Source: Chromobacterium haemolyticum DSM 19808 (GTDB taxonomy: Bacteria; Pseudomonadota; Gammaproteobacteria; Burkholderiales; Chromobacteriaceae). From it: a DNA stretch of 64,000 nt. Numbering within the stretch: the first letter of the stretch is position 1; every line of letters begins with the position of its first letter. The stretch spans positions 248,001-312,000 of the forward strand of contig NZ_JONK01000001.1 in assembly GCF_000711885.1 (NCBI RefSeq), written 5' to 3'. This document shows positions 1 through 64,000 of this stretch, in pieces. The translations under genes were made by a program, and so were the position numbers. The notes under the pieces were generated by a model. The model was not told the origin of the DNA and did not search any database. It worked only from the letters and a program-made list of their open reading frames with translations.

Positions 1-354
1 CTGATGCGCGGCAAGGGCGAGGCCGAGGCGATGCGTGAGCTGGCGCATCTGCCGGGCGAACAATTGGACATGTTGCTGCCGCAGAAGCTGTTCCCGGGCA
101 ACCAACCGTCTAACACCCTGGCGCTGGATGAAGTAAGTCCGTACAGCGTGGGCATGTTGCTGGCCCTGTATGAGCACAAGGTGTTTGTGCAGGGAGTGAT
201 CTGGGGGATCAACTCCTTCGATCAATGGGGGGTGGAGTATGGTAAGCAGCTGGCGCGCCGGATTTTGCCCGAGCTGATGGCCGATGACGACGCGCTGGCG
301 CACGATAGCTCCACCAACGGCTTGATTCGCCATTTCAAATCGCGACAATCTTAA
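1..354 (+). CDS. pgi: Glucose-6-phosphate isomerase, C-terminal part (gene cut by window start)
   Basis: Interconverts glucose 6-phosphate and fructose 6-phosphate in the cytoplasm. Only the last ~117 codons are present and the reading frame is open to the first base, so the start lies outside the window. The segment [18 protein letters not shown] and the following [16 protein letters not shown] match the strongly conserved C-terminal region of Pgi, which includes the active-site lysine region at the QWGVEYGK end. The gene ends 11 bases before pncC on the same strand, so the two are probably co-transcribed. Confidence 0.95.
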
Positions 355-365
355 GAGAAAGCGCC

Positions 366-866
366 ATGCAAGAAAGCCTGGAGTTGGCCCGCCGTTTAGG
401 CGAGCGTTTGCTGGCGGCGGGCGAGAGTGTCGCCGCCGCCGAGTCCTGCACCGGCGGCATGATCGCCGCGGCGCTGACCGACATTGCCGGTAGCTCGGCT
501 TGGTTTGGCTACGGCGTGGTCACTTACAGCAATGAGGCCAAGCAAGGTCTGCTGAAGGTGGAAGACAGCGCCTTGCGGGAGCACGGCGCTGTCAGCGAGG
601 CGGTGGTGCGGCAGATGGCTGCCGGGGTGCAAAGCCTGTCCGGCGCGGATTGGAGCGTGGCGGTGTCCGGCGTGGCCGGCCCCGGCGGAGGCACGGCAGC
701 CAAGCCGGTGGGGCTGGTTTGGTTCGGCATTGCCGGTCCAGATGGCTGGAATGAGGCGTTCAGCTGTCGCTTTGACGGTGATCGAGGCCAGGTGCGCACG
801 CAAACGGTGATGCGCGCCTTGCAGCGCTTGGATGAGTTGGTGGCCGAGCGTAGCCGCTTGGCTTAG
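366..866 (+). CDS. pncC: Nicotinamide-nucleotide amidohydrolase (PncC / CinA C-terminal domain)
   Basis: A 166-residue stand-alone CinA C-terminal domain. The family deamidates nicotinamide mononucleotide to nicotinate mononucleotide in pyridine nucleotide recycling. The nucleophile motif AESCTGG lies near residue 25, followed by [12 protein letters not shown] and the glycine-rich SGVAGPGGG loop. The length is typical of the single-domain form, and the N-terminal molybdopterin-binding-like domain of full CinA is absent. It follows pgi closely. Its TAG stop falls inside the CTTAG end of an adjoining inverted-repeat element. Confidence 0.93.
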
Positions 867-981
867 ACCCGCTAACAAAACCCCTGATCCTGCGTTGCGC
901 CTCCTTGTCGTACCACTTGTACTGCCTGCGTCGGCGCGCCTTGGCTCAGGTTCTCTGCGAGGTTTTGTTAGCGGCTCTTAG
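862..981. repeat. Type-B inverted-repeat element with 14-bp perfect terminal repeats
   Basis: CCGCTAACAAAACC at 869-882 is the exact reverse complement of GGTTTTGTTAGCGG at 961-974. Both are flanked outward by CTTAG (862-866 and 977-981). The internal ~78 bp carry no plausible gene. The stop codon of pncC (864-866) sits in the left CTTAG, and the right CTTAG is shared with the start of a type-A element. The size and structure resemble a MITE, but no transposase gene is seen here. Confidence 0.8.
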
Positions 982-1116
982 AGCCTGTTCAAGATCCGCT
1001 GCGCGTCGTGAGGCGCCTCGCGGTGAGTGCGGCTTCGAAATGCTCATGTACCACGCGTACATTCCGCTTTCTCAGCCATTTTCGCCTTGGTTCGCTAGAT
1101 CGTGAACACGCCCTTG
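977..1116. repeat. Dispersed type-A repeat element, copy A
   Basis: Begins CTTAGAGCCTGTTCAAGATC and ends near AGATCGTGAACACG. It carries the shared core that includes TTCGAAATGCTCATGTACC and CGCTTTCTCAGCC, seen again near 23.6, 25.3, 52.1 and 53.8 kb. It lies between the convergent pncC and xerC genes. The right boundary is only approximate. Confidence 0.75.
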
Positions 1117-1129
1117 GCTCGCAGGGCGT

Positions 1130-2014
1130 TTAATCCTTTTTTTCCGGCTTCTTGCGCGCACGCGGATGTGCGCCGTCGTAGACCTTTGCCAGGTGCTGGA
1201 AATCCAGCGCGGTATAGATCTGAGTGCTGGACAGATTGGCGTGTCCCAAGAGTTCTTGCACTGCGCGCAAGTCGCCGGATGACTGCAGCAGGTGGGAGGC
1301 GAAGGAATGGCGGAGCATGTGCGGATGCACGTGTTGCTGCGCGCCGGTCTTGATCGCCCAGTCGCGCAAGCGTTTCTCCACCTGGCGGCCGCCCAGTCGC
1401 CTGCCGTGACGGGCGATGAACACCGCGCGCTCGTCCGGCGCGGCCTGGCGCTGCGCCAGCCAGCGCTGCAGGCAGACGCGCGCCTCGGCGCCCAGCGGCG
1501 CGATGCGCTCCTTGCCGCCTTTGCCGCGGATGCGCAGCAGGTCGTCTGAAAAGTCCAGGTCCTCCAGGTTCAACCCCACCGCTTCGGATAGTCGCAGTCC
1601 GCAGGAGTAAATCAGCTCGAACAGCGCGCGGTCGCGTATGGAGAGCGCGTCGGGGTCGTCGATGCGGTCCAGCAGGGCCGCGGTGCTGTCCACCGGCAAA
1701 GCCTTGGGCAGCGGTTTGTCCTGTTTGGGCGCGCGCAGGCCTTGGCTGGGGTCGTCCGCGCGCTGTCCGCTGTCCAGCAGCCATTGGTAGAAACGGCGCC
1801 AGGCGGAGAGCTTGCGCGCCAGGCTGCGGCTATGCAGGCCCTGAGCGTGTAGTTTGGCTAGGGTTTTGCGCAGCTGTGCGTGCTCGGCACGTTCCAGAGG
1901 GGTGGGCTGAAGCAGGGCCGCCAGCTGTTCCAGGTCGCGCAAGTAGGCGGCGGAAGTGTGGTTGCTGCGGCCGGCCAACGCCAGCGAGGCGGCAAAGCGC
2001 TCCAGGGTTTCCAT
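1130..2014 (-). CDS. xerC: Site-specific tyrosine recombinase XerC
   Basis: A 294-residue tyrosine recombinase. With XerD, XerC resolves chromosome dimers at dif during division. The catalytic set is complete: R141 in GLRLSE, K165 in GKGGKER, H232/R235 in HPHMLRHSF, H258 in LLGHANLSS and Y267 in TQIYT. The N-terminal ~90 residues form the SAM-like DNA-binding domain. The gene starts one base after the MoxR-type ATPase stop, so it is the last gene of a minus-strand cluster. XerC is preferred over XerD because of its overall sequence and the short N-terminus. No dif site was recognised in the window. Confidence 0.95.
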   Translation of the reverse strand: METLERFAASLALAGRSNHTSAAYLRDLEQLAALLQPTPLERAEHAQLRKTLAKLHAQGLHSRSLARKLSAWRRFYQWLLDSGQRADDPSQGLRAPKQDKPLPKALPVDSTAALLDRIDDPDALSIRDRALFELIYSCGLRLSEAVGLNLEDLDFSDDLLRIRGKGGKERIAPLGAEARVCLQRWLAQRQAAPDERAVFIARHGRRLGGRQVEKRLRDWAIKTGAQQHVHPHMLRHSFASHLLQSSGDLRAVQELLGHANLSSTQIYTALDFQHLAKVYDGAHPRARKKPEKKD

Positions 2015-2015
2015 C

Positions 2016-2870
2016 TTAGCGGCGCAGTTTGGCCATCTGCATCAGGCGCTCGAATAATTGCAGATCCTGCTCGCTTTTCAACAGCGCGCCGGCCAGCGGC
2101 GGCGGGGCGTTGTCCTGATGGCGCTGCTTCAGCGCCGAGGCGTCCATGCCTTCCGCCGACAATAATTTCAGCCAGTCCAGCAGTTCCGAGGTGCTGGGTT
2201 TTTTCTTCAGGCCCGGCAACTCGCGGATGGAAAAGAACACTTCCAGCGCCTCGCTGACCAGCTGTTGGCGCAGCGCCGGGAAGTGAGCGTCGATGATGGC
2301 CTGCATGGTGTCCCGGTCCGGGAAGCGGATGTAATGGAAGAAGCAGCGGCGCAGGAAGGCGTCCGGCAGTTCTTTTTCATTATTGGAGGTAATGATGATG
2401 ATGGGGCGCTGGCGCGCGCGCACGAATTCCTGGGTTTCGTGCACGAAAAACTCCATCTGGTCCAGTTCCCGCAGCAGATCGTTGGGGAATTCGATGTCGG
2501 CCTTGTCGATCTCGTCAATCAGCAGCACCGGCGCGGAGGCGGCGTCGAAAGCCTGCCACAGCTTGCCTTTGACGATGTAGTTGCGGATATCGTGCACGCG
2601 GGCGTCGCCCAGTTGCGAATCGCGCAGCCGCGACACCGCGTCGTATTCGTACAGGCCGTGCTGGGCCTTGGTGGTGGATTTGATCGGCCAGACAATCAGT
2701 TCTCGGCCCAGGCTGCGGGCCACTTCCTCGGCCAGCATGGTTTTGCCGGTGCCGGGCTCGCCCTTGATCAGGAGCGGGTGCTCCAGAGTAATGGCGGCGT
2801 TCACCGCCATCATCAGATCTTCAGTGGCGATATAGTTGTCTGTTCCGGAAAATCGGGTATTGCTCGTCAT
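2016..2870 (-). CDS. MoxR-type AAA+ ATPase
   Basis: A 284-residue AAA+ protein of the MoxR group, chaperone-like ATPases that usually work with VWA-domain partners. Walker A is GEPGTGKTM near residue 39, Walker B is LLIDEIDKAD, and sensor 1 lies in IIITSNNEKELPDAFLRR. The ATG at 2870 is chosen. An in-frame TTG at 2939 would add 23 poorly conserved residues and would run through a 13-bp hairpin. Its likely VWA partner is not adjacent but at 14.8-15.9 kb. It sits between a TerB-family gene and xerC. Confidence 0.88.
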   Translation of the reverse strand: MTSNTRFSGTDNYIATEDLMMAVNAAITLEHPLLIKGEPGTGKTMLAEEVARSLGRELIVWPIKSTTKAQHGLYEYDAVSRLRDSQLGDARVHDIRNYIVKGKLWQAFDAASAPVLLIDEIDKADIEFPNDLLRELDQMEFFVHETQEFVRARQRPIIIITSNNEKELPDAFLRRCFFHYIRFPDRDTMQAIIDAHFPALRQQLVSEALEVFFSIRELPGLKKKPSTSELLDWLKLLSAEGMDASALKQRHQDNAPPPLAGALLKSEQDLQLFERLMQMAKLRR

Positions 2871-2892
2871 GGGTGGGGAAGGCTTCGAAATG

Positions 2893-2924
2893 GCCAAAGC
2901 AGCCGCGCAAACGGCTGCTTTGGC
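2893..2924 (-). terminator. 13-bp perfect hairpin between terB-like gene and MoxR-type gene
   Basis: GCCAAAGCAGCCG at 2893-2905 pairs perfectly with 2912-2924 across a 6-base loop. On the minus strand it lies just after the TerB-family stop and upstream of the ATPase start. Only a weak U-rich tail follows, so it could be an attenuator or an RNA-stability element rather than a full terminator. Confidence 0.5.
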
Positions 2925-2935
2925 GGGGAAAGAGG

Positions 2936-3349
2936 TCAACGGGCGAATTCGCGTTCCAGGTCGTCCAGCGAAATGCCCCAGCTTTTCATCATGTGGCTCA
3001 GCAGCGCCATTTCCGGCTCGCTGATGGTGCCGTCGGACTTGCTGATGTCCATGGCCAGCACGCAGGCCAAAATGCGTTTTCGGTGGTCGCTCACCTCGGC
3101 CAGCAAACCGTTGATGCGCTCCGCGTCCAGTAAGTGGATGGTGCCGTCGTCGTTGGCTTCGTCGGAGACGTCGTCGCAGTAATCCACCAGCACCTTGGTG
3201 AACTGCTTGCGCGGCAGGCCGATCAGGTCGTAGACGTGGAGTTTTTCCAGCAGCTCCAGCTCACGCGGGTCCATATTGCCATCCGTGATCATAAACATAG
3301 CCAGCAGGCGCGCCATTGCTTCCGGGCTATTGAGTGCGTATTTTCTCAT
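2936..3349 (-). CDS. TerB-family (tellurite-resistance-like) protein
   Basis: A 137-residue helical acidic protein. It resembles the TerB fold in two related halves: AMFMITDGNMDPRELELLEKL near residue 17, and CVLAMDISKSDGTISEPEM near residue 95, each with a D-x-x-x-D/E pattern. TerB-family proteins are linked to metal and stress systems, but their molecular role is unclear. AAAGG lies upstream of the ATG. It is followed by a MoxR-type ATPase, an association often seen in ter-like stress systems, so a joint role is possible. The rest of a ter operon (TerC, TerD) is absent here. Confidence 0.8.
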   Translation of the reverse strand: MRKYALNSPEAMARLLAMFMITDGNMDPRELELLEKLHVYDLIGLPRKQFTKVLVDYCDDVSDEANDDGTIHLLDAERINGLLAEVSDHRKRILACVLAMDISKSDGTISEPEMALLSHMMKSWGISLDDLEREFAR

Positions 3350-3361
3350 GACGCCTTTCCT

Positions 3362-3799
3362 TTATTCTGATGTGACGCTCAGCCGCTCCAGAAACGCTGG
3401 GGGCATGGCGGCAAGCTTGCGGCTTTCGTAATCGAAGAAGATTAGGCCTGTCTTCAATCTTGCCACTTCTTTCCCGGTTTTGTCATTGCTTGCCTGATAG
3501 AGCAAATCGAAACCGCGCGGACCAATGTCGTCCACCGCCAAATCAAAGCGCAGCATCTCGCCGTGGAAGGCTTCCGCGCGGTAGCAGATTGCGGTGTCCG
3601 CCACCACAATGCCCAGGCCCTCGATGCTGAGTTCGTGCGGATAGCCTAGACTTTGTAAAAAGCGCAGACGCGCCTCGTGGGCCAGTCTCAACACGGCGTC
3701 GTTGCCTAGATGGCCGGCGTAGTTGACGTCGCCGATTCGGATGTCGATGCGGGTTTCGAAGGCGAAGCGCTCAGGCATGGCAAGCTGGATTCTGGGCAT
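3362..3799 (-). CDS. Hotdog-fold acyl-CoA thioesterase
   Basis: A 145-residue single-domain hotdog protein of the YbgC/4-hydroxybenzoyl-CoA thioesterase group, expected to hydrolyse an acyl-CoA. The active-site region IGDVNYAGHLGNDAVLRL near residue 22 contains the D-x-N-x-x-x-H-x-x-N arrangement typical of these enzymes. The substrate cannot be read from sequence. No clear ribosome binding site precedes the ATG at 3799, and an in-frame ATG at 3778 is an alternative start. It is the first gene of the cluster leading to terB-like, MoxR-type and xerC. Confidence 0.8.
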   Translation of the reverse strand: MPRIQLAMPERFAFETRIDIRIGDVNYAGHLGNDAVLRLAHEARLRFLQSLGYPHELSIEGLGIVVADTAICYRAEAFHGEMLRFDLAVDDIGPRGFDLLYQASNDKTGKEVARLKTGLIFFDYESRKLAAMPPAFLERLSVTSE

Positions 3800-3916
3800 G
3801 ATGTGGGCTTTGGGCGAGTGGTTTGGCTGAGTTGTTTGTCTTAACCTGAGTCAACAGGACAGTGTCTTGGTTTGATAGACTGCAAGTGTAAGGCAAATAC
3901 AACAAGGAGCAGAGTC

Positions 3917-4366
3917 ATGTATCAGTGCATATTCGTACCGGTGGATGATAGCGAGACCTCCAATCTGGCGTTGCACGAAGCTTGCCACCTGGCCAAGGAA
4001 GTGGGCGCCAGTCTGAAGTTGGTGCATGTGGTGGACTTGGCCCAGTTCGGCTGGGGCGGGACCGAGTTTCTGGACGCGACCGAACTGCAAAAGTCGATCA
4101 AGCAGGCGGGAGAGCAGGTGCTGGGGCAGGCCGGGGCCAAGGCCAAGGAGTTGGGCGTGACGGCGGATTGCAAAATCCTGGAAAGCTGGGGGGATAAAAT
4201 CGCCGCGGTGCTGGTGGACGACGCCGGCGCTTGGGGGGCGGATTTGATAGTGATGGGTACCCATGGTTGGAGCGGTTTGATGCATCTGCTGATGGGGAGC
4301 GTGGCGGAAGGCGTGCTTAAACTGGCGGACGTGCCGGTGTTGCTGGTGCGCAACCCCGGGGACTAG
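3917..4366 (+). CDS. Universal stress protein, UspA family
   Basis: A 149-residue single Usp domain. The N-terminal strand MYQCIFVPVDDSE carries the conserved aspartate. The C-terminal ATP-binding signature GTHGWSGLMHLLMGSVAEGVLK fits G-x2-G-x9-G(S/T), so nucleotide binding is likely. The ATG at 3917 has AAGGAG nine bases upstream, which decides the start over an upstream in-frame alternative. It is a stand-alone gene ending in a two-way terminator shared with the HTH gene. Confidence 0.9.
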   Translation: MYQCIFVPVDDSETSNLALHEACHLAKEVGASLKLVHVVDLAQFGWGGTEFLDATELQKSIKQAGEQVLGQAGAKAKELGVTADCKILESWGDKIAAVLVDDAGAWGADLIVMGTHGWSGLMHLLMGSVAEGVLKLADVPVLLVRNPGD

Positions 4367-4445
4367 GCTGATGGCATGACGGGCGCGCGGCTAGCACGGG
4401 ATGTGGCGCGCCGTTGCTTGTCGGACAATCCTTAGGGTAAAAATA

Positions 4446-4477
4446 AAGCCAGCCGGCATTGCTGCGGGCTGGCTTTC
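4446..4477. terminator. Bidirectional intrinsic terminator
   Basis: AAAGCCAGCC (4446-4455) pairs with GGCTGGCTTT (4468-4477), with A-rich and T-rich flanks. It lies between the convergent usp and HTH genes. Confidence 0.8.
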
Positions 4478-4491
4478 CTCGCGGAAGAGGA

Positions 4492-4815
4492 TCAAGCAGC
4501 GGTGGCTTCCACGCTGCCGTCCTGAGCTTCCAGCTTGGTGCGAACCGCTTTGCGCAGGCTCTTGTACAGGTCCGGGTGGGTTTCCTTCAGGTACTCGACG
4601 ATTTCGAAGTCTTCGCGACGAACCTTGGACAAGTCGATCTGCTCAACGTGAACCAGGCGCAACAGTTCGCGCACCGGCTTGGGCATGTTGCGGCCGCTCT
4701 CGTAACGGGAACCGCCGGACTGGGTCACGCCGATGCGGCTCCAGAACTCTTGCTGGTTCAGGCCGAGCTTGCGGCGGATTTCACGCGGGTTGGGGATCTT
4801 TTCAAACAGTTTCAT
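4492..4815 (-). CDS. Helix-turn-helix (XRE-like) transcriptional regulator
   Basis: A 107-residue small DNA-binding protein. The HTH spans roughly residues 10-60: IRRKLGLNQQEFWSRIGVTQSGGSRYESGR is the usual XRE/Cro pattern. An acidic C-terminal helix region follows. The ATG at 4815 is chosen because AGAGGAA lies just upstream. An inverted repeat AATATT-N6-AATATT lies 24 bases upstream of the start and could be its own operator. It is not part of a toxin-antitoxin pair visible here, and its target genes are unknown. Confidence 0.8.
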   Translation of the reverse strand: MKLFEKIPNPREIRRKLGLNQQEFWSRIGVTQSGGSRYESGRNMPKPVRELLRLVHVEQIDLSKVRREDFEIVEYLKETHPDLYKSLRKAVRTKLEAQDGSVEATAA

Positions 4816-4838
4816 GAGTGTTCCTCTCAGTATCAAAG

Positions 4839-4856
4839 AATATTGGTTCTAATATT
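4839..4856. promoter_or_regulatory. Inverted repeat upstream of the HTH gene, possible autoregulatory operator
   Basis: AATATT-GGTTCT-AATATT lies 24-41 bases upstream of the HTH start, in an AT-rich promoter-like stretch that contrasts with the GC-rich surroundings. This is inference from position and symmetry only. Confidence 0.35.
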
Positions 4857-5072
4857 TTTTAGGTTTCGTGCCCTGCACCCTAAAAATAGCAAAAAAAATC
4901 CATCAGGAATAATTCTGATGCAAAAAAGTTCATGAAGTTCCGTTAAGTGCCAACTTCGTTTTTTGCAATGTTAGTGGATTCTTATTGTCAAGGACAATGG
5001 GATTTGAAGGGCGAGACGCGAAAAGATACTGTGTGGTCGCTTTTTTGTAAAGCGTTTTGGCGTTTGAGACTG

Positions 5073-5187
5073 AAAAAAAGGGGAGGGGCGGCGAGCCTGA
5101 CCCCCGGCACTTGCGCTAAATAACTGTGGCTGCTTCCTTCCGGACCTGACCAGGTTCGCTATCGCGCAATGCGGGGAGACCCGCCTC
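5073..5187 (-). ncRNA. ffs: Signal recognition particle RNA (4.5S), small bacterial type, with its terminator
   Basis: On the minus strand the segment CCTGGTCAGGTCCGGAAGG followed by AAGCAGCC is the invariant apical domain IV that binds Ffh. The arms pair as a long irregular hairpin: 5' GGCGGGTC (5178-5185) pairs with GGCTCGCC (5090-5097), using G-U pairs. The mature RNA is probably about 5090-5187 (98 nt). A C-rich stretch and a run of seven T follow to about 5073, acting as terminator. It delivers membrane proteins co-translationally together with Ffh. Confidence 0.94.
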
Positions 5188-5344
5188 AAGAGAAGACGCA
5201 TTCTAACGATAAGCAGTCGTTTTGCCAAGCGCGACGTGCGTTTTTGTCGCTGGGGCTGGGGCGGCGTTGGTTGCCGAAGCTTGGCCGCACAGGCAGACTG
5301 GGCGGCATCTATCTCAAATACCGCGGCAAGCGTGGGAGTGTGTA

Positions 5345-6517
5345 ATGACTCAATCAGCGCAAGAACTGTTGGCGGAACTGGTCCGCTTCGACACTACCAG
5401 CCGGCATTCCAATTTGCAGCTGATCGAATGGGTGCGCGCTTATCTGCTGAAACTGGGCGTGGAGTCGACGTTGACCTTTAACGACGATGGCGGCAAGGCC
5501 AATCTGTTTGCCCGCATCGGCGCGCCCGAAACGCCGTTGGTGGTCTTGTCCGGCCATAGCGACGTGGTGCCGGTGGATGGCCAGGTCTGGAGCAGCGATC
5601 CCTTCGTTTTGACTGACAAAGGAGAAGGGCGGCTGTATGGCCGCGGATCAGCCGACATGAAGGGCTTCATCGCCTGCGTGCTGTCGCTGGCGCCCTGGTT
5701 TGTCGAGCTGGCCCAGCGCGGAAGTTTAAGGCAGGGCATAGGCATCGCGCTGTCGTACGACGAGGAAGTCGGCTGCCTGGGCGTGGGGCGTCTGATAGAC
5801 CGATTAGCGGCGGACGGAGTGAAGGTGTCCGGCTGCATCGTCGGCGAGCCCACCAGCATGCAGCCGGTGATCGCGCACAAAGGCATCGCCCATTTTCTGT
5901 GCAAGGTCCAAGGCCGCGCGGCGCATTCCTCCCTAACGCCGCAAGGCGTCAACGCTATCGAGTTCGCGGCGCGACTGATTACCCATATTCGCAAGCTGGC
6001 CGACGCGGAGGCTTCGTTTGGTCATCGCCAGGCCTTATATGATGTGCCGTTCACCACCTTGCAGACTGGCACCATCCATGGCGGCACCGCTTGCAATATC
6101 GTGCCCAAGGATTGCGAGTTCATGTTCGAGTGCCGTTGGCTGCCGGGCGACGGACCTGAGCGTTTTGTCAGCTCTGTCAGGGACTACGCGGCCACCTTGC
6201 TGTTGGAGATGAGGGAGGTGGCGCCGGAGGCGGAGATAGAGATTGAGCAGGTGGTGTACAGCCCGGCCTTCGAGTCGTCGGAAAACAGCGAGGTGCGCCG
6301 CACCGTGGCGCGCTTGTGCGGCTGCGACGGCGGCAAGGGCGTTGCCTACACCACCGAGGCGGGCCTGTTCAGCGAGGCCGGCATCGCCTGCGTGGTGCTG
6401 GGGCCTGGCAACATCGAACAGGCTCACCGGCCCGATGAATACATCGAGATTGAACAACTGGAGCGGTGCGTGGCCTGGTTGCGGCGTTTAGGGGATGAGC
6501 TGGCGCAAAAACCATGA
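5345..6517 (+). CDS. argE: Acetylornithine deacetylase
   Basis: A 390-residue M20-family metallohydrolase that releases ornithine from N-acetylornithine in arginine biosynthesis. Metal-site motifs are SGHSDVVPVDGQ, GRGSADMKGF and YDEEVGCLGVG, and VGEPTSMQP precedes the dimerisation insert. The start at 5345 has GGGAG upstream; a longer in-frame ORF would add an Ala/Arg-rich leader and is rejected. The related desuccinylase DapE and a plain M20 peptidase are alternatives, but the overall pattern including HKGIAHF fits ArgE best. It is monocistronic and ends in an intrinsic terminator. Confidence 0.9.
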   Translation: MTQSAQELLAELVRFDTTSRHSNLQLIEWVRAYLLKLGVESTLTFNDDGGKANLFARIGAPETPLVVLSGHSDVVPVDGQVWSSDPFVLTDKGEGRLYGRGSADMKGFIACVLSLAPWFVELAQRGSLRQGIGIALSYDEEVGCLGVGRLIDRLAADGVKVSGCIVGEPTSMQPVIAHKGIAHFLCKVQGRAAHSSLTPQGVNAIEFAARLITHIRKLADAEASFGHRQALYDVPFTTLQTGTIHGGTACNIVPKDCEFMFECRWLPGDGPERFVSSVRDYAATLLLEMREVAPEAEIEIEQVVYSPAFESSENSEVRRTVARLCGCDGGKGVAYTTEAGLFSEAGIACVVLGPGNIEQAHRPDEYIEIEQLERCVAWLRRLGDELAQKP

Positions 6518-6585
6518 AGATTTTTTTGCGCTGATGGCCGAATAGCAGCAAAATCGCTGCCGGCGACAAGCCGAACACTCAAGTT

Positions 6586-6620
6586 GCCCGCCAGGGGGAT
6601 CCCTTAGGCGGGCTTGTTTT
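6586..6620 (+). terminator. Intrinsic terminator after argE
   Basis: GCCCGCC (6586-6592) pairs with GGCGGGC (6607-6613), with an inner AGGG/CCCT extension, followed by TTGTTTT. Confidence 0.8.
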
Positions 6621-6702
6621 ATGGTGGCGTTAGAAGTCGCTCAACGTCCGGTCCAAAGGGGCTGTGGGCGTTGGCGCGGCGGTTGTCAGAAAGAAAAAAT
6701 AA

Positions 6703-8091
6703 ATGAGTCAGAACGTGGGATCTGTGCGGCAGGGAGGCGCGGCCAAGTCGCGAGACGGCTTCACCTCCAGCTTTGGCGTATTGGCTGCGACTCTCGGTTC
6801 CGCCGTGGGTCTCGGCAATATCTGGAAGTTTCCTTATCTGACCGGCACCAATGGCGGCGCCGGTTTTTTGGTGGTGTACGTGCTGGCCACATTGCTGGTG
6901 GGCCTGCCGGTGATGATCGCCGAGATCATGCTGGGTCGCAAAGCCAAGACCGATGCGGTGACGGCGATGAAGACGCTGGCGCCCGCCGGCCAGCCGTGGT
7001 GGCTGATCAGCGCCTTCGGCGTGCTGGCCGCCTTCCTGATTATGGCTTTCTATTCGGAAGTGGCGGCCTGGGTGTTCGCCTACGTGTTCAAATCCTTGGG
7101 CGGAGGCTTGTTGTCCAGCGACCCCAAGGCCACTTCGCAGGCGTTCAGCGCGCTGATTTCCGATCCGTTGCAGTCCTTGCTGTGGCAATGGCTGGTTTTG
7201 CTGTTGATCGGCGGCATTCTGCTGATGGGTGTGTCCAAAGGCATTGAGGCGGTGACCAAGAAGCTGATGCCCTTGTTGTTCCTGCTGTTGTTGGTGATCG
7301 GCGCGCGCAGCCTGATGCTGCCCGGCGCGGCCAAAGGGTTGGACTTCCTGTTTACCCCCGATTTTTCCAAGATCAGCGGCGCGGTGGTGCTGACCGCCGT
7401 GGGCTTGGCCTTCTTCAAGCTGTCCATTGGCATGGGCACCATGATCACCTATGGCAGTTATTTTCGCGATGATCAAAATATCCCCGTCACCACATTCAGG
7501 GTGATGTGCGCGGATTTGTTTGTTTCCATTCTGGCCGGCATCGCCATTTTCCCCGCCGTGTTCGCTTTCGGCTTCGAGCCGGCGGCCGGGCCGTCGCTGT
7601 TGTTCATCACAATTCCGGCGGTGTTCGCCAGCATGCCGCTGGGCAATGTGTTCATGGTGGCCTTCTTCGTGCTGGCCGCGATCGCGGCCACCGGCGCGAT
7701 GCTGTCCATCCTGGAGGTGCCGGTATCGGTTTTCAGCGAACGCTTCGGCATCAGCCGAGTCAAGGCCACGGTGATCAATTTGCTGCTGTTGGCCTTGGTG
7801 GGGGCGGGCTGCGCCTTGTCCAACAGCACGCTGTCCGGCTTCAAGCCTTTCGGCATGACCTTGTTTGATCTGTTCGACTTTGTGACTTCTAACCTGCTGA
7901 TGCCTTTGGGCGGCATCTTCCTTTGCCTGTTCGTTGGCTGGGTATGGGGTTTCGAACGGTTGAAGCAGGCGTTGAGCAATGAGGGCGAGCTGAAGAACGA
8001 GGGCTTGTTGAAGGCGCTGTTCTTCGTGTTGCGCTATGTGTCGCCGCTGTTGATTCTGGTGGTGATGCTCAAGGGCCTGGGCGTGATCTGA
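6703..8091 (+). CDS. Sodium-dependent transporter, NSS/SLC6 family
   Basis: A 462-residue polytopic inner-membrane protein. The N-terminal signature GSAVGLGNIWKFPYLTGTNG is the conserved TM1 substrate and sodium site of the neurotransmitter:sodium symporter family, also found in LeuT and MhsT. About eleven hydrophobic segments follow. Bacterial members import amino acids or tryptophan-like compounds; the substrate is not predictable here. No strong ribosome binding site precedes the ATG. The TGA stop overlaps the CTGAG left end of a dispersed repeat element. Confidence 0.92.
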   Translation: MSQNVGSVRQGGAAKSRDGFTSSFGVLAATLGSAVGLGNIWKFPYLTGTNGGAGFLVVYVLATLLVGLPVMIAEIMLGRKAKTDAVTAMKTLAPAGQPWWLISAFGVLAAFLIMAFYSEVAAWVFAYVFKSLGGGLLSSDPKATSQAFSALISDPLQSLLWQWLVLLLIGGILLMGVSKGIEAVTKKLMPLLFLLLLVIGARSLMLPGAAKGLDFLFTPDFSKISGAVVLTAVGLAFFKLSIGMGTMITYGSYFRDDQNIPVTTFRVMCADLFVSILAGIAIFPAVFAFGFEPAAGPSLLFITIPAVFASMPLGNVFMVAFFVLAAIAATGAMLSILEVPVSVFSERFGISRVKATVINLLLLALVGAGCALSNSTLSGFKPFGMTLFDLFDFVTSNLLMPLGGIFLCLFVGWVWGFERLKQALSNEGELKNEGLLKALFFVLRYVSPLLILVVMLKGLGVI

Positions 8092-8208
8092 GAACCTGTT
8101 TGCGATCTGCTGCGTGTCAACGATACGGCGTTGAAACCGGCTCCACGCGTGCATTCGCTTTCTCGGTCTTTTTCGCCTTAGCTCGCGAGATCGCAGGCTC
8201 GTTCTGAG
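8088..8208. repeat. Dispersed type-A repeat element, copy B
   Basis: Begins CTGAGAACCTGTTTGCGATC and ends at CTGAG (8204-8208). The right end is degenerate. The core includes GCGTTGAAACCGGCTCC and CGCTTTCTCGG. The left CTGAG contains the stop of the sodium symporter gene. Confidence 0.75.
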
Positions 8209-8252
8209 CCGCGGCTCAGGCGCGCCTCGGATGCTGAGCGGAACGCAAATAG

Positions 8253-8277
8253 AAAAGGAGCCAATAGGCTCCTTTTT
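8253..8277. terminator. Intrinsic terminator (two-way)
   Basis: AAAAGGAGCC-AATA-GGCTCCTTTTT forms a tight GC stem with A and T flanks between the convergent symporter and small membrane protein genes. Confidence 0.85.
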
Positions 8278-8294
8278 CATTTTTGCGCAAACGG

Positions 8295-8573
8295 TCAGGG
8301 CTGGGCGACGTCGTCTTCCGGTATCACCACTGGCGGAGGCGTGAAGCCATTTATTTCTCTGGCGTTTTTTTCCAGTAGCAGCACAATGCTGGTGTTGAGC
8401 GCGCCGAAGGCCCAGCTAATCAGGAAAAATACCGAGTAGGCCGAGAGTTTGTCGTTGAAGAGGATTTTGCCGTGCAGACTGAGCTCGGCAGGGTCGAAAA
8501 TGGAAAAGAATACCCCAGTCGCCAAGATGGCGATGATGAAGGAGGGCCAGAACAGCAAGATGCCTTTTTTCAT
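8295..8573 (-). CDS. Small two-helix membrane protein of unknown function
   Basis: A 92-residue protein with two hydrophobic segments, about residues 4-26 (LLFWPSFIIAILATGVFF) and 46-67 (SVFFLISWAFGALNTSIVLLL), and a proline-rich acidic tail ending PPVVIPEDDVAQP. AGGAG lies upstream of the ATG, and the gene ends before a good terminator, so it is probably real. I do not recognise the family. It is divergent from the aromatic aminotransferase. Confidence 0.75.
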   Translation of the reverse strand: MKKGILLFWPSFIIAILATGVFFSIFDPAELSLHGKILFNDKLSAYSVFFLISWAFGALNTSIVLLLEKNAREINGFTPPPVVIPEDDVAQP

Positions 8574-8783
8574 GAGTCATGCTCCTGTGGCTGCCGCAAC
8601 GGAATGCTTGGGTGGCTAATGTCAGGGTAATGGCCGGGCGTCGCGCTGTCAAAACGCTGCGGCGACGGATGGCGGCCCGGAGAACGGCTCTCCATGTTAG
8701 ACTGTGGCCATCCGGTTTTTCTTGTCCAGCCGGCCAGGGCGCGCGCTTTTGGCCGGTTGTTGCGTAAAGTAATGGAGCCTTGC

Positions 8784-9995
8784 ATGACCTCTTCGATCTT
8801 CTCCGCCGTAGAACTGGCGCCGCGCGACCCTATCCTGGGCCTGAACGAAGCATTCAACGCCGATACCCGCACCACTAAGGTGAATCTGGGCGTCGGCGTG
8901 TATTCCGACGACAACGGCAAGATCCCGCTGCTGGCGGCGGTGAAGGCCGCGGAGAAGGCTCGTCTTGAAACCATGCCGCCGCGCGGCTACCAGCCGATCG
9001 AAGGCGCTCAGGCTTACGACAGCGCGGTGCAGAACCTGTTGTTCGGCGCGGACAGCGAATTGATCAAGGCAGGGCAGGTGGTGACCGCTCAGGCCTTGGG
9101 CGGCACAGGCGCCTTGAAAATCGGCGCGGACTTTCTGAAGCGCCTGAATCCGGCGGCCAAGGTCTACATCAGCAACCCGAGCTGGGAAAACCACCGCGCG
9201 CTGTTTGAGTCCGCTGGCTTCGAAGTGGAAAACTACCCGTATTACGACGCGGCCACCCGCGGCGTCGATTTCGACGGCATGCGCGCCTTCCTGGCGCAGC
9301 TGCCGGCCGGTTCCGTGATTGTGCTGCATGCCTGCTGCCACAACCCCACCGGCGCCGACCTGTCTGACGCGCAATGGGCCGAGGTGGTGCAAGTTTGCCG
9401 CGAACGCGGCCTGGTTCCCTTCCTGGATATGGCCTACCAGGGCTTTGCCGACGGCATCGACGCCGACGCCGTGGCCGTGCGCCTGTTCTCGGCCTCCGGC
9501 CTGCAGTTCTTCGTATCCAGCTCCTTCTCCAAGAGCTTCTCGTTGTACGGCGAGCGCGTGGGCGCTTTGTCCATCGTCACCGCCGGCAAGGAAGAGTCCG
9601 CGCGCGTGCTGTCCCAACTGAAGCGTGTGATCCGCACCAACTATTCCAACCCGCCGATTCACGGCGGCGCGGTGGTGGCCGCGGTGCTGTCCAATCCGGA
9701 ACTGCGCCAGCTGTGGGAAGACGAGCTGGCCGGCATGCGCGATCGCATTCGCGCGATGCGCGTCGGCTTGGTCGAGGCGATCAAGGCCGAAGGCGTGGCT
9801 CAGGACTTCTCCTTTGTCGCCCAGCAGCGCGGCATGTTCTCTTATACCGGCCTGAGCGCGGCCCAGGTGGAGCGCCTGCGCGCCGACTTCGGCATCTACG
9901 CCGTATCCACCGGCCGCATCTGCCTGGCGGCGTTGAACAGCAAGAACCTGGCCTATGTGGCTTCCGCCATCGCTCAGGTGGTGAAAGCGGGCTAA
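8784..9995 (+). CDS. tyrB: Aromatic/aspartate aminotransferase (class I)
   Basis: A 403-residue PLP-dependent class I aminotransferase of the AspC/TyrB subgroup that transfers amino groups between aromatic or acidic amino acids and 2-oxoglutarate. The Schiff-base lysine is K250 in SSSFSKSFSLYGERVG. HACCHNPTG near residue 182 and the C-terminal STGRICLAALN arginine region fit. The start at 8784 has GGAG seven bases upstream, so the 30-residue longer ORF is rejected. TyrB versus AspC is not settled by sequence alone. It is monocistronic with its own terminator. Confidence 0.88.
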   Translation: MTSSIFSAVELAPRDPILGLNEAFNADTRTTKVNLGVGVYSDDNGKIPLLAAVKAAEKARLETMPPRGYQPIEGAQAYDSAVQNLLFGADSELIKAGQVVTAQALGGTGALKIGADFLKRLNPAAKVYISNPSWENHRALFESAGFEVENYPYYDAATRGVDFDGMRAFLAQLPAGSVIVLHACCHNPTGADLSDAQWAEVVQVCRERGLVPFLDMAYQGFADGIDADAVAVRLFSASGLQFFVSSSFSKSFSLYGERVGALSIVTAGKEESARVLSQLKRVIRTNYSNPPIHGGAVVAAVLSNPELRQLWEDELAGMRDRIRAMRVGLVEAIKAEGVAQDFSFVAQQRGMFSYTGLSAAQVERLRADFGIYAVSTGRICLAALNSKNLAYVASAIAQVVKAG

Positions 9996-10025
9996 GCCTG
10001 GCCGGTTTTGTTATCAAGCATCGCC

Positions 10026-10052
10026 AAAGCCCCGCCTGTCGGGGCTTTTTTT
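10026..10052 (+). terminator. Intrinsic terminator after the aminotransferase gene
   Basis: AAAGCCCCG (10026-10034) pairs with CGGGGCTTT (10040-10048), followed by further T. Confidence 0.9.
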
Positions 10053-10091
10053 CAATCGGCCGATCGCCGGCCGTAGTCAAGGAGCAGATTC

Positions 10092-10718
10092 ATGCAATTG
10101 CACAGCCGCAGCTTTCAAGACGGGGAACGCATTCCGGGCCGCCTGGCCTTCTGCGTGCCGGACGCGGGCAGCCATGTGGCGCTGTCCGACAACCTCAACC
10201 CGCATCTGACCTGGAGCGGGGCGCCGGCGGGGACGCGCTCGTATGCGTTGGTCTGCCATGATCCGGACGTGCCGTCATGCGGAGACGACGTCAATCAGGA
10301 GGGGAGGGAAGTGCCGGCGGATCTGCCGCGAGTGGACTTCTACCACTGGCTGCTATTGGATATCCCCGCAGGACAGAACGAGATCGCCGAGGGCGGCCAC
10401 AGCGCGGGTGTGGTCGCGCGCGGCAAGAGCGGCCCGGGAGCCCCGGGCGGTTTGCGTCACGGCGTCAATGACTACACCGGTTGGTTCGCCGGGGATGCGG
10501 CGATGGCGGGGGACTATTACGGTTACGATGGTCCCTGCCCGCCGTGGAACGACAGCCTGGAGCATCGCTACGTCTTCACCGTATACGCTTTGGACGTGGC
10601 CAGCCTGCCGGTGGCCGGGGCGCTGACGCCGGCCAACATCATGGCGGCCATCGACGGCCATGTGCTCGCATCTGCAAGCCTGACCGGGCGCTATACGCTG
10701 AATCCGCGTTTGCTGTAA
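10092..10718 (+). CDS. YbhB/YbcL family PEBP-like protein
   Basis: A 208-residue phosphatidylethanolamine-binding-protein (Raf kinase inhibitor-like) domain. Signature pieces are HLTWSGAPAGTRSYALVCHDPD near residue 36, the FYHWLLLDIPAG block, and GYDGPCPPWNDSLEHRYVF, the usual pocket-forming G-P-x-P-P segment. No signal peptide is present, so it is cytoplasmic, like YbhB. The biochemical role of the bacterial proteins is unknown. The stretch from about 60 to 75 (SCGDDVNQEGREVPADLPRV) is longer than in E. coli YbhB. AAGGAG precedes the ATG. Confidence 0.87.
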   Translation: MQLHSRSFQDGERIPGRLAFCVPDAGSHVALSDNLNPHLTWSGAPAGTRSYALVCHDPDVPSCGDDVNQEGREVPADLPRVDFYHWLLLDIPAGQNEIAEGGHSAGVVARGKSGPGAPGGLRHGVNDYTGWFAGDAAMAGDYYGYDGPCPPWNDSLEHRYVFTVYALDVASLPVAGALTPANIMAAIDGHVLASASLTGRYTLNPRLL

Positions 10719-10941
10719 CCGTTCCGCAATGTAAGTAAGTGGCAAAAAGGACAGTTTGTCTCTCTCCCAACGCAGAGGCTTCTGGCAAGGGATTGCAGTG
10801 AGCCAATGAAATGCAGCATGATGTTGCGGCGTTTACCGTCTCCGCGGCTGATTTGCTTAGGCGGCCGCGTCCATGCGGCGCTTTGAACCGCGGCCGGCCA
10901 AAAGCGGCAAACGATAACAACATCAAAGGGGATTAACTGTC

Positions 10942-11289
10942 ATGGTTGCAAACACTGTTAAAGACAAGCTGCCGGCCGCCGTGTTGGCGACGGGGGCTTT
11001 TGACGCGGACGATGCCGATGTGCGCAACAATCTGGGGCTGATGGGTTTGTTGGATGTGAATTCGGGCGATGGCCGTTATCGCCTGACCGCAACGCTGGAG
11101 CCGGAGGTTGAAGGCGTGGACGATGTTCAAGCCTGGGTCTTGGAAATGGAGCTTGTGACTTTGGCCACTGGGCAGGTTTTGCGTTGCAAACAGGCCGGCG
11201 TCGCCTACGCCGGACCGACGCCGGGCAGCCATCTGCGCCGCCTATTGGCCAACGGCCAACTGCAGGGGTACTTGCAACTGGCCGCCTAG
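10942..11289 (+). CDS. Unknown 115-residue protein
   Basis: No family recognised. It is a soluble protein with predicted beta-rich character: RYRLTATLEPEVEGVDDVQAWVLEMELVTLATGQVLRCKQAG. It is acidic in the first half and has one cysteine. AAAGGGGATT lies upstream of the ATG and a clean terminator follows, so expression as a single gene is likely. It stands between the PEBP-like gene and ftsK on the same strand, but the terminators and ~200-bp gaps argue against an operon. Confidence 0.65.
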   Translation: MVANTVKDKLPAAVLATGAFDADDADVRNNLGLMGLLDVNSGDGRYRLTATLEPEVEGVDDVQAWVLEMELVTLATGQVLRCKQAGVAYAGPTPGSHLRRLLANGQLQGYLQLAA

Positions 11290-11310
11290 CCCGATTTCGC
11301 CGTCAGCAGG

Positions 11311-11349
11311 AATTAAGCCGCCGCGTCACGCTGCGGCTTAATTTTTTTC
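11311..11349 (+). terminator. Intrinsic terminator
   Basis: AATTAAGCCGC (11311-11321) pairs with GCGGCTTAATT (11333-11343), followed by TTTTTT. Confidence 0.88.
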
Positions 11350-11479
11350 ACTTACGGGCATTCATCGTCTACGAGCGCCTGCCGCGAACACTATAAAAAA
11401 CGGTACAATCGCCGCAGTCGGGCCGACATTGGATTTGGGCTCGGCCGTTAATTTTCGACATCGTCAGAGGTTGTGAACT

Positions 11480-14386
11480 GTGTGGTTTGTGCTGTGTGTG
11501 CTGCTGTTGATGCTAGGTGCGCTGGCTTGGCTGGTGTATACCGGCCGTGTCGTCTTGTCCGAATGGACCCAAAAGCTGGATCGCTTGTTGGGCATGTCGC
11601 CGTCGGAGCGTCATGAGCCGGACTACTTCGCTGAAGAGGCCGACGCCGGATTGAGCGCAGCGGAGTCCCGAACCGGGCAGCGAACCGAACCGGCGGCGTC
11701 CCGCGAAGCGGCTCCCGCCGCCGAGCCGGAGCCGGCAAGACCCGCCGCGCCGCAGCCTTCCCCGGAGCGTGAAGCGCCTTTGGCCATGCCCGAGCGTGAA
11801 ACCATCGTGTTGCCGAAACGACAGACTGCGCCGCCTCAAGCCAAGCCTGAGTTGCCTACGCTGGAACTGTCTCGAGAATATCGCAAGCGCGTGCGGCAGC
11901 CGTCGGTGGATCAGTCGCAGGCCAAGGAACTGCCAGTGATTGGCTTGCATGAGCTGCAACATAATTTGCAGTCGGACTATCGCCGCCGTCAGGCCTCCCG
12001 GGTGCTGACGCAGAGCATCAAGGAGCAGGGCGCGTCCGCCTTGCCGATGATTGAGCCCAGCGAGGTGCGAGAGCAGTTGCGCCATATTCATTCCAAGCGC
12101 GGCAAAAGCATGGCCGCGCCCCTTCCGGCAGCCATGCGTCCGCTGACCGTCAAGCCGCAGGAAGAGGCGGAGCCGCAAATCGTGCCGCCCCCGGTGGTGC
12201 GGCATGAGTTGCCAGCCAGCGCGCGGCCGGCTCAACACGGCTGGTTGGCGCCAGCGAGGCCGTCAGCGCCGCCGGCCGAGCCGGAAATTGTCGCCGCTGT
12301 CGAGATGCCCGACATGCTTGCAGAGATGCCCGTGGAACTTGAGGCGGCTGCTAGCGCGCCGGATGCGACGCGCCCGGAGCCAGAGGCGTTTGTCGACCCC
12401 GTGTTCGACGCGTCGCCGGGGCCTGAAGTCGCCGCTGCGGTCGATTTGCCCGCGCCAAGGCCTACGACGCGCGACACCGCTGTTTTGGCCGAGGCGCAGA
12501 CGCCCCCGTCCGAGCCGCCGCCCGCTGTCATGGCTGCAAGGACGCCAGACCCGGTTTTTGCCGAGGCGGATGCGCCGCGTGCTGCCGAGCCGGCGCCGTG
12601 GCGCTGGCCGCAGACCCGTTCGGTACTGGTGCAGGACGAAGAAAAGCCGGCCGTGGTGCAGCGCGAGAGCGTGCCGGCGGAGCCGCCGTCGGTGGCTGCC
12701 GCGGCGCAGCAACTGGCCGCCAAGCCACTGCCTTGGGTTTTGATCGAGCCCCCCGTCGCCGCGGCGCCGGATGAGGTGCCGGCGGAGAAGGCGCTGCCTT
12801 GGGACGCAGCGCCTGAGTCCGGCAGTTGGGCGCAACAGGCGCAGCAGCATGTGGAGCTGGCGGCCGAGCCGGCTCCGCCCAAGCCGCGGCCGGTATACGA
12901 TGATTACGGCTTGCCGGGGCTGGATTTGTTGCGCCCTGCGGACGAGGCGACGGTGACTTGCTCGGAAGAGGAACTGCTGGAACGCGGCATCGTCATCGAG
13001 GAGAAACTGGCCGAGTTCAAGGTCAAGGTCAGCGTGGTGGACGCCTACGCCGGCCCAGTGATCACCCGCTACGAAGTGGAGCCGGCGGTAGGCGTGCGCG
13101 GCAACCAAGTGGTCAATCTAATGAAAGATTTGTCGCGCGCGCTGGGCCTGGCGGCGATCCGGGTAGTGGAAACCATACCCGGCAAGACTTGCATGGGTTT
13201 GGAGCTGCCCAATCCCAAGCGTCAGATGATCCGCTTGTCCGAGATATTCTCCTCCGAGGTATTCCAGCAACCGCGATCGCGTCTGACTCTGGCGCTGGGA
13301 AAGGACATTACCGGCCAACCGGTGGCGATGGACTTAGCCAAGGCGCCGCATCTACTGGTGGCCGGCACCACCGGCTCGGGCAAATCGGTGGGCGTCAACG
13401 CCATGATTCTGTCCATGCTTTACAAGGCGCGGCCGGACGAAGTGCGTTTCATCATGATAGATCCCAAAATGCTGGAGCTGTCGGTGTACAACGACATCCC
13501 TCACTTGCTGGCGCCCGTGGTGACTGATATGAAACTGGCCGCCAACGCGCTGAATTGGTGCGTGGGCGAGATGGAGCGCCGTTACCGGCTGATGAGCGCG
13601 CTGGGTGTGCGTAATCTGGCCGGCTACAACGACAAGGTGCGCGAGGCCGAGGCCGTGGGTCAGCGCATCAGCAATCCGTTCAGCCTGACGCCGGAAACGC
13701 CGGAGCCCTTGGAGGCGCTGCCCTTCATCGTGGTGGTGGTGGACGAGTTCGCCGACTTGATGATGGTGGCCGGCAAGAAGATCGAGGAGTTGATCGCGCG
13801 TTTGGCGCAGAAGGCGCGCGCGGCCGGCATCCACTTGATCCTGGCGACTCAGCGGCCGTCGGTGGATGTGATCACCGGCCTGATCAAGGCCAATATCCCG
13901 ACGCGGATCGCCTTCCAAGTGTCCAGCAAGGTGGACAGCCGCACCATTCTGGATCAGATGGGGGCGGAAAGCTTGCTGGGTCAGGGCGATATGCTGTTCC
14001 TGCCGCCGGGCACCGGCTACCCGCAGCGCGTGCACGGCGCCTTCGTCACCGACGACGAAGTGCATGCCGTCGTCGAGCATCTGAAGCAGTTTGGCGAGCC
14101 GGATTATGTGGAAGGGTTGCTGACCGGCGAGAGCGAGGCGGAGGAGGAGTCAGCCGCCGCCACGGCGAAGGCGCAGGCGGCCAGCGAGAGTGATCCGTTG
14201 TACGACGAGGCGGTTGAAATCGTGATGCGCACTCGCAAGCCGTCGATTTCCTCTGTGCAGCGCCACCTGCGCATAGGCTATAACCGCGCAGCGCGCCTGA
14301 TTGAGGAAATGGAGGCCGCGGGCATCGTCAGCCCGATGGAAAGCAATGGCAACCGGACGGTGCTGGTGCCGCAGCGCGAGCTGTGA
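11480..14386 (+). CDS. ftsK: DNA translocase, FtsK/SpoIIIE family, single-TM type
   Basis: A 968-residue DNA pump for chromosome segregation at the septum. The motor is complete: Walker A GTTGSGKS at 629-636, Walker [12 protein letters not shown] with D755, and a C-terminal winged-helix gamma domain at about 904-968 that reads KOPS sites. Unlike E. coli FtsK, with four membrane segments, the N-terminus shows one hydrophobic segment (residues 2-20). A Pro/Ala/Glu-rich linker to about 470 follows. The GTG at 11480 with AGAGG upstream is the start. A second, four-TM FtsK elsewhere in the genome is plausible. Confidence 0.93.
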
Positions 14387-14408
14387 AAATCTCTGTGTGA
14401 TCATAATG

Positions 14409-14438
14409 AAAAAGCGCGCCGGTTGCGGCGCGCTTTTT
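14409..14438. terminator. Bidirectional intrinsic terminator
   Basis: AAAAAGCGCGCC (14409-14420) pairs with GGCGCGCTTTTT (14427-14438). It serves ftsK and the convergent small membrane protein gene. Confidence 0.9.
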
Positions 14439-14462
14439 CCTTTCTTCTGCTTTGGGCGGGGG

Positions 14463-14597
14463 TCAGCGACGGCGCTGGTCCTGATCGTTGCGGATGCGGA
14501 TCGGAGTCAGTTGGTCCTGGTCTTCCACCGGGCCGCTCAACATCTTGGCGACGACGACCACAGCGGCGATGAGGGCGAATAAAAGCAAAATTTCCAT
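14463..14597 (-). CDS. 44-residue single-pass membrane protein
   Basis: A small ORF: MEILLLFALIAAVVVVAKML forms one membrane helix (residues 2-20), followed by a charged tail ending RIRNDQDQRRR. GGGGAG lies eight bases upstream of the ATG at 14597, and the gene ends directly before a two-way terminator. These two signs support a real gene although it is short. The function is unknown. In-frame upstream codons to 14711 lack a ribosome binding site and are rejected. Confidence 0.65.
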   Translation of the reverse strand: MEILLLFALIAAVVVVAKMLSGPVEDQDQLTPIRIRNDQDQRRR

Positions 14598-14755
14598 GGC
14601 ATGGCTCCCCGAGGCTTGAGTACGAAGTATTGATGATGACGATTGCCGGCGAACAAGCCTGGAAGCAAACTCGTCTATGGCGGCCCCCTGTGATTTCATT
14701 CTGGAACACAAGCCGCCGCAAGCTCAAGTAATAATTTGTGTCGGAAAGTTAAAAT

Positions 14756-15940
14756 TCAAGGCGCGCTGCGCTTTAGCGCGCGCATGGCCTGATCGATGCC
14801 CTGCAGTGTCAGCCCGTACATGCGCCCGGACATCAGCTGACGCAGCATGTGCAGCGACTGGGTGTACTCCCAGTGCGCCTCCGGCACCGGGTTGAGCCAG
14901 GCGGCGTGTTTGAAGTGGCCGAGCAGGCGGCGCAGCCAGATTTCGCCGGCTTCCTGGTTCATGTGTTCGACGCTGCCGCCGGGGTAGCTGATTTCATAAG
15001 GGCTCATGGTGGCGTCGCCGACGATGATCAGCTTGTAATCGGAGCCGAAAGTGTGGATCAAGTCCCAAGTGGGGAAGGTCTGGGTGTGGCGGCGGGCGTT
15101 GTCCTTCCACACGGCTTCGTAGACGCAGTTGTGGAAATAGAAATACTCCAGATGCTTGAACTCGGACTTTACCGCCGAGAAGAGCTCCTCGCAGGCCTTG
15201 ACGTGATCGTCCATCGAGCCGCCGATGTCGAACAGCACCAGCACTTTGACCGCGTTGCGCAGCTCGCGCTGCATGCGCAGGTCCAACATGCCGGCCTTGC
15301 CGGCGGTGGCGGCGATGGTGGCGTCCAGGTCCAGTACTTCCTCTGCGCCGTCGCGGGCGAATTCGCGCAGCCGGCGCAGCGCGATCTTGAGATTACGGGT
15401 GCCCAGTTCGACCGAGTCGTCGAAATTGCGGAATTCGCGTTGATCCCATACCTTCACCGCGCGACGGTGGCGCGATTCGTGCTGACCGATGCGAATGCCG
15501 GCTGGATTGTAGCCGAAGGCGCCGAAGGGGCTGGTGCCGCCGGTGCCTATCCATTTATTGCCGCCCTGGTGTCGCTCCTGCTGTTCTTGCAGCCGCTGGC
15601 GCAGGGTGTCCATCAATTGCTCCCAGCCCAGCGCTTCCAGCCGGCGCTTGTCTTCTTCTGACAAGTGCTTTTCCACCTGTTTGCGCAGCCAGTCCTCCGG
15701 AATGCCTGTTTTCAGCTCGTCCAGTGTCTGCGACAGGCCTTTGAAATGCTTGCCGAACACCTGGTCGAAGCGGTCGAAGTGTTTTTCATCCTTGATGAGC
15801 GTGGTGCGCGCCAGATAGTAGAACGCGTCCACGTCGCCAAAGGCGACGCGCTTTTGCAACGCTTCCAGCAAGGTGAGGAATTCTTTCAGCGTGACCGGCA
15901 GGCCGGCGTCGCGCAGGGCGTAAAAAAAATCAATCAACAT
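14756..15940 (-). CDS. VWA-domain protein (CoxE-like), likely partner of a MoxR-type ATPase
   Basis: A 394-residue cytoplasmic protein whose C-terminal half is a CoxE-like von Willebrand A domain. The metal-ion-dependent adhesion motif appears as VLFDIGGSMDDH, with GS in place of the classical SxS spacing. The N-terminal ~180 residues are charged and helical. Such proteins normally sit beside MoxR ATPases and act in metalloenzyme or complex maturation; here the likely ATPase is at 2.0-2.9 kb. Start 15940 begins MLIDFFYALRDAGLPVT, typical of the family, and the longer ORF to 16234 is rejected. The ribosome binding site is weak. Confidence 0.82.
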   Translation of the reverse strand: MLIDFFYALRDAGLPVTLKEFLTLLEALQKRVAFGDVDAFYYLARTTLIKDEKHFDRFDQVFGKHFKGLSQTLDELKTGIPEDWLRKQVEKHLSEEDKRRLEALGWEQLMDTLRQRLQEQQERHQGGNKWIGTGGTSPFGAFGYNPAGIRIGQHESRHRRAVKVWDQREFRNFDDSVELGTRNLKIALRRLREFARDGAEEVLDLDATIAATAGKAGMLDLRMQRELRNAVKVLVLFDIGGSMDDHVKACEELFSAVKSEFKHLEYFYFHNCVYEAVWKDNARRHTQTFPTWDLIHTFGSDYKLIIVGDATMSPYEISYPGGSVEHMNQEAGEIWLRRLLGHFKHAAWLNPVPEAHWEYTQSLHMLRQLMSGRMYGLTLQGIDQAMRALKRSAP

Positions 15941-15982
15941 GGCGCGGCAAGAGGGTGACAGCGTGGGTGGGCGATGATATTC

Positions 15983-16009
15983 TTGTTTTAGAGCTACGGC
16001 TCTAAACAA
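15983..16009. promoter_or_regulatory. Near-perfect palindrome in a divergent promoter region
   Basis: TTGTTTTAGAGC (15983-15994) pairs with GCTCTAAACAA (15999-16009) with one bulged T. It lies between the divergent VWA gene and the aldehyde dehydrogenase cluster, 33 bases before the latter's ATG. It is a candidate operator or 5'-UTR hairpin; no factor can be named. Confidence 0.4.
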
Positions 16010-16042
16010 TCGTTCGGATACTGCTATCCTAGGGATAATACA

Positions 16043-17470
16043 ATGAATGCCGCCGCCATGCCCATTTGCCGGGATGATCTTCTGCAAGCGGAGTTTTCCC
16101 GCCTGCATCGCCTCAGCCGGACCTCCGCGTTTCCGCCGCTGGAGCTTCGCCAGGATTGGCTCAAATGCCTGGAGAGCATGTTGCAGGAGAACCGCCAGGC
16201 TTTCGTCGACGCGATCAGTCAAGACTTTGGTCATCGCAGCGCGGTGGAAACCAGGCTGGCTGAGTTGTTCCCCTCGCTGGAGGCCATACGTTACGCGCGC
16301 CGACGGCTGCGCCGCTGGATGCGGCCGGAGCGACGCGGAGTGTCGCTGTGGTTCCAGCCGGCCGGCAATAGCGTGATGCCGCAGCCCTTGGGCGTCATCG
16401 GCGTGGTGGTGCCATGGAACTATCCCTTGTTCTTGGCGCTAGGGCCGGTGGTGTCAGCGTTGGCGGCGGGCAACCGGGTCATGGTGAAGATGTCGGAATA
16501 CACGCCGGCCACCGGCGCGCTGCTGCAGCGCCTGACCGAGCGCTATCTGGGGCCTGATGTAATCGCTGTGGTCAATGGAGACGCCCAACTGGCGCAGGAT
16601 TTCACCCGGCTGCCATTCGACCATTTGTTCTTTACCGGCTCGACTTCGGTGGGTCGTCACGTGATGCGCGCGGCGGCGGAGAACCTGACGCCGGTGACGC
16701 TGGAGCTGGGCGGAAAATCGCCGGTGATCGTCGCCAGGGGCGCCGATTTACGCCACGCGGCGGAGGCCATCGTCGCCGGAAAGATGTTGAACGCCGGCCA
16801 GACCTGCGTGGCGCCGGATTATGTGCTGGTCAACGATAAGGACCGAGAGGCCTTGCTGGAAGAGTTGCGCCGCGCGGCGCGCCGGGCGTACCCAAGTTTG
16901 GCGGACAATCCCGATTACAGCGCCATCATCAACGAGCGCCATTGCCAGCGTCTGCTGCAATGGCTGGAAGAGGCGAGCGCGGCCGGCGCAGAGGTGGAGC
17001 AGATTAACCCGGCGGCGGAAGACTGGCGGCCCAGCCGCAAATTCCCGCTCACTCTGGTGCTGGGCTGCCCGGAGGACGCGACCCTGCTGCGGGAGGAGAT
17101 TTTCGGGCCGATTCTGCCGGTGCTGAGTTACGACAAGTTCGACGAGGCGTTGGCCTACGTCAACGCGCGGCCGCGGCCGTTGGCCTTGTATTTATTCGAC
17201 AACGATGCGCTGCGCATCGAGAAGACCTTGCGCGAAACCGTATCGGGCGGGGTGGCGATCAACGATATCGCCCTGCAGGTGGTGCAGGAGGACCTGCCTT
17301 TCGGTGGGGTCGGTCCGTCCGGCATGGGGCATTGCCACGCCAAGGAGGGCTTCATGGCGTTTTCCAAGCTCAAGCCGGTGTTCCGGCAAAGCCGCTGGGC
17401 CGGCACCGCCTTGACGCGCGCGCCTTACGGGGCCGGCGTGGAGAGGTTGTTGAAATGGATGTTGCGCTGA
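16043..17470 (+). CDS. Aldehyde dehydrogenase, coniferyl-aldehyde-dehydrogenase-like
   Basis: A 475-residue NAD(P)-dependent aldehyde dehydrogenase. Visible motifs are VVPWNYPLFLALGPV, the Rossmann FTGSTSVGRHVM, the catalytic glutamate in LELGGKSPVIV, and the catalytic cysteine in NAGQTCVAPDYVLV. The arrangement and 475-residue length match the coniferyl aldehyde dehydrogenase subgroup (CalB-like), which also oxidises medium-chain aldehydes. It is followed two bases after its stop by a Tat-signal protein and then a GMC oxidoreductase. The three may oxidise an alcohol through aldehyde to acid. Confidence 0.9.
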   Translation: MNAAAMPICRDDLLQAEFSRLHRLSRTSAFPPLELRQDWLKCLESMLQENRQAFVDAISQDFGHRSAVETRLAELFPSLEAIRYARRRLRRWMRPERRGVSLWFQPAGNSVMPQPLGVIGVVVPWNYPLFLALGPVVSALAAGNRVMVKMSEYTPATGALLQRLTERYLGPDVIAVVNGDAQLAQDFTRLPFDHLFFTGSTSVGRHVMRAAAENLTPVTLELGGKSPVIVARGADLRHAAEAIVAGKMLNAGQTCVAPDYVLVNDKDREALLEELRRAARRAYPSLADNPDYSAIINERHCQRLLQWLEEASAAGAEVEQINPAAEDWRPSRKFPLTLVLGCPEDATLLREEIFGPILPVLSYDKFDEALAYVNARPRPLALYLFDNDALRIEKTLRETVSGGVAINDIALQVVQEDLPFGGVGPSGMGHCHAKEGFMAFSKLKPVFRQSRWAGTALTRAPYGAGVERLLKWMLR

Positions 17471-17471
17471 G

Positions 17472-17996
17472 ATGCCGAGCCGTCGTGAGTTGCTCAAAAC
17501 CGGTCTGGGCGGCGCCGTGGCTTTGGCGCTGGCCACCTTGCTGGCCTCGCCGCAGCCGGAAGGCCCGGCGGAGGACTGGGTCGCGTCCTTGAAATTACGC
17601 GCCCTGACGCTGCTGGACGCGCAGTTGTTGGCGGCGATCGCCCCGGCCGTCTTGGGCCCGGGCGTCGCACCGCCAGAGGACGTGGTGCGCGGGGTGGATC
17701 GCGCGGTGGCCGGCTTGCCGCCCGCCATGCGGGCTGAGCTGCGTCAGTTGCTGGACCTGCTTGGCAACCCTTGGGGACGGCGCTGGATCGCCGGCGTGGC
17801 CACGCCGTGGAGGCAAGCGTCGGCGGAGGACGTCGCCGCCTTTCTGCAGCGCTGGCGAGGCAGCGCGTTTCCCTTGTTGCGTAGTGGTTACCAGGCCTTG
17901 CACCAATTGCTGAACGCGGCCTGGTACGGCAATCCGGCTAGCTGGCCGGCACTGGGCTATCGGCAGCCGGCGGCGGTGATGGAGATGCTGCCGTGA
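17472..17996 (+). CDS. Tat-signal small subunit-like protein (gluconate 2-dehydrogenase subunit 3-like)
   Basis: A 174-residue protein with a twin-arginine start, SRRELLKTGLGGAVALALATLL (residues 3-24), pointing to Tat export. The mature part, with DWVASLKLRALTLLDAQLLAAIAPAVLG, resembles the small gamma subunit that accompanies periplasmic GMC dehydrogenases. The start lies two bases after the aldehyde dehydrogenase stop. Its stop overlaps the GTG start of the GMC gene (GTGA), so the pair is translationally coupled. Co-export of the GMC partner by hitchhiking is the usual model for this family and is inferred here. Confidence 0.72.
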   Translation: MPSRRELLKTGLGGAVALALATLLASPQPEGPAEDWVASLKLRALTLLDAQLLAAIAPAVLGPGVAPPEDVVRGVDRAVAGLPPAMRAELRQLLDLLGNPWGRRWIAGVATPWRQASAEDVAAFLQRWRGSAFPLLRSGYQALHQLLNAAWYGNPASWPALGYRQPAAVMEMLP

Positions 17997-19606
17997 GCCG
18001 CGCGACGATACCCGACCCGGTGGCGGCCGGCGTCGCCGCGGGCTGGAAGGCGCAGGACGGCGCGACCTTGCCTGATCTGGAACTGCGGGCGGATGTCGTG
18101 ATTGTCGGCAGCGGGGCCGGCGGGGGTATGGCGGCCGAGCAATTGGCCGCGGCCGGGCTGGATGTATTGCTACTGGAAGAAGGTGGTTTGTACAGCTCGC
18201 GAGACTTCCGCCTGCTGGAAGCCAAGGCCTATCCTGAGCTGTATCAGGAGTCCGCCTGTCGTAAAACAGCGGACAAGGGGATTTCCATCTTGCAGGGAAA
18301 AGCTGTTGGGGGGAGTACTGTGGTGAACTGGACCAGCTCCTTCCGCACGCCGCCGGACACCTTGAGCTGGTGGCGGGAGCGGCACCGGCTGGGCGGCGTC
18401 AGCGAGGAGACGATGCGGCCGTGGTTCGAGCAGGCCGAGGCGAGGCTGGGCATCGCCGACTGGCTGCCGGATCCGAATCCCAATAACGCGGTGCTGGCCC
18501 GCGGTTGCGAGGCTTTGGGCATTGCCTACAAGCGTATCCGCCGCAATGTGCGCGGTTGCTGGAATCTGGGCTATTGCGGCATGGGCTGTCCCACCAACGC
18601 CAAACAGTCGATGCTGGTGACGGCGATACCCGCCGCGCTGGAACACGGCGCCAGGCTGATCAGCCGCGCGCGGGTTGACCGCTTGCGCGCCAATGCCGGC
18701 AGGACTCGGCTGGAGGGGCTGGAAGGACGCTTTCTGGCGGCGGACGGGGTGAGCGAAACCGGACGTCGTTTCAAGGTGACGGCGGCTCAGGTGGTGCTGG
18801 CCGCCGGCGCCATCGGTTCGCCGGCCATCCTGCTGCGCAGCGGCCTGATCGATCCCGGAGGTCATACCGGGACACGGACCTTTCTACACCCCGTGCTGCT
18901 GTCCGCGGCGCTGATGCCTGAGCCGGTAGAGCCGTTCAACGGCGCGCCGCAGACGGTGTACAGCGACCACTTCATGCATGAGCATGCTTTGGACGGCCCT
19001 TTGGGATACAAGCTGGAAGTGCCGCCCATCCATCCCTTGCTGGCCAGCATCACTTTCCCGGGTTTCGGCGCGGCGCAGTCGGCTTTGCTGCGTCGCTTGC
19101 CGCATCTGCACGCGACCCTGGCCTTGTTGCGGGATGGTTTCCACTCGGAAAGCCGCGGTGGCCAGGTGCGTTTGCGCGGCGACGGTTCGCCGGAGCTGGA
19201 CTACCCCTTGAACGAGGTGGTGTGGGAGGGCGCGCGCCGTGCCTGGTTGAGCATGGCCGAGATTCAGTTCGCGGCCGGCGCGCGGCAGGTGCTGACGGTG
19301 CACGAGCAGGCCGGCCTGGCCCGTAGCTGGAGTGAGGCTAGGACAACGATAGCGGGGCTGGAGCTCAAGCCCTTGCTGGCCAAGGTGGTCAGCGCTCATG
19401 TGATGGGTGGGCTGGCGATGTCGGGCGACGCGGATTCCGGGGTGGTGGACGAGTGGGGACGGCATTGGCAGCTGGGCAATCTGACCGTGGTGGACGGCTC
19501 CGTGTTTCCCAGCAGCGTCGGCGCCAATCCGCAGTTGTCCGTTTACGCTTTCGCGCTGCGTTCAGTGGCGGCGCTACTGCAACGCATGCGGGGTGCGGGG
19601 GGCTGA
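17993..19606 (+). CDS. GMC-family FAD oxidoreductase
   Basis: A 537-residue flavoprotein. The FAD-binding fold starts at VVIVGSGAGGGMAAEQL (residues 32-48) with the partner acidic residue in LLLEEGGLYSS. The GMC C-terminal block GNLTVVDGSVFPSS followed by GANPQLSVYA is intact, and the catalytic histidine region lies near SAHVMGG. No signal peptide of its own is present, consistent with export together with the Tat subunit encoded just upstream. The substrate is probably an alcohol or sterol-like compound, not determinable. A terminator follows directly. Confidence 0.87.
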   Translation: MSRATIPDPVAAGVAAGWKAQDGATLPDLELRADVVIVGSGAGGGMAAEQLAAAGLDVLLLEEGGLYSSRDFRLLEAKAYPELYQESACRKTADKGISILQGKAVGGSTVVNWTSSFRTPPDTLSWWRERHRLGGVSEETMRPWFEQAEARLGIADWLPDPNPNNAVLARGCEALGIAYKRIRRNVRGCWNLGYCGMGCPTNAKQSMLVTAIPAALEHGARLISRARVDRLRANAGRTRLEGLEGRFLAADGVSETGRRFKVTAAQVVLAAGAIGSPAILLRSGLIDPGGHTGTRTFLHPVLLSAALMPEPVEPFNGAPQTVYSDHFMHEHALDGPLGYKLEVPPIHPLLASITFPGFGAAQSALLRRLPHLHATLALLRDGFHSESRGGQVRLRGDGSPELDYPLNEVVWEGARRAWLSMAEIQFAAGARQVLTVHEQAGLARSWSEARTTIAGLELKPLLAKVVSAHVMGGLAMSGDADSGVVDEWGRHWQLGNLTVVDGSVFPSSVGANPQLSVYAFALRSVAALLQRMRGAGG

Positions 19607-19612
19607 GGCAAG

Positions 19613-19639
19613 AAAAAAGGGACCGCGAGGTCCCTTTTT
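19613..19639. terminator. Bidirectional intrinsic terminator
   Basis: AAAAAAGGGACC (19613-19624) pairs with GGTCCCTTTTT (19629-19639). It lies between the convergent GMC gene and sodB. Confidence 0.9.
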
Positions 19640-19665
19640 GCAGGTCGCTGCCAGGCAGCGACGAA

Positions 19666-20250
19666 TCAGGCGAAGTTTTTGGCGACGAAGTCCCAGTTCA
19701 CCAGCTTCCAGAAGCTGTCCATATAGTTCGGGCGGCTGTTGCGGTAATCGATATAATACGCGTGCTCCCACACATCACAGGTCAGCAGCGGCTTCTTGTC
19801 GGTGGTCAGCGGGGTGGCGGCGTTGCTGGTGGATACCAGGTCCAGCGAGCCGTCGGTGTTCTTCACCAGCCAGGCCCAGCCGGAGCCGAAGGTGCCAATG
19901 GCGGTTTGGGTGAAGGCCTTCTTGAATTCGTCGTAGGAACCCCATTTGGCGTTGATGGCGTCGGCCAGCGCGCCGGTGGGCTTGCGCTCTTCGCCGGCGT
20001 TGGGGGCGAAGCCCAGCCAGTAAAAGGTGTGGTTCCATACCTGGGCCGCGTTGTTGAAGATGCCGCCGGAGGATTTCTTCACGATCTCTTCCAGGGAGGC
20101 GTTTTCGAACTCGGTGCCCTTGATCAGGTTGTTCAGGTTGGTGATGTAGGTCTGATGATGCTTGCCGTAGTGGAATTCCAGGGTTTCCTTGGAAATGTGC
20201 GGGGCAAGCGCGTCCAGCGCGTACGGCAGTTCCGGCAGTTTGTGTTCCAT
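19666..20250 (-). CDS. sodB: Superoxide dismutase, iron type
   Basis: A 194-residue cytoplasmic superoxide dismutase. The metal ligands are H27, H74 (NHTFYW), D159 and H163 ([10 protein letters not shown]). Q70 in the NNAAQVWNH segment and AGEERKP are typical of the iron rather than the manganese enzyme. The length is standard. AAGGAG lies upstream of the ATG. It is divergent from a flavoprotein gene across a ~118-bp AT-rich gap. No Fur-box-like site was seen upstream. Confidence 0.96.
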
Positions 20251-20368
20251 TATGCTCTCCTTGTTGAGAAAGTAAGCCGCATAAGCGGATGCTTTAGCCG
20301 CAAGTTTACTGGATTAAGCCGTTGGTCGCCAATAGTTGACTAAAAAAGTAAAGTAAGGATGAACGCCA

Positions 20369-21541
20369 TTGCAGTATGATGTTATTGTCATCGGGGCCGG
20401 CGCCGCCGGCCTGATGTGCGCGGCCACGGCCGGCCAGCGCGGCCGGCGCGTATTGTTGCTGGACCACGCGCGCAAGCTGGCGGAGAAGATTCGCATTTCC
20501 GGCGGCGGCCGCTGCAATTTCACTAATCTCCACGCCCGTTTCGACTGTTATCTGTCCGCCAATCCCCATTTCTGTCGCTCGGCGCTGGCGCAGTACACGC
20601 CTCAGGATTTCATCGCCATGGTGGAGCGCCACGGTATCGGCTATCACGAGAAGAAGCTGGGGCAGCTGTTCTGTGACGACGGCAGTGAGCGCATCATCGC
20701 GATGCTGGACGAAGAGTGCCGGCTGGGCGGGGTGGATAGGCGCATGGAAACGCAGATTCTGAAAGTGAGTCGAGAAGCGGACGGCTTCGTCTTGGACACC
20801 GGCGCCGGCTGTTTCCGAGCGGCCTCGCTGGTGGTGGCCACCGGCGGTTTGTCGATTCCGCAGATCGGCGCGACGCCGTTCGGCTACCAGCTGGCCGAGC
20901 AGTTCGGCCTGGAACTGACGCCTCTGACGCCGGCCCTGGTGCCGCTGACCTTCCACGTGGAGGACGCGGAAGCGTTCGCGCCGCTGGCCGGCGTGTCGCT
21001 GGAGGTGGAGGCGCGGGCCGGCAAGGGTCGTTTCCGCGAGAACGTGTTGTTCACTCACAAAGGCGTGTCCGGGCCGGCCATCCTGCAAGTGTCGTCTTAT
21101 TGGCAGCCTGGCATGACCCTTGAGCTGGATTTGCTGCCGGATGCGGACGCGGCCTCTTGGCTGGAACAAAAGGCCGGCAGCGAGCAATTGATTTCCAACG
21201 CGCTGGCCGAGTTCGGCTGGCCCAAGCGCTTCGCTGAGGCCTGGCTGGAGCGCGAAGGATGCAATAAGCGGCTGAAGGATTTATCGCCCAAGCAGCGCCT
21301 GCAGTTGGCGGAGCGGTTGCACGGCTGGCGCGTCAAGCCTAACGGCACTCAGGGCTACAAAAAGGCCGAGGTAACGCTGGGCGGGGTGTCTACCAAAGCC
21401 TTGTCGTCCAAGACCATGATGGCCAACGCGGTGCCCGGCCTGTTCTTCATTGGCGAAGTCGTCGATGTCACCGGCTGGCTGGGCGGCTACAATTTCCAGT
21501 GGGCCTGGTCGTCGGGCTATGTGGCCGGGATGCATTGCTGA
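20369..21541 (+). CDS. NAD(P)/FAD-dependent oxidoreductase, BaiN/YhiN (HI0933) family
   Basis: A 390-residue flavoprotein. The FAD fold begins QYDVIVIGAGAAGLMCA. The family block KIRISGGGRCNFTN near residue 45 and the C-terminal GLFFIGEVVDVTGWLGGYNFQWAWSSG are diagnostic of the HI0933 group. The physiological substrate is unknown for most members. The start is the TTG at 20369, with AAGGA nine bases upstream; no ATG is in frame nearby. A paralogue of the same superfamily occurs at 30.7 kb. Confidence 0.88.
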   Translation: MQYDVIVIGAGAAGLMCAATAGQRGRRVLLLDHARKLAEKIRISGGGRCNFTNLHARFDCYLSANPHFCRSALAQYTPQDFIAMVERHGIGYHEKKLGQLFCDDGSERIIAMLDEECRLGGVDRRMETQILKVSREADGFVLDTGAGCFRAASLVVATGGLSIPQIGATPFGYQLAEQFGLELTPLTPALVPLTFHVEDAEAFAPLAGVSLEVEARAGKGRFRENVLFTHKGVSGPAILQVSSYWQPGMTLELDLLPDADAASWLEQKAGSEQLISNALAEFGWPKRFAEAWLEREGCNKRLKDLSPKQRLQLAERLHGWRVKPNGTQGYKKAEVTLGGVSTKALSSKTMMANAVPGLFFIGEVVDVTGWLGGYNFQWAWSSGYVAGMHC

Positions 21542-21665
21542 CTTAGAGTGGCTGATAAACCCCTGATGCTGCGCTGCGCCGACTTGCCGTACGGTACATG
21601 AGCATTTCGAAGCAGTTTTCAACGCCGTATCGCCGACGCGCAGCGGATCGCAAACAGGTTCTTAG
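21542..21665. repeat. Dispersed repeat element, copy C (chimeric, inverted)
   Basis: The left end CTTAGAGTGGCTGATAAACC followed by CCTGATGCTGCG resembles the type-B element at 862-981. The right end GGATCGCAAACAGGTTCTTAG (split here: GGATCGCAAACAGG, TTCTTAG) is the type-A end, and the core is in reverse orientation. The right CTTAG holds the stop of the convergent SnoaL-like gene. Confidence 0.75.
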
Positions 21666-22000
21666 TCCGCCGCCAGAAACCACACGTTCTGGATCTTGCC
21701 GTCAATGATTTCATAAACGGCAGCCACCTCGAAGGGCTGCTCGGCAACGCCGCTGACGCGTTCGTGGTCGATCACCTTGTTGCCGAACTCGATGCGTTTG
21801 ACCAGCTCCGCGTGCAAGCCGGGCAGGGTGAAGCGTTGGGTGGCGTAGAAGTCGCCCAGAGCGGCTTTGCCGCGCAGGCTGGGCTCCGCGCCGGGCAGCC
21901 GGTACACCGTCACGTCGTCGGCGTACACGGCGAGAAAGCCTTCCAGCTGGCGTTGGTTGTAGGCGTCGAGTTGCTGTTGGACGAGGGTGGCGGGCGTCAT
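21662..22000 (-). CDS. SnoaL/NTF2-like protein
   Basis: A 112-residue cone-shaped NTF2-like fold. The N-terminus TPATLVQQQLDAYNQRQLEGFLAVYADDVTVYRLPG is the familiar helix-rich start of the SnoaL/steroid-isomerase-like group. AVYEIIDGKIQNVWFL forms the C-terminal strands. Such proteins are small-molecule isomerases or hydrolases, or have no known activity; nothing assigns a substrate. AGGAG precedes the ATG. The TAA stop is formed by the CTTAG end of the repeat copy C. Confidence 0.8.
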   Translation of the reverse strand: MTPATLVQQQLDAYNQRQLEGFLAVYADDVTVYRLPGAEPSLRGKAALGDFYATQRFTLPGLHAELVKRIEFGNKVIDHERVSGVAEQPFEVAAVYEIIDGKIQNVWFLAAD

Positions 22001-22157
22001 GATTGCTCCTGTGGAATGAGCTTTCGATGCTGGGGCCGCGCGGGGGGCTTGTCAACGCATGCTCAGCCAGCGACGGTTTCGGGTTAAAATCCGGTTTTTG
22101 CCTGATCCAGGCTTGCTTTATTCGCGCGGCTAGTCCGCACCATCACTCCGAGTCTAC

Positions 22158-23567
22158 ATGACTGAATCGTACGAGAATTTTGACAGCGAGATGGCGGCGA
22201 TTCGCACGCCGCCTCATTCGATTGAAGCCGAGCAATCGGTGCTGGGCGGCTTGTTGCTGGACAACAGCGCCTGGGACAAGATCGCCGACGTAGTGTCCGA
22301 GGCGGACTTTTATCGCCATGACCACCGGTTGATCTACAAACATGTGGCCAAGCTGGTGGAACTGGCGCGTCCGGCCGACGTGGTCACCGTTTCCGAAAGC
22401 CTGGACAAGAACGGCGAGCTGGGCAATATCGGCGGCCTGTCCTATCTGGCCACGCTGGCGCAAAACACGCCGTCCGCCGCCAATATCCGCCGCTACGCCG
22501 AGATCGTGCGCGAACGCTCCATCATGCGCCAGCTGGCGCAGGTGGGCACTGAGATCGCAGAGGCCGCCTACGCGCCGATGGGGCGCGACGCCTCCCAGCT
22601 GCTGGACGAAGCCGAGGGCAAGGTGTTTCAGATTGCCGAATCCACCGCCAAGGCCAAGCAGGGCTTCCTGGAGATGCCTGGCCTGTTGAAAGAGGTGGTG
22701 GAGCGTATCGACATGCTCTATAGCCGAGAGAACCCGGACGAGGTCACCGGCGTGCCCACCGGCTTCATCGATTTGGATGCCAAGACCTCGGGCCTGCAAG
22801 CGGGTGATCTGATCATCGTCGCCGGTCGTCCGTCCATGGGCAAGACCGCGTTCTCGATGAATATCGCCGAGCACGTGGCGGTGGAGCAGCATCTGCCGGT
22901 GGCGGTGTTCTCGATGGAGATGGGCGGCGCGCAGCTGGTGATGCGTATGCTGGGTTCGGTGGGGCGGCTGGATCAGCATACGCTGCGCACCGGCAAACTG
23001 GGCGACGACGACTGGCAGAAGCTGACTTACGCGATAGGCAAGCTGTCCGAGGCGCCGATGTACATCGACGAAACCGCGGCGCTGACCGCGCTGGAAGTGC
23101 GTGCCCGCGCGCGCCGTCTGGCGCGCCAGCACGGCGGCAAACTGGGCTTGATCGTGATCGACTACTTGCAGCTGATGTCGGGCTCGGGCCGCGGCGACAA
23201 CCGTACCGCCGAGCTGGGCGAGATTTCGCGTGGCCTGAAAGGCCTGGCCAAGGAGCTGCAGGTGCCGGTGATCGCGTTGTCCCAGCTGTCTCGTGCGGTG
23301 GAGCAGCGCCCCAATAAGCGGCCAATGATGTCGGACTTGCGGGAATCCGGCGCCATCGAGCAGGATGCCGACTTGATCGTCTTCATGTACCGGGAAGAGT
23401 ATTACAACCCTGAGAATCAGGAAGTGAAGGGCTTGGCGGAGGCCATCATCGGCAAGCACCGTAACGGCCCTACCGGCGCGGTGCGGCTGGCCTTTGTCGG
23501 CAAGTACGCCAAGTTTGACAATGCCGCTACCTTGGGGGTTAGCGGCTGGGCCGATAGCGACTCCTAA
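22158..23567 (+). CDS. dnaB: Replicative DNA helicase DnaB
   Basis: A 469-residue hexameric helicase that unwinds DNA at the replication fork. The N-terminal domain starts RTPPHSIEAEQSVLGGLLLD. The RecA-like C-terminal domain has Walker A GRPSMGKTAFSMN near 222-234 and the H4-type motif LGLIVIDYLQLM. SDLRESGAIEQDADLIVFMYR is fully conserved. No intein interrupts these motifs. The ribosome binding site is weak. The TAA stop at 23565-23567 is part of the CTAAG left end of a dispersed repeat. Confidence 0.96.
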   Translation: MTESYENFDSEMAAIRTPPHSIEAEQSVLGGLLLDNSAWDKIADVVSEADFYRHDHRLIYKHVAKLVELARPADVVTVSESLDKNGELGNIGGLSYLATLAQNTPSAANIRRYAEIVRERSIMRQLAQVGTEIAEAAYAPMGRDASQLLDEAEGKVFQIAESTAKAKQGFLEMPGLLKEVVERIDMLYSRENPDEVTGVPTGFIDLDAKTSGLQAGDLIIVAGRPSMGKTAFSMNIAEHVAVEQHLPVAVFSMEMGGAQLVMRMLGSVGRLDQHTLRTGKLGDDDWQKLTYAIGKLSEAPMYIDETAALTALEVRARARRLARQHGGKLGLIVIDYLQLMSGSGRGDNRTAELGEISRGLKGLAKELQVPVIALSQLSRAVEQRPNKRPMMSDLRESGAIEQDADLIVFMYREEYYNPENQEVKGLAEAIIGKHRNGPTGAVRLAFVGKYAKFDNAATLGVSGWADSDS

Positions 23568-23709
23568 GAACCTGTACGATCTGCCGCGCGTCGGCGATAC
23601 AGCGTTGAAAACCGCTTCGAATTGCTCATGTACCGCGTGTACACTCCGCTTTCTCAGCCGTTTTCGCCTTGTCTCGCCCTTGCCCGCGAGATCGTAAACA
23701 GGCTCTAAG
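23564..23709. repeat. Dispersed type-A repeat element, copy D
   Basis: It runs from CTAAGAACCTGTACGATCTG to AGATCGTAAACAGGCTCTAAG (written in two parts: AGATCGTAAACAGG, CTCTAAG). It is about 146 bp with the complete core, including TTGCTCATGTACCGCGTG and CCGCTTTCTCAGCCG. The right CTAAG is immediately reused as the start of another left end (AATCTGTTCACGAG), so a second, truncated copy is joined head to tail. Confidence 0.85.
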
Positions 23710-23731
23710 AATCTGTTCACGAGAGATACTG

Positions 23732-24040
23732 ATGAGCTTTTTCGACAAGCATGTATTCATTTGCTGCAATCAGCGCGCCGGCTGCGAGGATTGCTGCAAC
23801 AATCATGGTTCCAGCGAACTGCTGGGCTACATGAAGGACAAGGTCAAGGCGCTGGGCCTGGCCGGCGAGGGCAAGATCCGCGTCAACAAGGCCGGCTGTC
23901 TTGGGCGTTGCGACGACGGCCCGGTGATGGTGGTGTACCCGGAAGAAACTTGGTACACCTTCGTCGATAAGGAAGACATCGACGAAATTGTCGCCGAGCA
24001 TATGGTGGGCGGGCGCGTGGTGGAAAGGTTGAAGATCTGA
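23732..24040 (+). CDS. Thioredoxin-like [2Fe-2S] ferredoxin
   Basis: A 102-residue protein of the stand-alone thioredoxin-fold 2Fe-2S family. The cluster cysteines are expected among C11/C12, C18, C21/C22 (CCNQRAGCEDCC) and the later C56 and C60 (AGCLGRC). The motif GRCDDGPVMVVYPEETWYT is characteristic. The start ATG at 23732 follows a truncated repeat end, and the ribosome binding site is poor. Its stop overlaps the start of the next gene (TGATG), so the hydrolase is translationally coupled. Confidence 0.85.
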   Translation: MSFFDKHVFICCNQRAGCEDCCNNHGSSELLGYMKDKVKALGLAGEGKIRVNKAGCLGRCDDGPVMVVYPEETWYTFVDKEDIDEIVAEHMVGGRVVERLKI

Positions 24041-24648
24041 TGTTGAAGGCAATGAACAAGCAAGTGGTGGCCGGTCCGGCCGGGGGCATGGAAACCATCG
24101 TGGTGGCTGCACAGGGTGAGACGCGCGGTGTCGCGGTCATCTGTCATCCTAACCCGCTGCAGGGCGGCACCAACACCAACAAGGTGGTGCAGACCGCGGC
24201 CAAGGCCTTGTCGCAGCTGGGCTATGTCTGCTATTGCCCGAATCTGCGCGGCGTGGGCGATAGCGAAGGGCAGCACGATTACGGTATCGGCGAAGTGGAG
24301 GATGTCATTGCGGTGGTGGATCATGCTCGCCGCGAGCAAGGCGACCTTCCCTTGGCCTTGGCGGGTTTTTCCTTTGGCGGCTTTGTCGCCGCGCGCACCC
24401 GCGCGCGCATTGAGGCGGATAAATTACTGCTGATGGGCGTGGCGGTGGGTAAGTACGAGACGCCTACGCCGGAGGTGCCGGCCGACACGCTGGTGATTCA
24501 CGGTGAGGAGGATGAGGTGATTCCGCTGGCTGCGGTGATGGATTGGGCCCGGCCGCAAGGCTTGCCGGTCGTGGTGTTTCCCGGTGCGGGCCATTTCTTC
24601 CATGGCCGGCTGGTGCAGTTGGCGCAAACGATTCAACGCTGCTGGTAA
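24040..24648 (+). CDS. Alpha/beta hydrolase
   Basis: A 202-residue serine hydrolase. The nucleophile elbow is GFSFGG near residue 110, the oxyanion segment is VICHPNPLQGGTNTNKVV, the acid lies in VIHGEEDEVIPL, and the catalytic histidine is in PGAGHFFHG. This HPNPLQGG-type small hydrolase family is widespread in beta- and gammaproteobacteria, and the substrate is unknown. It is coupled to the ferredoxin gene by a TGATG overlap and ends in a strong terminator. Confidence 0.85.
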   Translation: MLKAMNKQVVAGPAGGMETIVVAAQGETRGVAVICHPNPLQGGTNTNKVVQTAAKALSQLGYVCYCPNLRGVGDSEGQHDYGIGEVEDVIAVVDHARREQGDLPLALAGFSFGGFVAARTRARIEADKLLLMGVAVGKYETPTPEVPADTLVIHGEEDEVIPLAAVMDWARPQGLPVVVFPGAGHFFHGRLVQLAQTIQRCW

Positions 24649-24669
24649 GGCGTCGCCAGGCTCCGGCGC

Positions 24670-24708
24670 AAAAAAACCGGTCATCCATGCGATGGCCGGT
24701 TTTTTTTA
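24670..24708. terminator. Intrinsic terminator (two-way)
   Basis: AAAAAACCGGtCATC pairs with GATGgCCGGTTTTTT around a 5-base loop. It lies between the convergent hydrolase and rnk-like genes. Confidence 0.88.
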
Positions 24709-25113
24709 TCAGCGGTGCAGTTCGCCCGCGGCTTCTGGCTGGTAGGTGACTTCCAGCACCTTCAGGCGGATGCTGCCGGCCGGCGTTGGCCAGTCGATGC
24801 TTTGGCCAACGGACAGACCCAGCAAGGCGGCGCCAATGGGCGCCAGCACCGAGATCTTGCCCTGTTCGCTGTCCGCTTCGCGGGGGTAGACCAGGGTCAG
24901 GGTTTTTTCCTGGGCGTCGTCCAGCTTGACCCGCGCGCAGCTGTTCATGGTGATGATGCCGGCGGGCATGGCGGAGGGCTCCACCACATCGGCGCGCTCC
25001 AGCTCGGCTTCCAGCGCGGCCGCGGTGGGGTGGCCGCTCTCGCAATCCTCCAGCAGCGCGGCGAGGCGCTCATAGTCCAAAGAGGACACCGTGATGGCCG
25101 GGCTTGTCGACAT
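24709..25113 (-). CDS. rnk: Nucleoside diphosphate kinase regulator, GreA/GreB C-terminal-like (Rnk)
   Basis: A 134-residue Rnk-type protein: a short N-terminal coiled segment followed by a GreA/GreB C-terminal FKBP-like domain. VLAPIGAALLGLSVGQSIDWP near residues 91-111 is the signature of that domain. Rnk binds RNA polymerase and was described as a regulator of nucleoside diphosphate kinase in E. coli. AAGGAG precedes the ATG at 25113, which decides against the ten-residue longer form. Confidence 0.87.
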   Translation of the reverse strand: MSTSPAITVSSLDYERLAALLEDCESGHPTAAALEAELERADVVEPSAMPAGIITMNSCARVKLDDAQEKTLTLVYPREADSEQGKISVLAPIGAALLGLSVGQSIDWPTPAGSIRLKVLEVTYQPEAAGELHR

Positions 25114-25273
25114 ATGCAACTCCTTCAGATAGACAAAGGGCACCGCAGGGTGCCCGATGATTTAGTGCGCGAAAAGCGTGTGTGCCAATGATATCGCTTG
25201 TAACCGCGTGTAACAAGGCTTGGCGGCTCAATCGCCAGGAATACTGGGCTTTGGGCCGGGCTTGTAATGCGGC

Positions 25274-25421
25274 GTAAGAACCTGTTTGCAACCTGCTGCA
25301 TCTCGGCGATAGGGCGTTGAAACCGTCTTCAAAATGCTCATGTGCCGTGTGTACATTCCGCTTTCTCAGCCATTTCCGCCTTGCCTCGCCCTTGCTCGCG
25401 AGATCGTAAACAGGCTCTAAG
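25274..25421. repeat. Dispersed type-A repeat element, copy E
   Basis: Left end GTAAGAACCTGTTTGCAACC, right end AGATCGTAAACAGG then CTCTAAG, about 148 bp with a full core. It lies just 3' of the flagellin gene and upstream of rnk. The flagellin stop (25425-25427) lies four bases outside the right end. Confidence 0.85.
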
Positions 25422-25424
25422 CGT

Positions 25425-26282
25425 TCAGCCCAGCAGCGATAGCGCCGCGCGGGGACCGATATTGGCCTGTGCCTGGGCGGCGAGGCCGGTCTGGCCCAGT
25501 ATCTGCTTGGCGGCCAGTTGCGCCGTGGCGGCGGCGAAGTCGGTGTCGCTGATACGGCTATTGGCGGCGGCGGTGTTGACCGAGGCGGTTTGCAGGTTGT
25601 TGATGCTGGCCTCGAAACGGTTGCTGATCGAGCCCAGGGTGCTGCGGGTATTGGCCAAGGTGTTCAGATCGGTGTTGGTGCTTTGCTGCGCGGCCAGCGC
25701 GCCGGCCTGGGTGCTGATGTCTATGGTGCCGGTGGCGTTCAGATTGGCGTTGTAGCTGTTCAAGCCGCCGCTGGCCGGCGCGGCGGCCAGATTGACGCCG
25801 GATATGTTCACTTGGTTGTCCGCGCTGCCGTTGGGGCCCACCTGAAAGGTGGTGGTGGCGTTGCTGTTCAGCAAAGGGGTGCCGTTGAATTCGGTGCTTT
25901 GCACAATGGCGGAATTGGCCTGGGTCAGTTGGTCGACTTGCTGCTGCAACGCCTGGCGATTGCTGGCGCTGAGCGCGCCGTTGCCGGCCTGAATCGCCAG
26001 CTCTTGGATCTGCTGGGTATTGCTTTGTAGCTGGTTGAGAGCGCCGTCGGCGGTCTGAGCCAGCGAGATGCCGTCGTTGGCGTTGTTGATCGCTTGATTG
26101 TTGCCGTTGATCTGGGCTAGCAGCGCTTCCGAGATGGCGGCGTTGGCCGGGTTGTTGGCGGCGTTGTCGGTGGTTTTACCGGCCGAGAGTTGGGCCAGCA
26201 GCTTGTCTTTGGCTTTCTGGGTCTGGTTCAGCTGGTTCTGCCCCTGCAGCGCGCTCAGATTGCTATTGATGGTCAGTGCCAT
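25425..26282 (-). CDS. Orphan divergent flagellin
   Basis: A 285-residue protein with the flagellin plan: an N-terminal helix domain starting MALTINSNLSALQGQNQLNQ, a short variable centre (about 140-200), and a C-terminal helix domain with RFEASINNLQTASVNTAAANSRISDTDFAA. It departs from standard flagellins: the usual LSSGLRINSAKDD stretch is replaced by LSAGKTTDNAANNP, and the end is ALSLLG. It is small and glutamine/asparagine-rich. No other flagellar gene is near. GGGAG precedes the ATG. It could form a minor filament or be secreted for another use. Confidence 0.87.
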   Translation of the reverse strand: MALTINSNLSALQGQNQLNQTQKAKDKLLAQLSAGKTTDNAANNPANAAISEALLAQINGNNQAINNANDGISLAQTADGALNQLQSNTQQIQELAIQAGNGALSASNRQALQQQVDQLTQANSAIVQSTEFNGTPLLNSNATTTFQVGPNGSADNQVNISGVNLAAAPASGGLNSYNANLNATGTIDISTQAGALAAQQSTNTDLNTLANTRSTLGSISNRFEASINNLQTASVNTAAANSRISDTDFAAATAQLAAKQILGQTGLAAQAQANIGPRAALSLLG

Positions 26283-26395
26283 GGCCGGCTCCCGCTGGAT
26301 GTGGTTTCACTTCTTCAGTGTAAGAAACCGCGCGGGGCAGGGCAAGCCGGGTTGCGGGTAAATTCGCTTCGCGTCCGATGGCGCGGGCATGGGCG

Positions 26396-26421
26396 TGAAA
26401 AAGCCCGGCGGCGCCGGGCTG
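26396..26421 (-). terminator. Intrinsic terminator of map
   Basis: On the minus strand AGCCCGGC-GCC-GCCGGGCT is followed by TTTTC, just after the methionine aminopeptidase gene. Confidence 0.8.
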
Positions 26422-26438
26422 ATGATTGAGCATTTCTT

Positions 26439-27233
26439 TTATTTGCCGGGCTTGGGCGGCGTGCCGGCGGACTGAGTCAGGATTTCGTAGCCGCTGTCGG
26501 TGACCAGCACGGTATGTTCCCACTGCGCCGACAGGCTGCGATCCTTGGTGACCACGGTCCAGCCGTCGCCCAGCATGCGCAGATGGCGTTTGCCCTGGTT
26601 GATCATCGGCTCGATGGTGAAGATCATGCCGGCCTGCAATTCCAGCCCGGTGCCGGGGCGGCCGTAGTGCAGTACTTGCGGTTCTTCGTGGAATTTTGTG
26701 CCGATGCCGTGGCCGCAGAATTCCTGCACCACGCTGTAACCGGAGTTTTCCGCGTGCTGCTGGATGGCGTAGCCGATGTCGCCCAGCGTGGCGCCCGGCT
26801 TGACCTTGTCGATGCCGCGCCACATGCATTCATAGGTGACGCGGGACAGGCGGCGGGCATGTTCGCTGACGTTGCCCACGTGGTACATGCGGCTGGTGTC
26901 GCCGTGGTAGCCGTCCTTGATCACGGTGACGTCCAGATTCATGATGTCGCCGCTTTTCAGGGGCTTGTCGTTCGGGATGCCATGGCAAATCACGTGGTTG
27001 ACCGAGGTGCATACCGATTTGGGATACGGATTGTGGCCGTCCGGCGCGTAGTTCAGCGGCGCCGGGATCGCGCCCTGCACATTGACGATGTAGTCGTGGC
27101 AGAGCTTGTCGATGGCTTCGGTGGTGACGCCGGGCTTGATGAAGGGGGTGATGTAGTCGAGGACTTCCGACGCCAGGCGGCCGGCAATCCGCATCTTTTC
27201 GATGTCTTGGGCGGTTTTTAGTTGGATGCTCAT
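26439..27233 (-). CDS. map: Methionine aminopeptidase, type I
   Basis: A 264-residue metallopeptidase that removes the initiator methionine. Dinuclear-metal ligands are visible: the first aspartate in MNLDVTVIKDGYHGDTSRM, H in CGHGIGTKFHEEP, E in MIFTIEPMIN, and the final E in WEHTVLVTDSGYEILT. The histidine of the substrate site lies in NHVICHGIPNDKPLKSGD. Length and motifs are standard. It is a separate transcript with its own terminator, running toward the flagellin gene. Confidence 0.95.
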   Translation of the reverse strand: MSIQLKTAQDIEKMRIAGRLASEVLDYITPFIKPGVTTEAIDKLCHDYIVNVQGAIPAPLNYAPDGHNPYPKSVCTSVNHVICHGIPNDKPLKSGDIMNLDVTVIKDGYHGDTSRMYHVGNVSEHARRLSRVTYECMWRGIDKVKPGATLGDIGYAIQQHAENSGYSVVQEFCGHGIGTKFHEEPQVLHYGRPGTGLELQAGMIFTIEPMINQGKRHLRMLGDGWTVVTKDRSLSAQWEHTVLVTDSGYEILTQSAGTPPKPGK

Positions 27234-27281
27234 GGGATTCTGGTGATGTGCGTGTCTGCGGCTAATGAGACGTATTCTAGC

Positions 27282-27323
27282 AAAAACGCCCCCGGCCCGG
27301 CAGTGCTTGTCGGGCCGGGGGCG
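27282..27323 (-). terminator. Strong intrinsic terminator of dbpA
   Basis: CGCCCCCGGCCCG (27287-27299) pairs with 27311-27323 in a perfect 13-bp GC stem. On the minus strand TTTTTG follows. Confidence 0.88.
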
Positions 27324-27332
27324 CGTTGGCGT

Positions 27333-28712
27333 TCAAATCAGGCGCATCTTGAACTGCTTGCCCTTGATCTTGCAGGCGGACAAGCGCTCCAGCGCTTGCT
27401 CGGCGATGGAGCGGTCCAGCGCCACGAAGCTGGCGAATTCAAAGATATTGATCTTGCCTATCTGGGCGCCGGCAAAGCCGGCATCGCCGGTCAGCGCGCC
27501 GAGGATGTCGCCGGGGCGCAGCTTTTCACGCTTGCCGCCGGCGATCTCCAGCGTGACCATGGGCGGCAGGAGTGGACCGCCAGGGGCCGGGGTCAGCTGG
27601 TCCAGCTTGGCCCAGGTCAGCGGCGCCTGCTGATAGCTTTCAATCAGCGCCAGCCGCTTGTCGTCGTTGTCGGCGGCCAAGGTCAGCGCCAGGCCCATCG
27701 ACTCGCCGCGGCCGGTGCGGCCGATGCGATGGATGTGGATTTCCGGGTCGTGGGTGACGTCGACGTTGATTACCAGGTCCAGTTCCTTGATGTCCAGGCC
27801 GCGCGCGGCCACGTCGGTGGCCACCAGCACGGTGGCGCTCTTGTTGGCGAAGCGCAGCAGGATCTGGTCGCGTTCGCGCTGCTCCAGGTCGCCGTACAGC
27901 GCCAGCGCGCTGAAGCCGCGGGCCTGCAGGTCGCGAACCAGCTCCTTGCAGCGTTCCTTGGTGTTGCAGAAGGCCAACGCGGAAGTCGGACGCAGGTGTT
28001 GCAGAATAGTGGTGACGGTTTCCAGCCGCTGTTCCGGCTTGATCTTGTAGAACCATTGTTCGATGCGTTCGCCGCCGTGCAGCGACTCCACCTGGATTTC
28101 CTGCGGGCGGCGCATGAATTGCGCGCTGATCTTGCGGATGTCTTCCGGGTAGGTGGCGGAGAACATCAAGGTTTGGCGCTGGCGCGGGCAGGCGCGGACG
28201 ATGCCGACGATTTCCTCGATAAAGCCCATGTCCACCATGCGGTCGGCCTCGTCCAGCACCAGGGTGCCGACGCCGGACAGATTCAGCGAGCCGCGGAAGA
28301 GGTGGTCCTGCAGCCGGCCAGGGGTGCCCACCACGATGTGGGCGCCATGCTCCAGCGAGCCAATCTGCGGTCCCATCGGGCTGCCGCCGGTCAGGGTCAC
28401 TACTTTTACATTGTCTATGCTGCGCGCCAGCCGACGGATTTCCTGCGCCACTTGGTCGGCCAGTTCGCGGGTAGGGCAGAGCACTAGTGCCTGCACGCCA
28501 AACCAGCGCGGATTCAGTCGCGCGAGGATGCCCAGCCCAAAAGCCGCTGTTTTGCCGCTGCCGGTCTTGGCCTGCGCGATCAGGTCTTGGCCGTCCAGGA
28601 TCGCCGGCAGGCTGGCGGCCTGGATGGCGGTCATGCTGTGGTAGCCCAGGCTGTCCAGATTGGACAATAGGGCGGCGGGCAGGGGCAGGATAGAGAAAGC
28701 GGCTTTTTTCAC
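27333..28712 (-). CDS. dbpA: ATP-dependent RNA helicase DbpA
   Basis: A 459-residue DEAD-box helicase for 50S ribosome assembly. Motifs are AKTGSGKTAAFG (I), PTRELADQ (Ia), GTPGRLQDHL (Ib), VLDEADRMVDMGF (II), SATYPE (III) and HRIGRTGR (VI). The C-terminal ~75 residues, from MVTLEIAGGKREKLRPGDILGAL, form the DbpA RNA-binding domain specific for 23S rRNA hairpin 92. The GTG at 28712 gives VKKAAFSILPLP, which aligns with the usual N-terminus; the longer ORF to 28766 is rejected. No clear ribosome binding site was seen. Confidence 0.92.
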   Translation of the reverse strand: MKKAAFSILPLPAALLSNLDSLGYHSMTAIQAASLPAILDGQDLIAQAKTGSGKTAAFGLGILARLNPRWFGVQALVLCPTRELADQVAQEIRRLARSIDNVKVVTLTGGSPMGPQIGSLEHGAHIVVGTPGRLQDHLFRGSLNLSGVGTLVLDEADRMVDMGFIEEIVGIVRACPRQRQTLMFSATYPEDIRKISAQFMRRPQEIQVESLHGGERIEQWFYKIKPEQRLETVTTILQHLRPTSALAFCNTKERCKELVRDLQARGFSALALYGDLEQRERDQILLRFANKSATVLVATDVAARGLDIKELDLVINVDVTHDPEIHIHRIGRTGRGESMGLALTLAADNDDKRLALIESYQQAPLTWAKLDQLTPAPGGPLLPPMVTLEIAGGKREKLRPGDILGALTGDAGFAGAQIGKINIFEFASFVALDRSIAEQALERLSACKIKGKQFKMRLI

Positions 28713-28798
28713 AATGACTTGGCGTATTACGGTATCGGGCTGCGAGTGTAACAGGCCGGCGGCCAACGGCCAAATCGGATGTCCGCCGCCGGCGCCGT

Positions 28799-30427
28799 TC
28801 AGACTGTGAAGCGCGATACCGATTCCGTCAGCCGCTGCGCCAATTGCTCCAGTTGCTCGGCGGCGTTCACGGTTTGCCCGATTTCTTGGTCGTTGGTTTG
28901 AGCCATCTCCGCGATGGCGTCGATGCTGCCGGTCACGGATTGGCTGGCGGCTCGCTGTTGTTCGGTGACGGCGACGATCTGGCGCAGGCCCTGGCGCACC
29001 TCGGCTACGGACTGGTTGGCCGCGTCCAGCACGCTGGACACGCTGTCGGCGGACTGGCGGCTGGCGGTCAGCGAGGACAGGCCGGCGTTGACCGCGGCGC
29101 GCACCGCGTCGGTTTTCTGGTTCAGCGCGCCGGTCACTGCGTCGATCTCGCTGGCGGAACGGGCCGATTTCTCCGCCAGCTTGCGCACCTCGTCGGCGAC
29201 CACCGCGAAACCGCGGCCTTGCTCGCCAGCGCGCGCGGCCTCAATCGCCGCGTTCAGCGCCAGCAGATTGGTCTGTTCGGCGATTTCACGCACTTCCTTG
29301 GTCATATTGGTGATGCTGGAGGTGGAGCTGGCCAGTTCGGTTTCCGCCTGAGCCATCAACCGCACCGCTTGCTCCACCTGGCTGATTTCGCGTTGAAGCT
29401 GGCTGAGGCTGGAGCGGCCGTCCTCGGAGCGTTGCAGGCTCTGGTCGGCCTCGGCGCTGACATCCTCCGCCTTGCCGGCGATTTCACCGATATGGCTGGC
29501 CAGTTGCTCCACCGCGTCGGCCGCGGATTGGGATTGACGGTTTTGCCTGTGAGAACTTTCCGCCAGGTGGGCGGCGCCGTCGGCCAACTGGCGCGAGGAC
29601 TGCGACACCGCGCCGGCGGAAGCGCCTACATGGCGCACCAGCTCCGCGATGGCGGCCAGCATCTGGTTGAAGCGTTGCGCGGTATCGCCGATTTCGTCGC
29701 GGCTGCGCACCGGCAGCCGCCGCGTGAGATCGCCTTCGCCCTGAGCCAGCTCCGCGAGGCCGGTCGACATCGCCTGCAGGGGCCGGGTGACGAGGCGGCG
29801 AGCCAGCAGGAACACCACCGCCATCAGGGGGAGCGAGGCCAGGATGGCGAACAGAATGCTTTGATCGCGAAAACGGCTGACGGAGGCGTAGGGTTTTTCC
29901 AGTGAGATGCGCATGCTGACCACGCCCAGCGGCGTCTTGTCCGCCACCTGATGGCACATCATGCAGTTCTTGCCCAAGTAGTTGCGCGACGCCAACGCAG
30001 GGTAAACCACGCGCAGGTGCTCGCCCAGCGCCGGGGTGGATTCGATCTGGATATGGGGCTTGCCGTCGCGCAAGGCCTGTTGTTCCACCGTGTCGCCGCT
30101 CAGGCTCTTGTCGCCGGCGTTGCCGGGGCCGAACTGCTTGCTGACGGCCGGGCCGCGTATCACGCGCAGGTCGCGCACCGCGGAGAGTTCCTTGATTTGG
30201 TCCAGAAAAACGTCGCGCTGGCCCACGGTGCCGGTAATCATCATGCCGGTGAGTCCGGCCATGGTCATTTCGTTCATGCTGTGGGCCAGGTCCTGCGCCT
30301 GCTCCACCGCGATGTCGCGGCTGACGCTGGTTTCCCAGGCAATCAGCCCGCTCCAGGCCAGGACCAGGCAGCACCATACCGCCATGGTCAGTTTCAGCCA
30401 GATCGGCCAATCGGAAAATTTGCGCAT
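28799..30427 (-). CDS. Methyl-accepting chemotaxis protein with a periplasmic haem c motif
   Basis: A 542-residue chemoreceptor. TM1 lies at about 11-31 and TM2 at about 191-211. The periplasmic sensor between them contains CMMCH at 155-159, a canonical c-type haem attachment site, in [18 protein letters not shown]. This fits the Tll0287/DUF3365-like haem sensors, so it may sense redox state, oxygen or nitric oxide. HAMP lies at about 212-264. The signalling hairpin [20 protein letters not shown] is complete. No CheR-binding pentapeptide is at the C-terminus. An FNR-box-like site lies 118 bases upstream. Confidence 0.9.
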
Positions 30428-30544
30428 GCGTGTGCGGACGGCGGGTCCGTTCTCCTGGTGTGTTTGTAGAATCGCGCGATTGCCGCTATAGGTTTATTGA
30501 AATGGGTCGCAGCGCGATGGTAGTGATTTGATGACGTAGGAATG

Positions 30545-30558
30545 TTGGTTTAAATCAA
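30545..30558. promoter_or_regulatory. FNR/ANR-box-like site between divergent genes
   Basis: TTGGTTTAAATCAA matches the FNR consensus TTGAT-N4-ATCAA at nine of ten defined positions. It lies between the haem chemoreceptor and the TIGR03862-type flavoprotein genes, 110-120 bases from each start. Control of either gene by oxygen is inferred. Confidence 0.5.
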
Positions 30559-30667
30559 ACTTATAGTTAAAACGATTAGGCTTGGGTTTGAGGCGGTTTT
30601 CTGTGAAAATCCCGCCCTCGCCGCAGTTGGGCATCTTCATCACCATGGATTTCAAGGAGCGCAGTAT

Positions 30668-31906
30668 ATGGGTGACACAAGCGGACGCCGCGTAGCCATC
30701 ATCGGCGGCGGACCGGCCGGCCTGGCCGCCGCCGAGCAACTGGCGGCGGCGGGCGTGCGGGTCGATGTCTACGACGCGATGCCGTCGGTCGGCCGCAAAT
30801 TCCTGCTGGCTGGCGTGGGCGGCATGAACATCACCCATTCCGAACCCCACGCCAGCTTTGTGCAGCGCTACGGCGCGCGCAGCGCCGAGTTGCGGCCGAT
30901 GCTGGACGTATTCAACGGCGAACATGTGCGGGCCTGGGTGCACGGCTTGGGGATAGAAACCTTCATCGGCAGTTCCGGAAAGGTGTTTCCTAAGGAGATG
31001 AAGGCGGCGCCGCTGCTGCGTTCCTGGCTGACGCGTTTGCGCGAGGCGGGGGTGAGTTTCCATGTGCGTCACCGTTTTCTGGGCTGGGACGAGCGCGGCC
31101 GCCTGCGGCTGTCGGCGCCGGATGGCGAGTGCTTGGCCGAAGCCGACGCCGTGGTGTTGGCCATGGGCGGCGGAAGCTGGCGTAAGCTGGGGTCGGACGG
31201 AAGCTGGGCGGCGATGCTGCGCGAGCGTGGCGTGGAGGTGTCCAAGCTACAGCCGTCCAATTGCGGTTTCGACGCCGGCTGGAGCGAGTATTTCGCCGAC
31301 AAATTCGCCGGCGCGCCGTTGAAGTCGGTGACCTTGCAGTTCCATCCGGCCGTTGGCCACCCGTTCAGCCGCCGCGGCGAATTCGTCGTCACCGCCGGCG
31401 GCGTGGAAGGCAATCTGATCTACGCTTGCTCCGGCGCCATCCGCGATGAAATCGCGCGCAGCGGCGCGGCCTTGTGCTATCTGGACCTGATGCCGGATTG
31501 GAGCTTGCAGCGCATCCTGGGCGAAGTGGCGCGGCCGCGCGGCTCGCGCTCGATGTCCAGCCATTTGCAAAGCCGGCTGGGCCTGAAGGGCGTGCGCATG
31601 GGCTTGTTGCGCGAATGCCTGGACAAGGAGGTTTTCAACGACCCGGCCAAGCTGGCCGAGGGCATCAAGGCGCTGCCGCTGCGCCTGTTGGCGCCGAGGC
31701 CGCTGGATGAGGCGATCAGCACCGCGGGCGGCGTGACTTTCGGCGCGTTGGACGAGAACCTGATGTTGCAGGCGATGCCGGGCGTGTTCTGCGCCGGCGA
31801 GATGCTGGACTGGGAAGCACCCACCGGCGGTTATTTGCTGACCGCCTGCTTTTCCACCGGACGCGCCGCCGCGGGCGGCGTGCTGCGCTGGATGAGGCAG
31901 GGCTGA
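30668..31906 (+). CDS. NAD(P)/FAD flavoprotein, HI0933-like (TIGR03862-type)
   Basis: A 412-residue flavoprotein. It opens with GRRVAIIGGGPAGLAAAEQLAAAG, has the family block GVGGMNITHSEP near residue 52, and ends GVFCAGEMLDWEAPTGGYLLTACFSTG. These place it in the HI0933-like superfamily but in a branch distinct from the BaiN/YhiN protein at 20.4 kb. The function is unknown. AAGGAGC lies eight bases before the ATG. The next gene, a TrfB-like regulator, begins 189 bases downstream on the same strand. Confidence 0.87.
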   Translation: MGDTSGRRVAIIGGGPAGLAAAEQLAAAGVRVDVYDAMPSVGRKFLLAGVGGMNITHSEPHASFVQRYGARSAELRPMLDVFNGEHVRAWVHGLGIETFIGSSGKVFPKEMKAAPLLRSWLTRLREAGVSFHVRHRFLGWDERGRLRLSAPDGECLAEADAVVLAMGGGSWRKLGSDGSWAAMLRERGVEVSKLQPSNCGFDAGWSEYFADKFAGAPLKSVTLQFHPAVGHPFSRRGEFVVTAGGVEGNLIYACSGAIRDEIARSGAALCYLDLMPDWSLQRILGEVARPRGSRSMSSHLQSRLGLKGVRMGLLRECLDKEVFNDPAKLAEGIKALPLRLLAPRPLDEAISTAGGVTFGALDENLMLQAMPGVFCAGEMLDWEAPTGGYLLTACFSTGRAAAGGVLRWMRQG

Positions 31907-32095
31907 GGCCTGTTGCGTCCACGCCAGCGCAATAGGCGGCGACTGCGTGTTTCTACGGAGCGTTGCCTGCATTTTTTTTGCAAGCCTCTATACTGGTAGT
32001 GTCGCGCGGAACGCGCGGCCACGTCGTTGTCGAGAAAGCCGCCCACTGCATGGATTGTCATGATGCGAAGGCGAACGCCTGAGGAGAACAGCGCG

Positions 32096-32308
32096 ATGAA
32101 GCTTGACGATTTCAACCAGGTGGCCGATCTGATCGGCCTGAAAAAACGCTCACGCGAAGCGGTGTGGCTGATGGAGGTGGAGGGCATGACCGGTTACTTC
32201 GCGGCCCAGCAAATGGACATCAGCGAATCCACCGTGTCCCGCGCGCACAGCCGATTCCGCCGCGCGCTGCAAAAAATCAACTCGCTGGCGGGCCATCTGC
32301 CCTTGTAA
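32096..32308 (+). CDS. Small TrfB/KorA-like HTH regulator
   Basis: A 70-residue single-domain DNA-binding protein. Residues ~25-60 (EAVWLMEVEGMTGYFAAQQMDISESTVSRAHSRFRRAL) form a helix-turn-helix like that of the plasmid repressor TrfB/KorA or a sigma-70 region 4. GAGGAGAA lies before the ATG at 32096, which decides the start against a longer ORF from 32027. A GC hairpin follows its stop. A chromosomal KorA-type protein with no plasmid partition genes around it is unusual, and the target is unknown. Confidence 0.7.
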   Translation: MKLDDFNQVADLIGLKKRSREAVWLMEVEGMTGYFAAQQMDISESTVSRAHSRFRRALQKINSLAGHLPL

Positions 32309-32328
32309 AGCTCGCCGTCACGGCGGCA

Positions 32329-32357
32329 ACGAAGCCCGGTCTTGGCCGGGCTTCGTT
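32329..32357 (+). terminator. Hairpin after the TrfB-like gene, probable terminator
   Basis: AACGAAGCCCGG pairs with CCGGGCTTCGTT around a short loop. The following sequence is only weakly T-rich, so efficiency is doubtful. Confidence 0.55.
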
Positions 32358-32460
32358 GCGTTCGGGCTGTTCCTTGTGCCGGGAGGCGTTGGCGACGCTG
32401 CCTCCGTTCACCACATCTGGATATACTGACGCGCAGTCTTCCCCTCCTAAGGAGAGCTTC

Positions 32461-33819
32461 ATGGCTTTGCGTCACGGCGTCGATTTCGACAAGGCTCAGG
32501 CCCTGCACCGGCAGGAGCTGGCGATGTTTTCCGAGCGGCGTCCGCGCTCGCGGCAGCTGTCCGCCGCCGGCGGCGAGCATTTGCTGTTCGGCGCGCCATT
32601 GCATTGGATGGCGGATTGGTCCACCCCGTTCAATCTCTATGTGGAAGAGGCTCGGGGCGCGCGGCTGCGCGACGTGGACGGCCATGAATATCTGGATTTT
32701 TGTCTGGGCGACACCGGCGCGATGTTCGGCCATTCGCCGGAGCCGGTGGCGCGCGCCATCGCCGATCAGGCCGCGCGCGGTTTGACCGCGATGCTGCCGT
32801 CGCCGGATGCGGTGTGGGTGGCGGAGGAACTGGCGCGACGCTTCGGTCTGTCGCACTGGCAATTCGCCCTCAGCGCCAGTGATGCCAATCGCTTCGCGCT
32901 GCGCTGGCTGCGCGCCGCCAGCGGCCGGGACCGGATCATCGTGTTCAACGGCTGTTACCACGGCACGGTGGACGACGCCTTCGTCGATCTGATCGATGGC
33001 CGGCCAAGGCGGCGAGCCAGTTTGCTGGGGCAGACGCATGATCCGGCCGCGTATACCCGAGTAGTGGAGTTCAACGACCTGGAGGCGTTGGATCGGGCTC
33101 TGAGCGATGAGCGGGTGGCCTGCGTGCTGGCCGAGCCGGTGATGACCAATATCGGCATGGTGTTGCCGGAGCCTGGCTTCTGGAGCGCGGCGCAGGATTT
33201 GATCCGCCGCTACGGCAGTTATCTGCTACTGGATGAAACCCATACCATCAGCAGCGGGCCGGGCGGTTACGGCGCGGCTTACGGCTTGAAGCCGGACGCG
33301 CTGGTGCTGGGCAAGCCGCTGGGGGGCGGGCTGCCGTGCGCGGTCTATGGGTTCAGCGAGGAACTGGCGGAGCGGGCGCAGCGCGCAAAGCGCTCCGCCG
33401 CGCCCGGTCATTCCGGCATCGGCACCACGCTGAGCGGCAATATGCTGGCCGCGGCGGCGATGCGCGCCAATTTGGCCGAGGTGATGAGCGATGCCGCCTA
33501 CCAGCGGATGTTCGCGTTGGCGCAGCATCTGGCGGACGGTTTGCAGGACTGGATAGAGCGCTGGCGGCTGCCGTGGTGTGTGAGCCGCGTCGGCGCGCGC
33601 TGCGAGTTCCAGTTTTCCCCGCGCCCGCCGCGCAACGGCGGCGAGGCGGGCGCGATGCAGGATGAGGCGCTGGAGCGGGTGATTCATCTTTACCTGCTCA
33701 ACCGCGGTTTCCTGATCACCCCTTTCCACAATATGTTGTTGCTATGTCCGGACACCGAATTTGCCGACGTTGATCGCCTGCTGGAGGCCTTGGACGGTTT
33801 TGCCGGCGAGGTGGTTTAG
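32461..33819 (+). CDS. Class III aminotransferase, glutamate-1-semialdehyde-aminomutase-like
   Basis: A 452-residue PLP enzyme of aminotransferase class III. The PLP lysine is K285 in LVLGKPLGGGLP, the cofactor aspartate is D259 in LLLDETHT, and the phosphate-site region is SASDANRFALRW. The overall shape, with HSPEPVARAI, is closest to HemL-like enzymes. HemL proper has a different SGTEA motif, so this is probably a transaminase or mutase of another pathway. AAGGAGA precedes the ATG at 32461. Its TAG stop overlaps the TTTAG left end of a repeat element. Confidence 0.83.
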   Translation: MALRHGVDFDKAQALHRQELAMFSERRPRSRQLSAAGGEHLLFGAPLHWMADWSTPFNLYVEEARGARLRDVDGHEYLDFCLGDTGAMFGHSPEPVARAIADQAARGLTAMLPSPDAVWVAEELARRFGLSHWQFALSASDANRFALRWLRAASGRDRIIVFNGCYHGTVDDAFVDLIDGRPRRRASLLGQTHDPAAYTRVVEFNDLEALDRALSDERVACVLAEPVMTNIGMVLPEPGFWSAAQDLIRRYGSYLLLDETHTISSGPGGYGAAYGLKPDALVLGKPLGGGLPCAVYGFSEELAERAQRAKRSAAPGHSGIGTTLSGNMLAAAAMRANLAEVMSDAAYQRMFALAQHLADGLQDWIERWRLPWCVSRVGARCEFQFSPRPPRNGGEAGAMQDEALERVIHLYLLNRGFLITPFHNMLLLCPDTEFADVDRLLEALDGFAGEVV

Positions 33820-33921
33820 AGTCGCTGGAACACCTCGCGGAGACGCAGCGGCAAGGCGCGCTTTTGAGCGCGCCTGTCTAAAATCCCGCTGACGCGAAGG
33901 AGATCGTAAACAGGTTCTTAG
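33815..33921. repeat. Dispersed repeat element, copy F (degenerate, both ends within stop codons)
   Basis: The right end AGATCGTAAACAGG then TTCTTAG is intact type A. The left end TTTAGAGTCGCT is degenerate and the core is not the standard one. The left end contains the aminotransferase stop (33817-33819), and the right CTTAG contains the stop of the convergent HDOD gene (33918-33920). Confidence 0.65.
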
Positions 33922-36074
33922 CGCGCGGCTTGCTGGCGAATAGCCAGCAAGGCCTGATTGCGCAAGGTTTTCAGCAGGCTGAGTTGCTCCGGCGCGATGG
34001 CCAACGATCCCGCTTGGCGGCGGTCGCCGTAGAGTATGCCCAGCTTGCGTTTGTCCAAGGACAGCGGCAGCAAGACGAAGGTGTGGGCCACGCTCATTTG
34101 GCGATACCAGGCCGGGATGTGCTGGGCGATGGCCGGCGCGTCGATGTCGTCTATCAGCATGTCGGCGTTGCGCTCCAGCGCCTTGCGGAACAGGCTGTCG
34201 CCGCTATCGATGTCGGCCCGTAGCGCCGGCAGCAGCAATTCCACCTTTTCGCCGAAACCGAAGCGGGCTTGCAGCGGCAGGTCGGTCCCGCTGCGCGCGC
34301 AGATCAGCGCGTGGTCGAAGCCCAGGCCGCGGTACATGGTTTCCAGAATGATGCGCAGCAGGTCATTGAGTTTGTAATCGCCCAGCAGGGTGTTGGTGAT
34401 GTCCTGAACGCCAGCGGACAGCACGGCGATCCGGCCGGCGGAGCCGGCGGTGGCTTGCAGCCGGGTGGGGTCCGGCGCCGTTGGCGGAGGCGCGCTGGCG
34501 GCGGGCGGCGGCGCGCTCTTGTTGAGTCTGGCCTGGCGCAAGGCCTGTGAACGCGGCCCTTGGCCGGCCTCCGGCCCCAGCTCCACCAGATAGGCGGATA
34601 GCAGGGTCTGCGCCTGCGCCAGCTGCTGCTCCAGGGGCGCCCACTCCAGCGCCAGCGCCCGGCTGTAGCGTTGCAGCAGCTTGCGGCTGGCCTCGGCTTG
34701 ATCAATGCCGCTCTGAGTCAGCTGGCAAACCAGTTCGCGGCACAGCGAACTTAAGGCCTTCATCCGCATCTCGCTGGTTTGCGGCTGACGCACCGCGCCG
34801 GCCGGCATCGGCTCCATGCCGGTCAGAATCCGTTCCGGGAAGCGCCACAGCGCGGCGGTGGCGGCGCCCAGGTCGGCGTAATGGGCGCCCAGCGTCTGGT
34901 GCGCGGCTTGGTCGACGCCGGCGCCGGCGTCGATCAGCATTTGGATTTGCCGGTATTCGTCACGGAAATAATTGACGCACAGCAGTTCGCCCAAGTTTTG
35001 CAGCATGCCGCAAATCAAGGCCTCTTCCGCCTCGCGCACGCCGCAGGCCGACGCCAGCGAGCGCGCCAGCAGGCCGGTGAACAGGGTTTTGATCGCCACG
35101 TCGCGGATCTCGTCGGCATGGGCGCGGTTGTGCAGGTGTTCGAACAGCAGCAGGCTGAGCGCCAGATTGCGTATGGTGTCGAAGCCGAGGATCACGATGG
35201 CGCGGGAAATGGTGCTGACCGCGCCGCCGTACTGGCTGAAATTGGCGGAATTCACCACCTTCAGCAGTTTATTGGTCAGCGATACATCCTTGAGGATGGC
35301 ACTGGACAGCGCTTGCAGCCGCTCGCTGTCGGCGTTGTTGCTCTTGTTGATGGCGGCGATCGCCTGCGACAGCGCCGGGAAGTCCGGCGAGTGGCGCATG
35401 CGTTGCAGCAGGTGGTCCAGCGCGGCGCGGCCGCCTTCCTGGCGATTAAAGCGCTGATGGCGGGCCAGCCAGTCTTGCAGGCCGGCCAGCGCGCGGCGGC
35501 AGGCGCCGGCGTCGGCCGCCGGGTCGCGCAGCGCGGCCAGCCATTGCTCCAATTCCGGGTCGCACTCTCGTTCCGGCGCGCCGGCGCTGATTAGCCAGCG
35601 CAGTAATTGCTCGGCCTGCAGCAGTTCCTGACGCAAGCGTTCCGGGCTCAACGTCTGGCAAGCGTGCTCGCCTAGCAGCGCGACGCGTTGATGGATGTCG
35701 GCCAACACCGTTTCGGGGTAGAGCCGCCCCAGGCATTTCCCGCTGGCGTGCAGGTGGATCAGCGGTTCCAGGATGTCGCACGCCAGGCCGATGCGTTCGG
35801 CCAGCGGCAGCGCCTGCAGCGTTTTCAGGCGCAAGGGCTGTAGCGTGTCCTGTCGGTAGACGGCGTAGTGTTTGCCGTCGAGGCGGACTTGTCCCTGCCA
35901 GGCTTGCAGCAAGGGGTGGCGGAAGGCCGGGCGCGGCGGCGTGTCGGGCAACTCCGACTTGGACTCCATCAACGCCAGCGCCTCGCCGTCGTGGTTGGCC
36001 AGTAGCACCGACAAGCCATCCGGGCAGTTCAGCGTGGCGACGATTTGGTATTCCGGCTCTGCGGCGGCGCTCAT
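33918..36074 (-). CDS. Pseudokinase-like/HDOD/GAF signalling protein
   Basis: A 718-residue multidomain cytoplasmic protein. Residues ~10-200 look like a decayed protein-kinase fold: LHASGKCLGRLYPETVLADI stands where a kinase has its HRDLKPEN loop, and the catalytic aspartate is missing. Residues ~230-430 are an HDOD domain (ALSSAILKDVSLTNKLLKVVNSANF). A proline/alanine linker then leads to a C-terminal GAF-like domain (from about 565). HDOD proteins act in cyclic-di-GMP, motility and stress signalling. The ATG at 36074 with GGAGA upstream is chosen over 36086. Confidence 0.85.
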   Translation of the reverse strand: MSAAAEPEYQIVATLNCPDGLSVLLANHDGEALALMESKSELPDTPPRPAFRHPLLQAWQGQVRLDGKHYAVYRQDTLQPLRLKTLQALPLAERIGLACDILEPLIHLHASGKCLGRLYPETVLADIHQRVALLGEHACQTLSPERLRQELLQAEQLLRWLISAGAPERECDPELEQWLAALRDPAADAGACRRALAGLQDWLARHQRFNRQEGGRAALDHLLQRMRHSPDFPALSQAIAAINKSNNADSERLQALSSAILKDVSLTNKLLKVVNSANFSQYGGAVSTISRAIVILGFDTIRNLALSLLLFEHLHNRAHADEIRDVAIKTLFTGLLARSLASACGVREAEEALICGMLQNLGELLCVNYFRDEYRQIQMLIDAGAGVDQAAHQTLGAHYADLGAATAALWRFPERILTGMEPMPAGAVRQPQTSEMRMKALSSLCRELVCQLTQSGIDQAEASRKLLQRYSRALALEWAPLEQQLAQAQTLLSAYLVELGPEAGQGPRSQALRQARLNKSAPPPAASAPPPTAPDPTRLQATAGSAGRIAVLSAGVQDITNTLLGDYKLNDLLRIILETMYRGLGFDHALICARSGTDLPLQARFGFGEKVELLLPALRADIDSGDSLFRKALERNADMLIDDIDAPAIAQHIPAWYRQMSVAHTFVLLPLSLDKRKLGILYGDRRQAGSLAIAPEQLSLLKTLRNQALLAIRQQAAR

Positions 36075-36282
36075 CGCTGTCTCCATGCGGCTTGCGTGTT
36101 TGTACTAATGTAGACAGTTATTGGGGCGCGAGCCGAAGATTCCACTGCGTTTGCTTGGGCATTCTTATTGCCCTTTGGACTAATTGTTGATTTGCTAAGA
36201 GCATATTGATATATCCAATCGGTTTTGATGCGCCGATGGGCTTTCGGTAGATTTGAACGCATCTACAGGATGGGCAGGAAGC

Positions 36283-37209
36283 ATGGACATCGGTCATCAG
36301 AGGCTGACTCACCTCAAGCAGTTGGAAGCGGAGTCGATTCACATCATTCGCGAAGTGGCCGCGGAATTCGAAAACCCGGTGATGCTGTATTCGATAGGCA
36401 AGGATTCGGCGGTGATGCTGCATCTGGCGAAGAAGGCTTTTGCGCCGGGCAAGCCGCCGTTCCCCTTGATGCACGTGGACACCACCTGGAAGTTCAAGGA
36501 AATGATCGCGCTGCGCGACAAGCAGGCGCGCGAGTACGGCTGGGACTTGATCGTCCACGTCAACCAGGATGGCGTGGACGCCGGCATCAACCCGTTCACC
36601 GCGGGCAGCGCCAAGCACACCGACGTGATGAAGACCGAGGGCCTGAAGCAGGCCTTGAACAAATACGGCTTCGACGCGGCTTTCGGCGGCGCGCGCCGCG
36701 ACGAGGAAAAGAGCCGCGCTAAAGAGCGGGTCTACTCCTTCCGCGACCGCAATCACCGCTGGGACCCGAAGAACCAGCGTCCGGAGCTTTGGAACATCTA
36801 CAACAGCAAGATAGACAAGGGCGAGAGCATACGGGTGTTTCCGCTGTCCAACTGGACCGAGCTGGACATCTGGCAATACATCTTCCTGGAAAATATCGAG
36901 ATCGTGCCGCTGTACTTCGCCGCCGAACGGCCGGTGATCGAGCGCGACGGCACGCTGATCATGATAGACGATGAGCGGATACTGGAATATCTGAGCCCGG
37001 AAGAGAAGGCCGGCATCGAAACCAGACAGGTTCGCTTCCGCACCCTGGGCTGTTATCCGCTGACCGGCGCGGTGGAGTCCCAGGCGGCCACGTTGCCCGA
37101 CATCATCCAGGAGATGCTGCTGACCCGCACCTCCGAACGCCAGGGCCGGGTGATAGACCACGACAGCGCCGGCTCGATGGAAAAGAAAAAGATGGAAGGA
37201 TATTTCTGA
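36283..37209 (+). CDS. cysD: Sulfate adenylyltransferase subunit 2
   Basis: A 308-residue ATP-sulfurylase small subunit that, with CysN, makes adenosine 5'-phosphosulfate from sulfate. The N-type ATP pyrophosphatase P-loop is [15 protein letters not shown] (about 44-58). Further family blocks are [17 protein letters not shown] and [11 protein letters not shown]. The start at 36283 has AGGAA upstream; the ORF from 36253 adds ten unconserved residues. Its stop overlaps the cysN start (TGATG), so the subunits are translationally coupled. Confidence 0.95.
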
Positions 37210-38645
37210 TGACCCACCAATCCGATCTGATCGCCGGCGATATTCTGGAATACCTGCGCCAGCACGAAAACAAGGACCTGCTGCGCTTCATCACCTGCGG
37301 TAATGTCGACGACGGCAAATCGACCCTGATCGGCCGGCTGCTGCATGATTCCAAACTGATTTTCGAGGATCAACTGGCGGCGATAGAGCGAGACTCCAAG
37401 AAGTACAACACCACCGACCAGGAGATAGACCTGGCCTTGCTGGTGGATGGCTTGCAAGCGGAGCGGGAGCAGGGCATTACCATCGACGTGGCTTATCGCT
37501 ATTTCAGCACCGACAAGCGCAAATTCATCATTGCCGACTGCCCGGGCCACGAGCAGTACACCCGCAATATGGCCACCGGCGCGTCCACCAGCAATCTGGC
37601 CATCATCTTGATCGACGCCAGGCGCGGGGTGCAGACTCAGACCCGCCGCCACAGCTTCATCGTCAGCCTGTTGGGCATTCGTCATGTGATTGTGGCGGTG
37701 AACAAGATGGACCTGGTGGATTACGACCCGGCGGTGTTCGAGCGTATTCGCGACGAGTACCTGGCCTTCGCCGAGGGCCTGGAGATCCCGGACATCCGCT
37801 TCGTGCCGATTTCCGCGCTGCGCGGCGACAATGTGGTTGGCCGTGGAGAGGGCGCCCCCTGGTATCAGGGGCCGACGCTCATGCAGCTGCTGGAAACGGT
37901 GGAAGTGAGCAGCGACGTGGCGCTGGAAGCCTTTCGCCTGCCGGTGCAGTACGTGAACCGTCCCAATCTGGACTTCCGCGGCTTCTGCGGCACGATCGCC
38001 GCCGGCGAAATCCGTCCCGGCGACGAAGTCGTGGCGCTGCCTTCCGGCCGCCGCAGCAAGGTCAAGGCGCTGGTGGCCTATGAAGGCGAACTGGCCGCGG
38101 CCGGCGCCGGCGAGGCGATCACGCTGACGCTTGAGGACGAGATCGATGTGTCGCGCGGCGACATGATCGTGCGCGCAGATCAAGCGCCTCCGGCGGTGAC
38201 CGGAAGCCTGGACGCTCATCTGGTGTGGATGCAGGATGCGCCGCTGCGCGCCGGAAAGGAGTACGGCTTCAAGCTGGCCGGCAAGTTTGTCACGGGCCGT
38301 GTGGAGGCCATCCTGCACCAGGTGGACGTCAACACCCTGGAGAGGAAGCCTGCGGAGGCGTTGCATCTGAACGAGATTGCGCTATGCCGCATCAGCTTGA
38401 ACGCGCCGGCGGTGATAGACGCCTACGCCGCCTGTCGCGGCACCGGCAGCTTCATCGTGATAGACCGGTTGAGCAACGCCACCGCCGGCGCCGGCATGAT
38501 TGCGGAGGCCAGGACAGAGCAGGTTGCCGCGCCGCAGGACGAATTGCAGCGGCTGCGCGCCTTTGAGCTGGAGTTGAACGCGCTGGTGCGCAAATACTTC
38601 CCGCACTGGGAGGCCAAGGACATCGGCCAGCTGTTCCCGCGCTGA
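37209..38645 (+). CDS. cysN: Sulfate adenylyltransferase subunit 1 (GTPase)
   Basis: A 478-residue elongation-factor-like GTPase that drives APS synthesis. G1 is [10 protein letters not shown]3 is DCPGHEQY, G4 is NKMDLV, and the effector threonine region is [13 protein letters not shown]. It is the stand-alone form: no CysC (APS kinase) domain is fused at the C-terminus and none follows. The rest of assimilatory sulfate reduction (cysH, cysIJ) is outside the window. A reverse-oriented repeat element follows 36 bases after the stop. Confidence 0.95.
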
Positions 38646-38681
38646 GCGGGCGTTGCGGGTTGTCGATGGCCCGCCGTCCTG

Positions 38682-38831
38682 GTTAGAGACTGTTGAACGT
38701 TTCGCGGGCAAGAGCGAGGCAAGGCGAAAGCGGCTGAGAAAGCGGAATGTGGGCGTGGTGCATGAGCATTTCGAGGCCGTTCTCGCCGTGCAACGCCTCA
38801 CGAAGCGAGTAGATCGTAAACAGGTACTTAT
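38682..38831. repeat. Dispersed type-A repeat element, copy G (inverted)
   Basis: The core reads in reverse: CGGCTGAGAAAGCGGAATG and GTGCATGAGCATTTCGA. It begins GGTTAGAGACTGTTGAACG and ends AGATCGTAAACAGG then TACTTA. It is about 150 bp, downstream of cysN. Confidence 0.8.
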
Positions 38832-39094
38832 GGCGGGCTGTCCGTTTTTCGACCTGTTGTTGCAGGAATCGGCCACGCCGGTTTACAGCCGGCGGCGGTC
38901 TGCCTACAATCCGGCAGCTTCAATTGGCGCGTTGTATCCGCTGTGGTTTTCGCAGCGGCGTGGTTCTGTTTCGTCCCGTCTGCTTAGGCAGCCGCGGTCC
39001 ACTCGGTTTCCCCCTCCGTCTTTCGCTTGAAGCGCCGGCAACGCCGCCCGCGGCGCTGTCGCATCGACTGTAATCCACATAGAAAAGATAAAAC
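38832..39094. other. Gene-free stretch upstream of the BMP-family gene
   Basis: About 260 bases with no plausible ORF, no recognised riboswitch and no clear terminator. CGCCGGCAACGCCGCCCGCG-like GC-rich text precedes an AT-rich ATAGAAAAGATAAAAC just before the ATG. It probably holds the promoter and a long leader, but nothing specific could be identified. Confidence 0.4.
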
Positions 39095-40099
39095 ATGACG
39101 TTTGCGCTGAAACACATCGCAGGCGCAACCGCTGCCATCTTGCTGGCAGGCCCGGTTGCAGCCAAGGATTTCACTGTCGCCGTGATCTACGATCAGGCCG
39201 GCAAGTTCGACAAGAGCTTCAATGAAGCGGCATTCAACGGCGCCGAACGTTTCAAGAAAGAATTCCACATCAACTACCGCGAAGGCCAGGTCAGCAACGA
39301 TGCTCAGAAAGAGCAGATGCTGCGCAATATGGCGCGCAAGGGCGCTGATCTGGTGGTGGCGGTGGGCTTCGCCTACACCCAATCCATCGAGACCGTGGCC
39401 AAGGAATTCCCCAAGGTGAAGTTCACCCTGGTGGATTCGGTGGCCAAGGGCCCGAATGTGCAGAGCATCGCCTTCAAGGAGCAGGAAGGCTCCTTCCTGG
39501 TGGGCATGGCCGCCGCGCTCAAATCCAAGAGCGGCAAGGTGGGCTATCTGGGCGGCATGGATGTGCCGCTGATCCGCGCCTTCGGCTGCGGCTACGCCCA
39601 GGGAGCCAAGTACGCCAATCCCAAGGCGGTGGTGATGCAGAACATGATCGGCACCACCCATGCCGCCTTCAACGACCCGGCGCGCGGCGGCGAACTGGCC
39701 AAGAGCCAATTCGATCGCGGTGTGGACGTGGTGTTCGCCGCGGCGGCGCTGTCCAATATGGGCGTGATCCAGGCGGCCAAGGGCGCCAAGAAGTTCTACA
39801 TCGGCGTGGACAGCAACCAGAACTATCTGCAGCCGGGCGTGGTGCTGACCTCCATGGTCAAGCGCGTGGACAATGCGGTGTACGAAACCATGCGCGACGC
39901 CAAGAACGGCGCGTGGAAGCCGGACGTCAAGCTGATGGGCTTGAAGGAAAACGGTGTGGACTGGGCGCTGGACCAGCACAACCGTTCGCTGATCACGCCT
40001 GAGATGGAGAAGAAGATTCTGCAGGCGCGCAAGGACATCGTCAGCGGCAAGATCAAGGTGGTGGATTACCGCGCCGCCAATCGCTGCCCGGTGAACTGA
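39095..40099 (+). CDS. BMP-family (basic membrane lipoprotein/nucleoside-binding) periplasmic binding protein
   Basis: A 334-residue ABC-type substrate-binding protein. Signal peptide 1-23 ends LLAGPVAA-K, and there is no lipobox cysteine, so it is soluble and periplasmic. DFTVAVIYDQAGKFDKSFNEAAFNGA is the Med/BMP start that contacts purine nucleosides, and YIGVDSNQNYL is a second ligand loop. Permease and ATPase genes are not adjacent on either side. There is no clear Shine-Dalgarno sequence before the ATG. It ends in a perfect terminator. Confidence 0.9.
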   Translation: MTFALKHIAGATAAILLAGPVAAKDFTVAVIYDQAGKFDKSFNEAAFNGAERFKKEFHINYREGQVSNDAQKEQMLRNMARKGADLVVAVGFAYTQSIETVAKEFPKVKFTLVDSVAKGPNVQSIAFKEQEGSFLVGMAAALKSKSGKVGYLGGMDVPLIRAFGCGYAQGAKYANPKAVVMQNMIGTTHAAFNDPARGGELAKSQFDRGVDVVFAAAALSNMGVIQAAKGAKKFYIGVDSNQNYLQPGVVLTSMVKRVDNAVYETMRDAKNGAWKPDVKLMGLKENGVDWALDQHNRSLITPEMEKKILQARKDIVSGKIKVVDYRAANRCPVN

Positions 40100-40136
40100 T
40101 CCGTCGGGATCGCGCCGGGCTTGGCGCGGCGACGTG

Positions 40137-40172
40137 AAAACGGGCAAGACCATTTGGTCTTGCCCGTTTTTC
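40137..40172 (+). terminator. Intrinsic terminator of the BMP-family gene
   Basis: AAAACGGGCAAGACC (40137-40151) pairs with GGTCTTGCCCGTTTT (40156-40170), with further T. Confidence 0.92.
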
Positions 40173-40193
40173 TTTGTGGATCGTGAATAGGCA

Positions 40194-40541
40194 CGTAAGA
40201 ACCTGTTCATGATTTTCCCAGTGCGTTGAGGCTTTGTTGGCTAAATAGGAAATCACGTATCCGATGCGCCCCAGGTCCCTTCAAGCCTGCTGACGGGACC
40301 CGGCGGGAAGCCGTAGGCCAGGCTTGCAGGGCGGCCTTTAGGGGACTACGTGCGAATCTTTGATTCGCTCAGTGACAGGGAGATTTGGCCGCGCAAATCT
40401 CCCTTTCCGTTTTATTCCCTCGCGACGCTGCGCTTGCCTCGCTCGGTCACGGCGGAACCGGCCCTAAATCATTATCCGCGTAGCGGACTCAATGTTTTGA
40501 GGCAATGGTCCCACTCGGAAAGATCGTAGACCGTCCCTCAG
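40194..40541. repeat. Large variant of the dispersed element, copy H, with a structured interior
   Basis: Left end GTAAGAACCTGTTCATGAT (from 40196), right end AGATCGTAGACCGTCCCTCAG (given in parts: AGATCGTAGACC, GTCCCTCAG). It is about 348 bp, twice the usual size, and lacks the usual core. A separate right-end remnant (GGATCGTGAATAGGCACG) abuts it at 40178. The right CTCAG contains the TGA stop of the DHB dehydrogenase gene. The interior holds a strong folded segment annotated separately. Confidence 0.55.
40254..40412 (+). ncRNA. Candidate structured RNA (long hairpin, small hairpin, terminator-like hairpin)
   Basis: Three consecutive structures are seen. CACGTA (40254) pairs with TACGTG (40347-40352) and encloses a 13-bp stem with one mismatch (40277-40289 with 40319-40331). 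Next is GCGAATC-TTT-GATTCGC at 40352-40368. Last is GGGAGATTT (40378-40386) with AAATCTCCC (40395-40403), followed by TTTCCGTTTT. The arrangement on the plus strand resembles a small RNA ending in an intrinsic terminator. No known RNA family was recognised, and strand and function are inferred. Confidence 0.4.
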
Positions 40542-41332
40542 ATCCCCAGCGTCGCGCCGCCGTCCACATACAGATTATGCAGCGTGATGTGGCGCGCCTG
40601 ATCCGACAGCAGGAACAGCGCGGCATTGGCCACATCCTGCGGCGTGGCGATGCGGCGCAGCGGGATGCCGGTACGGTACTGCTCCAGCGAGCCTTGCAGG
40701 ATGGCCGGCGGGATGGCGTCGTCGCTCCACAGCTGGCGCTGCATCGCGGTGTCGGTGGAGCCGGGCGACACGATGTTGCAGCGCACGCCGAACTCGGCCA
40801 GCTCCAGGCCCAGGCACTTGCTGAACTGGGTGGTGGCGGCCTTGGACGCGGCGTAGGCCGCCATCTGGGTGCGCGGCACTTCGGCGGCGTTGGAGCCGAC
40901 GGTGACGATGCCGCCCTGGCGGCGCGCCTGCATGCGCCGCGCCACCGCGCGGCTGAGGAAGAACACGCCGTGGGTGTTGACGGCGAAGCTCTGCAGCCAG
41001 TCCTCGTCGCTGAGTTGCTCCACCGTGCCCAGGCGCAGCACGCCGGCGACATTGGCCAGCATGTCGATGGCGCCGATCTCGTCCTCGATGCGCGCCACCG
41101 CCTGTTCCACCGCCGCGCCGTCGCGGATGTCCAGCGGCAGCGGAATGATGCGGCCGTCGGCGTGAGCCGGCGCGTGCAGCGCCAGCTGCTGCAGGCCGTC
41201 AGCGCGCAGGTCCAGGGCCGCCACGCGGCAGCCCTGGTCCGCCAGCGAGCGCGCCAGCGCCGCGCCTATGCCCTGGGCCGCGCCGCTGACCACGGCCAGC
41301 CGGCCGTGGAATTCCGGATAGCTGGCGCTCAT
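40538..41332 (-). CDS. entA: 2,3-dihydro-2,3-dihydroxybenzoate dehydrogenase
   Basis: A 264-residue short-chain dehydrogenase that makes 2,3-dihydroxybenzoate. The Rossmann motif is [14 protein letters not shown], and the catalytic Ser-Tyr-Lys set lies in [24 protein letters not shown]. It is the last gene of a four-gene operon and overlaps entB by ATGA. The start at 41332 fixes the coupling; the ORF to 41437 is rejected. The TGA stop lies in the terminal CTCAG of a repeat element. The homologous C. violaceum operon is, as I recall, named cbaCEBA. Confidence 0.93.
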
Positions 41333-42210
41333 GCGGCCACCCTGTCCAGCTGGCGCGCCAGCAGTGCCTGCCAGGCGTTGACGCTGGGTTGTTGCGCCAG
41401 CTCGATGAAGTCGATTTCCGCGCCCAGCGCGCGCCACTGTTCCAGCAAACTCATCAGGCGGATGGAGTCCAGACCCCAGTCCAGCAGATTGTCGTCCAGG
41501 CCGATGTCGCTGGCCGGCTGTTGCAACAGCTCGGCGATGGCGACGCGCAGCGCTTCAGCGCTGGGCGCGGCGCTGGCCGGAGCGGCCAGTTGATTCAGCA
41601 GGCGCTGGCTATCCAGGGTCACGCCGCAGCGCTGGGCGACGTATTCCAGCGCCATCGCGTGGCGTTCGGCGGAGAAGTCGGCCAGGCCATCGGCGACGAA
41701 GAAGGGCTGGATGTCGTACATGAAGGCGTCCAGCGCGGTGCTCATGCAGCCGATGTGGGCGTAGATGCCGCATATGATCAGCTGATCGCGTCCTTGTTGG
41801 CGCAGCAGGTTGAGGAAGGGCGAGCGCTGGAAGGCGCTGTAGCGCCACTTGGTCAGCACGGTGTCGTCGGCGGCCGGGCTCAGGCTGGCCACGATGGGGT
41901 GGCGTTCCGGGCGCGCCGGCAGGCCGGGGCCCCACATATCGTTGAGCAGGCCGCGGTCGCTGTCGGCCTGTTCCGCCGGCTGGGCGGTGTAGAACACGGG
42001 GATGTTGAGCTCGCGGCAGCGCGCGCGGATGGCGGCGATATTGCGCAGCGCGGTGGCCACAGGCTCGGCGTCTCGATCATAGAAATCCAGGAAGTATTCC
42101 TGCATGTCGTGGATCAGCAGCGCGGCGCGCTGCGGCGCCACCGTCCAGTTGACGCGGTTTTCCGGCAGTTGGGACGGGATGGCGTAGGGGGCGATGCGGG
42201 GAATGCTCAT
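41329..42210 (-). CDS. entB: Isochorismatase with aryl-carrier-protein domain
   Basis: A 293-residue bifunctional protein. Residues 1-210 are isochorismatase ([14 protein letters not shown] with the catalytic aspartate; [22 protein letters not shown]). Residues ~215-293 are an aryl carrier domain whose phosphopantetheine serine is S249 in WGLDSIRLM. It converts isochorismate to dihydro-DHB and then carries DHB for a peptide synthetase. It overlaps both neighbours by ATGA. No peptide synthetase is in the window. Confidence 0.94.
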
Positions 42211-43853
42211 GCTTGTGACCTTTGGGTGGGCTGTGCGGCCAGTTTCTGTTCCAACATCTGGCGCAGGGTTTTCTTGCTGACTTTGCCGACGCTGGTTTGC
42301 GGCAGGGTGTCGACCAGTTCCAGCCGGTCCGGAATCTTGTAGGCGGCGAGGCCGCGCTCGCGCAGGAAAGCCGCCACTTGGGGCAGGCGGATCGCCTGTT
42401 GCTCGCGCGGGATGATGAAGGCGCAGGAACGCTCGCCCAGATAGGGGTCGCTCATCGCCACGATGGCGACGTCGCGCACCAGCGGGTGGGCCAATAGGTG
42501 GTTTTCCACTTCCTCGGCCGATATCTTTTCGCCGCCGCGGTTGATCTGATCCTTGGCGCGGCCTTCCACCGTCAGATAGCCGTCGGCGTTCATGCTCACC
42601 AGGTCGCCGGTGCGGTAGAAACCGTCTGCGGTGAAAGCGCGCTGATTGTGGTCTGCTGCGCGCCAGTAGCCGCGGATGGTATAGGGGCCGCGCGTCAGCA
42701 GATGGCCGACTTCGCCCGGCGCCACCGGCTGGTCCTCGTCATCGACGATGCGCACTTCGTCGTCTGCGCTGATTGGCCTGCCCTGGGTGTGTAGCACCCG
42801 TTCCGGGCCGTCGTCGAGCCGGGTGTAGTTGACCAGGCCTTCCGCCATGCCGAACACCTGCTGCAGTTTGCAGCCCAGCGCGGGCTCGACGCGGGCGGCG
42901 AGCTCGGGGCCGAACTTGGCGCCGCCCACCTGCAGCAGGCGCAGGCTGGCCAGCTTGCCGGGCTGCTTGGCGGCGGCGTCCAGCCACAGCGGCACCAGTG
43001 GAGGCACCAACGCGGCGATAGTGACGGACTCGGCCTCAATCAGCTCGAAGGATTCGTCGACGCTGGGGCCGGAGGCCAGTACCACGGTGCCCCCGGCGTG
43101 GAACACGCCGAAGCTGCCGGGCGAACTCATCGGGAAGTTGTGGCCGGCCGGCAGCACGCACAGATAGATGCTGTCTCGGCTCAGGCCGCAGATTTCGGCG
43201 CTGGCGGCGAAGCTGTACAGATAGTCGTCATGAGTGCGCGGAATCAACTTGGGCACGCCGGTGCTGCCGCCGGAAAGCTGGAAGAAGGCCAGGCCGCTGG
43301 CATCCGGCTCCGCGGGCAGCGGCTGGTCCATCAGATAGAGGCTGTTGAGCGGGGTGTAGTCGCCGGCGTCGCCGGCCACGATCACGTGTTGCAGCGAGGG
43401 CGCCAGCGGCAGCAGCTCGGCCGCCAGAGTGCGGTAGTCGAAGCCGCCGTGCTGGTCGGCGCAAATGTAGACCGCGGCGTCGGTGTGCTGGCAGAAGTAA
43501 GATACTTCGGCGCGGCGATGCGCCGGCAGCGCGAACACCGGCAGCATGCCGAGACGGAACAGCGCGAAAGCGACGATGAAGAACTCGGCGCAGTTAGGCA
43601 GCTGCACCACGGCGCGCTGGCCGGGGCGCAGGCCGCGGGCGTACAGGCCGGCGGCCAGGCGTTCGGCGTAGAGCTTGAGTTCGCGGTAGTTCAGCCGCTG
43701 CTTGCCGGCCACCAGGGCCAGTTTTTCCGGCTGTTGCTCGGCCTGGGCCGCCAGCATGGAAAACAGGGTCTGGCCCTGCCAATAGCCGGCCTCGCGGTAG
43801 CGGCGGGCAAAGTCTTCCGGCCAAGGGGTCCAGTCCAGTTGTTGCTCGCTCAT
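42207..43853 (-). CDS. entE: 2,3-dihydroxybenzoate-AMP ligase
   Basis: A 548-residue adenylating enzyme that activates 2,3-DHB and loads it on the EntB carrier domain. Adenylation motifs are [21 protein letters not shown] (A3), [14 protein letters not shown] (A5), [21 protein letters not shown] (A7/A8), and the C-terminal lysine in [11 protein letters not shown] (A10). The aromatic-acid binding signature of DhbE-like enzymes fits. It overlaps entC and entB by ATGA on both sides. Confidence 0.95.
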
Positions 43854-45034
43854 GCCGCCTCCGCCAAGTCTGCCAGGCCCATCGCGCGCAGCATGGTGCG
43901 GAACTTGGCCGCGGTTTCAGCCAGTTCGCTTTCCGGCAGCGAGCCGGTGACGATGCCGGCGCCGGCGAACAGACGCAGCGTGCGCTCTGCGATTTCGGCG
44001 CAGCGGATGGTGACCGCCCATTCGCCGTCGCCGTTGCCGTCGCACCAGCCCACCATGCCGGTGAAGAAGCCGCGGTCGAAGGGTTCGATCTCGCGGATCA
44101 GCTTGCGGGCCGGGTCCGCCGGGAAGCCGCATACCGCCGGGGTGGGGTGCAGCGCGCGGGCCAACTCGAAGGAGCCCACGGTCGGGTCGATCAGTTCGCC
44201 GCTGATGCGGGTGGACAGGTGCCACATGGTGGCGGTAGACACCAGGGACGGGCCGGCCGGCACTTGCAGATTGCGGCAATACGGCGCCAAGGCCTCGACC
44301 ACGGCGTCGATCACCAGCTTGTGTTCGTACAAGTCCTTGCCGGATTCCAGCAGGGCGTCGGCGCGGCGGCGGTCTTCAGTCGGGTCCGGACTGCGCGCGG
44401 CGGAGCCGGCCAGCGGATTGGTGATCACTTGCCGGCCGTAGCGCGCCAGCAGCAGCTCAGGGCTGGCGCCCATCAGCGCCCGGCGCGGCGCGTCGTCCGC
44501 GCTCAGCTGCACCGCGAAGGTGTAGCCGTGCTGGTTCTGGCTGGCCAGATTGAGCAGCAATTGACGCTGATCTATGGCTTGTTGGGCGGAAAGCTCTAAG
44601 GTGCGCGACAGCACCACCTTATCCAGCGCGCCGCTGCCGATGCGGTCCAGCGCGTCGCTGACGCCTTGGCAGTAAGCGGCTGGCGCCGGCTGCGGGGTCA
44701 ATTGGCAATCGGCCTGCAAAGGTTGGCGCAGAGCGCTGCGTTGTTCCTGTTTCAGCGCGTCGGCGCGGCGCACGCGCCGCGGCACGAACAACCAGGGTTG
44801 TTGTTCCGGCATGAAGGGAATGGCGCCTACCACTACGGCCTGAGCCGGGTCCGGCTGGGAGGCCAGCGCGGCGGCAATGGCGGCGCTGGGGTCGGTTTCG
44901 GTGATCACTTGCTGGATGCCTTCAGCCAGGAGAGTGTGGCATGGCGAGGCGAAGAAGAAGGCGGAATCGGCCTGGTAGGCGGCCAACAGATTGTGTTTGC
45001 CGCTATAGGCTGGATCGAGTGAGGTTTGGTTCAT
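43850..45034 (-). CDS. entC: Isochorismate synthase
   Basis: A 394-residue chorismate-binding enzyme and the first step toward 2,3-DHB. Conserved pieces are [50 protein letters not shown] and the magnesium-site [18 protein letters not shown]. The start at 45034 has AGGAA eight bases upstream; six extra residues to 45052 are not supported. It is the promoter-proximal gene of entC-entE-entB-entA, all joined by ATGA overlaps. A Fur-box-like palindrome lies 64-82 bases upstream. Confidence 0.95.
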
Positions 45035-45097
45035 CGCTGTTCCTGAGTCCACTGGGTAGGTGGGGGATGGCTCGTTTTGAGCGTCGATGGCGAATAT

Positions 45098-45116
45098 AAA
45101 TGATAATCGTTATCTA
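45098..45116 (-). promoter_or_regulatory. Fur box upstream of the entCEBA operon
   Basis: AAATGATAATCGTTATCTA contains GATAAT-C-GTTATC, a close match to the Fur consensus with only the central base unpaired. Iron repression of the operon follows from known siderophore regulation and is inferred. Confidence 0.85.
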
Positions 45117-45341
45117 TTGCAATACGGTGATATTACGCACAGATGATATTGATTTCACATTTTTGCTCTAGAACTTCGCAGGGGTAGAGGCTAGGTTTTG
45201 GGCGTCTTCGTTAATGTTTGCGCCTTTTTCTGTTGCTGCGCGGGGGCGGCGGGGATGCAAAGGGGCGCATGAAGTCAGGCAATGCGAAGGCGAAAGGCGG
45301 GGTCACATGCCGGGCGATTGGACTAATTTTGTTAAAAACGC

Positions 45342-45362
45342 AATTGACAATCATTCTCAATA
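45342..45362 (+). promoter_or_regulatory. Fur-box-like site upstream of the DAHP-synthase-like gene
   Basis: TGACAATCATTCTCA at 45345-45359 matches the 7-1-7 Fur pattern TGATAATCATTATCA at 13 of 15 positions. It lies about 63 bases before the ATG of the divergent gene. Confidence 0.7.
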
Positions 45363-45421
45363 AAAATATCGTAGCCGCCAATTGAACCGCTTGCATGGCA
45401 GGCGCAGGATGGAGAATGACA

Positions 45422-46267
45422 ATGTATTCCGAAGGCAGCGACAGCATGGACGGCGTTCCCGATAGTGCGCAGGCGGCGGAGCCGATGAGCTTGCGGCGTT
45501 TACCCTCGCCGCGCGAACTGATGGCCGACGCGATGGCGGACGATAGAGCGCGGGAGACGGTGACGCGCGGGCGCCGCGCGGCCCAAGCGGCATTGGCCGG
45601 AACCGGTTCGCGGCGTCTGCTGCTGTTGCGTTTGCCGCTGCCGGCCTTGTTGGAGCAGGCAGGGCAGTTGGCCGCGTGGCAGTTGCGAGAGGGGGGCTGG
45701 AGCGTGCTGGTCCAACCGCTTGCCGGCGCGACGACGGGACGCGGAAGGCAGGCGTTGTTGGAGCAAAGAAGGGTTTATTTGCAGTGCTTGGCCGCGGGCG
45801 TGCCCTTGGCGCATGTCTTGATTCAACTTAATGAGATGGCGTATCTGAGCGATCTGGTCAGCGCGGCGCTGCTGCCGCCAACCGTGATTGAGAGCCAGAT
45901 TCACCGCGAGCTGGCATCGGCTCTGCCTTGCCCGGTGCTGCTGGAGCCTGGCGACGCCGACAAGCTGCAGATCGCGCGCGACGCTCGCCAGGCGGTGGCC
46001 GCCAGCCATCGATTCCCGATGCTGTTGAGCGAGGGGCGGGTGGGGCTGGTGGAAAGCGCCGGCAATCCGGACGGCGCGGTGCTGTTGGGGCCGGGCATGG
46101 CGGCGGGAGACGCCCCGCACTTGCTGGCCTTCGACGACGCTCCCGAACGCGGCGAAGACTGGGCGCCGGCTTGCGGCGGCCTGACGCTGACCGCGTCCAG
46201 CGTGACGGCGGCCCAGCGGCGTTTCGAGCGCTGGAGAACGTCTGATCTGTTGGCTACGGCCGGCTGA
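45422..46267 (+). CDS. DAHP-synthase-like protein lacking catalytic residues (putative pseudoenzyme)
   Basis: A 281-residue protein whose best visible match is AroF/G/H-type DAHP synthase. ESQIHRELASALPCPV (157-172) parallels ESQVHRELASGLSCPV of AroG, and LPSPRELMADAMADDRARETV parallels its N-terminal segment. Key positions are changed: the GPCSIHD cysteine segment is RLPLPAL, EKPRTT is QPLAGATT, FKNGTDG is LEPGDAD, and DFSHANS is LTLTASS. The C-terminal metal-ligand region is absent (281 versus ~350 residues). GGAG precedes the ATG at 45422. It is divergent from entCEBA behind a Fur-like site. A regulatory or scaffold role, or decay, is inference. Confidence 0.72.
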   Translation: MYSEGSDSMDGVPDSAQAAEPMSLRRLPSPRELMADAMADDRARETVTRGRRAAQAALAGTGSRRLLLLRLPLPALLEQAGQLAAWQLREGGWSVLVQPLAGATTGRGRQALLEQRRVYLQCLAAGVPLAHVLIQLNEMAYLSDLVSAALLPPTVIESQIHRELASALPCPVLLEPGDADKLQIARDARQAVAASHRFPMLLSEGRVGLVESAGNPDGAVLLGPGMAAGDAPHLLAFDDAPERGEDWAPACGGLTLTASSVTAAQRRFERWRTSDLLATAG

Positions 46268-46268
46268 A

Positions 46269-46323
46269 CTTAGAGCTTGTTTACGATTTGGCCGATGCGG
46301 GCAGATCGTAAACAGGCGCTTAG
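46269..46323. repeat. Minimal 55-bp derivative of the dispersed element, copy I
   Basis: CTTAGAGCTTGTTTACGAT at the left and AGATCGTAAACAGG then CGCTTAG at the right are nearly all of the element, with only ~15 bases between them. The right CTTAG supplies the stop of the convergent diguanylate cyclase gene (46320-46322). It could fold as a terminator-like hairpin. Confidence 0.8.
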
Positions 46324-47225
46324 CGGCTACTGCTTAAACAATCGCGTCCACTGCCCTTGGCGTGGTAAAGCGCCTCATCGGCCCGCGCGTAGCAACTGGC
46401 GACGTCGTCGTCTGGCCGCAGTTCGGTCAGCCCGATCGAGCAGGTGTAGCCTAGTTCCGGCTTGGCCGCCAGCGGACGGTCCCGCCGCGCGGCGGCGAGA
46501 ATCCGTTCACAGCACTGTTCGGCTTCAAGCAGCGAGGTTTGCGGCAGCAAGAGCATGAATTCCTCGCCGCCCAAACGCCCAAAACCATCCCTTTGCCGTA
46601 GCTGAGCGCGCACGGTCTGGACGAAGCTGCAGATCACCTGATCGCCGGCTGGATGGCCCTCAAGGTCGTTGATGCGTTTGAAGTGGTCCAGGTCGAGGAT
46701 GGCGAGGCAGGCCGGCGCCGAGTGCTCACGCCTTTGCTGCAGCAATAGTTGGAGCAACTGCATCAAATGGGTGCGGTTGCTGATGCCGGTCATTGGATCG
46801 GTCTGGGCGGCGCGCAAGGCCACATCGCGGGCCTGGCGCAGCTCGCGTTTGTCGGCCCGCAGCTCGGTGATGTCGCTGGCTTGGCACAGCATCCAGCCGT
46901 CCGCGCTCATCGTTTCCGTCATCCACATCCATCGGCCGTCGCATAAATCAGCCTCGAAAGCGCGATAAGGCAGCTTGCCGCGGCGCGAACAGGCGGAGCG
47001 CAACCAAGCTTCGATATCGTCGGTCTCTATCCGCGAGCCTTGTTTTTGCTGGTAGTTCCGTCGCATCAGTTCCGCCCAGCTCAGGCACTCCTCCTGCGTC
47101 AGGAAGAAGCTTTGTCGAAAGGCGGTGTTGGCGTAGCGCAGCATGTCGTGCCGGTCGAACAGCGCGACAAGAGCCGCGCTGTTGTCCAGCATGGCAAGCA
47201 GTGTGATGCAGAGGGCGTCCGTCAT
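46320..47225 (-). CDS. PAS-GGDEF diguanylate cyclase
   Basis: A 301-residue cytoplasmic protein. Residues ~10-120 form a PAS-like sensor (SAALVALFDRHDMLRYANTAF, ending in QASDITEL). A short helix connects to a GGDEF domain at about 135-300. The active-site loop reads RLGGEEFMLLLP, the active GGEEF form. RQRD lies exactly five residues before it, so the product-inhibition I-site is present. Synthesis of cyclic di-GMP is therefore expected. No transmembrane segment is present. The ribosome binding site is weak. Confidence 0.9.
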   Translation of the reverse strand: MTDALCITLLAMLDNSAALVALFDRHDMLRYANTAFRQSFFLTQEECLSWAELMRRNYQQKQGSRIETDDIEAWLRSACSRRGKLPYRAFEADLCDGRWMWMTETMSADGWMLCQASDITELRADKRELRQARDVALRAAQTDPMTGISNRTHLMQLLQLLLQQRREHSAPACLAILDLDHFKRINDLEGHPAGDQVICSFVQTVRAQLRQRDGFGRLGGEEFMLLLPQTSLLEAEQCCERILAAARRDRPLAAKPELGYTCSIGLTELRPDDDVASCYARADEALYHAKGSGRDCLSSSR

Positions 47226-47300
47226 GGAGGTGGGCTACTCAAGCGTGTTTCAGTGAGTATCGTACCCGGTTGCCGTGCTTGCCAAGGCGCATGCTGCGCG

Positions 47301-48638
47301 TCACAACATGGTGAAGGCCGCCATGCCCACCAGCGCGCCGGTGGTGCCCAGTATCGTCTCCATCAGCGACCAGGTTTTCAGAGTCTGAGCCTCGTTGGCG
47401 CCGGTGAATTTACCGAATAGCCAGAAGCCGGAGTCGTTGACGTGGCTGAGCACGATGGAGCCGCCGGCGATACAGATGGACAGCGCGGCCAGCTGCGCGC
47501 CGGACAAGCCCATGGTCTCGATGGCCGGCAGCACCAGTCCCACCGTGGTCAGGCAGGCGACAGTGGCGGATCCTTGAATGATTCTGACCGCGGCCGCCAG
47601 CGCGAAGCAGGCGACGGCGATGGGCAGGCCGGCGCCGATCAGCGCGTTGCCCAGCGCCGGCCCCACGCCGGAATCCACCAGTACCTGTTTGAATACCCCG
47701 CCGGCGCCGGTCACCAGCAGAATGATGCCGGCCGGTTGCAGCGCGGCGCTGCAGATGCGCATGACCTGTTCCGCCTCCATGCCGCGACGGACAGCCAGGC
47801 CATAAATGGCGATCAGGCAGGCGGCCAGGATGGCGCTGAACGGATGGCCGATGAACTGCAGCCAATGGAAGACGGTCGAGCCCGGCGTCGCCAGATGGCT
47901 GCCCAGGGTTTTGCAGGCCACCATGACCAGCGGAAACAGCACCAACGTCAGGCTGAAGGCGAAGGAGGGCATGCGGTCGCGCTCCAGCGTCGGCTCACTG
48001 ATGTCGTCCGGCAGGGCCAGGCTGACGTGCCGGCTGATGAAACTGCCGAACAGCGGGCCGGCCAGCAACATGCCGGGAATCGCCGCGGCCAGCCCGATGA
48101 CGATCATCCAGCCGAAGTCCGCCTGCATCTGCGAGGCCAGCAGCATGGGGGTGGGGCCGGGCAGCAGGAAGGCCGCCGAGGCGGCCACGCCGGCGAACAG
48201 CGGCACGGCCAGCTTGACCACATTGCCGCCGGTGCGGCGAGCCACTGCGAACACCACGCCGATCAGCAGCACAATGGCGACGTCGAAGAACAGCGGCAGC
48301 GCGCAGACCAGCCCGGCCACGCCCAGCGCGTAATGCGCGCGCCGTTCGCCAAAGCTGCTCAAGAGCCGGCCGGCGATCTGATCGAGCGCTCCGGTTTCAT
48401 GCAGTATCTTGCCGAACATCGCGCCCAGGGCCACCACCACGGCGAGGAAGCCTAGGGTTCCTGCCATGCCTTTTTGCATGGTGTCGGCGATTTTTTCCAC
48501 CGGCATGCCTGAGGCCACGCCGGCCACGATCGAGACCAGCATCAACGCGATGAACGCATGCAAGCGAGCCTTCATCACCAGCAACAACAACAGGGCAACC
48601 GAGCCCAGCGCGGTCAATACGAGGGTTGCAATGGACAT
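47301..48638 (-). CDS. gntT: Gluconate permease, GntP family
   Basis: A 445-residue polytopic inner-membrane gluconate:proton symporter with about 12-14 hydrophobic segments. Family blocks are FFDVAIVLLIGVVFAVARRTG, LLPGPTPMLLASQMQADFGW and the C-terminal LSHVNDSGFWLFGKF. AGGAG lies inside the end of gntK, and the ATG comes one base after the gntK stop, so kinase and permease are co-expressed. Confidence 0.94.
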   Translation of the reverse strand: MSIATLVLTALGSVALLLLLVMKARLHAFIALMLVSIVAGVASGMPVEKIADTMQKGMAGTLGFLAVVVALGAMFGKILHETGALDQIAGRLLSSFGERRAHYALGVAGLVCALPLFFDVAIVLLIGVVFAVARRTGGNVVKLAVPLFAGVAASAAFLLPGPTPMLLASQMQADFGWMIVIGLAAAIPGMLLAGPLFGSFISRHVSLALPDDISEPTLERDRMPSFAFSLTLVLFPLVMVACKTLGSHLATPGSTVFHWLQFIGHPFSAILAACLIAIYGLAVRRGMEAEQVMRICSAALQPAGIILLVTGAGGVFKQVLVDSGVGPALGNALIGAGLPIAVACFALAAAVRIIQGSATVACLTTVGLVLPAIETMGLSGAQLAALSICIAGGSIVLSHVNDSGFWLFGKFTGANEAQTLKTWSLMETILGTTGALVGMAAFTML

Positions 48639-48639
48639 G

Positions 48640-49167
48640 TCAGCGCTCCTGGCGGGACTGGATCAGGCGCATCGCGTCGGCGACGACGTTGTTCAGCTCG
48701 GGGCGGATGTCCAGAGTATGGACATCGGTTTCGTCCGGCCCGGGTTCCTCTAGCGCGGCAAATTGCGAGGCCAGCATATCGGCCTTTTGAAAATGGCCTT
48801 GCCGGGCTTGCAGCCGTTGCAGGATCAGGTCGAAATCGCCTTTCAAGTAAAGGAAGGACAACTGCGGGTTGCCGGCGCGCAGCTGGTCGCGGTAACGCCG
48901 TTTCAGCGCGGAGCACACGATGATGGACAGCGCGTTGCTGCGTTGCATGGCGTAGGCGGCGTCGCTGAGCGCGCTGAGCCAGGGGTGGCGATCGGCGTCA
49001 TCCAGCGGCGTTCCTGCGGCCATTTTGTCGATATTGGCGCGAGGATGCAGGAAGTCTCCGTCCAGTACGGCGCATGTCAGGCGCTGGGACAGTTGCGCGG
49101 CGAGCGCGGATTTGCCGCAGCCGGAAACGCCCATCAGCACGTAAACCTGATGTGGTGTGGAATTCAT
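48640..49167 (-). CDS. gntK: Gluconokinase
   Basis: A 175-residue P-loop kinase that makes 6-phosphogluconate from gluconate. Walker A is LMGVSGCGKSALA (residues 11-23). DGDFLHPRANIDKMAAGTPLDD is the substrate-site block of GntK, and VCSALKRRYRDQLR is the conserved lid region. The ATG at 49167 has GGAG upstream; the 67-residue extension in the longer ORF is not protein-like. A perfect GntR-type operator lies 48 bases upstream. Confidence 0.94.
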   Translation of the reverse strand: MNSTPHQVYVLMGVSGCGKSALAAQLSQRLTCAVLDGDFLHPRANIDKMAAGTPLDDADRHPWLSALSDAAYAMQRSNALSIIVCSALKRRYRDQLRAGNPQLSFLYLKGDFDLILQRLQARQGHFQKADMLASQFAALEEPGPDETDVHTLDIRPELNNVVADAMRLIQSRQER

Positions 49168-49214
49168 GAAGCCACTCCAATGAGTTGTCGAATTGTTTGA
49201 AGGCGGATCGTGAT

Positions 49215-49228
49215 TGTTACCGGTAACA
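49215..49228 (-). promoter_or_regulatory. GntR operator upstream of gntK
   Basis: TGTTACCGGTAACA is a perfect 14-bp palindrome matching the operator core known for LacI-type gluconate repressors (ATGTTACCGGTAACAT). It lies between gntR and gntK. Confidence 0.85.
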
Positions 49229-49372
49229 TTACGCCGATAACAATATGTCGGCTTTGCAAGGCGCAGGCAAGCGTTTTGAGCGCCGGCCTTGACTTGGCTG
49301 CGGCGCTTTGAGGGTTTTGTCTTGATAAATAAAGGTTTTTTTGAGGGGAGGGTGTCGTATTCCGGCACTGGC

Positions 49373-50374
49373 CTAGACGCTGCCGCCCAGGCTTAGGGTG
49401 TAACCCAAGTCAATGACGGGATCGGTGTAACGCTGGCCGTGGATACGGCCTAGCAAGCGTTGCGCCGCCAGCCGGCCAATCGCTTCGCGCGGCGTGACCA
49501 CGCTGGCCAGCCGCGGATGCAAGGCGGAGCCGATATCCAAGGCGTTGAAGCCGGCGACGGCAATACGCTGCGGCACGGCCATGCCCATGGCCTGGGCTTC
49601 CAGCAAGGCGCCGGCGGCGATGTCGTCGTTGGTGCAGAACACGCCGTCCAGGTCCGGCGCGGCGGCCATGGCTTGGCGCAACATCTCGCCGCCTAGCTGA
49701 AAGCTGGAGTGTTGCTCTGTCTGTATCTCCAGCGGAACCAGTCCGGCTTGTTCCATCGCCGCCCGGTAGCCGGCGGCGCGCAGCCGGGTGCGGCGGTCGA
49801 GGCGGGCGGCCAGGTAGACGATGCGCCGCTTGCCCCGCGCGATCATGGTCCGGGTCATGTCTTCGGCGGCGGCCTGGTGGTCCAGGCCCACGGCCAGGTC
49901 TATGGGCTGGGACGGCAGTTCCATCACCTCCACCACCGGAATCGCCGCCACTTGCAACATGCGCAAGGTGCGTTCGGAGTGGATGGTTTCGCACAGGATC
50001 AACCCATCCACCTGGAAAGACAGCAACTGCTCCACTTGCCGGGTTTCTTGTTCGACGTCGTAGCAGTAATGACCATACAGCGTATGGTAACCGGCTTCCC
50101 GAGTCACGGACTCGACGCCGTGAACCAGGTTGGAGAACACCTGGTTGGACATCGACGGCAACAACACGCCGATGGCGCGGCTCTTGGCCCGGGCCAGCAG
50201 GTCCGGCACCCGGTTTGGGATATAGCCCAATTGCTCCATCGCGCTGGAGATGCGCTGGCCGGTGGCGTCCGATACCAGGCTGGCGTTGCGCAAGTAACGG
50301 CTGACCGTCATTTTGGAAGTGCCTACCCGGTCTGCGATGTCCTGCAGCGACGGGCGCCTCGGCTTATCGCTCAT
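49373..50374 (-). CDS. gntR: Gluconate-utilisation repressor, LacI family
   Basis: A 333-residue LacI/GalR regulator. The DNA-binding HTH with hinge is at 9-58 (SLQDIADRVGTSKMTVSRYLRN, then GYIPNRVPDLLA). The ligand domain includes AIGVLLPSMSNQVFSNLVHG and GVFCTNDDIAAGALLEA. It is similar to E. coli GntR and lies directly upstream of gntK-gntT on the same strand. The palindromic site between the genes supports a local regulatory role. The ribosome binding site is weak. Confidence 0.92.
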   Translation of the reverse strand: MSDKPRRPSLQDIADRVGTSKMTVSRYLRNASLVSDATGQRISSAMEQLGYIPNRVPDLLARAKSRAIGVLLPSMSNQVFSNLVHGVESVTREAGYHTLYGHYCYDVEQETRQVEQLLSFQVDGLILCETIHSERTLRMLQVAAIPVVEVMELPSQPIDLAVGLDHQAAAEDMTRTMIARGKRRIVYLAARLDRRTRLRAAGYRAAMEQAGLVPLEIQTEQHSSFQLGGEMLRQAMAAAPDLDGVFCTNDDIAAGALLEAQAMGMAVPQRIAVAGFNALDIGSALHPRLASVVTPREAIGRLAAQRLLGRIHGQRYTDPVIDLGYTLSLGGSV

Positions 50375-50593
50375 GGCGCGGGTCCGGCGAGGCGGAAGCG
50401 GCGGCTTCCAGTGATAGGGCGAACGGCGCGAAACAGGTCATGCGGACATCGGCTCCCATGGCGGCGTGGTAAGTCAGGCAAGCCGCGATTGTAGACCGAT
50501 TTCCGTCAAATGAGCTATGGCTAGTGGATGGCTGTGACCGTGGATCTCAGTTTTTTGGCATAAAAGCGCGCTTCGTCGCCGACGTCGCGAGGT

Positions 50594-52060
50594 TTAATCA
50601 GCCGGCAAGCCCAATAAGCGACGCAGATTGTTGATCACCTGCTGACGTTTTGCCTGCTCTTGCTGGTAGTCGCGGTCGGCGGCGGCGATGTCCGCCGAGC
50701 AGTGTGGGCAACAGGTTTCGTCGGGGTGGATGTATTGCTGGCATTGCCGGCACAGCGCCAGCTTGGCCGGCGGCTTGCCTTCGCGCGGCGCGGTTTTGCC
50801 CTTGTTTTTCCAAGTCAGCGCGATGACTTGGCCGCTGCGGCTGATTCGGCTGACTTCCTGGCCGCTGGCGATGTCTTCGGTGATCAAGTCGAATCGTCCA
50901 ACGGCGAAGGAGGCGGGCGCGGCGTCCTGTAGTTTGACGATGCGCTCGCGCAGGCCCTGTTTTTCCAGCTCCAGCGCGCGGTAATGACAGTAGGGGTTGT
51001 TGCCGGGCTTGCCCAGCAGGGAGTGGGAGGTCCAGGTGCACCCGCCACGGCAGATGTCGTTGTAGTAGCAGCCGCGGCAATAGCCCCATAGATCCTCCAC
51101 CGAGCGCAGGCGGCCAAAGTGGATGCCCTCGCTGTGGTGCCAGATGTCGTCCAGGCTCATATCGCGAACATTGCCGCCGGAAAAGCCGACGGTGGCCAGC
51201 GATGGACAGCCCTTGACGGTGCCGTCCGCCTCCAGCGCCAGCACGGTCTGGCCGGCGGCGCAGCCGCTCCAGTGAACCCGCTCGTCGCCAAATCCGCGCC
51301 ACAGGCGCTCGTACGGGCCGTAGTATCCGATATTGTTGCCCACATTCATCAGCAGGCCGCGCTCCACGCCTTCGCGGTAAAGCCGCGCCAGCAAGGGCAT
51401 CAGTTCCAGCAGTTGGTAGGGTTGCAGCAGCAGCTCGTCATTGTCCACCGCATTGCCCATCGCCACCGTCAACTGGATCTGCCAGTGGGTGGCGCCCAGT
51501 TCGATGATCTGGTCCATCAGCGCCGGCAAGTCCGGCATGGTGGCCGCGCCGATCTGGGTATTGACGCTGACGGCGAGGCCGGCCGCCTTGGCGCGGCGCA
51601 AGGCGTCCACCGCCTTGTCGAAAGCGCCCGGCACATTGCGCACCTTGTCGTGCAAGGGCGCAAGGCCGTCCAGCGATACGCCGACGCCGTTGAGGCCGGC
51701 GTCTATCGCCTGTTGCAGGCGAGCCGGGTTCAGATTTCGGCCGCCGGTCTGGATCGCGCAATACATCCCGTGGCCGCGGATGGCGCGGATCAATTGGGTC
51801 CAGTCCTTGCGCAGATAGGCTTCGCCGCCGATCAGGGTGATCTCGCGCGTGCCCAGCGCCGCCAGCGCGTTTATGACCTCCAGGCATTCGGCGGTGGACA
51901 GCTCGTTGGGGCGGCGGTGGCCGGCGCGGGAGCCGCAGTGCAGGCATTTCAGGTCGCAGGCCAGCGTGATTTCCCAAACCACGTGCACCGGGACGTAACG
52001 CTTGAAGTCTTCGTCGTCCAGATAACGGGCGGGACGGACGGTGGGGCGGTCATCGAGCAT
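50594..52060 (-). CDS. Radical SAM/SPASM maturase associated with DUF1842/DUF1843 proteins
   Basis: A 488-residue radical SAM enzyme. The [4Fe-4S] site is CX3CX2C at C35, C39 and C42 (TLACDLKCLHCGSRAG), and GGEAYLRKD follows. The SPASM domain has C267, C285, C328, C331, C337, C341 and C358 for auxiliary clusters. The last ~55 residues add a four-cysteine zinc-ribbon-like module (C437, C440, C450/451, C454). It resembles the family I recall as the GDL-motif peptide-associated maturase. Upstream on the same strand are three proteins sharing a GDL/GNL-containing tail, its likely substrates. A repeat element separates them. AAGGA precedes the ATG. Confidence 0.88.
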   Translation of the reverse strand: MLDDRPTVRPARYLDDEDFKRYVPVHVVWEITLACDLKCLHCGSRAGHRRPNELSTAECLEVINALAALGTREITLIGGEAYLRKDWTQLIRAIRGHGMYCAIQTGGRNLNPARLQQAIDAGLNGVGVSLDGLAPLHDKVRNVPGAFDKAVDALRRAKAAGLAVSVNTQIGAATMPDLPALMDQIIELGATHWQIQLTVAMGNAVDNDELLLQPYQLLELMPLLARLYREGVERGLLMNVGNNIGYYGPYERLWRGFGDERVHWSGCAAGQTVLALEADGTVKGCPSLATVGFSGGNVRDMSLDDIWHHSEGIHFGRLRSVEDLWGYCRGCYYNDICRGGCTWTSHSLLGKPGNNPYCHYRALELEKQGLRERIVKLQDAAPASFAVGRFDLITEDIASGQEVSRISRSGQVIALTWKNKGKTAPREGKPPAKLALCRQCQQYIHPDETCCPHCSADIAAADRDYQQEQAKRQQVINNLRRLLGLPAD

Positions 52061-52119
52061 GAGCGGGTCCTTGGAAGGGGGCGAGGAGCGTCCGCTGGAC
52101 GCCCCTGGACTTTGAGCTG

Positions 52120-52270
52120 CTTAGAACCTGTTTACGATCTGCTACGCGTGGTGAAACGTGGTTCGGCGAGTGCAACTTCAAAATGCTCATGTACCGTGTG
52201 TACACGCCGCTTGCTCAGCCGTTTTCGCCTTGCCTCACCTTGGCTCGCGAGATCGTAAACACGTTCTTAG
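52120..52270. repeat. Dispersed type-A repeat element, copy J
   Basis: A complete 151-bp copy from CTTAGAACCTGTTTACGATC to AGATCGTAAACACG then TTCTTAG. It has the standard core (AAAATGCTCATGTACCGTG, TTGCTCAGCCG). It lies between the radical SAM gene and the DUF1842/1843 gene, whose TAA stop (52267-52269) is inside the right CTTAG. Confidence 0.88.
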
Positions 52271-52283
52271 CGTGCGGCGCCGT

Positions 52284-52886
52284 TCAATGCCGGCCTTCTA
52301 GGCGGGCGATTTCCGCATGCAGCTGCTTCAGCGCGGCTTCGATATTGTCGTGCTGCTTCAACTGTTCTTCCGCCTGAATGGCCAGCGACTTCATCTGCGC
52401 CAGATTGTCGCTGGAGCGGGATTGCTGAAGCGCAGCGGCGTAGAGCGGAATGGGGTGGGGGTAGGGCTTGCTGCCGGAGCGCGGCTCCGGATGCACGGCC
52501 GGGGCCTCGGTCACGATGGCGTGCGCCACGGTGTGCCAAGCGTTCTGGTAGAAGAAGCGGTAGCTGGCGTGGCCGTCCTTCCAGTTCTGGTCGAGAATGC
52601 CTTGCAAGTGGAAGGTTTCGGCGATCTGACTGTTGGGAGAGCTGGGGCTGCCGTCCAGCGACAGCACGATGTGGTGCTCGGCGGACGGGTCCAGTTTGGC
52701 TTGGCTGTAATGGCCCCAGACATTGGCCTGGAATTGCAGCGGCGGGCTGACGCTTTGGAAAATGCTGGCGTGGCCGCTGACCTTTTTCTGCGGCGTGTTG
52801 ACCAGCAGGTCCAGGGTCAGGACCGGTGCGCCCAGCACCGGGGCGGAAACGATGTAACGGGTATGGAACAATCCTGTTGCTGACAT
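52284..52886 (-). CDS. DUF1842/DUF1843-like protein, degenerate-tail paralogue
   Basis: A 200-residue soluble protein; the CDS is open to the start and its stop lies at 52284-52286. Residues ~1-130 are a beta-rich DUF1842-like domain (LTLDLLVNTPQKKVSGHASI). Residues ~148-198 match the DUF1843 tail of its two paralogues: PLYAAALQQSRSSDNLAQMKS, then EAALKQLHAEIARLEGR. The GDL triplet of the neighbour is DNL here. AAGGAG lies eight bases before the ATG. It is possibly a substrate, or a former substrate, of the radical SAM enzyme. Confidence 0.8.
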   Translation of the reverse strand: MSATGLFHTRYIVSAPVLGAPVLTLDLLVNTPQKKVSGHASIFQSVSPPLQFQANVWGHYSQAKLDPSAEHHIVLSLDGSPSSPNSQIAETFHLQGILDQNWKDGHASYRFFYQNAWHTVAHAIVTEAPAVHPEPRSGSKPYPHPIPLYAAALQQSRSSDNLAQMKSLAIQAEEQLKQHDNIEAALKQLHAEIARLEGRH

Positions 52887-52925
52887 GGAGCACTCCTTGG
52901 CGGATGGGGGAGAGACGGCGCTAGC

Positions 52926-53546
52926 CTATTGGCGTTCCAGCTTGGCGATTTCCGATTTCAGCGCGTCCAGTTCCTTGCGCAGTTGCGGCTGAGCGTCCAA
53001 TTGCTGGCGGGCGTAGGAGGCCAGCGTTTTCATGTGGGCCAGGTCGCCGCTGGCGATGGCGCTTTGAATCGGCACGCCGTACAGCGCATTGATGGGCGGG
53101 TTGGGAAGAATCACCGGTCCGGGTCCCAGCGGCAACGGGAAATAGCGCGATTTCAGTTCCGGGTTGAGTTTGGCCGGCGCGTTTTCCACTTCCACCCACG
53201 CGGAACCGTTCAGATAGCTGTAATTGGCCACGCCCTGTTTCCAGTCCTGGCTCAGAACCAAGTGCAGTTTGAAGTTGACCGTGTTGCCGCTGTGGCCTTG
53301 GGCGGTGATCAGAATGCGGCCTTCGCTGGGCGGCATCACCGTCAGGTAGGTGTAGTCGCCGTGAACGTGGGAGTGAACGTCCAGCGGCGGATTGGTGGCC
53401 TGGGTGATGTGGGCGTCGCCGGTCACGGCGCTGCGCGGCGGCGCGACCAGCAGGTTCAGCGTAAGCCGTTGCGCGCCTTCCATGCCGGTGCCGATGAGGT
53501 AGCTGACGGGAAACAAGCCGATATCGGTTTGTGCGGTGTCTGACAT
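52926..53546 (-). CDS. DUF1842/DUF1843-like protein with GDL motif
   Basis: A 206-residue soluble protein with the same plan as its downstream paralogue. The beta-rich DUF1842-like part (LTLNLLVAPPRSAVTGDAHI, residues 28-47) is followed by a proline-rich joint (PLPLGPGPVILPNPP). The DUF1843 tail is LYGVPIQSAIASGDLAHMKT, then ELDALKSEIAKLERQ. GDL is intact. GGAGG lies seven bases before the ATG, the strongest ribosome binding site in the cluster. No signal peptide is present. It is a probable substrate or partner of the nearby radical SAM/SPASM enzyme. Confidence 0.83.
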   Translation of the reverse strand: MSDTAQTDIGLFPVSYLIGTGMEGAQRLTLNLLVAPPRSAVTGDAHITQATNPPLDVHSHVHGDYTYLTVMPPSEGRILITAQGHSGNTVNFKLHLVLSQDWKQGVANYSYLNGSAWVEVENAPAKLNPELKSRYFPLPLGPGPVILPNPPINALYGVPIQSAIASGDLAHMKTLASYARQQLDAQPQLRKELDALKSEIAKLERQ

Positions 53547-53598
53547 AAAACCTCCGGAGAGTTAGGTGATGTTCCTGCCGGGCGAGCCGAGCGGGCTC

Positions 53599-53622
53599 GC
53601 TGGATCGCGAGAGTGTTCTTAG
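53599..53622. repeat. Right-end remnant of the dispersed element, copy K
   Basis: GGATCGCGAGAGTG then TTCTTAG is a type-A right end without a matching left end. Its CTTAG supplies the TAA stop of the 62-residue DUF1843 gene (53619-53621). Confidence 0.6.
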
Positions 53623-53807
53623 CGTCGTTCCAGGCGGGAGATTTCCTGCTTCAACTGATCGACGGCGGCGTGCAGATCGCCGTATTGGCGCAAGTGTTGT
53701 TCGCCTTGTTCCAGCAGGGTTTTCATCTGCGCCAGATTGCCTTCCGCAATCGCTTGGTGGATGGCGACGCCGTAAGGCAAGACTTGATGCGTGGGAAGAT
53801 GGCTCAT
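53619..53807 (-). CDS. Small stand-alone DUF1843 protein (62 residues)
   Basis: A 62-residue protein consisting of the tail domain only: VLPYGVAIHQAIAEGNLAQM, then KTLLEQGEQHLRQYGDLHAA and VDQLKQEISRLERR. It aligns without gaps to the C-termini of the two 200-residue paralogues downstream, with GNL at the first motif position and a further YGDL. Its size suits a modified-peptide precursor. The ribosome binding site is modest, with AGGA about 14 bases upstream. Start 53807 is chosen over a 20-residue extension lying in repeat sequence. Confidence 0.8.
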   Translation of the reverse strand: MSHLPTHQVLPYGVAIHQAIAEGNLAQMKTLLEQGEQHLRQYGDLHAAVDQLKQEISRLERR

Positions 53808-53821
53808 GAGTCGACCTGTTC

Positions 53822-53973
53822 CTTGAGAACCTGTTTGCGATCTGCTGCGCGTTGTGAGACACGACACGGTGAGTGCCGCTTCGAAATGTTCATGTGCCGT
53901 ATGTGCATTCCGCTTTCTCAGCCGTTTTCGCCATGTCTCGCTTTTGCTAGCGGGATCGTAAACACGTTCTTAG
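53822..53973. repeat. Dispersed type-A repeat element, copy L
   Basis: Complete, ~152 bp, from CTTGAGAACCTGTTTGCGATC to GGATCGTAAACACG then TTCTTAG. The core includes TTCGAAATGTTCATGTGCC and CGCTTTCTCAGCCG. It lies immediately upstream of the small DUF1843 gene, so it may contain or interrupt its promoter. Confidence 0.88.
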
Positions 53974-54168
53974 CGCTGATTAACGAGATGACGGGCGGAT
54001 GAGAGCGGGCCGCCCGCAAAGGGCTGCCGGACAAAGCCCGGCAGTGTTTATCGGTGTAGCAGTTGGGGGCGGCGGCAAACTGAACTTAAGGTCAGTTTTT
54101 ATGAAGAACAAATACTTAAGTGGAAGTACCGAGCCGCGCGAACGCAGCCCGGAGCAAGGAAGAGAGGC
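53974..54168. other. Gene-poor stretch with a palindrome
   Basis: About 195 bases between copy L and the AstE-like gene. It contains AAACTGA-A-CTTAAG-G-TCAGTTTTT (54077-54100), an operator- or terminator-like palindrome, and a GC hairpin CTGCCGG...CCCGGCAG near 54024-54045 that may end the AstE-like transcript. A 23-codon ORF at 54101-54172 has no supporting signal. Confidence 0.4.
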
Positions 54169-55119
54169 TTAAAACCGGTTGGAGGGGCGAGCCAGATAGA
54201 ACCACTCCTGGCCGCTGGGCGATTGAGGGTTGGGGAAGACGATGCGACCGTCGTCTATGGCCGTCACCGGGCTGCCGTCGGCGCGCCAGCCGATGAGTTC
54301 GCCTCTGCGCACTGGATCGAAGCTGGTCCAGTCGCGGGCGAAGCGGTCGCCATCGTCAAGTTTGTCCACCACTTCATACAGGCTCAGCGCTTCCAGAGGA
54401 GCCGGCGTGGGGGGCGGCGCGTCCATCATGCCCAGATGGGCCAGCGTATTGACGATGGCCTGGTAGGCGACATCCGGCGCGGCGGGGTCGTCGTGTTGGC
54501 CGCATTCCAGCGTCAGCGCCCAGCCGCCTTGTTGACGCATGTATTCGGTGGTGCCCACGCCGTATCGGGCATCGCCGCCGGCCGTCTTGCCGCGGCGGCT
54601 CACGCCCAGGGCGTAAGTGGACAGCCAGCCGTCCACTGCGCGGGCGACGCCCAGCCGCTGCGCCAGAGCCTCTTCCCGCGCGGCCAGGGCGAAGGGTTCG
54701 AGCTCGCCGGCGTTGTCGCGCGGGCCGAGGAAGACGAAAGGCCGGCCGGGGGACTGGAAGGAATGCAGGTCCAGCAAAACCTCATGTTCCGACAGCAAGG
54801 GGCACAGCCAGTTGGCGACGTGATCTTCGAAGTCGCCCGGCGCGTTGCTGGGCGCGAGATTGCGGTTCAGGTTGCGTTCGCCGCCGCGCTGGCCCAGCTG
54901 GAAAGCCAGCGGATTGACCACCGGAACCAGAGTCAGCCGGCCGGCGCGGAGCGCCAGCGCGCCTTGTTCCAGTTCGGCCATCACGCGACGGATGGCCAGC
55001 GCGCCGCAAACCTCGTTGCCGTGCACGGCGCCGGTGACGATCAGGCGCGGGCCGGCCCGCAAACTCTGGTAACGGTGGCTGGCGAAATGGGTGGGCCAGG
55101 CCGGGTTTATTTGAGCCAT
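54169..55119 (-). CDS. AstE/aspartoacylase-like zinc amidohydrolase (M14 family)
   Basis: A 316-residue cytoplasmic metalloenzyme of the succinylglutamate desuccinylase/aspartoacylase group. The zinc ligands H33 and E36 are in VTGAVHGNEVCGA, H119 is in LLDLHSFQ, and the general-base glutamate is in LTLECGQHD. Such enzymes remove acyl groups from amino acids; a peptide-amidase role on murein fragments is also known in M14 relatives. The start overlaps the end of the upstream peptide-binding protein gene by 13 bases, so the two are coupled. Confidence 0.85.
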   Translation of the reverse strand: MAQINPAWPTHFASHRYQSLRAGPRLIVTGAVHGNEVCGALAIRRVMAELEQGALALRAGRLTLVPVVNPLAFQLGQRGGERNLNRNLAPSNAPGDFEDHVANWLCPLLSEHEVLLDLHSFQSPGRPFVFLGPRDNAGELEPFALAAREEALAQRLGVARAVDGWLSTYALGVSRRGKTAGGDARYGVGTTEYMRQQGGWALTLECGQHDDPAAPDVAYQAIVNTLAHLGMMDAPPPTPAPLEALSLYEVVDKLDDGDRFARDWTSFDPVRRGELIGWRADGSPVTAIDDGRIVFPNPQSPSGQEWFYLARPSNRF

Positions 55120-56687
55120 ACGTCCTCGAAGTCAAAAGAGCCATTGGGATTCATCACGAAACCCTGCACATTGTTGCGCATCGGAATGTAAATGCGCGAA
55201 TGGGCCATGGTGATCCAGGGGCGTTCGTATTTGAAAATTTCCTGGGCTTTCAAATAATACTGAGTGCGTTGCTTCTGCTCGGTGGCTTGCCGGCCGAGCA
55301 GCAGCAGCTTATCGAACTCCTGATTGCAGAAGCGCTGACCGCCCTTGCTGACGCTGCAGGACAGGGCGTTCCAGAGGAAGTCGTCAGGGTCGCCGGAGTT
55401 GCTGGTCAGGCCCGACATATAGACATCGTGTTCGCCGGCGGCGGCGCGTTTCAGGTACTCGCCCCATTCGTAGGACCGAATATTGGCCTTGACGCCTATC
55501 TTGGCCCAGTCTTGCTGGATCATCTGCGCCATCAGTTTGCCGTTGGGGTTGGTGGGCCGCTGTACCGGCAGCGCCCATAAATCCAGGGTGAAGCCGTTGG
55601 GGTAGCCGGCTTGGGCCAGCAGCGCCTTGGCCTTGGCCGGGTTGTATTCATTACGGGTTTTGGGGTTCCAGCTCCAGGTGGACGGCGGATAGGGGTTGAC
55701 CGCCTGAGTGGCGCCGCCCTTGGGGAACATCGCTTTGAACAGGGCGTCGCGGTTGATGGCGATGTCCAGCGCCACGCGCACTTCGCGTTTGGCGAACTGC
55801 GGCCGTTTCAGATTGTAGGCCAGGTAGGAAATATTGCTGGCGCCGGTGGCGGCGATCTTGATGTTCTTGTCGGTGTTCAAGGTGTCCAGATCGGACTCGC
55901 GCACCGCCGCGGCCACTTGGCATTCGCCCGCCTTTAGCTTCTGGATGCGTACTTGCGGGTCAGTGACGATGGCGAAGATCAGGTTGCGGGTTTTTTGCGG
56001 CGCGCCCCAGTATTGAGGATTGGCCTCATAGCGCACGGTTGAATCCTTGGCGTAGCTCTTGAAGCGGTAGGGGCCGGTGCCGATGGGCAGCAGGTTGATC
56101 TGCGCGGGCTTGCCGGCCTGCAGCAGCTGCTGGGCGTATTCAGCCGACTGCATGCCGGCGAAGCCCATCGCGAAGAACGTCAGGAAGGTGGCGTTGCGCT
56201 CCTTCAGCCGGATCTTGACGGTGTGAGGATCCAGCTTTTGCACCGAGTCTATCAGTTTGACGAGGCCGTAGCCGTCCGGGCCGGTCAGCGGGGTCTTGAA
56301 CGCCTGATTGAACGGCAGGTCCGGCCGGATCCAACGGTTGACGGTGAAAACCACGTCGTCGGCGGAGAAGTCGCGGCTGGGCTTGAAATACTCGGTGTGA
56401 TGGAATTTGACGCCACGGCGCAGTTTGAAGGTGTATTCCAGCCCGTCCGCCGACACGCTCCAGCTTTCCGCCAGACCTGGGCGCAGCGCCACGCCGCCGC
56501 GCTTGAATTCGGTCAGCCCCTGGAAGACGGGCTTGACGATGTTGTAAGTGGAGGCGGTGTCCCACATCGCGGGGTCGAAACCTTCCGGCGAGGCTTCCGC
56601 GCAAAAGACCAGCGGCTTGGCCGCCAGCGCGGCGGCAGGCAAGGCGCCGACCAGCAACAGGGAAAGGGAGAGGATCGATTTTGTCAT
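55107..56687 (-). CDS. Peptide ABC transporter substrate-binding protein (family 5, DppA/DdpA-like)
   Basis: A 526-residue periplasmic binding protein. Signal peptide 1-22 (SILSLSLLLVGALPAAALA). Then PLVFCAEASPEGFDPAMWDT is the family 5 start, and LRRGVKFHHTEYF with DDVVFTVNRW is the standard SBP-bac-5 block. Two cysteines (ALSCSVSKGGQRFCNQEF) match the DppA disulphide loop. AGGAT precedes the ATG. No permease or ATPase gene is adjacent. It is divergent from a D-amino-acid dehydrogenase-like and VanX-type pair, so D-peptide uptake is a reasonable guess. Confidence 0.9.
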   Translation of the reverse strand: MTKSILSLSLLLVGALPAAALAAKPLVFCAEASPEGFDPAMWDTASTYNIVKPVFQGLTEFKRGGVALRPGLAESWSVSADGLEYTFKLRRGVKFHHTEYFKPSRDFSADDVVFTVNRWIRPDLPFNQAFKTPLTGPDGYGLVKLIDSVQKLDPHTVKIRLKERNATFLTFFAMGFAGMQSAEYAQQLLQAGKPAQINLLPIGTGPYRFKSYAKDSTVRYEANPQYWGAPQKTRNLIFAIVTDPQVRIQKLKAGECQVAAAVRESDLDTLNTDKNIKIAATGASNISYLAYNLKRPQFAKREVRVALDIAINRDALFKAMFPKGGATQAVNPYPPSTWSWNPKTRNEYNPAKAKALLAQAGYPNGFTLDLWALPVQRPTNPNGKLMAQMIQQDWAKIGVKANIRSYEWGEYLKRAAAGEHDVYMSGLTSNSGDPDDFLWNALSCSVSKGGQRFCNQEFDKLLLLGRQATEQKQRTQYYLKAQEIFKYERPWITMAHSRIYIPMRNNVQGFVMNPNGSFDFEDVWLK

Positions 56688-56820
56688 TTACGCTATCCTG
56701 AATTCTTGTTCGCGGCATGCGAATTGTCCGTCATCTACCGCTGTCGGTCCAAGACCATGGCAATTGGTTCCCGGCGCGGGCCGGCTTCGCGGTTTCGACG
56801 GACTTTGCGAGGGGGCGGTG

Positions 56821-58044
56821 ATGGGGGGATCGAGAGTGCTTGTCGTGGGCGCCGGCGTAATTGGCCTGTGCAGCGCATGGCGGCTGGCGCGGGCGGGCTG
56901 GCCGGTCACGGTGTTGGAGCGGCGAGGCGAGGCGGCGGCCGGCGCCAGCCACGCCAACGGCGGCCAGCTAAGCTATAGCTATGTCGCGCCGCTGGCCGAT
57001 GCGGGCGTGCCGGCCAAGGCGCTGGCCTGGCTGTTGAGCGCGGATGCGCCTATGCGTTTGCGTCTAAGCTGGGACGCGGCCCAATGGCAGTGGTTGTGGC
57101 GCTTTTATCGCGCTTGCAACCGTAAAGCCAATCGCGCCGGCAGCGCTCAGTTGTGGCGTTTGGCGCAAGAAAGCCGCGTGTTGCTTGAAGGGCTGCGCGA
57201 GGAGGGGTTGGGCGGTTTTGCCTGGCGGCGCAACGGCAAGCTGGTGCTGTACCGCAGCGCGGCGGCGCTGGAGCATGCGCGTCAAGGCGTGGCGGCGATG
57301 AGCGAGCTGGGTGCGTGCCAGCAACTGCTGGATACGGATGCTTGCCATGATTTGGAGCCGGCCTTGGCCGGACTAAGCGGGCCGATAGCCGGCGGCGTGC
57401 ATACCCCTGACGAGGAAGTGGCGGATTGTCGGTTGTTCTGCCTTGCTATGCAGCGGCGGATGCTTGAGGAAGGCCTGGATGTCGAGTTCCGGTTTGGCCA
57501 GGAAGTTAGCGGTTTCGAAATGGCTCAGGGGCGAGTGCGGCAAGTCTTGCTGTCCGATGAGGCCTTGCCCTGCCGGCATCTGGTGCTGGCCGCCGGCGTC
57601 GGCGGCGCGGCGTTGGCGCGCAAGCTGGGCCTGCGGCTGCCGCTCTATCCGCTGAAGGGTTACAGCCTGGACATGCCCGCGGGGGAGTGTTTGCCGGTTC
57701 TAAGCGTCACAGATTTCGAGCGCAAGACCTTGTACGCGCCCATAGACGGGCGTCTGCGGGTTGCGGCGGCGGCGGATCTGGTTGGCTACGACGAAAGCCC
57801 GGATCCGCGGCGCGTGGCCGGCTTGCGTCGGCAAGTGAAGCGCGATTGGCCGCGGGCGGGCTGTTTGGAACAGGCTACGGAATGGGCCGGCTTGAGGCCG
57901 GCCACGCCGGACGGGGTGCCCATGATAGGGCGCGCGCCTGGCGGGCCGGCTAATCTCTGGCTGAATCTCGGACACGGCGCCTTGGGCTTTACCTTGGCCC
58001 TGGGCAGCGCCGAGCGGCTGGCGCGGGAGATGGCTGGAGGATGA
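56821..58044 (+). CDS. D-amino-acid dehydrogenase-like FAD oxidoreductase
   Basis: A 407-residue DadA-type flavoprotein. The FAD fold is RVLVVGAGVIGLCSAWRLARAG. The family block GASHANGGQLSYSYVAPLAD near residue 40 is the DadA signature. The C-terminal GLRPATPDGVPMIGRAPG and LNLGHGALGFTLALGSA are conserved. It oxidises D-amino acids and feeds electrons to the respiratory chain. The ATG at 56821 with GAGGGGGC upstream is chosen over a 91-residue extension that overlaps the divergent gene. The VanX-type gene begins directly at its stop. Confidence 0.87.
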   Translation: MGGSRVLVVGAGVIGLCSAWRLARAGWPVTVLERRGEAAAGASHANGGQLSYSYVAPLADAGVPAKALAWLLSADAPMRLRLSWDAAQWQWLWRFYRACNRKANRAGSAQLWRLAQESRVLLEGLREEGLGGFAWRRNGKLVLYRSAAALEHARQGVAAMSELGACQQLLDTDACHDLEPALAGLSGPIAGGVHTPDEEVADCRLFCLAMQRRMLEEGLDVEFRFGQEVSGFEMAQGRVRQVLLSDEALPCRHLVLAAGVGGAALARKLGLRLPLYPLKGYSLDMPAGECLPVLSVTDFERKTLYAPIDGRLRVAAAADLVGYDESPDPRRVAGLRRQVKRDWPRAGCLEQATEWAGLRPATPDGVPMIGRAPGGPANLWLNLGHGALGFTLALGSAERLAREMAGG

Positions 58045-58677
58045 ATGAAGGGGAGTGCGAAGAGAATGAAAGCGGTCATCGCCATGGAGGAGTTGGCGGC
58101 GCATCCGGAGTACCTGTCGATTGCGGATATCGACGGGGTAAGACTGGACCTGCGCTATGCCTGCGCCAATAATTTTGTGGGACGGAATCTTTACGGCGAC
58201 GCGGCGCCGGCGCTGTTGCATCGCCGCGCCGCCGAGCGCCTGGCCATGGCCGCGCGCGAGTTGCGCAGGCAACGGCCGGGTTTCCATTTGCGGGTTTTCG
58301 ACGCGCTGAGGCCGGGGAGGGTGCAGCGAGTGTTGTGGGACATCGTCAAGGACACGCCGCAACGCATCTACGTAGCCGACCCCGCGCGCGGCTCGATTCA
58401 CAGCTTCGGCATGGCTGTGGACCTAAGCGTGGAGGATGACGGCGGGCGTGAACTGAACATGGGCACCGGCTTTGACGACTTCACCGAGCTGGCGCAGCCG
58501 CAGCGCGAGCCGGAGTTGCGGCGGACGGGAAGGCTGAGCGAGGCGCAATTGGCCAATCGCTTGCTGTTGCGCCATTGCATGAGCCAAGCCGGTTTCAGCG
58601 GCATCGCCACCGAGTGGTGGCACTTCGAGGCGGCGGATCGGGATTGGGTACGCGCTCATATGCTGTTGATCGAATAA
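58045..58677 (+). CDS. ddpX: D-alanyl-D-alanine dipeptidase, VanX/DdpX type
   Basis: A 210-residue zinc dipeptidase of the M15D group. The zinc ligands are H119 and D126 in SIHSFGMAVDLS and H193 in EWWHFE, with catalytic E190. The transition-state arginine lies in FDALRPGR. It cleaves D-Ala-D-Ala. No VanA, VanH or VanRS genes are near, so it is not vancomycin resistance but nutrient use, as in E. coli ddpX. GGAGG lies five bases before the ATG. It is contiguous with the D-amino-acid dehydrogenase-like gene. Confidence 0.9.
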   Translation: MKGSAKRMKAVIAMEELAAHPEYLSIADIDGVRLDLRYACANNFVGRNLYGDAAPALLHRRAAERLAMAARELRRQRPGFHLRVFDALRPGRVQRVLWDIVKDTPQRIYVADPARGSIHSFGMAVDLSVEDDGGRELNMGTGFDDFTELAQPQREPELRRTGRLSEAQLANRLLLRHCMSQAGFSGIATEWWHFEAADRDWVRAHMLLIE

Positions 58678-58808
58678 TTAAGTGGATGCTGGCCTGCCTA
58701 ATGCCGCCGGGCCGGCGGCTTTATGCCCGGCAGGCATTTAGCAAACGGCGGGTTTTCAGGCAATATGAGCGCTGGCTTTATCTTTGAAGCACCCGTAGAG
58801 ACTCTTCA

Positions 58809-59996
58809 ATGGCATCCGACAATACCGAACAAGCCTGTTGGCACCCGGAAACACTGGCAATCCGCGGCGGTCGCGAAATCAGCGAATATCGCGAACATAG
58901 CCAAAGCCTGCATCTGACTTCCAGCTTCACCTACGATTCGGCGGAACAGGCCGCGGCCATGTTTCTGGGCGAGCTGGACGGCTATACCTACTCCCGCTTC
59001 ACCAATCCCACTGTCGCCGCCTTTCAGCAGCGCTTGGCGCTGATGGAGGGGGGCGAGCGCGCCATCGCCACCGCCACTGGCATGGCGGCTATCCAGGCCA
59101 TCATGATGAGCCTGCTCAAGGCCGGCGACCACATCTTGTCTTCGCAAAGCCTGTTTGGCTCCACCACCAATCTGTTCGCCGGCCTGCTGGCCAAGTTTGG
59201 CGTGGAAACCACCTTTGTCGACGCCACAAACCTGCAAGCCTGGCGCGATGCCGCGCGGCCCAATACCCGTTTGTTGTTTCTGGAAACGCCGTCCAATCCT
59301 TTAACGGAAATCGCCGACATCGCCGCCATCGCCCAGATTGCGCATCAGCGCGACGCCTTGCTGGTGGTGGACAACAGCTTCTGTTCTCCGGCCTTGCAGC
59401 AGCCGTTGAAACTGGGGGCGGATCTGGTGATGCATTCCGCCACCAAATATCTCGACGGGCATGGCCGGGTGATGGGCGGTGCGGTAGTGGGCAGCGATGC
59501 GTTGATCGAACAGATTTATCTGCATGTGCGTACCGCCGGCCCCACGCTGGCCCCGTTTAATGCCTGGACGCTGCTCTCCGGCATGGAAACCCTGCATTTG
59601 CGGATGGAAAAGCACAGCGCCAGCGCGCTGGAGTTGGCGCGCTGGCTGGAAGCCCAGCCGGCGGTGGAGCGGGTGTTCTATCCGGGGCTGGCCAGTCATC
59701 CGCAACACGAGCTGGCGCTTCGCCAGCAAAGCGGCGGCGGCGCGGTGGTGTCCTTCGTGGTCAAGGGCGGCAGGGAGGAGGCTTGGCGAGTGGTTGACCG
59801 GGTGCAGTTGATTTCCCGTACCGCCAATCTGGGCGACGTCAAATCCACCATCACCCATCCGGCGTCCACGACGCATGCCCGCATCACGCCGGAGGCCAGA
59901 GCCAAGGCCGGGATCGTGGAAGGCCTGTTGCGGGTGGCCGTGGGCCTGGAGCATGTCGAAGACCTGAAGCGGGATTTGGCACGCGGCCTTGACTAA
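58809..59996 (+). CDS. metZ: O-succinylhomoserine sulfhydrylase
   Basis: A 395-residue PLP enzyme of the Cys/Met metabolism family that makes homocysteine from O-succinylhomoserine and sulfide. The PLP lysine is K213 in HSATKYLDGHGRVMGG. YSRFTNPT, ATGMAAIQA and the aspartate of VVDNSF are conserved, and SRTANLGDVKSTITHPASTTH is the C-terminal family block. The protein pattern favours MetZ over MetB or MetC. The upstream leader contains an imperfect hairpin, but no SAM riboswitch was recognised. The ribosome binding site is poor. Confidence 0.9.
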   Translation: MASDNTEQACWHPETLAIRGGREISEYREHSQSLHLTSSFTYDSAEQAAAMFLGELDGYTYSRFTNPTVAAFQQRLALMEGGERAIATATGMAAIQAIMMSLLKAGDHILSSQSLFGSTTNLFAGLLAKFGVETTFVDATNLQAWRDAARPNTRLLFLETPSNPLTEIADIAAIAQIAHQRDALLVVDNSFCSPALQQPLKLGADLVMHSATKYLDGHGRVMGGAVVGSDALIEQIYLHVRTAGPTLAPFNAWTLLSGMETLHLRMEKHSASALELARWLEAQPAVERVFYPGLASHPQHELALRQQSGGGAVVSFVVKGGREEAWRVVDRVQLISRTANLGDVKSTITHPASTTHARITPEARAKAGIVEGLLRVAVGLEHVEDLKRDLARGLD

Positions 59997-60023
59997 ACGC
60001 TTTCAACATGTGTTTCATTCAAA

Positions 60024-60054
60024 CGGCAGTCTAAAATACGGACTGCCGCTTTTG
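60024..60054 (+). terminator. Intrinsic terminator of metZ
   Basis: CGGCAGTC (60024-60031) pairs with GACTGCCG (60041-60048), followed by CTTTTGTT. Confidence 0.8.
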
Positions 60055-60115
60055 TTGCCGCCCTGTTGAGTTTGGCCCGAGCGCTGTCGAGACATGTCTT
60101 GACATTCATCAAATT

Positions 60116-60141
60116 AAAACGTAAGTTTGAAACGCTTGTTC
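60116..60141 (+). promoter_or_regulatory. Candidate PsrA-type operator upstream of the TetR gene
   Basis: AAACGTAAGTTT (60117-60128) is an inverted repeat of AAAC and GTTT with a four-base spacer, like the GAAAC-N4-GTTTC sites known for PsrA. It overlaps GTTTGAAACGCTTG. A similar arrangement occurs at 63940-63962. It is inferred as an autoregulatory site. Confidence 0.5.
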
Positions 60142-60151
60142 GAAAGCTGAA

Positions 60152-60847
60152 ATGAGCAAGACCATAAAACCAGCAAATACAAAAAAGGCACTGGAAAACA
60201 TGGAAGCAAGCCGCCCCGATACCGCCACCCGCATTCTGGACGTTGCAGAACGCTTGTTTGTGGAGCACGGTTTCGAAGCGACCTCGCTGCGCATGATTAC
60301 CCAGCAAGCCGAGGTAAACCTGGCCGCGGTGAATTACCACTTCGGCTCCAAGGATGCGTTGTTCGAGTCTGTGTTCATGCGCAGGTTGGCCCCGTTGATA
60401 GCGGACTGCCTGGCGGAACTGGATAAGCTGGAGGCGGTGGCCTCGGAGGAGAAACTGTCGGTGGAAGGCTTGGTGCTGTCGTTCATACGCCCTTGTCTAT
60501 CGCTGTCCAAGGACCCGTCGCGCGGCGGGGCGATGTTCGTGCGCTTGTTGTCGCGCACCTTGGTGGAAAATCATCGTCTGTTGCGTGAAACCATCTCCCA
60601 GCAGTACAGCGTGTTCGTCCAGCGTTACAGTCGCGCGTTTCAGCGCGCCTTGCCCTTGCTGGACACGGAGCAGTTGGCCTGGAGAATGCATCTTGCGTTC
60701 AGCGTCATGTTCAATGCCTTTGCAGGCAACGATGTGTTGAAGATCTTTACTCGAAGTCAGATCGTCAGCGCGCGGGATCCGGACATGATCGTCAAATACC
60801 TCGTGCCCTTTGTCATGGCTGGCCTGGTCGCGCCCATGGAAGGCTGA
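60152..60847 (+). CDS. psrA: TetR-family regulator, PsrA-like (fatty-acid responsive)
   Basis: A 231-residue TetR regulator. The HTH block RILDVAERLFVEHGFEATSL continuing to VNLAAVNYHFGSKDALFESVF closely follows Pseudomonas PsrA, which represses beta-oxidation genes and is released by long-chain fatty acids. fadE lies immediately downstream. The first 16 residues are low-complexity and lysine-rich; an in-frame ATG at 60200, with GGAA just before it, is an alternative start. Inverted repeats upstream could be its own operator. Confidence 0.8.
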   Translation: MSKTIKPANTKKALENMEASRPDTATRILDVAERLFVEHGFEATSLRMITQQAEVNLAAVNYHFGSKDALFESVFMRRLAPLIADCLAELDKLEAVASEEKLSVEGLVLSFIRPCLSLSKDPSRGGAMFVRLLSRTLVENHRLLRETISQQYSVFVQRYSRAFQRALPLLDTEQLAWRMHLAFSVMFNAFAGNDVLKIFTRSQIVSARDPDMIVKYLVPFVMAGLVAPMEG

Positions 60848-60937
60848 TTCCGGAGCGCAGGGCAGGACGTGCCGATCGCGGCCGCGTCCCTTGCTGTTGC
60901 CGCCGGAATGGAAGGGTCAACACGAGGGTAAAACAAA

Positions 60938-63391
60938 ATGATATCTGCCGTTGTTCTGGTCGTGCTGCTGGGCGCGCTGGCGTATTTCCGCGCGCCTGTT
61001 CTGGCCTGGACCGTGGGGCTGGCCGTCTGGCTCGCCGCGCTCCAGTTTATCTTCCACTGCCCGCTGCCGCCGGCGGCCTGGGCTGTTTTCGCGGTGGTCG
61101 CCGCCGTTCTCAATCTTCCGCCGCTGCGCCGCGCCGTGTTCACCGGCCCGGTGTTCGGCGTGTTCAAGAAAATCACGCCGGCGATGTCACAGACCGAGCA
61201 GGAAGCCATCAATGCCGGCACGGTATGGTGGGATCGCGACCTGTTCTCCGGCAAGCCGGACTGGAATCGTCTGCTGTCTTTCCCCGATCCCAAGCTGACG
61301 CCGGAAGAGCAGGCCTTCATCGACGGCCCCACCGAACAGCTGTGCGCGATGATCGACGACTGGAAGATCACCCACGAGCTGAAGGATCTGCCGGCGGAAG
61401 TGTGGCAGTTCATCAAGGACAACGGCTTCCTGGGCATGATCGTCAAGAAGCAGTACGGCGGTCTGGAGTTCTCCAATTACGCCCACGCCAAGGTGGTCAC
61501 CAAGATCGCCACCCGCGGCGGCACCGCCGCGGTGTCGGTGATGGTGCCCAACTCCCTGGGGCCGGGCGAGCTGCTGCAACACTACGGCACGGAGGAGCAG
61601 AAGGACTATTATCTGCCCCGTCTGGCCAAGGGCCTGGAAATCCCGTGCTTCGCGCTGACCAGCCCTTATGCGGGTTCGGACGCCGGCAGCATCCCCGACT
61701 ACGGCATCGTCTGCCGCGGCAGCTACACCCATCCGCGCACCGGCGAGCGTTTCGACGATGTGCTCGGCCTGCGCGTCAGCTGGGAAAAGCGCTGGATCAC
61801 TCTGGCTCCGGTGGCCACCATCCTGGGCCTGGCGTTCAAGATGTACGACCCGGAGCATCTGCTGGGCGATAAGGAAGACCTGGGCATCACTTGCGCGCTG
61901 GTCCCCACCGAGCACGAAGGCGTGGCCATCGGCCGGCGCCATTTCCCCGGCGGCGCGGCCTTCATGAATGGTCCGACCTGGGGCAAGGACGTGTTCATTC
62001 CGCTGGACTGGATCATCGGCGGCCGCGAGTTCGCCGGTCAGGGTTGGCGCATGCTGGTTGAATGCTTGTCGGTGGGTCGTTGCATCTCCCTGCCGGCGAT
62101 GTCGGTGGCTTCCGGCAAGATGAGCACCTTCGTCACGGGCGCCTACGCGCGCATCCGCGATCAGTTCGGCCTGCCCATCGGCAAGTTCGAGGGCGTGGAC
62201 GAGGCGATGGCGCGCATCGGCGGCTACACCTATCAGATGGAGGCCTCGCAGGACTTGGCGCTGACCGGTCTCGATACCGGCGAGAAACCGTCGGTGTTGT
62301 CGGCCATCCTCAAGTACCACAACACCGAGCGCATGCGCAAAGCCATCAACGACGCGATGGACATCCATGGCGGCAAGGCGGTGGTGCTGGGGCCGCGCAA
62401 CTACCTGGCGCGAGCTTATCAGGCGATTCCGATCGGCATCACCGTCGAAGGCGCCAACATCCTGACGCGCTCGATGATTATCTACGGTCAGGGCGCCATC
62501 CGCTGCCATCCCTTCGTGTTGCGCGAGATGAAGGCGGCCATGGCCAACGATGGCAAGGAGTTCGATGCCGCCATCACGGGTCACATCAACTTTGTGATCA
62601 GCAATGTGGTTCGTTCCTTGTGGCTGGGCTTGAGCGGGTCGCGTTTCGTCGGCGCCCCGCGCGGCGGCGAAGTGGGGGTTTACTATCGTCGGTTGACTCG
62701 TTTCTCCAGCGCTTTCGCCTTGCTGTCCGATATGGCGATGTTCAGCCTGGGCGGCAGCCTTAAATTCCGCGAGAAGTTGTCCGCGCGTCTGGGCGACATG
62801 CTCTCCGGCCTTTACATCGCCTCCGCCTGCTTGAAGCGCTTCGAGCGCGACGGCGCGCCCAAGGAAGACCTGGCGGTCTTGCAGTGGTCGGTGGAAAACG
62901 CTTTGTACGATGTGCAGCAGGCGATGGACGGCTTCCTCGCCAACTTGCCCAGCCGCATGCTGGCCGTGGTGTTGCGCAAGCTGATCTTCCCGTGGGGCCT
63001 GACGCTCAAGCCGGCGTCCGACCGCGTCGGCACCCAGGTGGCGCGCGCGATGATGGAGCCCGGCGCGACGCGTGAACGGCTGACGCGCGGCATGTATCTG
63101 CCAAAAGAAGAGGGCGATGCCGTGGGCGTGCTGGCTCACGCGCTGGAGGCCGTGCTGGCCACCGAGCCGCTGGAGCAAAAGCTGCGCAAACTGGCGCGCG
63201 ACGGCAAGTTTGTTTCCGTTACCGCGCGCGAGCGCCTGGCGGAAGCCTTGGCGGCCGGTTTGCTCAATCAGGCCGAGTTCGACGCCGTCAGCCGTGCGCG
63301 CAAGCTCAAGCGCGACGTGATCATGGTGGACGACTTCGACAAGATGCTGGAGCAACATGATGACAAGCTGTTGCAGCGCTTGATCTTCTGA
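60938..63391 (+). CDS. fadE: Acyl-CoA dehydrogenase FadE
   Basis: An 817-residue flavoprotein and the first step of fatty acid beta-oxidation. It has the long FadE form (E. coli 814 residues). Residues 1-55 hold two hydrophobic segments (ISAVVLVVLLGALAYF; VGLAVWLAALQFIFHC) for membrane association. The dehydrogenase core has FGVFKKITP, FALTSPYAGSDAGSIPD, EGVAIGRRHFPGGAAFMNGP and MDIHGGKAVVLGPRNYL, and the C-terminal FadE-specific domain is complete. It follows the PsrA-like gene by 90 bases. A hairpin pair lies after its stop. Confidence 0.96.
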   Translation: MISAVVLVVLLGALAYFRAPVLAWTVGLAVWLAALQFIFHCPLPPAAWAVFAVVAAVLNLPPLRRAVFTGPVFGVFKKITPAMSQTEQEAINAGTVWWDRDLFSGKPDWNRLLSFPDPKLTPEEQAFIDGPTEQLCAMIDDWKITHELKDLPAEVWQFIKDNGFLGMIVKKQYGGLEFSNYAHAKVVTKIATRGGTAAVSVMVPNSLGPGELLQHYGTEEQKDYYLPRLAKGLEIPCFALTSPYAGSDAGSIPDYGIVCRGSYTHPRTGERFDDVLGLRVSWEKRWITLAPVATILGLAFKMYDPEHLLGDKEDLGITCALVPTEHEGVAIGRRHFPGGAAFMNGPTWGKDVFIPLDWIIGGREFAGQGWRMLVECLSVGRCISLPAMSVASGKMSTFVTGAYARIRDQFGLPIGKFEGVDEAMARIGGYTYQMEASQDLALTGLDTGEKPSVLSAILKYHNTERMRKAINDAMDIHGGKAVVLGPRNYLARAYQAIPIGITVEGANILTRSMIIYGQGAIRCHPFVLREMKAAMANDGKEFDAAITGHINFVISNVVRSLWLGLSGSRFVGAPRGGEVGVYYRRLTRFSSAFALLSDMAMFSLGGSLKFREKLSARLGDMLSGLYIASACLKRFERDGAPKEDLAVLQWSVENALYDVQQAMDGFLANLPSRMLAVVLRKLIFPWGLTLKPASDRVGTQVARAMMEPGATRERLTRGMYLPKEEGDAVGVLAHALEAVLATEPLEQKLRKLARDGKFVSVTARERLAEALAAGLLNQAEFDAVSRARKLKRDVIMVDDFDKMLEQHDDKLLQRLIF

Positions 63392-63408
63392 GCGTAAGGG
63401 GTAAGATT

Positions 63409-63470
63409 TGCCGGGATTCGTCCCGGCATTTCACGCCAGCGGCTGCGATGACGGCCGCTGGCGTGAAATG
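63409..63470 (+). terminator. Tandem hairpins between fadE and the thioesterase gene
   Basis: TGCCGGG-N6-CCCGGCA (63409-63428) is followed by a 17-bp perfect stem of 63427-63443 with 63454-63470. Neither has a clear U-tract, so they may attenuate transcription or protect the upstream mRNA end rather than fully terminate. Confidence 0.5.
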
Positions 63471-63517
63471 ACGAAAGTCGCCAAAGCCGAGCGACGAGCA
63501 ATAACAAAGGAGTGAGC

Positions 63518-63895
63518 ATGGACCGCCCTGAAGTCCGGATTCCCACGCTGCGCGTGCGCGCGCTGCCAACCAGCACCAATGCTTACGGCCGAGTCCAGGC
63601 CGGTTGGCTGATGAATCAGATCGACATGGCCGGCAGCCTGGACGCCGAGCGCTTGTCGCGCGGCCCGGTGACCACGGTGGCGGTCAATACCTTTCAGTTC
63701 GCCGCGCCCATTCTGCTGGGCGACGTGGTAGACCTTTATGTCGAGCGGCTGCGAATCGGCCAGAAATCCATCACCTTGAAAATCACCGTCGAGGCGGAGC
63801 GCATAGACGGCTCGCATGAGGCGATTACCGAAGTGGTTGCCACGTATGTGGCGATTGATAATGATGGTAAATCGCGTATTTTGGGTGAAATTTAG
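63518..63895 (+). CDS. Acyl-CoA thioesterase, YciA/BACH-type hotdog
   Basis: A 125-residue single hotdog domain. It has GRVQAGWLMNQIDMAGSLDA near residue 25, with the family aspartate in QIDMAG, and TVAVNTFQFAAPILLGDVVDLYVE. This is the BACH/YciA type that hydrolyses acyl-CoA of broad chain length. AAAGGAG is five to six bases before the ATG at 63518, preferred over the GTG at 63512. Its position behind fadE suggests CoA recycling in fatty acid metabolism. Confidence 0.85.
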   Translation: MDRPEVRIPTLRVRALPTSTNAYGRVQAGWLMNQIDMAGSLDAERLSRGPVTTVAVNTFQFAAPILLGDVVDLYVERLRIGQKSITLKITVEAERIDGSHEAITEVVATYVAIDNDGKSRILGEI

Positions 63896-63939
63896 CGTTG
63901 TTCGACGCTTTTTAATATGCTTGTTGCAGAAATGTCTCA

Positions 63940-63962
63940 TTAAACGTTTGTTTGGAACAAAC
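63940..63962 (+). promoter_or_regulatory. Candidate PsrA-type operator near window end
   Basis: TTAAACGTTTGTTTGGAACAAAC contains the perfect inverted repeat GTTTG-GAA-CAAAC (63950-63962) and AAACGTTT. It shares ATTAAA-CGT-N2-GTTTG with the site upstream of the PsrA-like gene. It probably serves a further fatty-acid gene beyond the window. Confidence 0.45.
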
Positions 63963-64000
63963 ACTCCAAAACCTTGTGGAATTGCTCTAATTCTCTGGTA

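Follow-up and report, generated by a model that had tools for sequence, protein, structure and literature searches.

The splicease reaction is the excision of tyramine giving a ketoamide, and splicease products have been reported as protease inhibitors. The splicease PlpX, which is placed in IPR026482, works with PlpY. PMC10533398 describes MYG and LYG as sites of PlpXY action (the tags used include GGPIRPLYGLPI and GAVAAGYGVVFPG), while most tag insertions in FtsZ were rejected, the listed LYG tags included, so the motif alone is insufficient. A second described system is that of Chromobacterium subtsugae, annotated as U6115_13245-13260 and reported as quorum-sensing regulated (PMC12114271). 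DUF1842/DUF1843 genes rank with the most induced of those listed, under quorum sensing in that source and in stationary phase in PMC12322963. We found no assigned function for DUF1842/DUF1843 proteins in the literature examined. The system itself is not new, having been catalogued already; what we add is a specific mechanism proposal, which Scott 2022 and Richter 2024 may already report.

The window analyzed here is a stretch of 64,000 nt from Chromobacterium haemolyticum DSM 19808 (contig NZ_JONK01000001.1, positions 248,001 to 312,000). Its minus strand encodes a 488-aa radical SAM/SPASM enzyme (50594..52060) with three smaller proteins upstream, an organization reported in an earlier note on this DNA and confirmed here by ORF and Pfam analysis. 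In reading order these are a 62-aa stand-alone DUF1843 protein with the motif LPYGVAI (53619..53807; DUF1843 at 53625..53777, 1.3e-20), a 206-aa DUF1842-DUF1843 protein with the motif ALYGVPI (52926..53546; DUF1842 at 53196..53519, 8.4e-29; DUF1843 tail at 52932..53087, 6.3e-20) and a 200-aa DUF1842-DUF1843 protein with the motif PLYAA (52284..52886; DUF1842 at 52536..52877, 6.2e-34; DUF1843 tail at 52293..52448, 2.2e-18). The Pfam profiles thus bear out the domain assignments that had been suggested. Two of the tails cover model positions 1-52 and the other 2-52. The shared ending KxEIxxLE, claimed for all three, is absent from the 200-aa copy, which ends in LHAEIARLE and has PLYAAAL at the key site, compared with LYGVPI in the 206-aa protein. 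The three cassette proteins are the sole DUF1843 matches genome-wide. A third DUF1842 is found elsewhere in the genome, without a DUF1843 tail and without an enzyme beside it, which favors the editing cassette proposed below. As had been noticed before, no protease or exporter is adjacent: none was found among the seven neighboring window proteins scanned. No leader family (Nif11-like or nitrile-hydratase-like) exceeds the Pfam cut-off in the three window substrates. A classical secreted RiPP was dropped as an explanation, given the leader-less substrates and those seven neighbors, as was a PqqD-like chaperone role for the 62-aa protein, which matches TIGR04353 only weakly (E 0.037).

The enzyme belongs to the GDL-associated SPASM family that the earlier note had named for a search, scoring 998.7 bits against TIGR03913 (GDL motif peptide-associated maturase; curated cut-off 591.75). 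From the name of this model we take it that a trio of small GDL-motif peptides is expected beside the enzyme, and three DUF1843 proteins are indeed located directly upstream. Pfam assigns a Radical_SAM domain (4.4e-24) and a SPASM domain (3.5e-8, residues 267-332). Both features by which SPASM radical SAM enzymes are recognized are present, specifically the CX3CX2C cluster motif (C35, C39, C42; 51935..51958, minus strand), which is invariant in 34 aligned members and also occurs in TIGR04103, and seven SPASM cysteines (C267, C285, C328, C331, C337, C341, C358; 50987..51262, minus strand) common to GDL and TIGR04103 enzymes. Of the C-terminal zinc ribbon described earlier, the four cysteines of a CxxC...CxxC module (C437, C440, C451, C454; 50699..50752, minus strand) occur without exception in the 34 aligned members, but zinc binding is putative, as even the best Pfam zinc-ribbon model (E 0.11) stays short of its cut-off.

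The nearest other family is TIGR04103, of which the enzyme is not a member (435.5 bits, under the cut-off of 725), followed by a family at 154.6 bits. In reverse, a TIGR04103 enzyme scores 853.1 against its own family, 414.5 against TIGR03913 and 154.1 against the next. The GDL and TIGR04103 enzymes share 47% identity over 384 aligned positions, and 117 residues of the window enzyme are common (at least 95%) to 80 GDL and 14 TIGR04103 rows, 33 of them being absent from four outgroup enzymes. A tree of 45 rows, including 24 of the 80 fetched loci, splits both families from three outgroup enzymes (support 100/99), with an inner order that is unsure because the outgroup branches are long. The distant enzyme L161, with its very long branch, is placed within this group, and the divergent L136, L158 and L159 fall outside both families. 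The best solved-structure matches by sequence are 6C8V (1.1e-19) and 6EFN (2.4e-19). TIGR04103 itself has the anatomy of a splicease system. A survey of 244 cyanobacterial genomes gave 13 loci over its cut-off, and all 13 have a small ORF close by that appears to be a Nif11-like precursor and contains XYG cores, mostly PLYGV or MYGV, as well as a PlpY-sized small ORF matching the 71-aa gene downstream of the Nostoc enzyme. The latter enzyme adjoins a Nif11 precursor (by Pfam) ending in ALYGLPPELF. Tyrosines in 20 TIGR04103 cores comprise 31 XYG, 10 with other following residues and one YYA, with no [L/M/P]YA. The best reading of these sequence comparisons is that TIGR03913 enzymes probably fall in the same clade as splicease-type enzymes of the PlpX kind.

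The distribution of enzyme and tail is that of a single system. Tails without the enzyme, which the earlier note had set as the case against such a link, were searched for and not found: at family cut-offs, 45 of 715 sampled genomes have both, 670 neither and none has one alone, the number of initial candidates scored per genome being capped (for the tail at 16 or 21 and for the enzyme at 3 or 5, for instance), which means that a copy may have been missed. Both occur in the same 11 of 19 genomes of the genus sample (neither in the other eight), the same three of 300 in the order sample and, at family cut-offs, the same 32 of 398 in the Pseudomonas sample. Four enzyme-less Pseudomonas genomes have a weak PF08898 match within a 742-aa frame, which is below cut-off and was left out of the tail count. 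Among 72,556 plasmid records, the 62-aa protein matches four, and these are also the four best enzyme records; the 206-aa protein as query matched no plasmid record, not even these four. Tails are also present at 80 of 80 fetched enzyme loci, which were chosen by the enzyme and include many close pseudomonad relatives. Loci were seen in Pseudomonadota, Acidobacteriota, Myxococcota and Cyanobacteriota, and a Bacteroidota copy scores below the model cut-off. Beyond the cassette, all-against-all BLAST found no gene common to more than three of 28 representative loci, a crude comparison that omitted frames shorter than 60 aa and whose overlap filter allowed real genes to be displaced by longer antisense ones, leaving the enzyme itself recovered in only 17 of the 28. 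Immediately downstream of the enzyme, no group of small frames covered more than nine of the 80 loci.

The tail had been proposed as the recognition element or the modified site, and this can be narrowed to one residue, a Tyr at the start of the tail that is conserved in 233 of 233 DUF1843 domains from the 80 loci, typically as P-[L/P]-Y-[G/A]-V. It is preceded by Leu (154), Pro (73) or Met (6) and followed by Ala (122), Gly (110) or Met (1). In the window its minus-strand codons are at 53772..53774 (Y12 of the 62-aa protein, in PYG), 53079..53081 (Y156 of the 206-aa protein, in ALYG) and 52440..52442 (Y149 of the 200-aa protein, in PLYA). Two of the three window substrates thus contain Xaa-Tyr-Gly (LPYGVAI and NALYGVPI) and the third LYA. 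The 62-aa protein, which the earlier note took for a minimal substrate, may instead be just one of three motif carriers. At least three DUF1843 domains are encoded at 69 of the 80 loci. The motif outlives the domain. We found no separate PYG gene in the loci of C. sinusclupearum, C. amazonense and C. alticapitis, where a DUF1842 protein carries PPYGTALQQ N-terminally. In relatives from Undibacterium and Lysobacter, Y-[G/A] is retained in partial repeats with 29-38 matched residues. Both cases favor the editing reading given below; against it, an invariant Tyr could be structural.

We consider it probable that this is a leader-less, protein-directed cassette for splicease-type editing of the DUF1843-tail Tyr. 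The earlier note had named no chemistry; the one proposed here is suggested by the sister family TIGR04103. Since the closest relatives look like Tyr-excising enzymes, the three tagged proteins may be edited in this same rare way. The TIGR03913 enzyme would act on the invariant Tyr where each DUF1843 domain begins, within the motif [L/P/M]-Y-[G/A], cutting most of it out of the protein backbone and rejoining the ends. Docking would involve the conserved stretch behind the motif (IQxAxxxGDLxxMK) instead of a Nif11-type leader, and the C-terminal CxxC/CxxC module might take over the part of the absent PlpY. The carriers would remain intact within the cell, with a stationary-phase or quorum-regulated inhibitor as one possible role. 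Y-G sites would be likelier to be edited than Y-A sites; given the Y-A majority and the single Y-M, the GDL enzyme must either accept Ala as well or leave about half of its sites unspliced. A broader version is possible, though we hold it only tentatively: folded intracellular proteins, as opposed to secreted peptides, might be given backbone alpha-keto-beta-amino acids at several different sites (mostly one PYG plus two LY[G/A]) by an enzyme that works without PlpY, uses a helix of the substrate itself for docking and edits Tyr-Ala as well as Tyr-Gly. The sites are proposed to act together because loci retain the set despite gene fusion or motif relocation.

Radical SAM enzymes that are 47% identical can differ in reaction, which counts against a splicease. 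The same Tyr might undergo another reaction, for example oxidative decarboxylation, cross-linking to a neighbor or side-chain cleavage, an unlikely alternative that arises because the Y-A sites (122/233) misfit the Xaa-Tyr-Gly rule of spliceases. It gains from the search for PlpY, which also counts against a splicease: a profile built from the PlpY-sized ORFs of the 13 TIGR04103 loci, run on the frames of the 80 GDL loci, gave no PlpY-like gene (best E 0.028, on the opposite strand). The mycofactocin radical SAM maturase, as described in PMC8326336, also treats Tyr differently. Against another reaction stand the XYG cores of the family that is nearest by a wide margin, and the similar motif context, with Pro before and Val after at many sites of both families.

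Rather less probable is that DUF1843 serves as a docking tag only, with the modified residue in DUF1842 or another protein and the Tyr on the binding face. Further positions of the domain are strongly conserved (e.g., Ala at column 10 and Gly at column 14), and the solved homologue, made in E. coli without the enzyme, has a folded DUF1842, a flexible linker and an unresolved tail in the account of PMC10994174; the folding also argues against the splicease reading. The tail frames found at loci such as L104 and L126, however, are 56-85 aa long, too short for DUF1842, and the partial repeats lose the C-terminal half while keeping Y-[G/A], so that the site there would be in the motif region or in some other protein. 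It is very improbable that the DUF1843 paralogs self-assemble as a shell or filament with the enzyme as side player, an idea proposed from the repeated-paralog pattern (Beeby 2009, cited in PMC10994174). The 69 loci with three or more domains would fit it, but the homologue is likely monomeric, the conditions tested having shown no higher oligomer either in crystals or in solution (PMC10994174), and the co-occurrence with a radical enzyme would be left unexplained. Splicease-type editing, which we prefer, reduces the question to a loss of 135.08 Da, for which PMC10533398 gives 135.0757, at a named Tyr. If true, many bacteria of soil and plants would have a reactive backbone ketone in folded proteins, and a leader-free, PlpY-free enzyme would be handy for labeling proteins site-specifically.

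Upstream of the cluster, a lux-box-like palindrome at 54080..54095 reads CTGACCTTAAGTTCAG in the cluster direction, with one mismatch to CTGNCCNNNNGGNCAG, which we take to be the lux-box consensus. Its place and partial conservation weakly suggest a possible site for a quorum-sensing regulator: of nine Chromobacterium sequences, four have it with one mismatch, three have a site with two mismatches and two lack such a site, while the scan overall is at chance (53 found vs 57.6 expected) and a one-mismatch site occurs in 58 of 1268 overlapping 600-nt window stretches (one strand). Between the palindrome and the first gene is a MITE-like repeat of about 150 bp (53826..53975), 82% identical to the copy at 52123-52272 and missing, as compared by eye, at the corresponding place in locus L044. 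The second repeat, of similar size (52119..52272), separates the enzyme gene from the 200-aa gene and has 22-nt ends that are 91% complementary; the repeat has at least 41 matches in the genome. Candidate sigma-70 promoters (0 found vs 0.9 expected) and terminators (4 vs 4.0) were dropped.

Compared with known systems, PqqE, SkfB and other SPASM maturases likewise combine radical SAM and SPASM domains, but their resemblance to the window enzyme is far weaker. PDB 8T0B, annotated as a DUF1842 domain-containing protein and presumably the published homologue structure (Q63NT7/BPSS0212), matches the 206-aa protein (E 5.8e-45), including the tail AMYGVAIQSA. The C. subtsugae system, as presented in PMC12114271, has the same full-length enzyme family and the same DUF1842/DUF1843 trio; we saw no essential difference from it, the window cluster having two MITE-like repeats, one within and one upstream. 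PlpXY and the spliceotides are linked to the window by TIGR04103 as closest family and by the shared motif [L/M]-Y-G, which Pro often precedes and Val often follows. In contrast to the Nif11-like peptides processed by PlpXY, the window substrates are leader-less DUF1843 proteins, and GDL systems have about half Y-A sites, no PlpY-like gene found, sites distributed over several genes and an enzyme with an extra C-terminal CxxC/CxxC module.

The cassette lies on the minus strand of a 5.03 Mb genome (63 contigs) and encodes, in transcription order, a 62-aa DUF1843 protein (53619-53807), two DUF1842-DUF1843 proteins of 206 aa (52926-53546) and 200 aa (52284-52886), and a radical SAM/SPASM enzyme of 488 aa (50594-52060). 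The arrangement of such an enzyme beside three tail proteins, described in the earlier note, is real and represents a standard copy of a catalogued system: in a profile search, its enzyme reaches 998.7 bits for TIGR03913, the GDL maturase family (cut-off 591.75). The nearest named locus is that of Chromobacterium haemolyticum H4137 (98% enzyme identity). The cassette is preceded on the same strand by genes for an AstE/AspA-type protein and an SBP_bac_5 binding protein, and followed by those for a LacI-type regulator, an AAA_33 protein and a GntP permease, none of these neighbors having an evident link to it.

The enzyme and the DUF1843 tail belong together. Among the matches listed, TIGR03913 and DUF1843 occur in the same 11 of 19 genomes of the genus (neither in the other 8), the same three of 300 genomes of the order and, at family cut-offs, the same 32 of 398 Pseudomonas genomes, each of the latter with three DUF1843 matches. 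In the 715 pooled genomes (two counted twice were taken out; the genomes are not independent of one another), the check on co-occurrence proposed in the earlier note thus finds both in 45 and neither in 670; among the matches listed, no genome has just one of the two. Scanning 84,980 species genomes yielded 122 enzyme relatives; the best 80 were retained, and the stretch fetched for each of them contains DUF1843 (233 domains in total). Since these loci were chosen by the enzyme, they test one direction only; the opposite one (tails without enzyme) was tested by the genus, order and Pseudomonas samples. In a collection of 72,556 plasmid records, the four that match the 62-aa protein are the same four topping the enzyme's list.

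Two copies of a MITE-like repeat of about 150 bp (82% identical, with 22-nt inverted ends) are found here, one between the 200-aa gene, the last tag gene, and the enzyme gene (52119-52272) and the other separating the first gene from a putative regulatory site (53826-53975). The repeat has at least 41 matches in the genome (40 of 440 first-look candidates scored) and might uncouple the expression of enzyme and substrates. The putative regulatory site is a lux-box-like palindrome (54080-54095) with one mismatch to what we take to be the Chromobacterium lux-box consensus. In a related strain (L044) the upstream repeat site is empty, and the distance from the lux-box-like site to the first ATG is 142 nt, versus 288 nt in the window. 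Similar sites precede the cluster in several relatives, not all, and the palindrome is in line with the quorum-sensing control reported in C. subtsugae.

According to published reports, the C. subtsugae cluster is induced by quorum sensing (log2 fold change about 5 for the three DUF genes; PMC12114271), the corresponding B. thailandensis genes are up 7.5 to 8.0 in stationary phase, read as log2 fold change (PMC12322963), and Chromobacterium DUF1842 genes are responsive to iron or acyl-homoserine lactones (PMC4216352, PMC10197875). Induction is likewise reported for C. subtsugae, B. thailandensis and C. violaceum genes of the DUF1842 kind that lie outside such a cluster. The window's genome itself has a third DUF1842 protein (L006, G000:C14:114543-114911), without tail or adjoining enzyme. 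A B. pseudomallei homologue made in E. coli is reported to be likely monomeric; its DUF1842 domain forms a beta-barrel, its linker is loop-like and its tail was not resolved, and proteolysis took place in the crystal trays (PMC10994174).

Across the 80 loci, column 3 of DUF1843 is tyrosine in all 233 domains. The residue after it is Ala (122), Gly (110) or Met (1), the residue before it Leu (154), Pro (73) or Met (6), and Pro pairs with Gly (PYG 73, PYA 0). This tyrosine is also one of six invariant columns in an alignment of 44 full DUF1842-DUF1843 proteins, and the single further tail-like stretch that turned up in a looser search (E <1, same strand) likewise has LYA. The most frequent starts are PLYAV, PLYAA and PPYGV, and in the window substrates a conserved GDL-containing stretch directly follows the motif. 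Exactly three domains occur in 62 of the 80 loci and a PYG domain in 71. In three of the nine loci without one (L048, L049, L053), a DUF1842-DUF1843 protein has PPYGTALQQ at its N-terminus and no separate PYG gene was found, which looks like motif transfer between genes. L048 and L053 also have a second DUF1842 protein whose decayed tail still keeps LYA. In Undibacterium, Lysobacter and related organisms, seven loci (L116-L121, L123) hold three motifs within one frame; the partial repeats there, with 31-38 residues matched, retain Y-[G/A]. Selection therefore seems to constrain the motif, and in many cases the whole set, more tightly than gene layout. The motif tyrosine is the likely site of any modification.

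The closest family to the window enzyme is TIGR04103 (nif11-class peptide radical SAM maturase 3), presumably the same as IPR026482. The window enzyme scores 998.7 bits for TIGR03913, 435.5 for TIGR04103 and 154.6 for the next family; a Nostoc TIGR04103 enzyme, 47% identical to it in alignment, scores 853.1 for TIGR04103, 414.5 for TIGR03913 and 154.1 for the next. GDL and TIGR04103 enzymes have 33 near-invariant residues in common that are absent from all four outgroup enzymes. A search of 244 cyanobacterial genomes found TIGR04103-like matches at E 1e-100 in 18, of which 13 exceed the cut-off. At each of these 13 loci, a nearby small ORF contains XYG cores and reads as a precursor of the Nif11-like type (Nif11 by Pfam for the Nostoc precursor, by reading for the others), and an ORF matches the 71-aa, PlpY-sized gene of Nostoc. 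Cores were read out for 11 of the 13 loci plus Nostoc, 20 in all. Their tyrosines stand in XYG in 31 cases and in other contexts in 11, none of them in [L/M/P]YA; in the 31, the residue before YG is Leu in 19, Met in 7, Ile in 3, Lys in 1 and Ala in 1, Pro occupies -2 in 18 sites and Val comes after Gly in 21. Judged by this locus anatomy, TIGR04103 looks like a family of the splicease kind. PlpX, which excises tyramine from Xaa-Tyr-Gly together with PlpY, is assigned to IPR026482 (PMC11002830).

At L157 (G367), a divergent TIGR04103-like enzyme lies beside a frame of 281 aa that repeats APMYGMP seven times and may be a multi-site substrate. Of the other four below-cut-off, non-GDL loci, one belongs to the same genome and has LYGA motifs near an enzyme frame containing a stop; no MYGMP-like repeat occurs in the short stretches of the three further loci. 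The enzyme on a Tropicibacter oceani plasmid (L127), with CxxC pairs at its N-terminus, scores 431 bits for TIGR03913 and 428 for TIGR04103, below both cut-offs; its gene adjoins trypsin-like and M23 peptidase genes, with no evident substrate. A Bacteroidota copy on an Aureibacter tunicatorum plasmid (L126; enzyme 535 bits, below the TIGR03913 cut-off) encodes three 56-aa DUF1843 proteins (LYA, MYA, PYG), the enzyme and then a class I SAM methyltransferase. In Oscillatoria and Symploca loci an ORF related to the latter comes next after the enzyme, so methylation may be a further step in some cassettes.

By homology and motif context, we lean towards a full splicease-type reading of the cassette, with some reserve. 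Against it stand the Y-A sites, the majority in the GDL loci and absent as [L/M/P]YA from the sister cores read, and the lack of a PlpY-like gene in the 80 GDL loci (best match E 0.028, on the other strand). The accessible parts of the literature retrieved do not name TIGR03913 or tie DUF1843 to splicing; GDL-type proteins are quite possibly already among the published splicease substrates, which limits any claim of novelty. The putative precursors of TIGR04103 loci read as Nif11-like, whereas the window substrates have no leader. The published PlpXY sites are MYG and LYG, and the tags tried include GGPIRPLYGLPI and GAVAAGYGVVFPG, most tags being rejected once inserted in FtsZ (PMC10533398). 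The window's NALYGVPI and LPYGVAI resemble these sites and tags, and PLYAAAL is similar too, Ala excepted.
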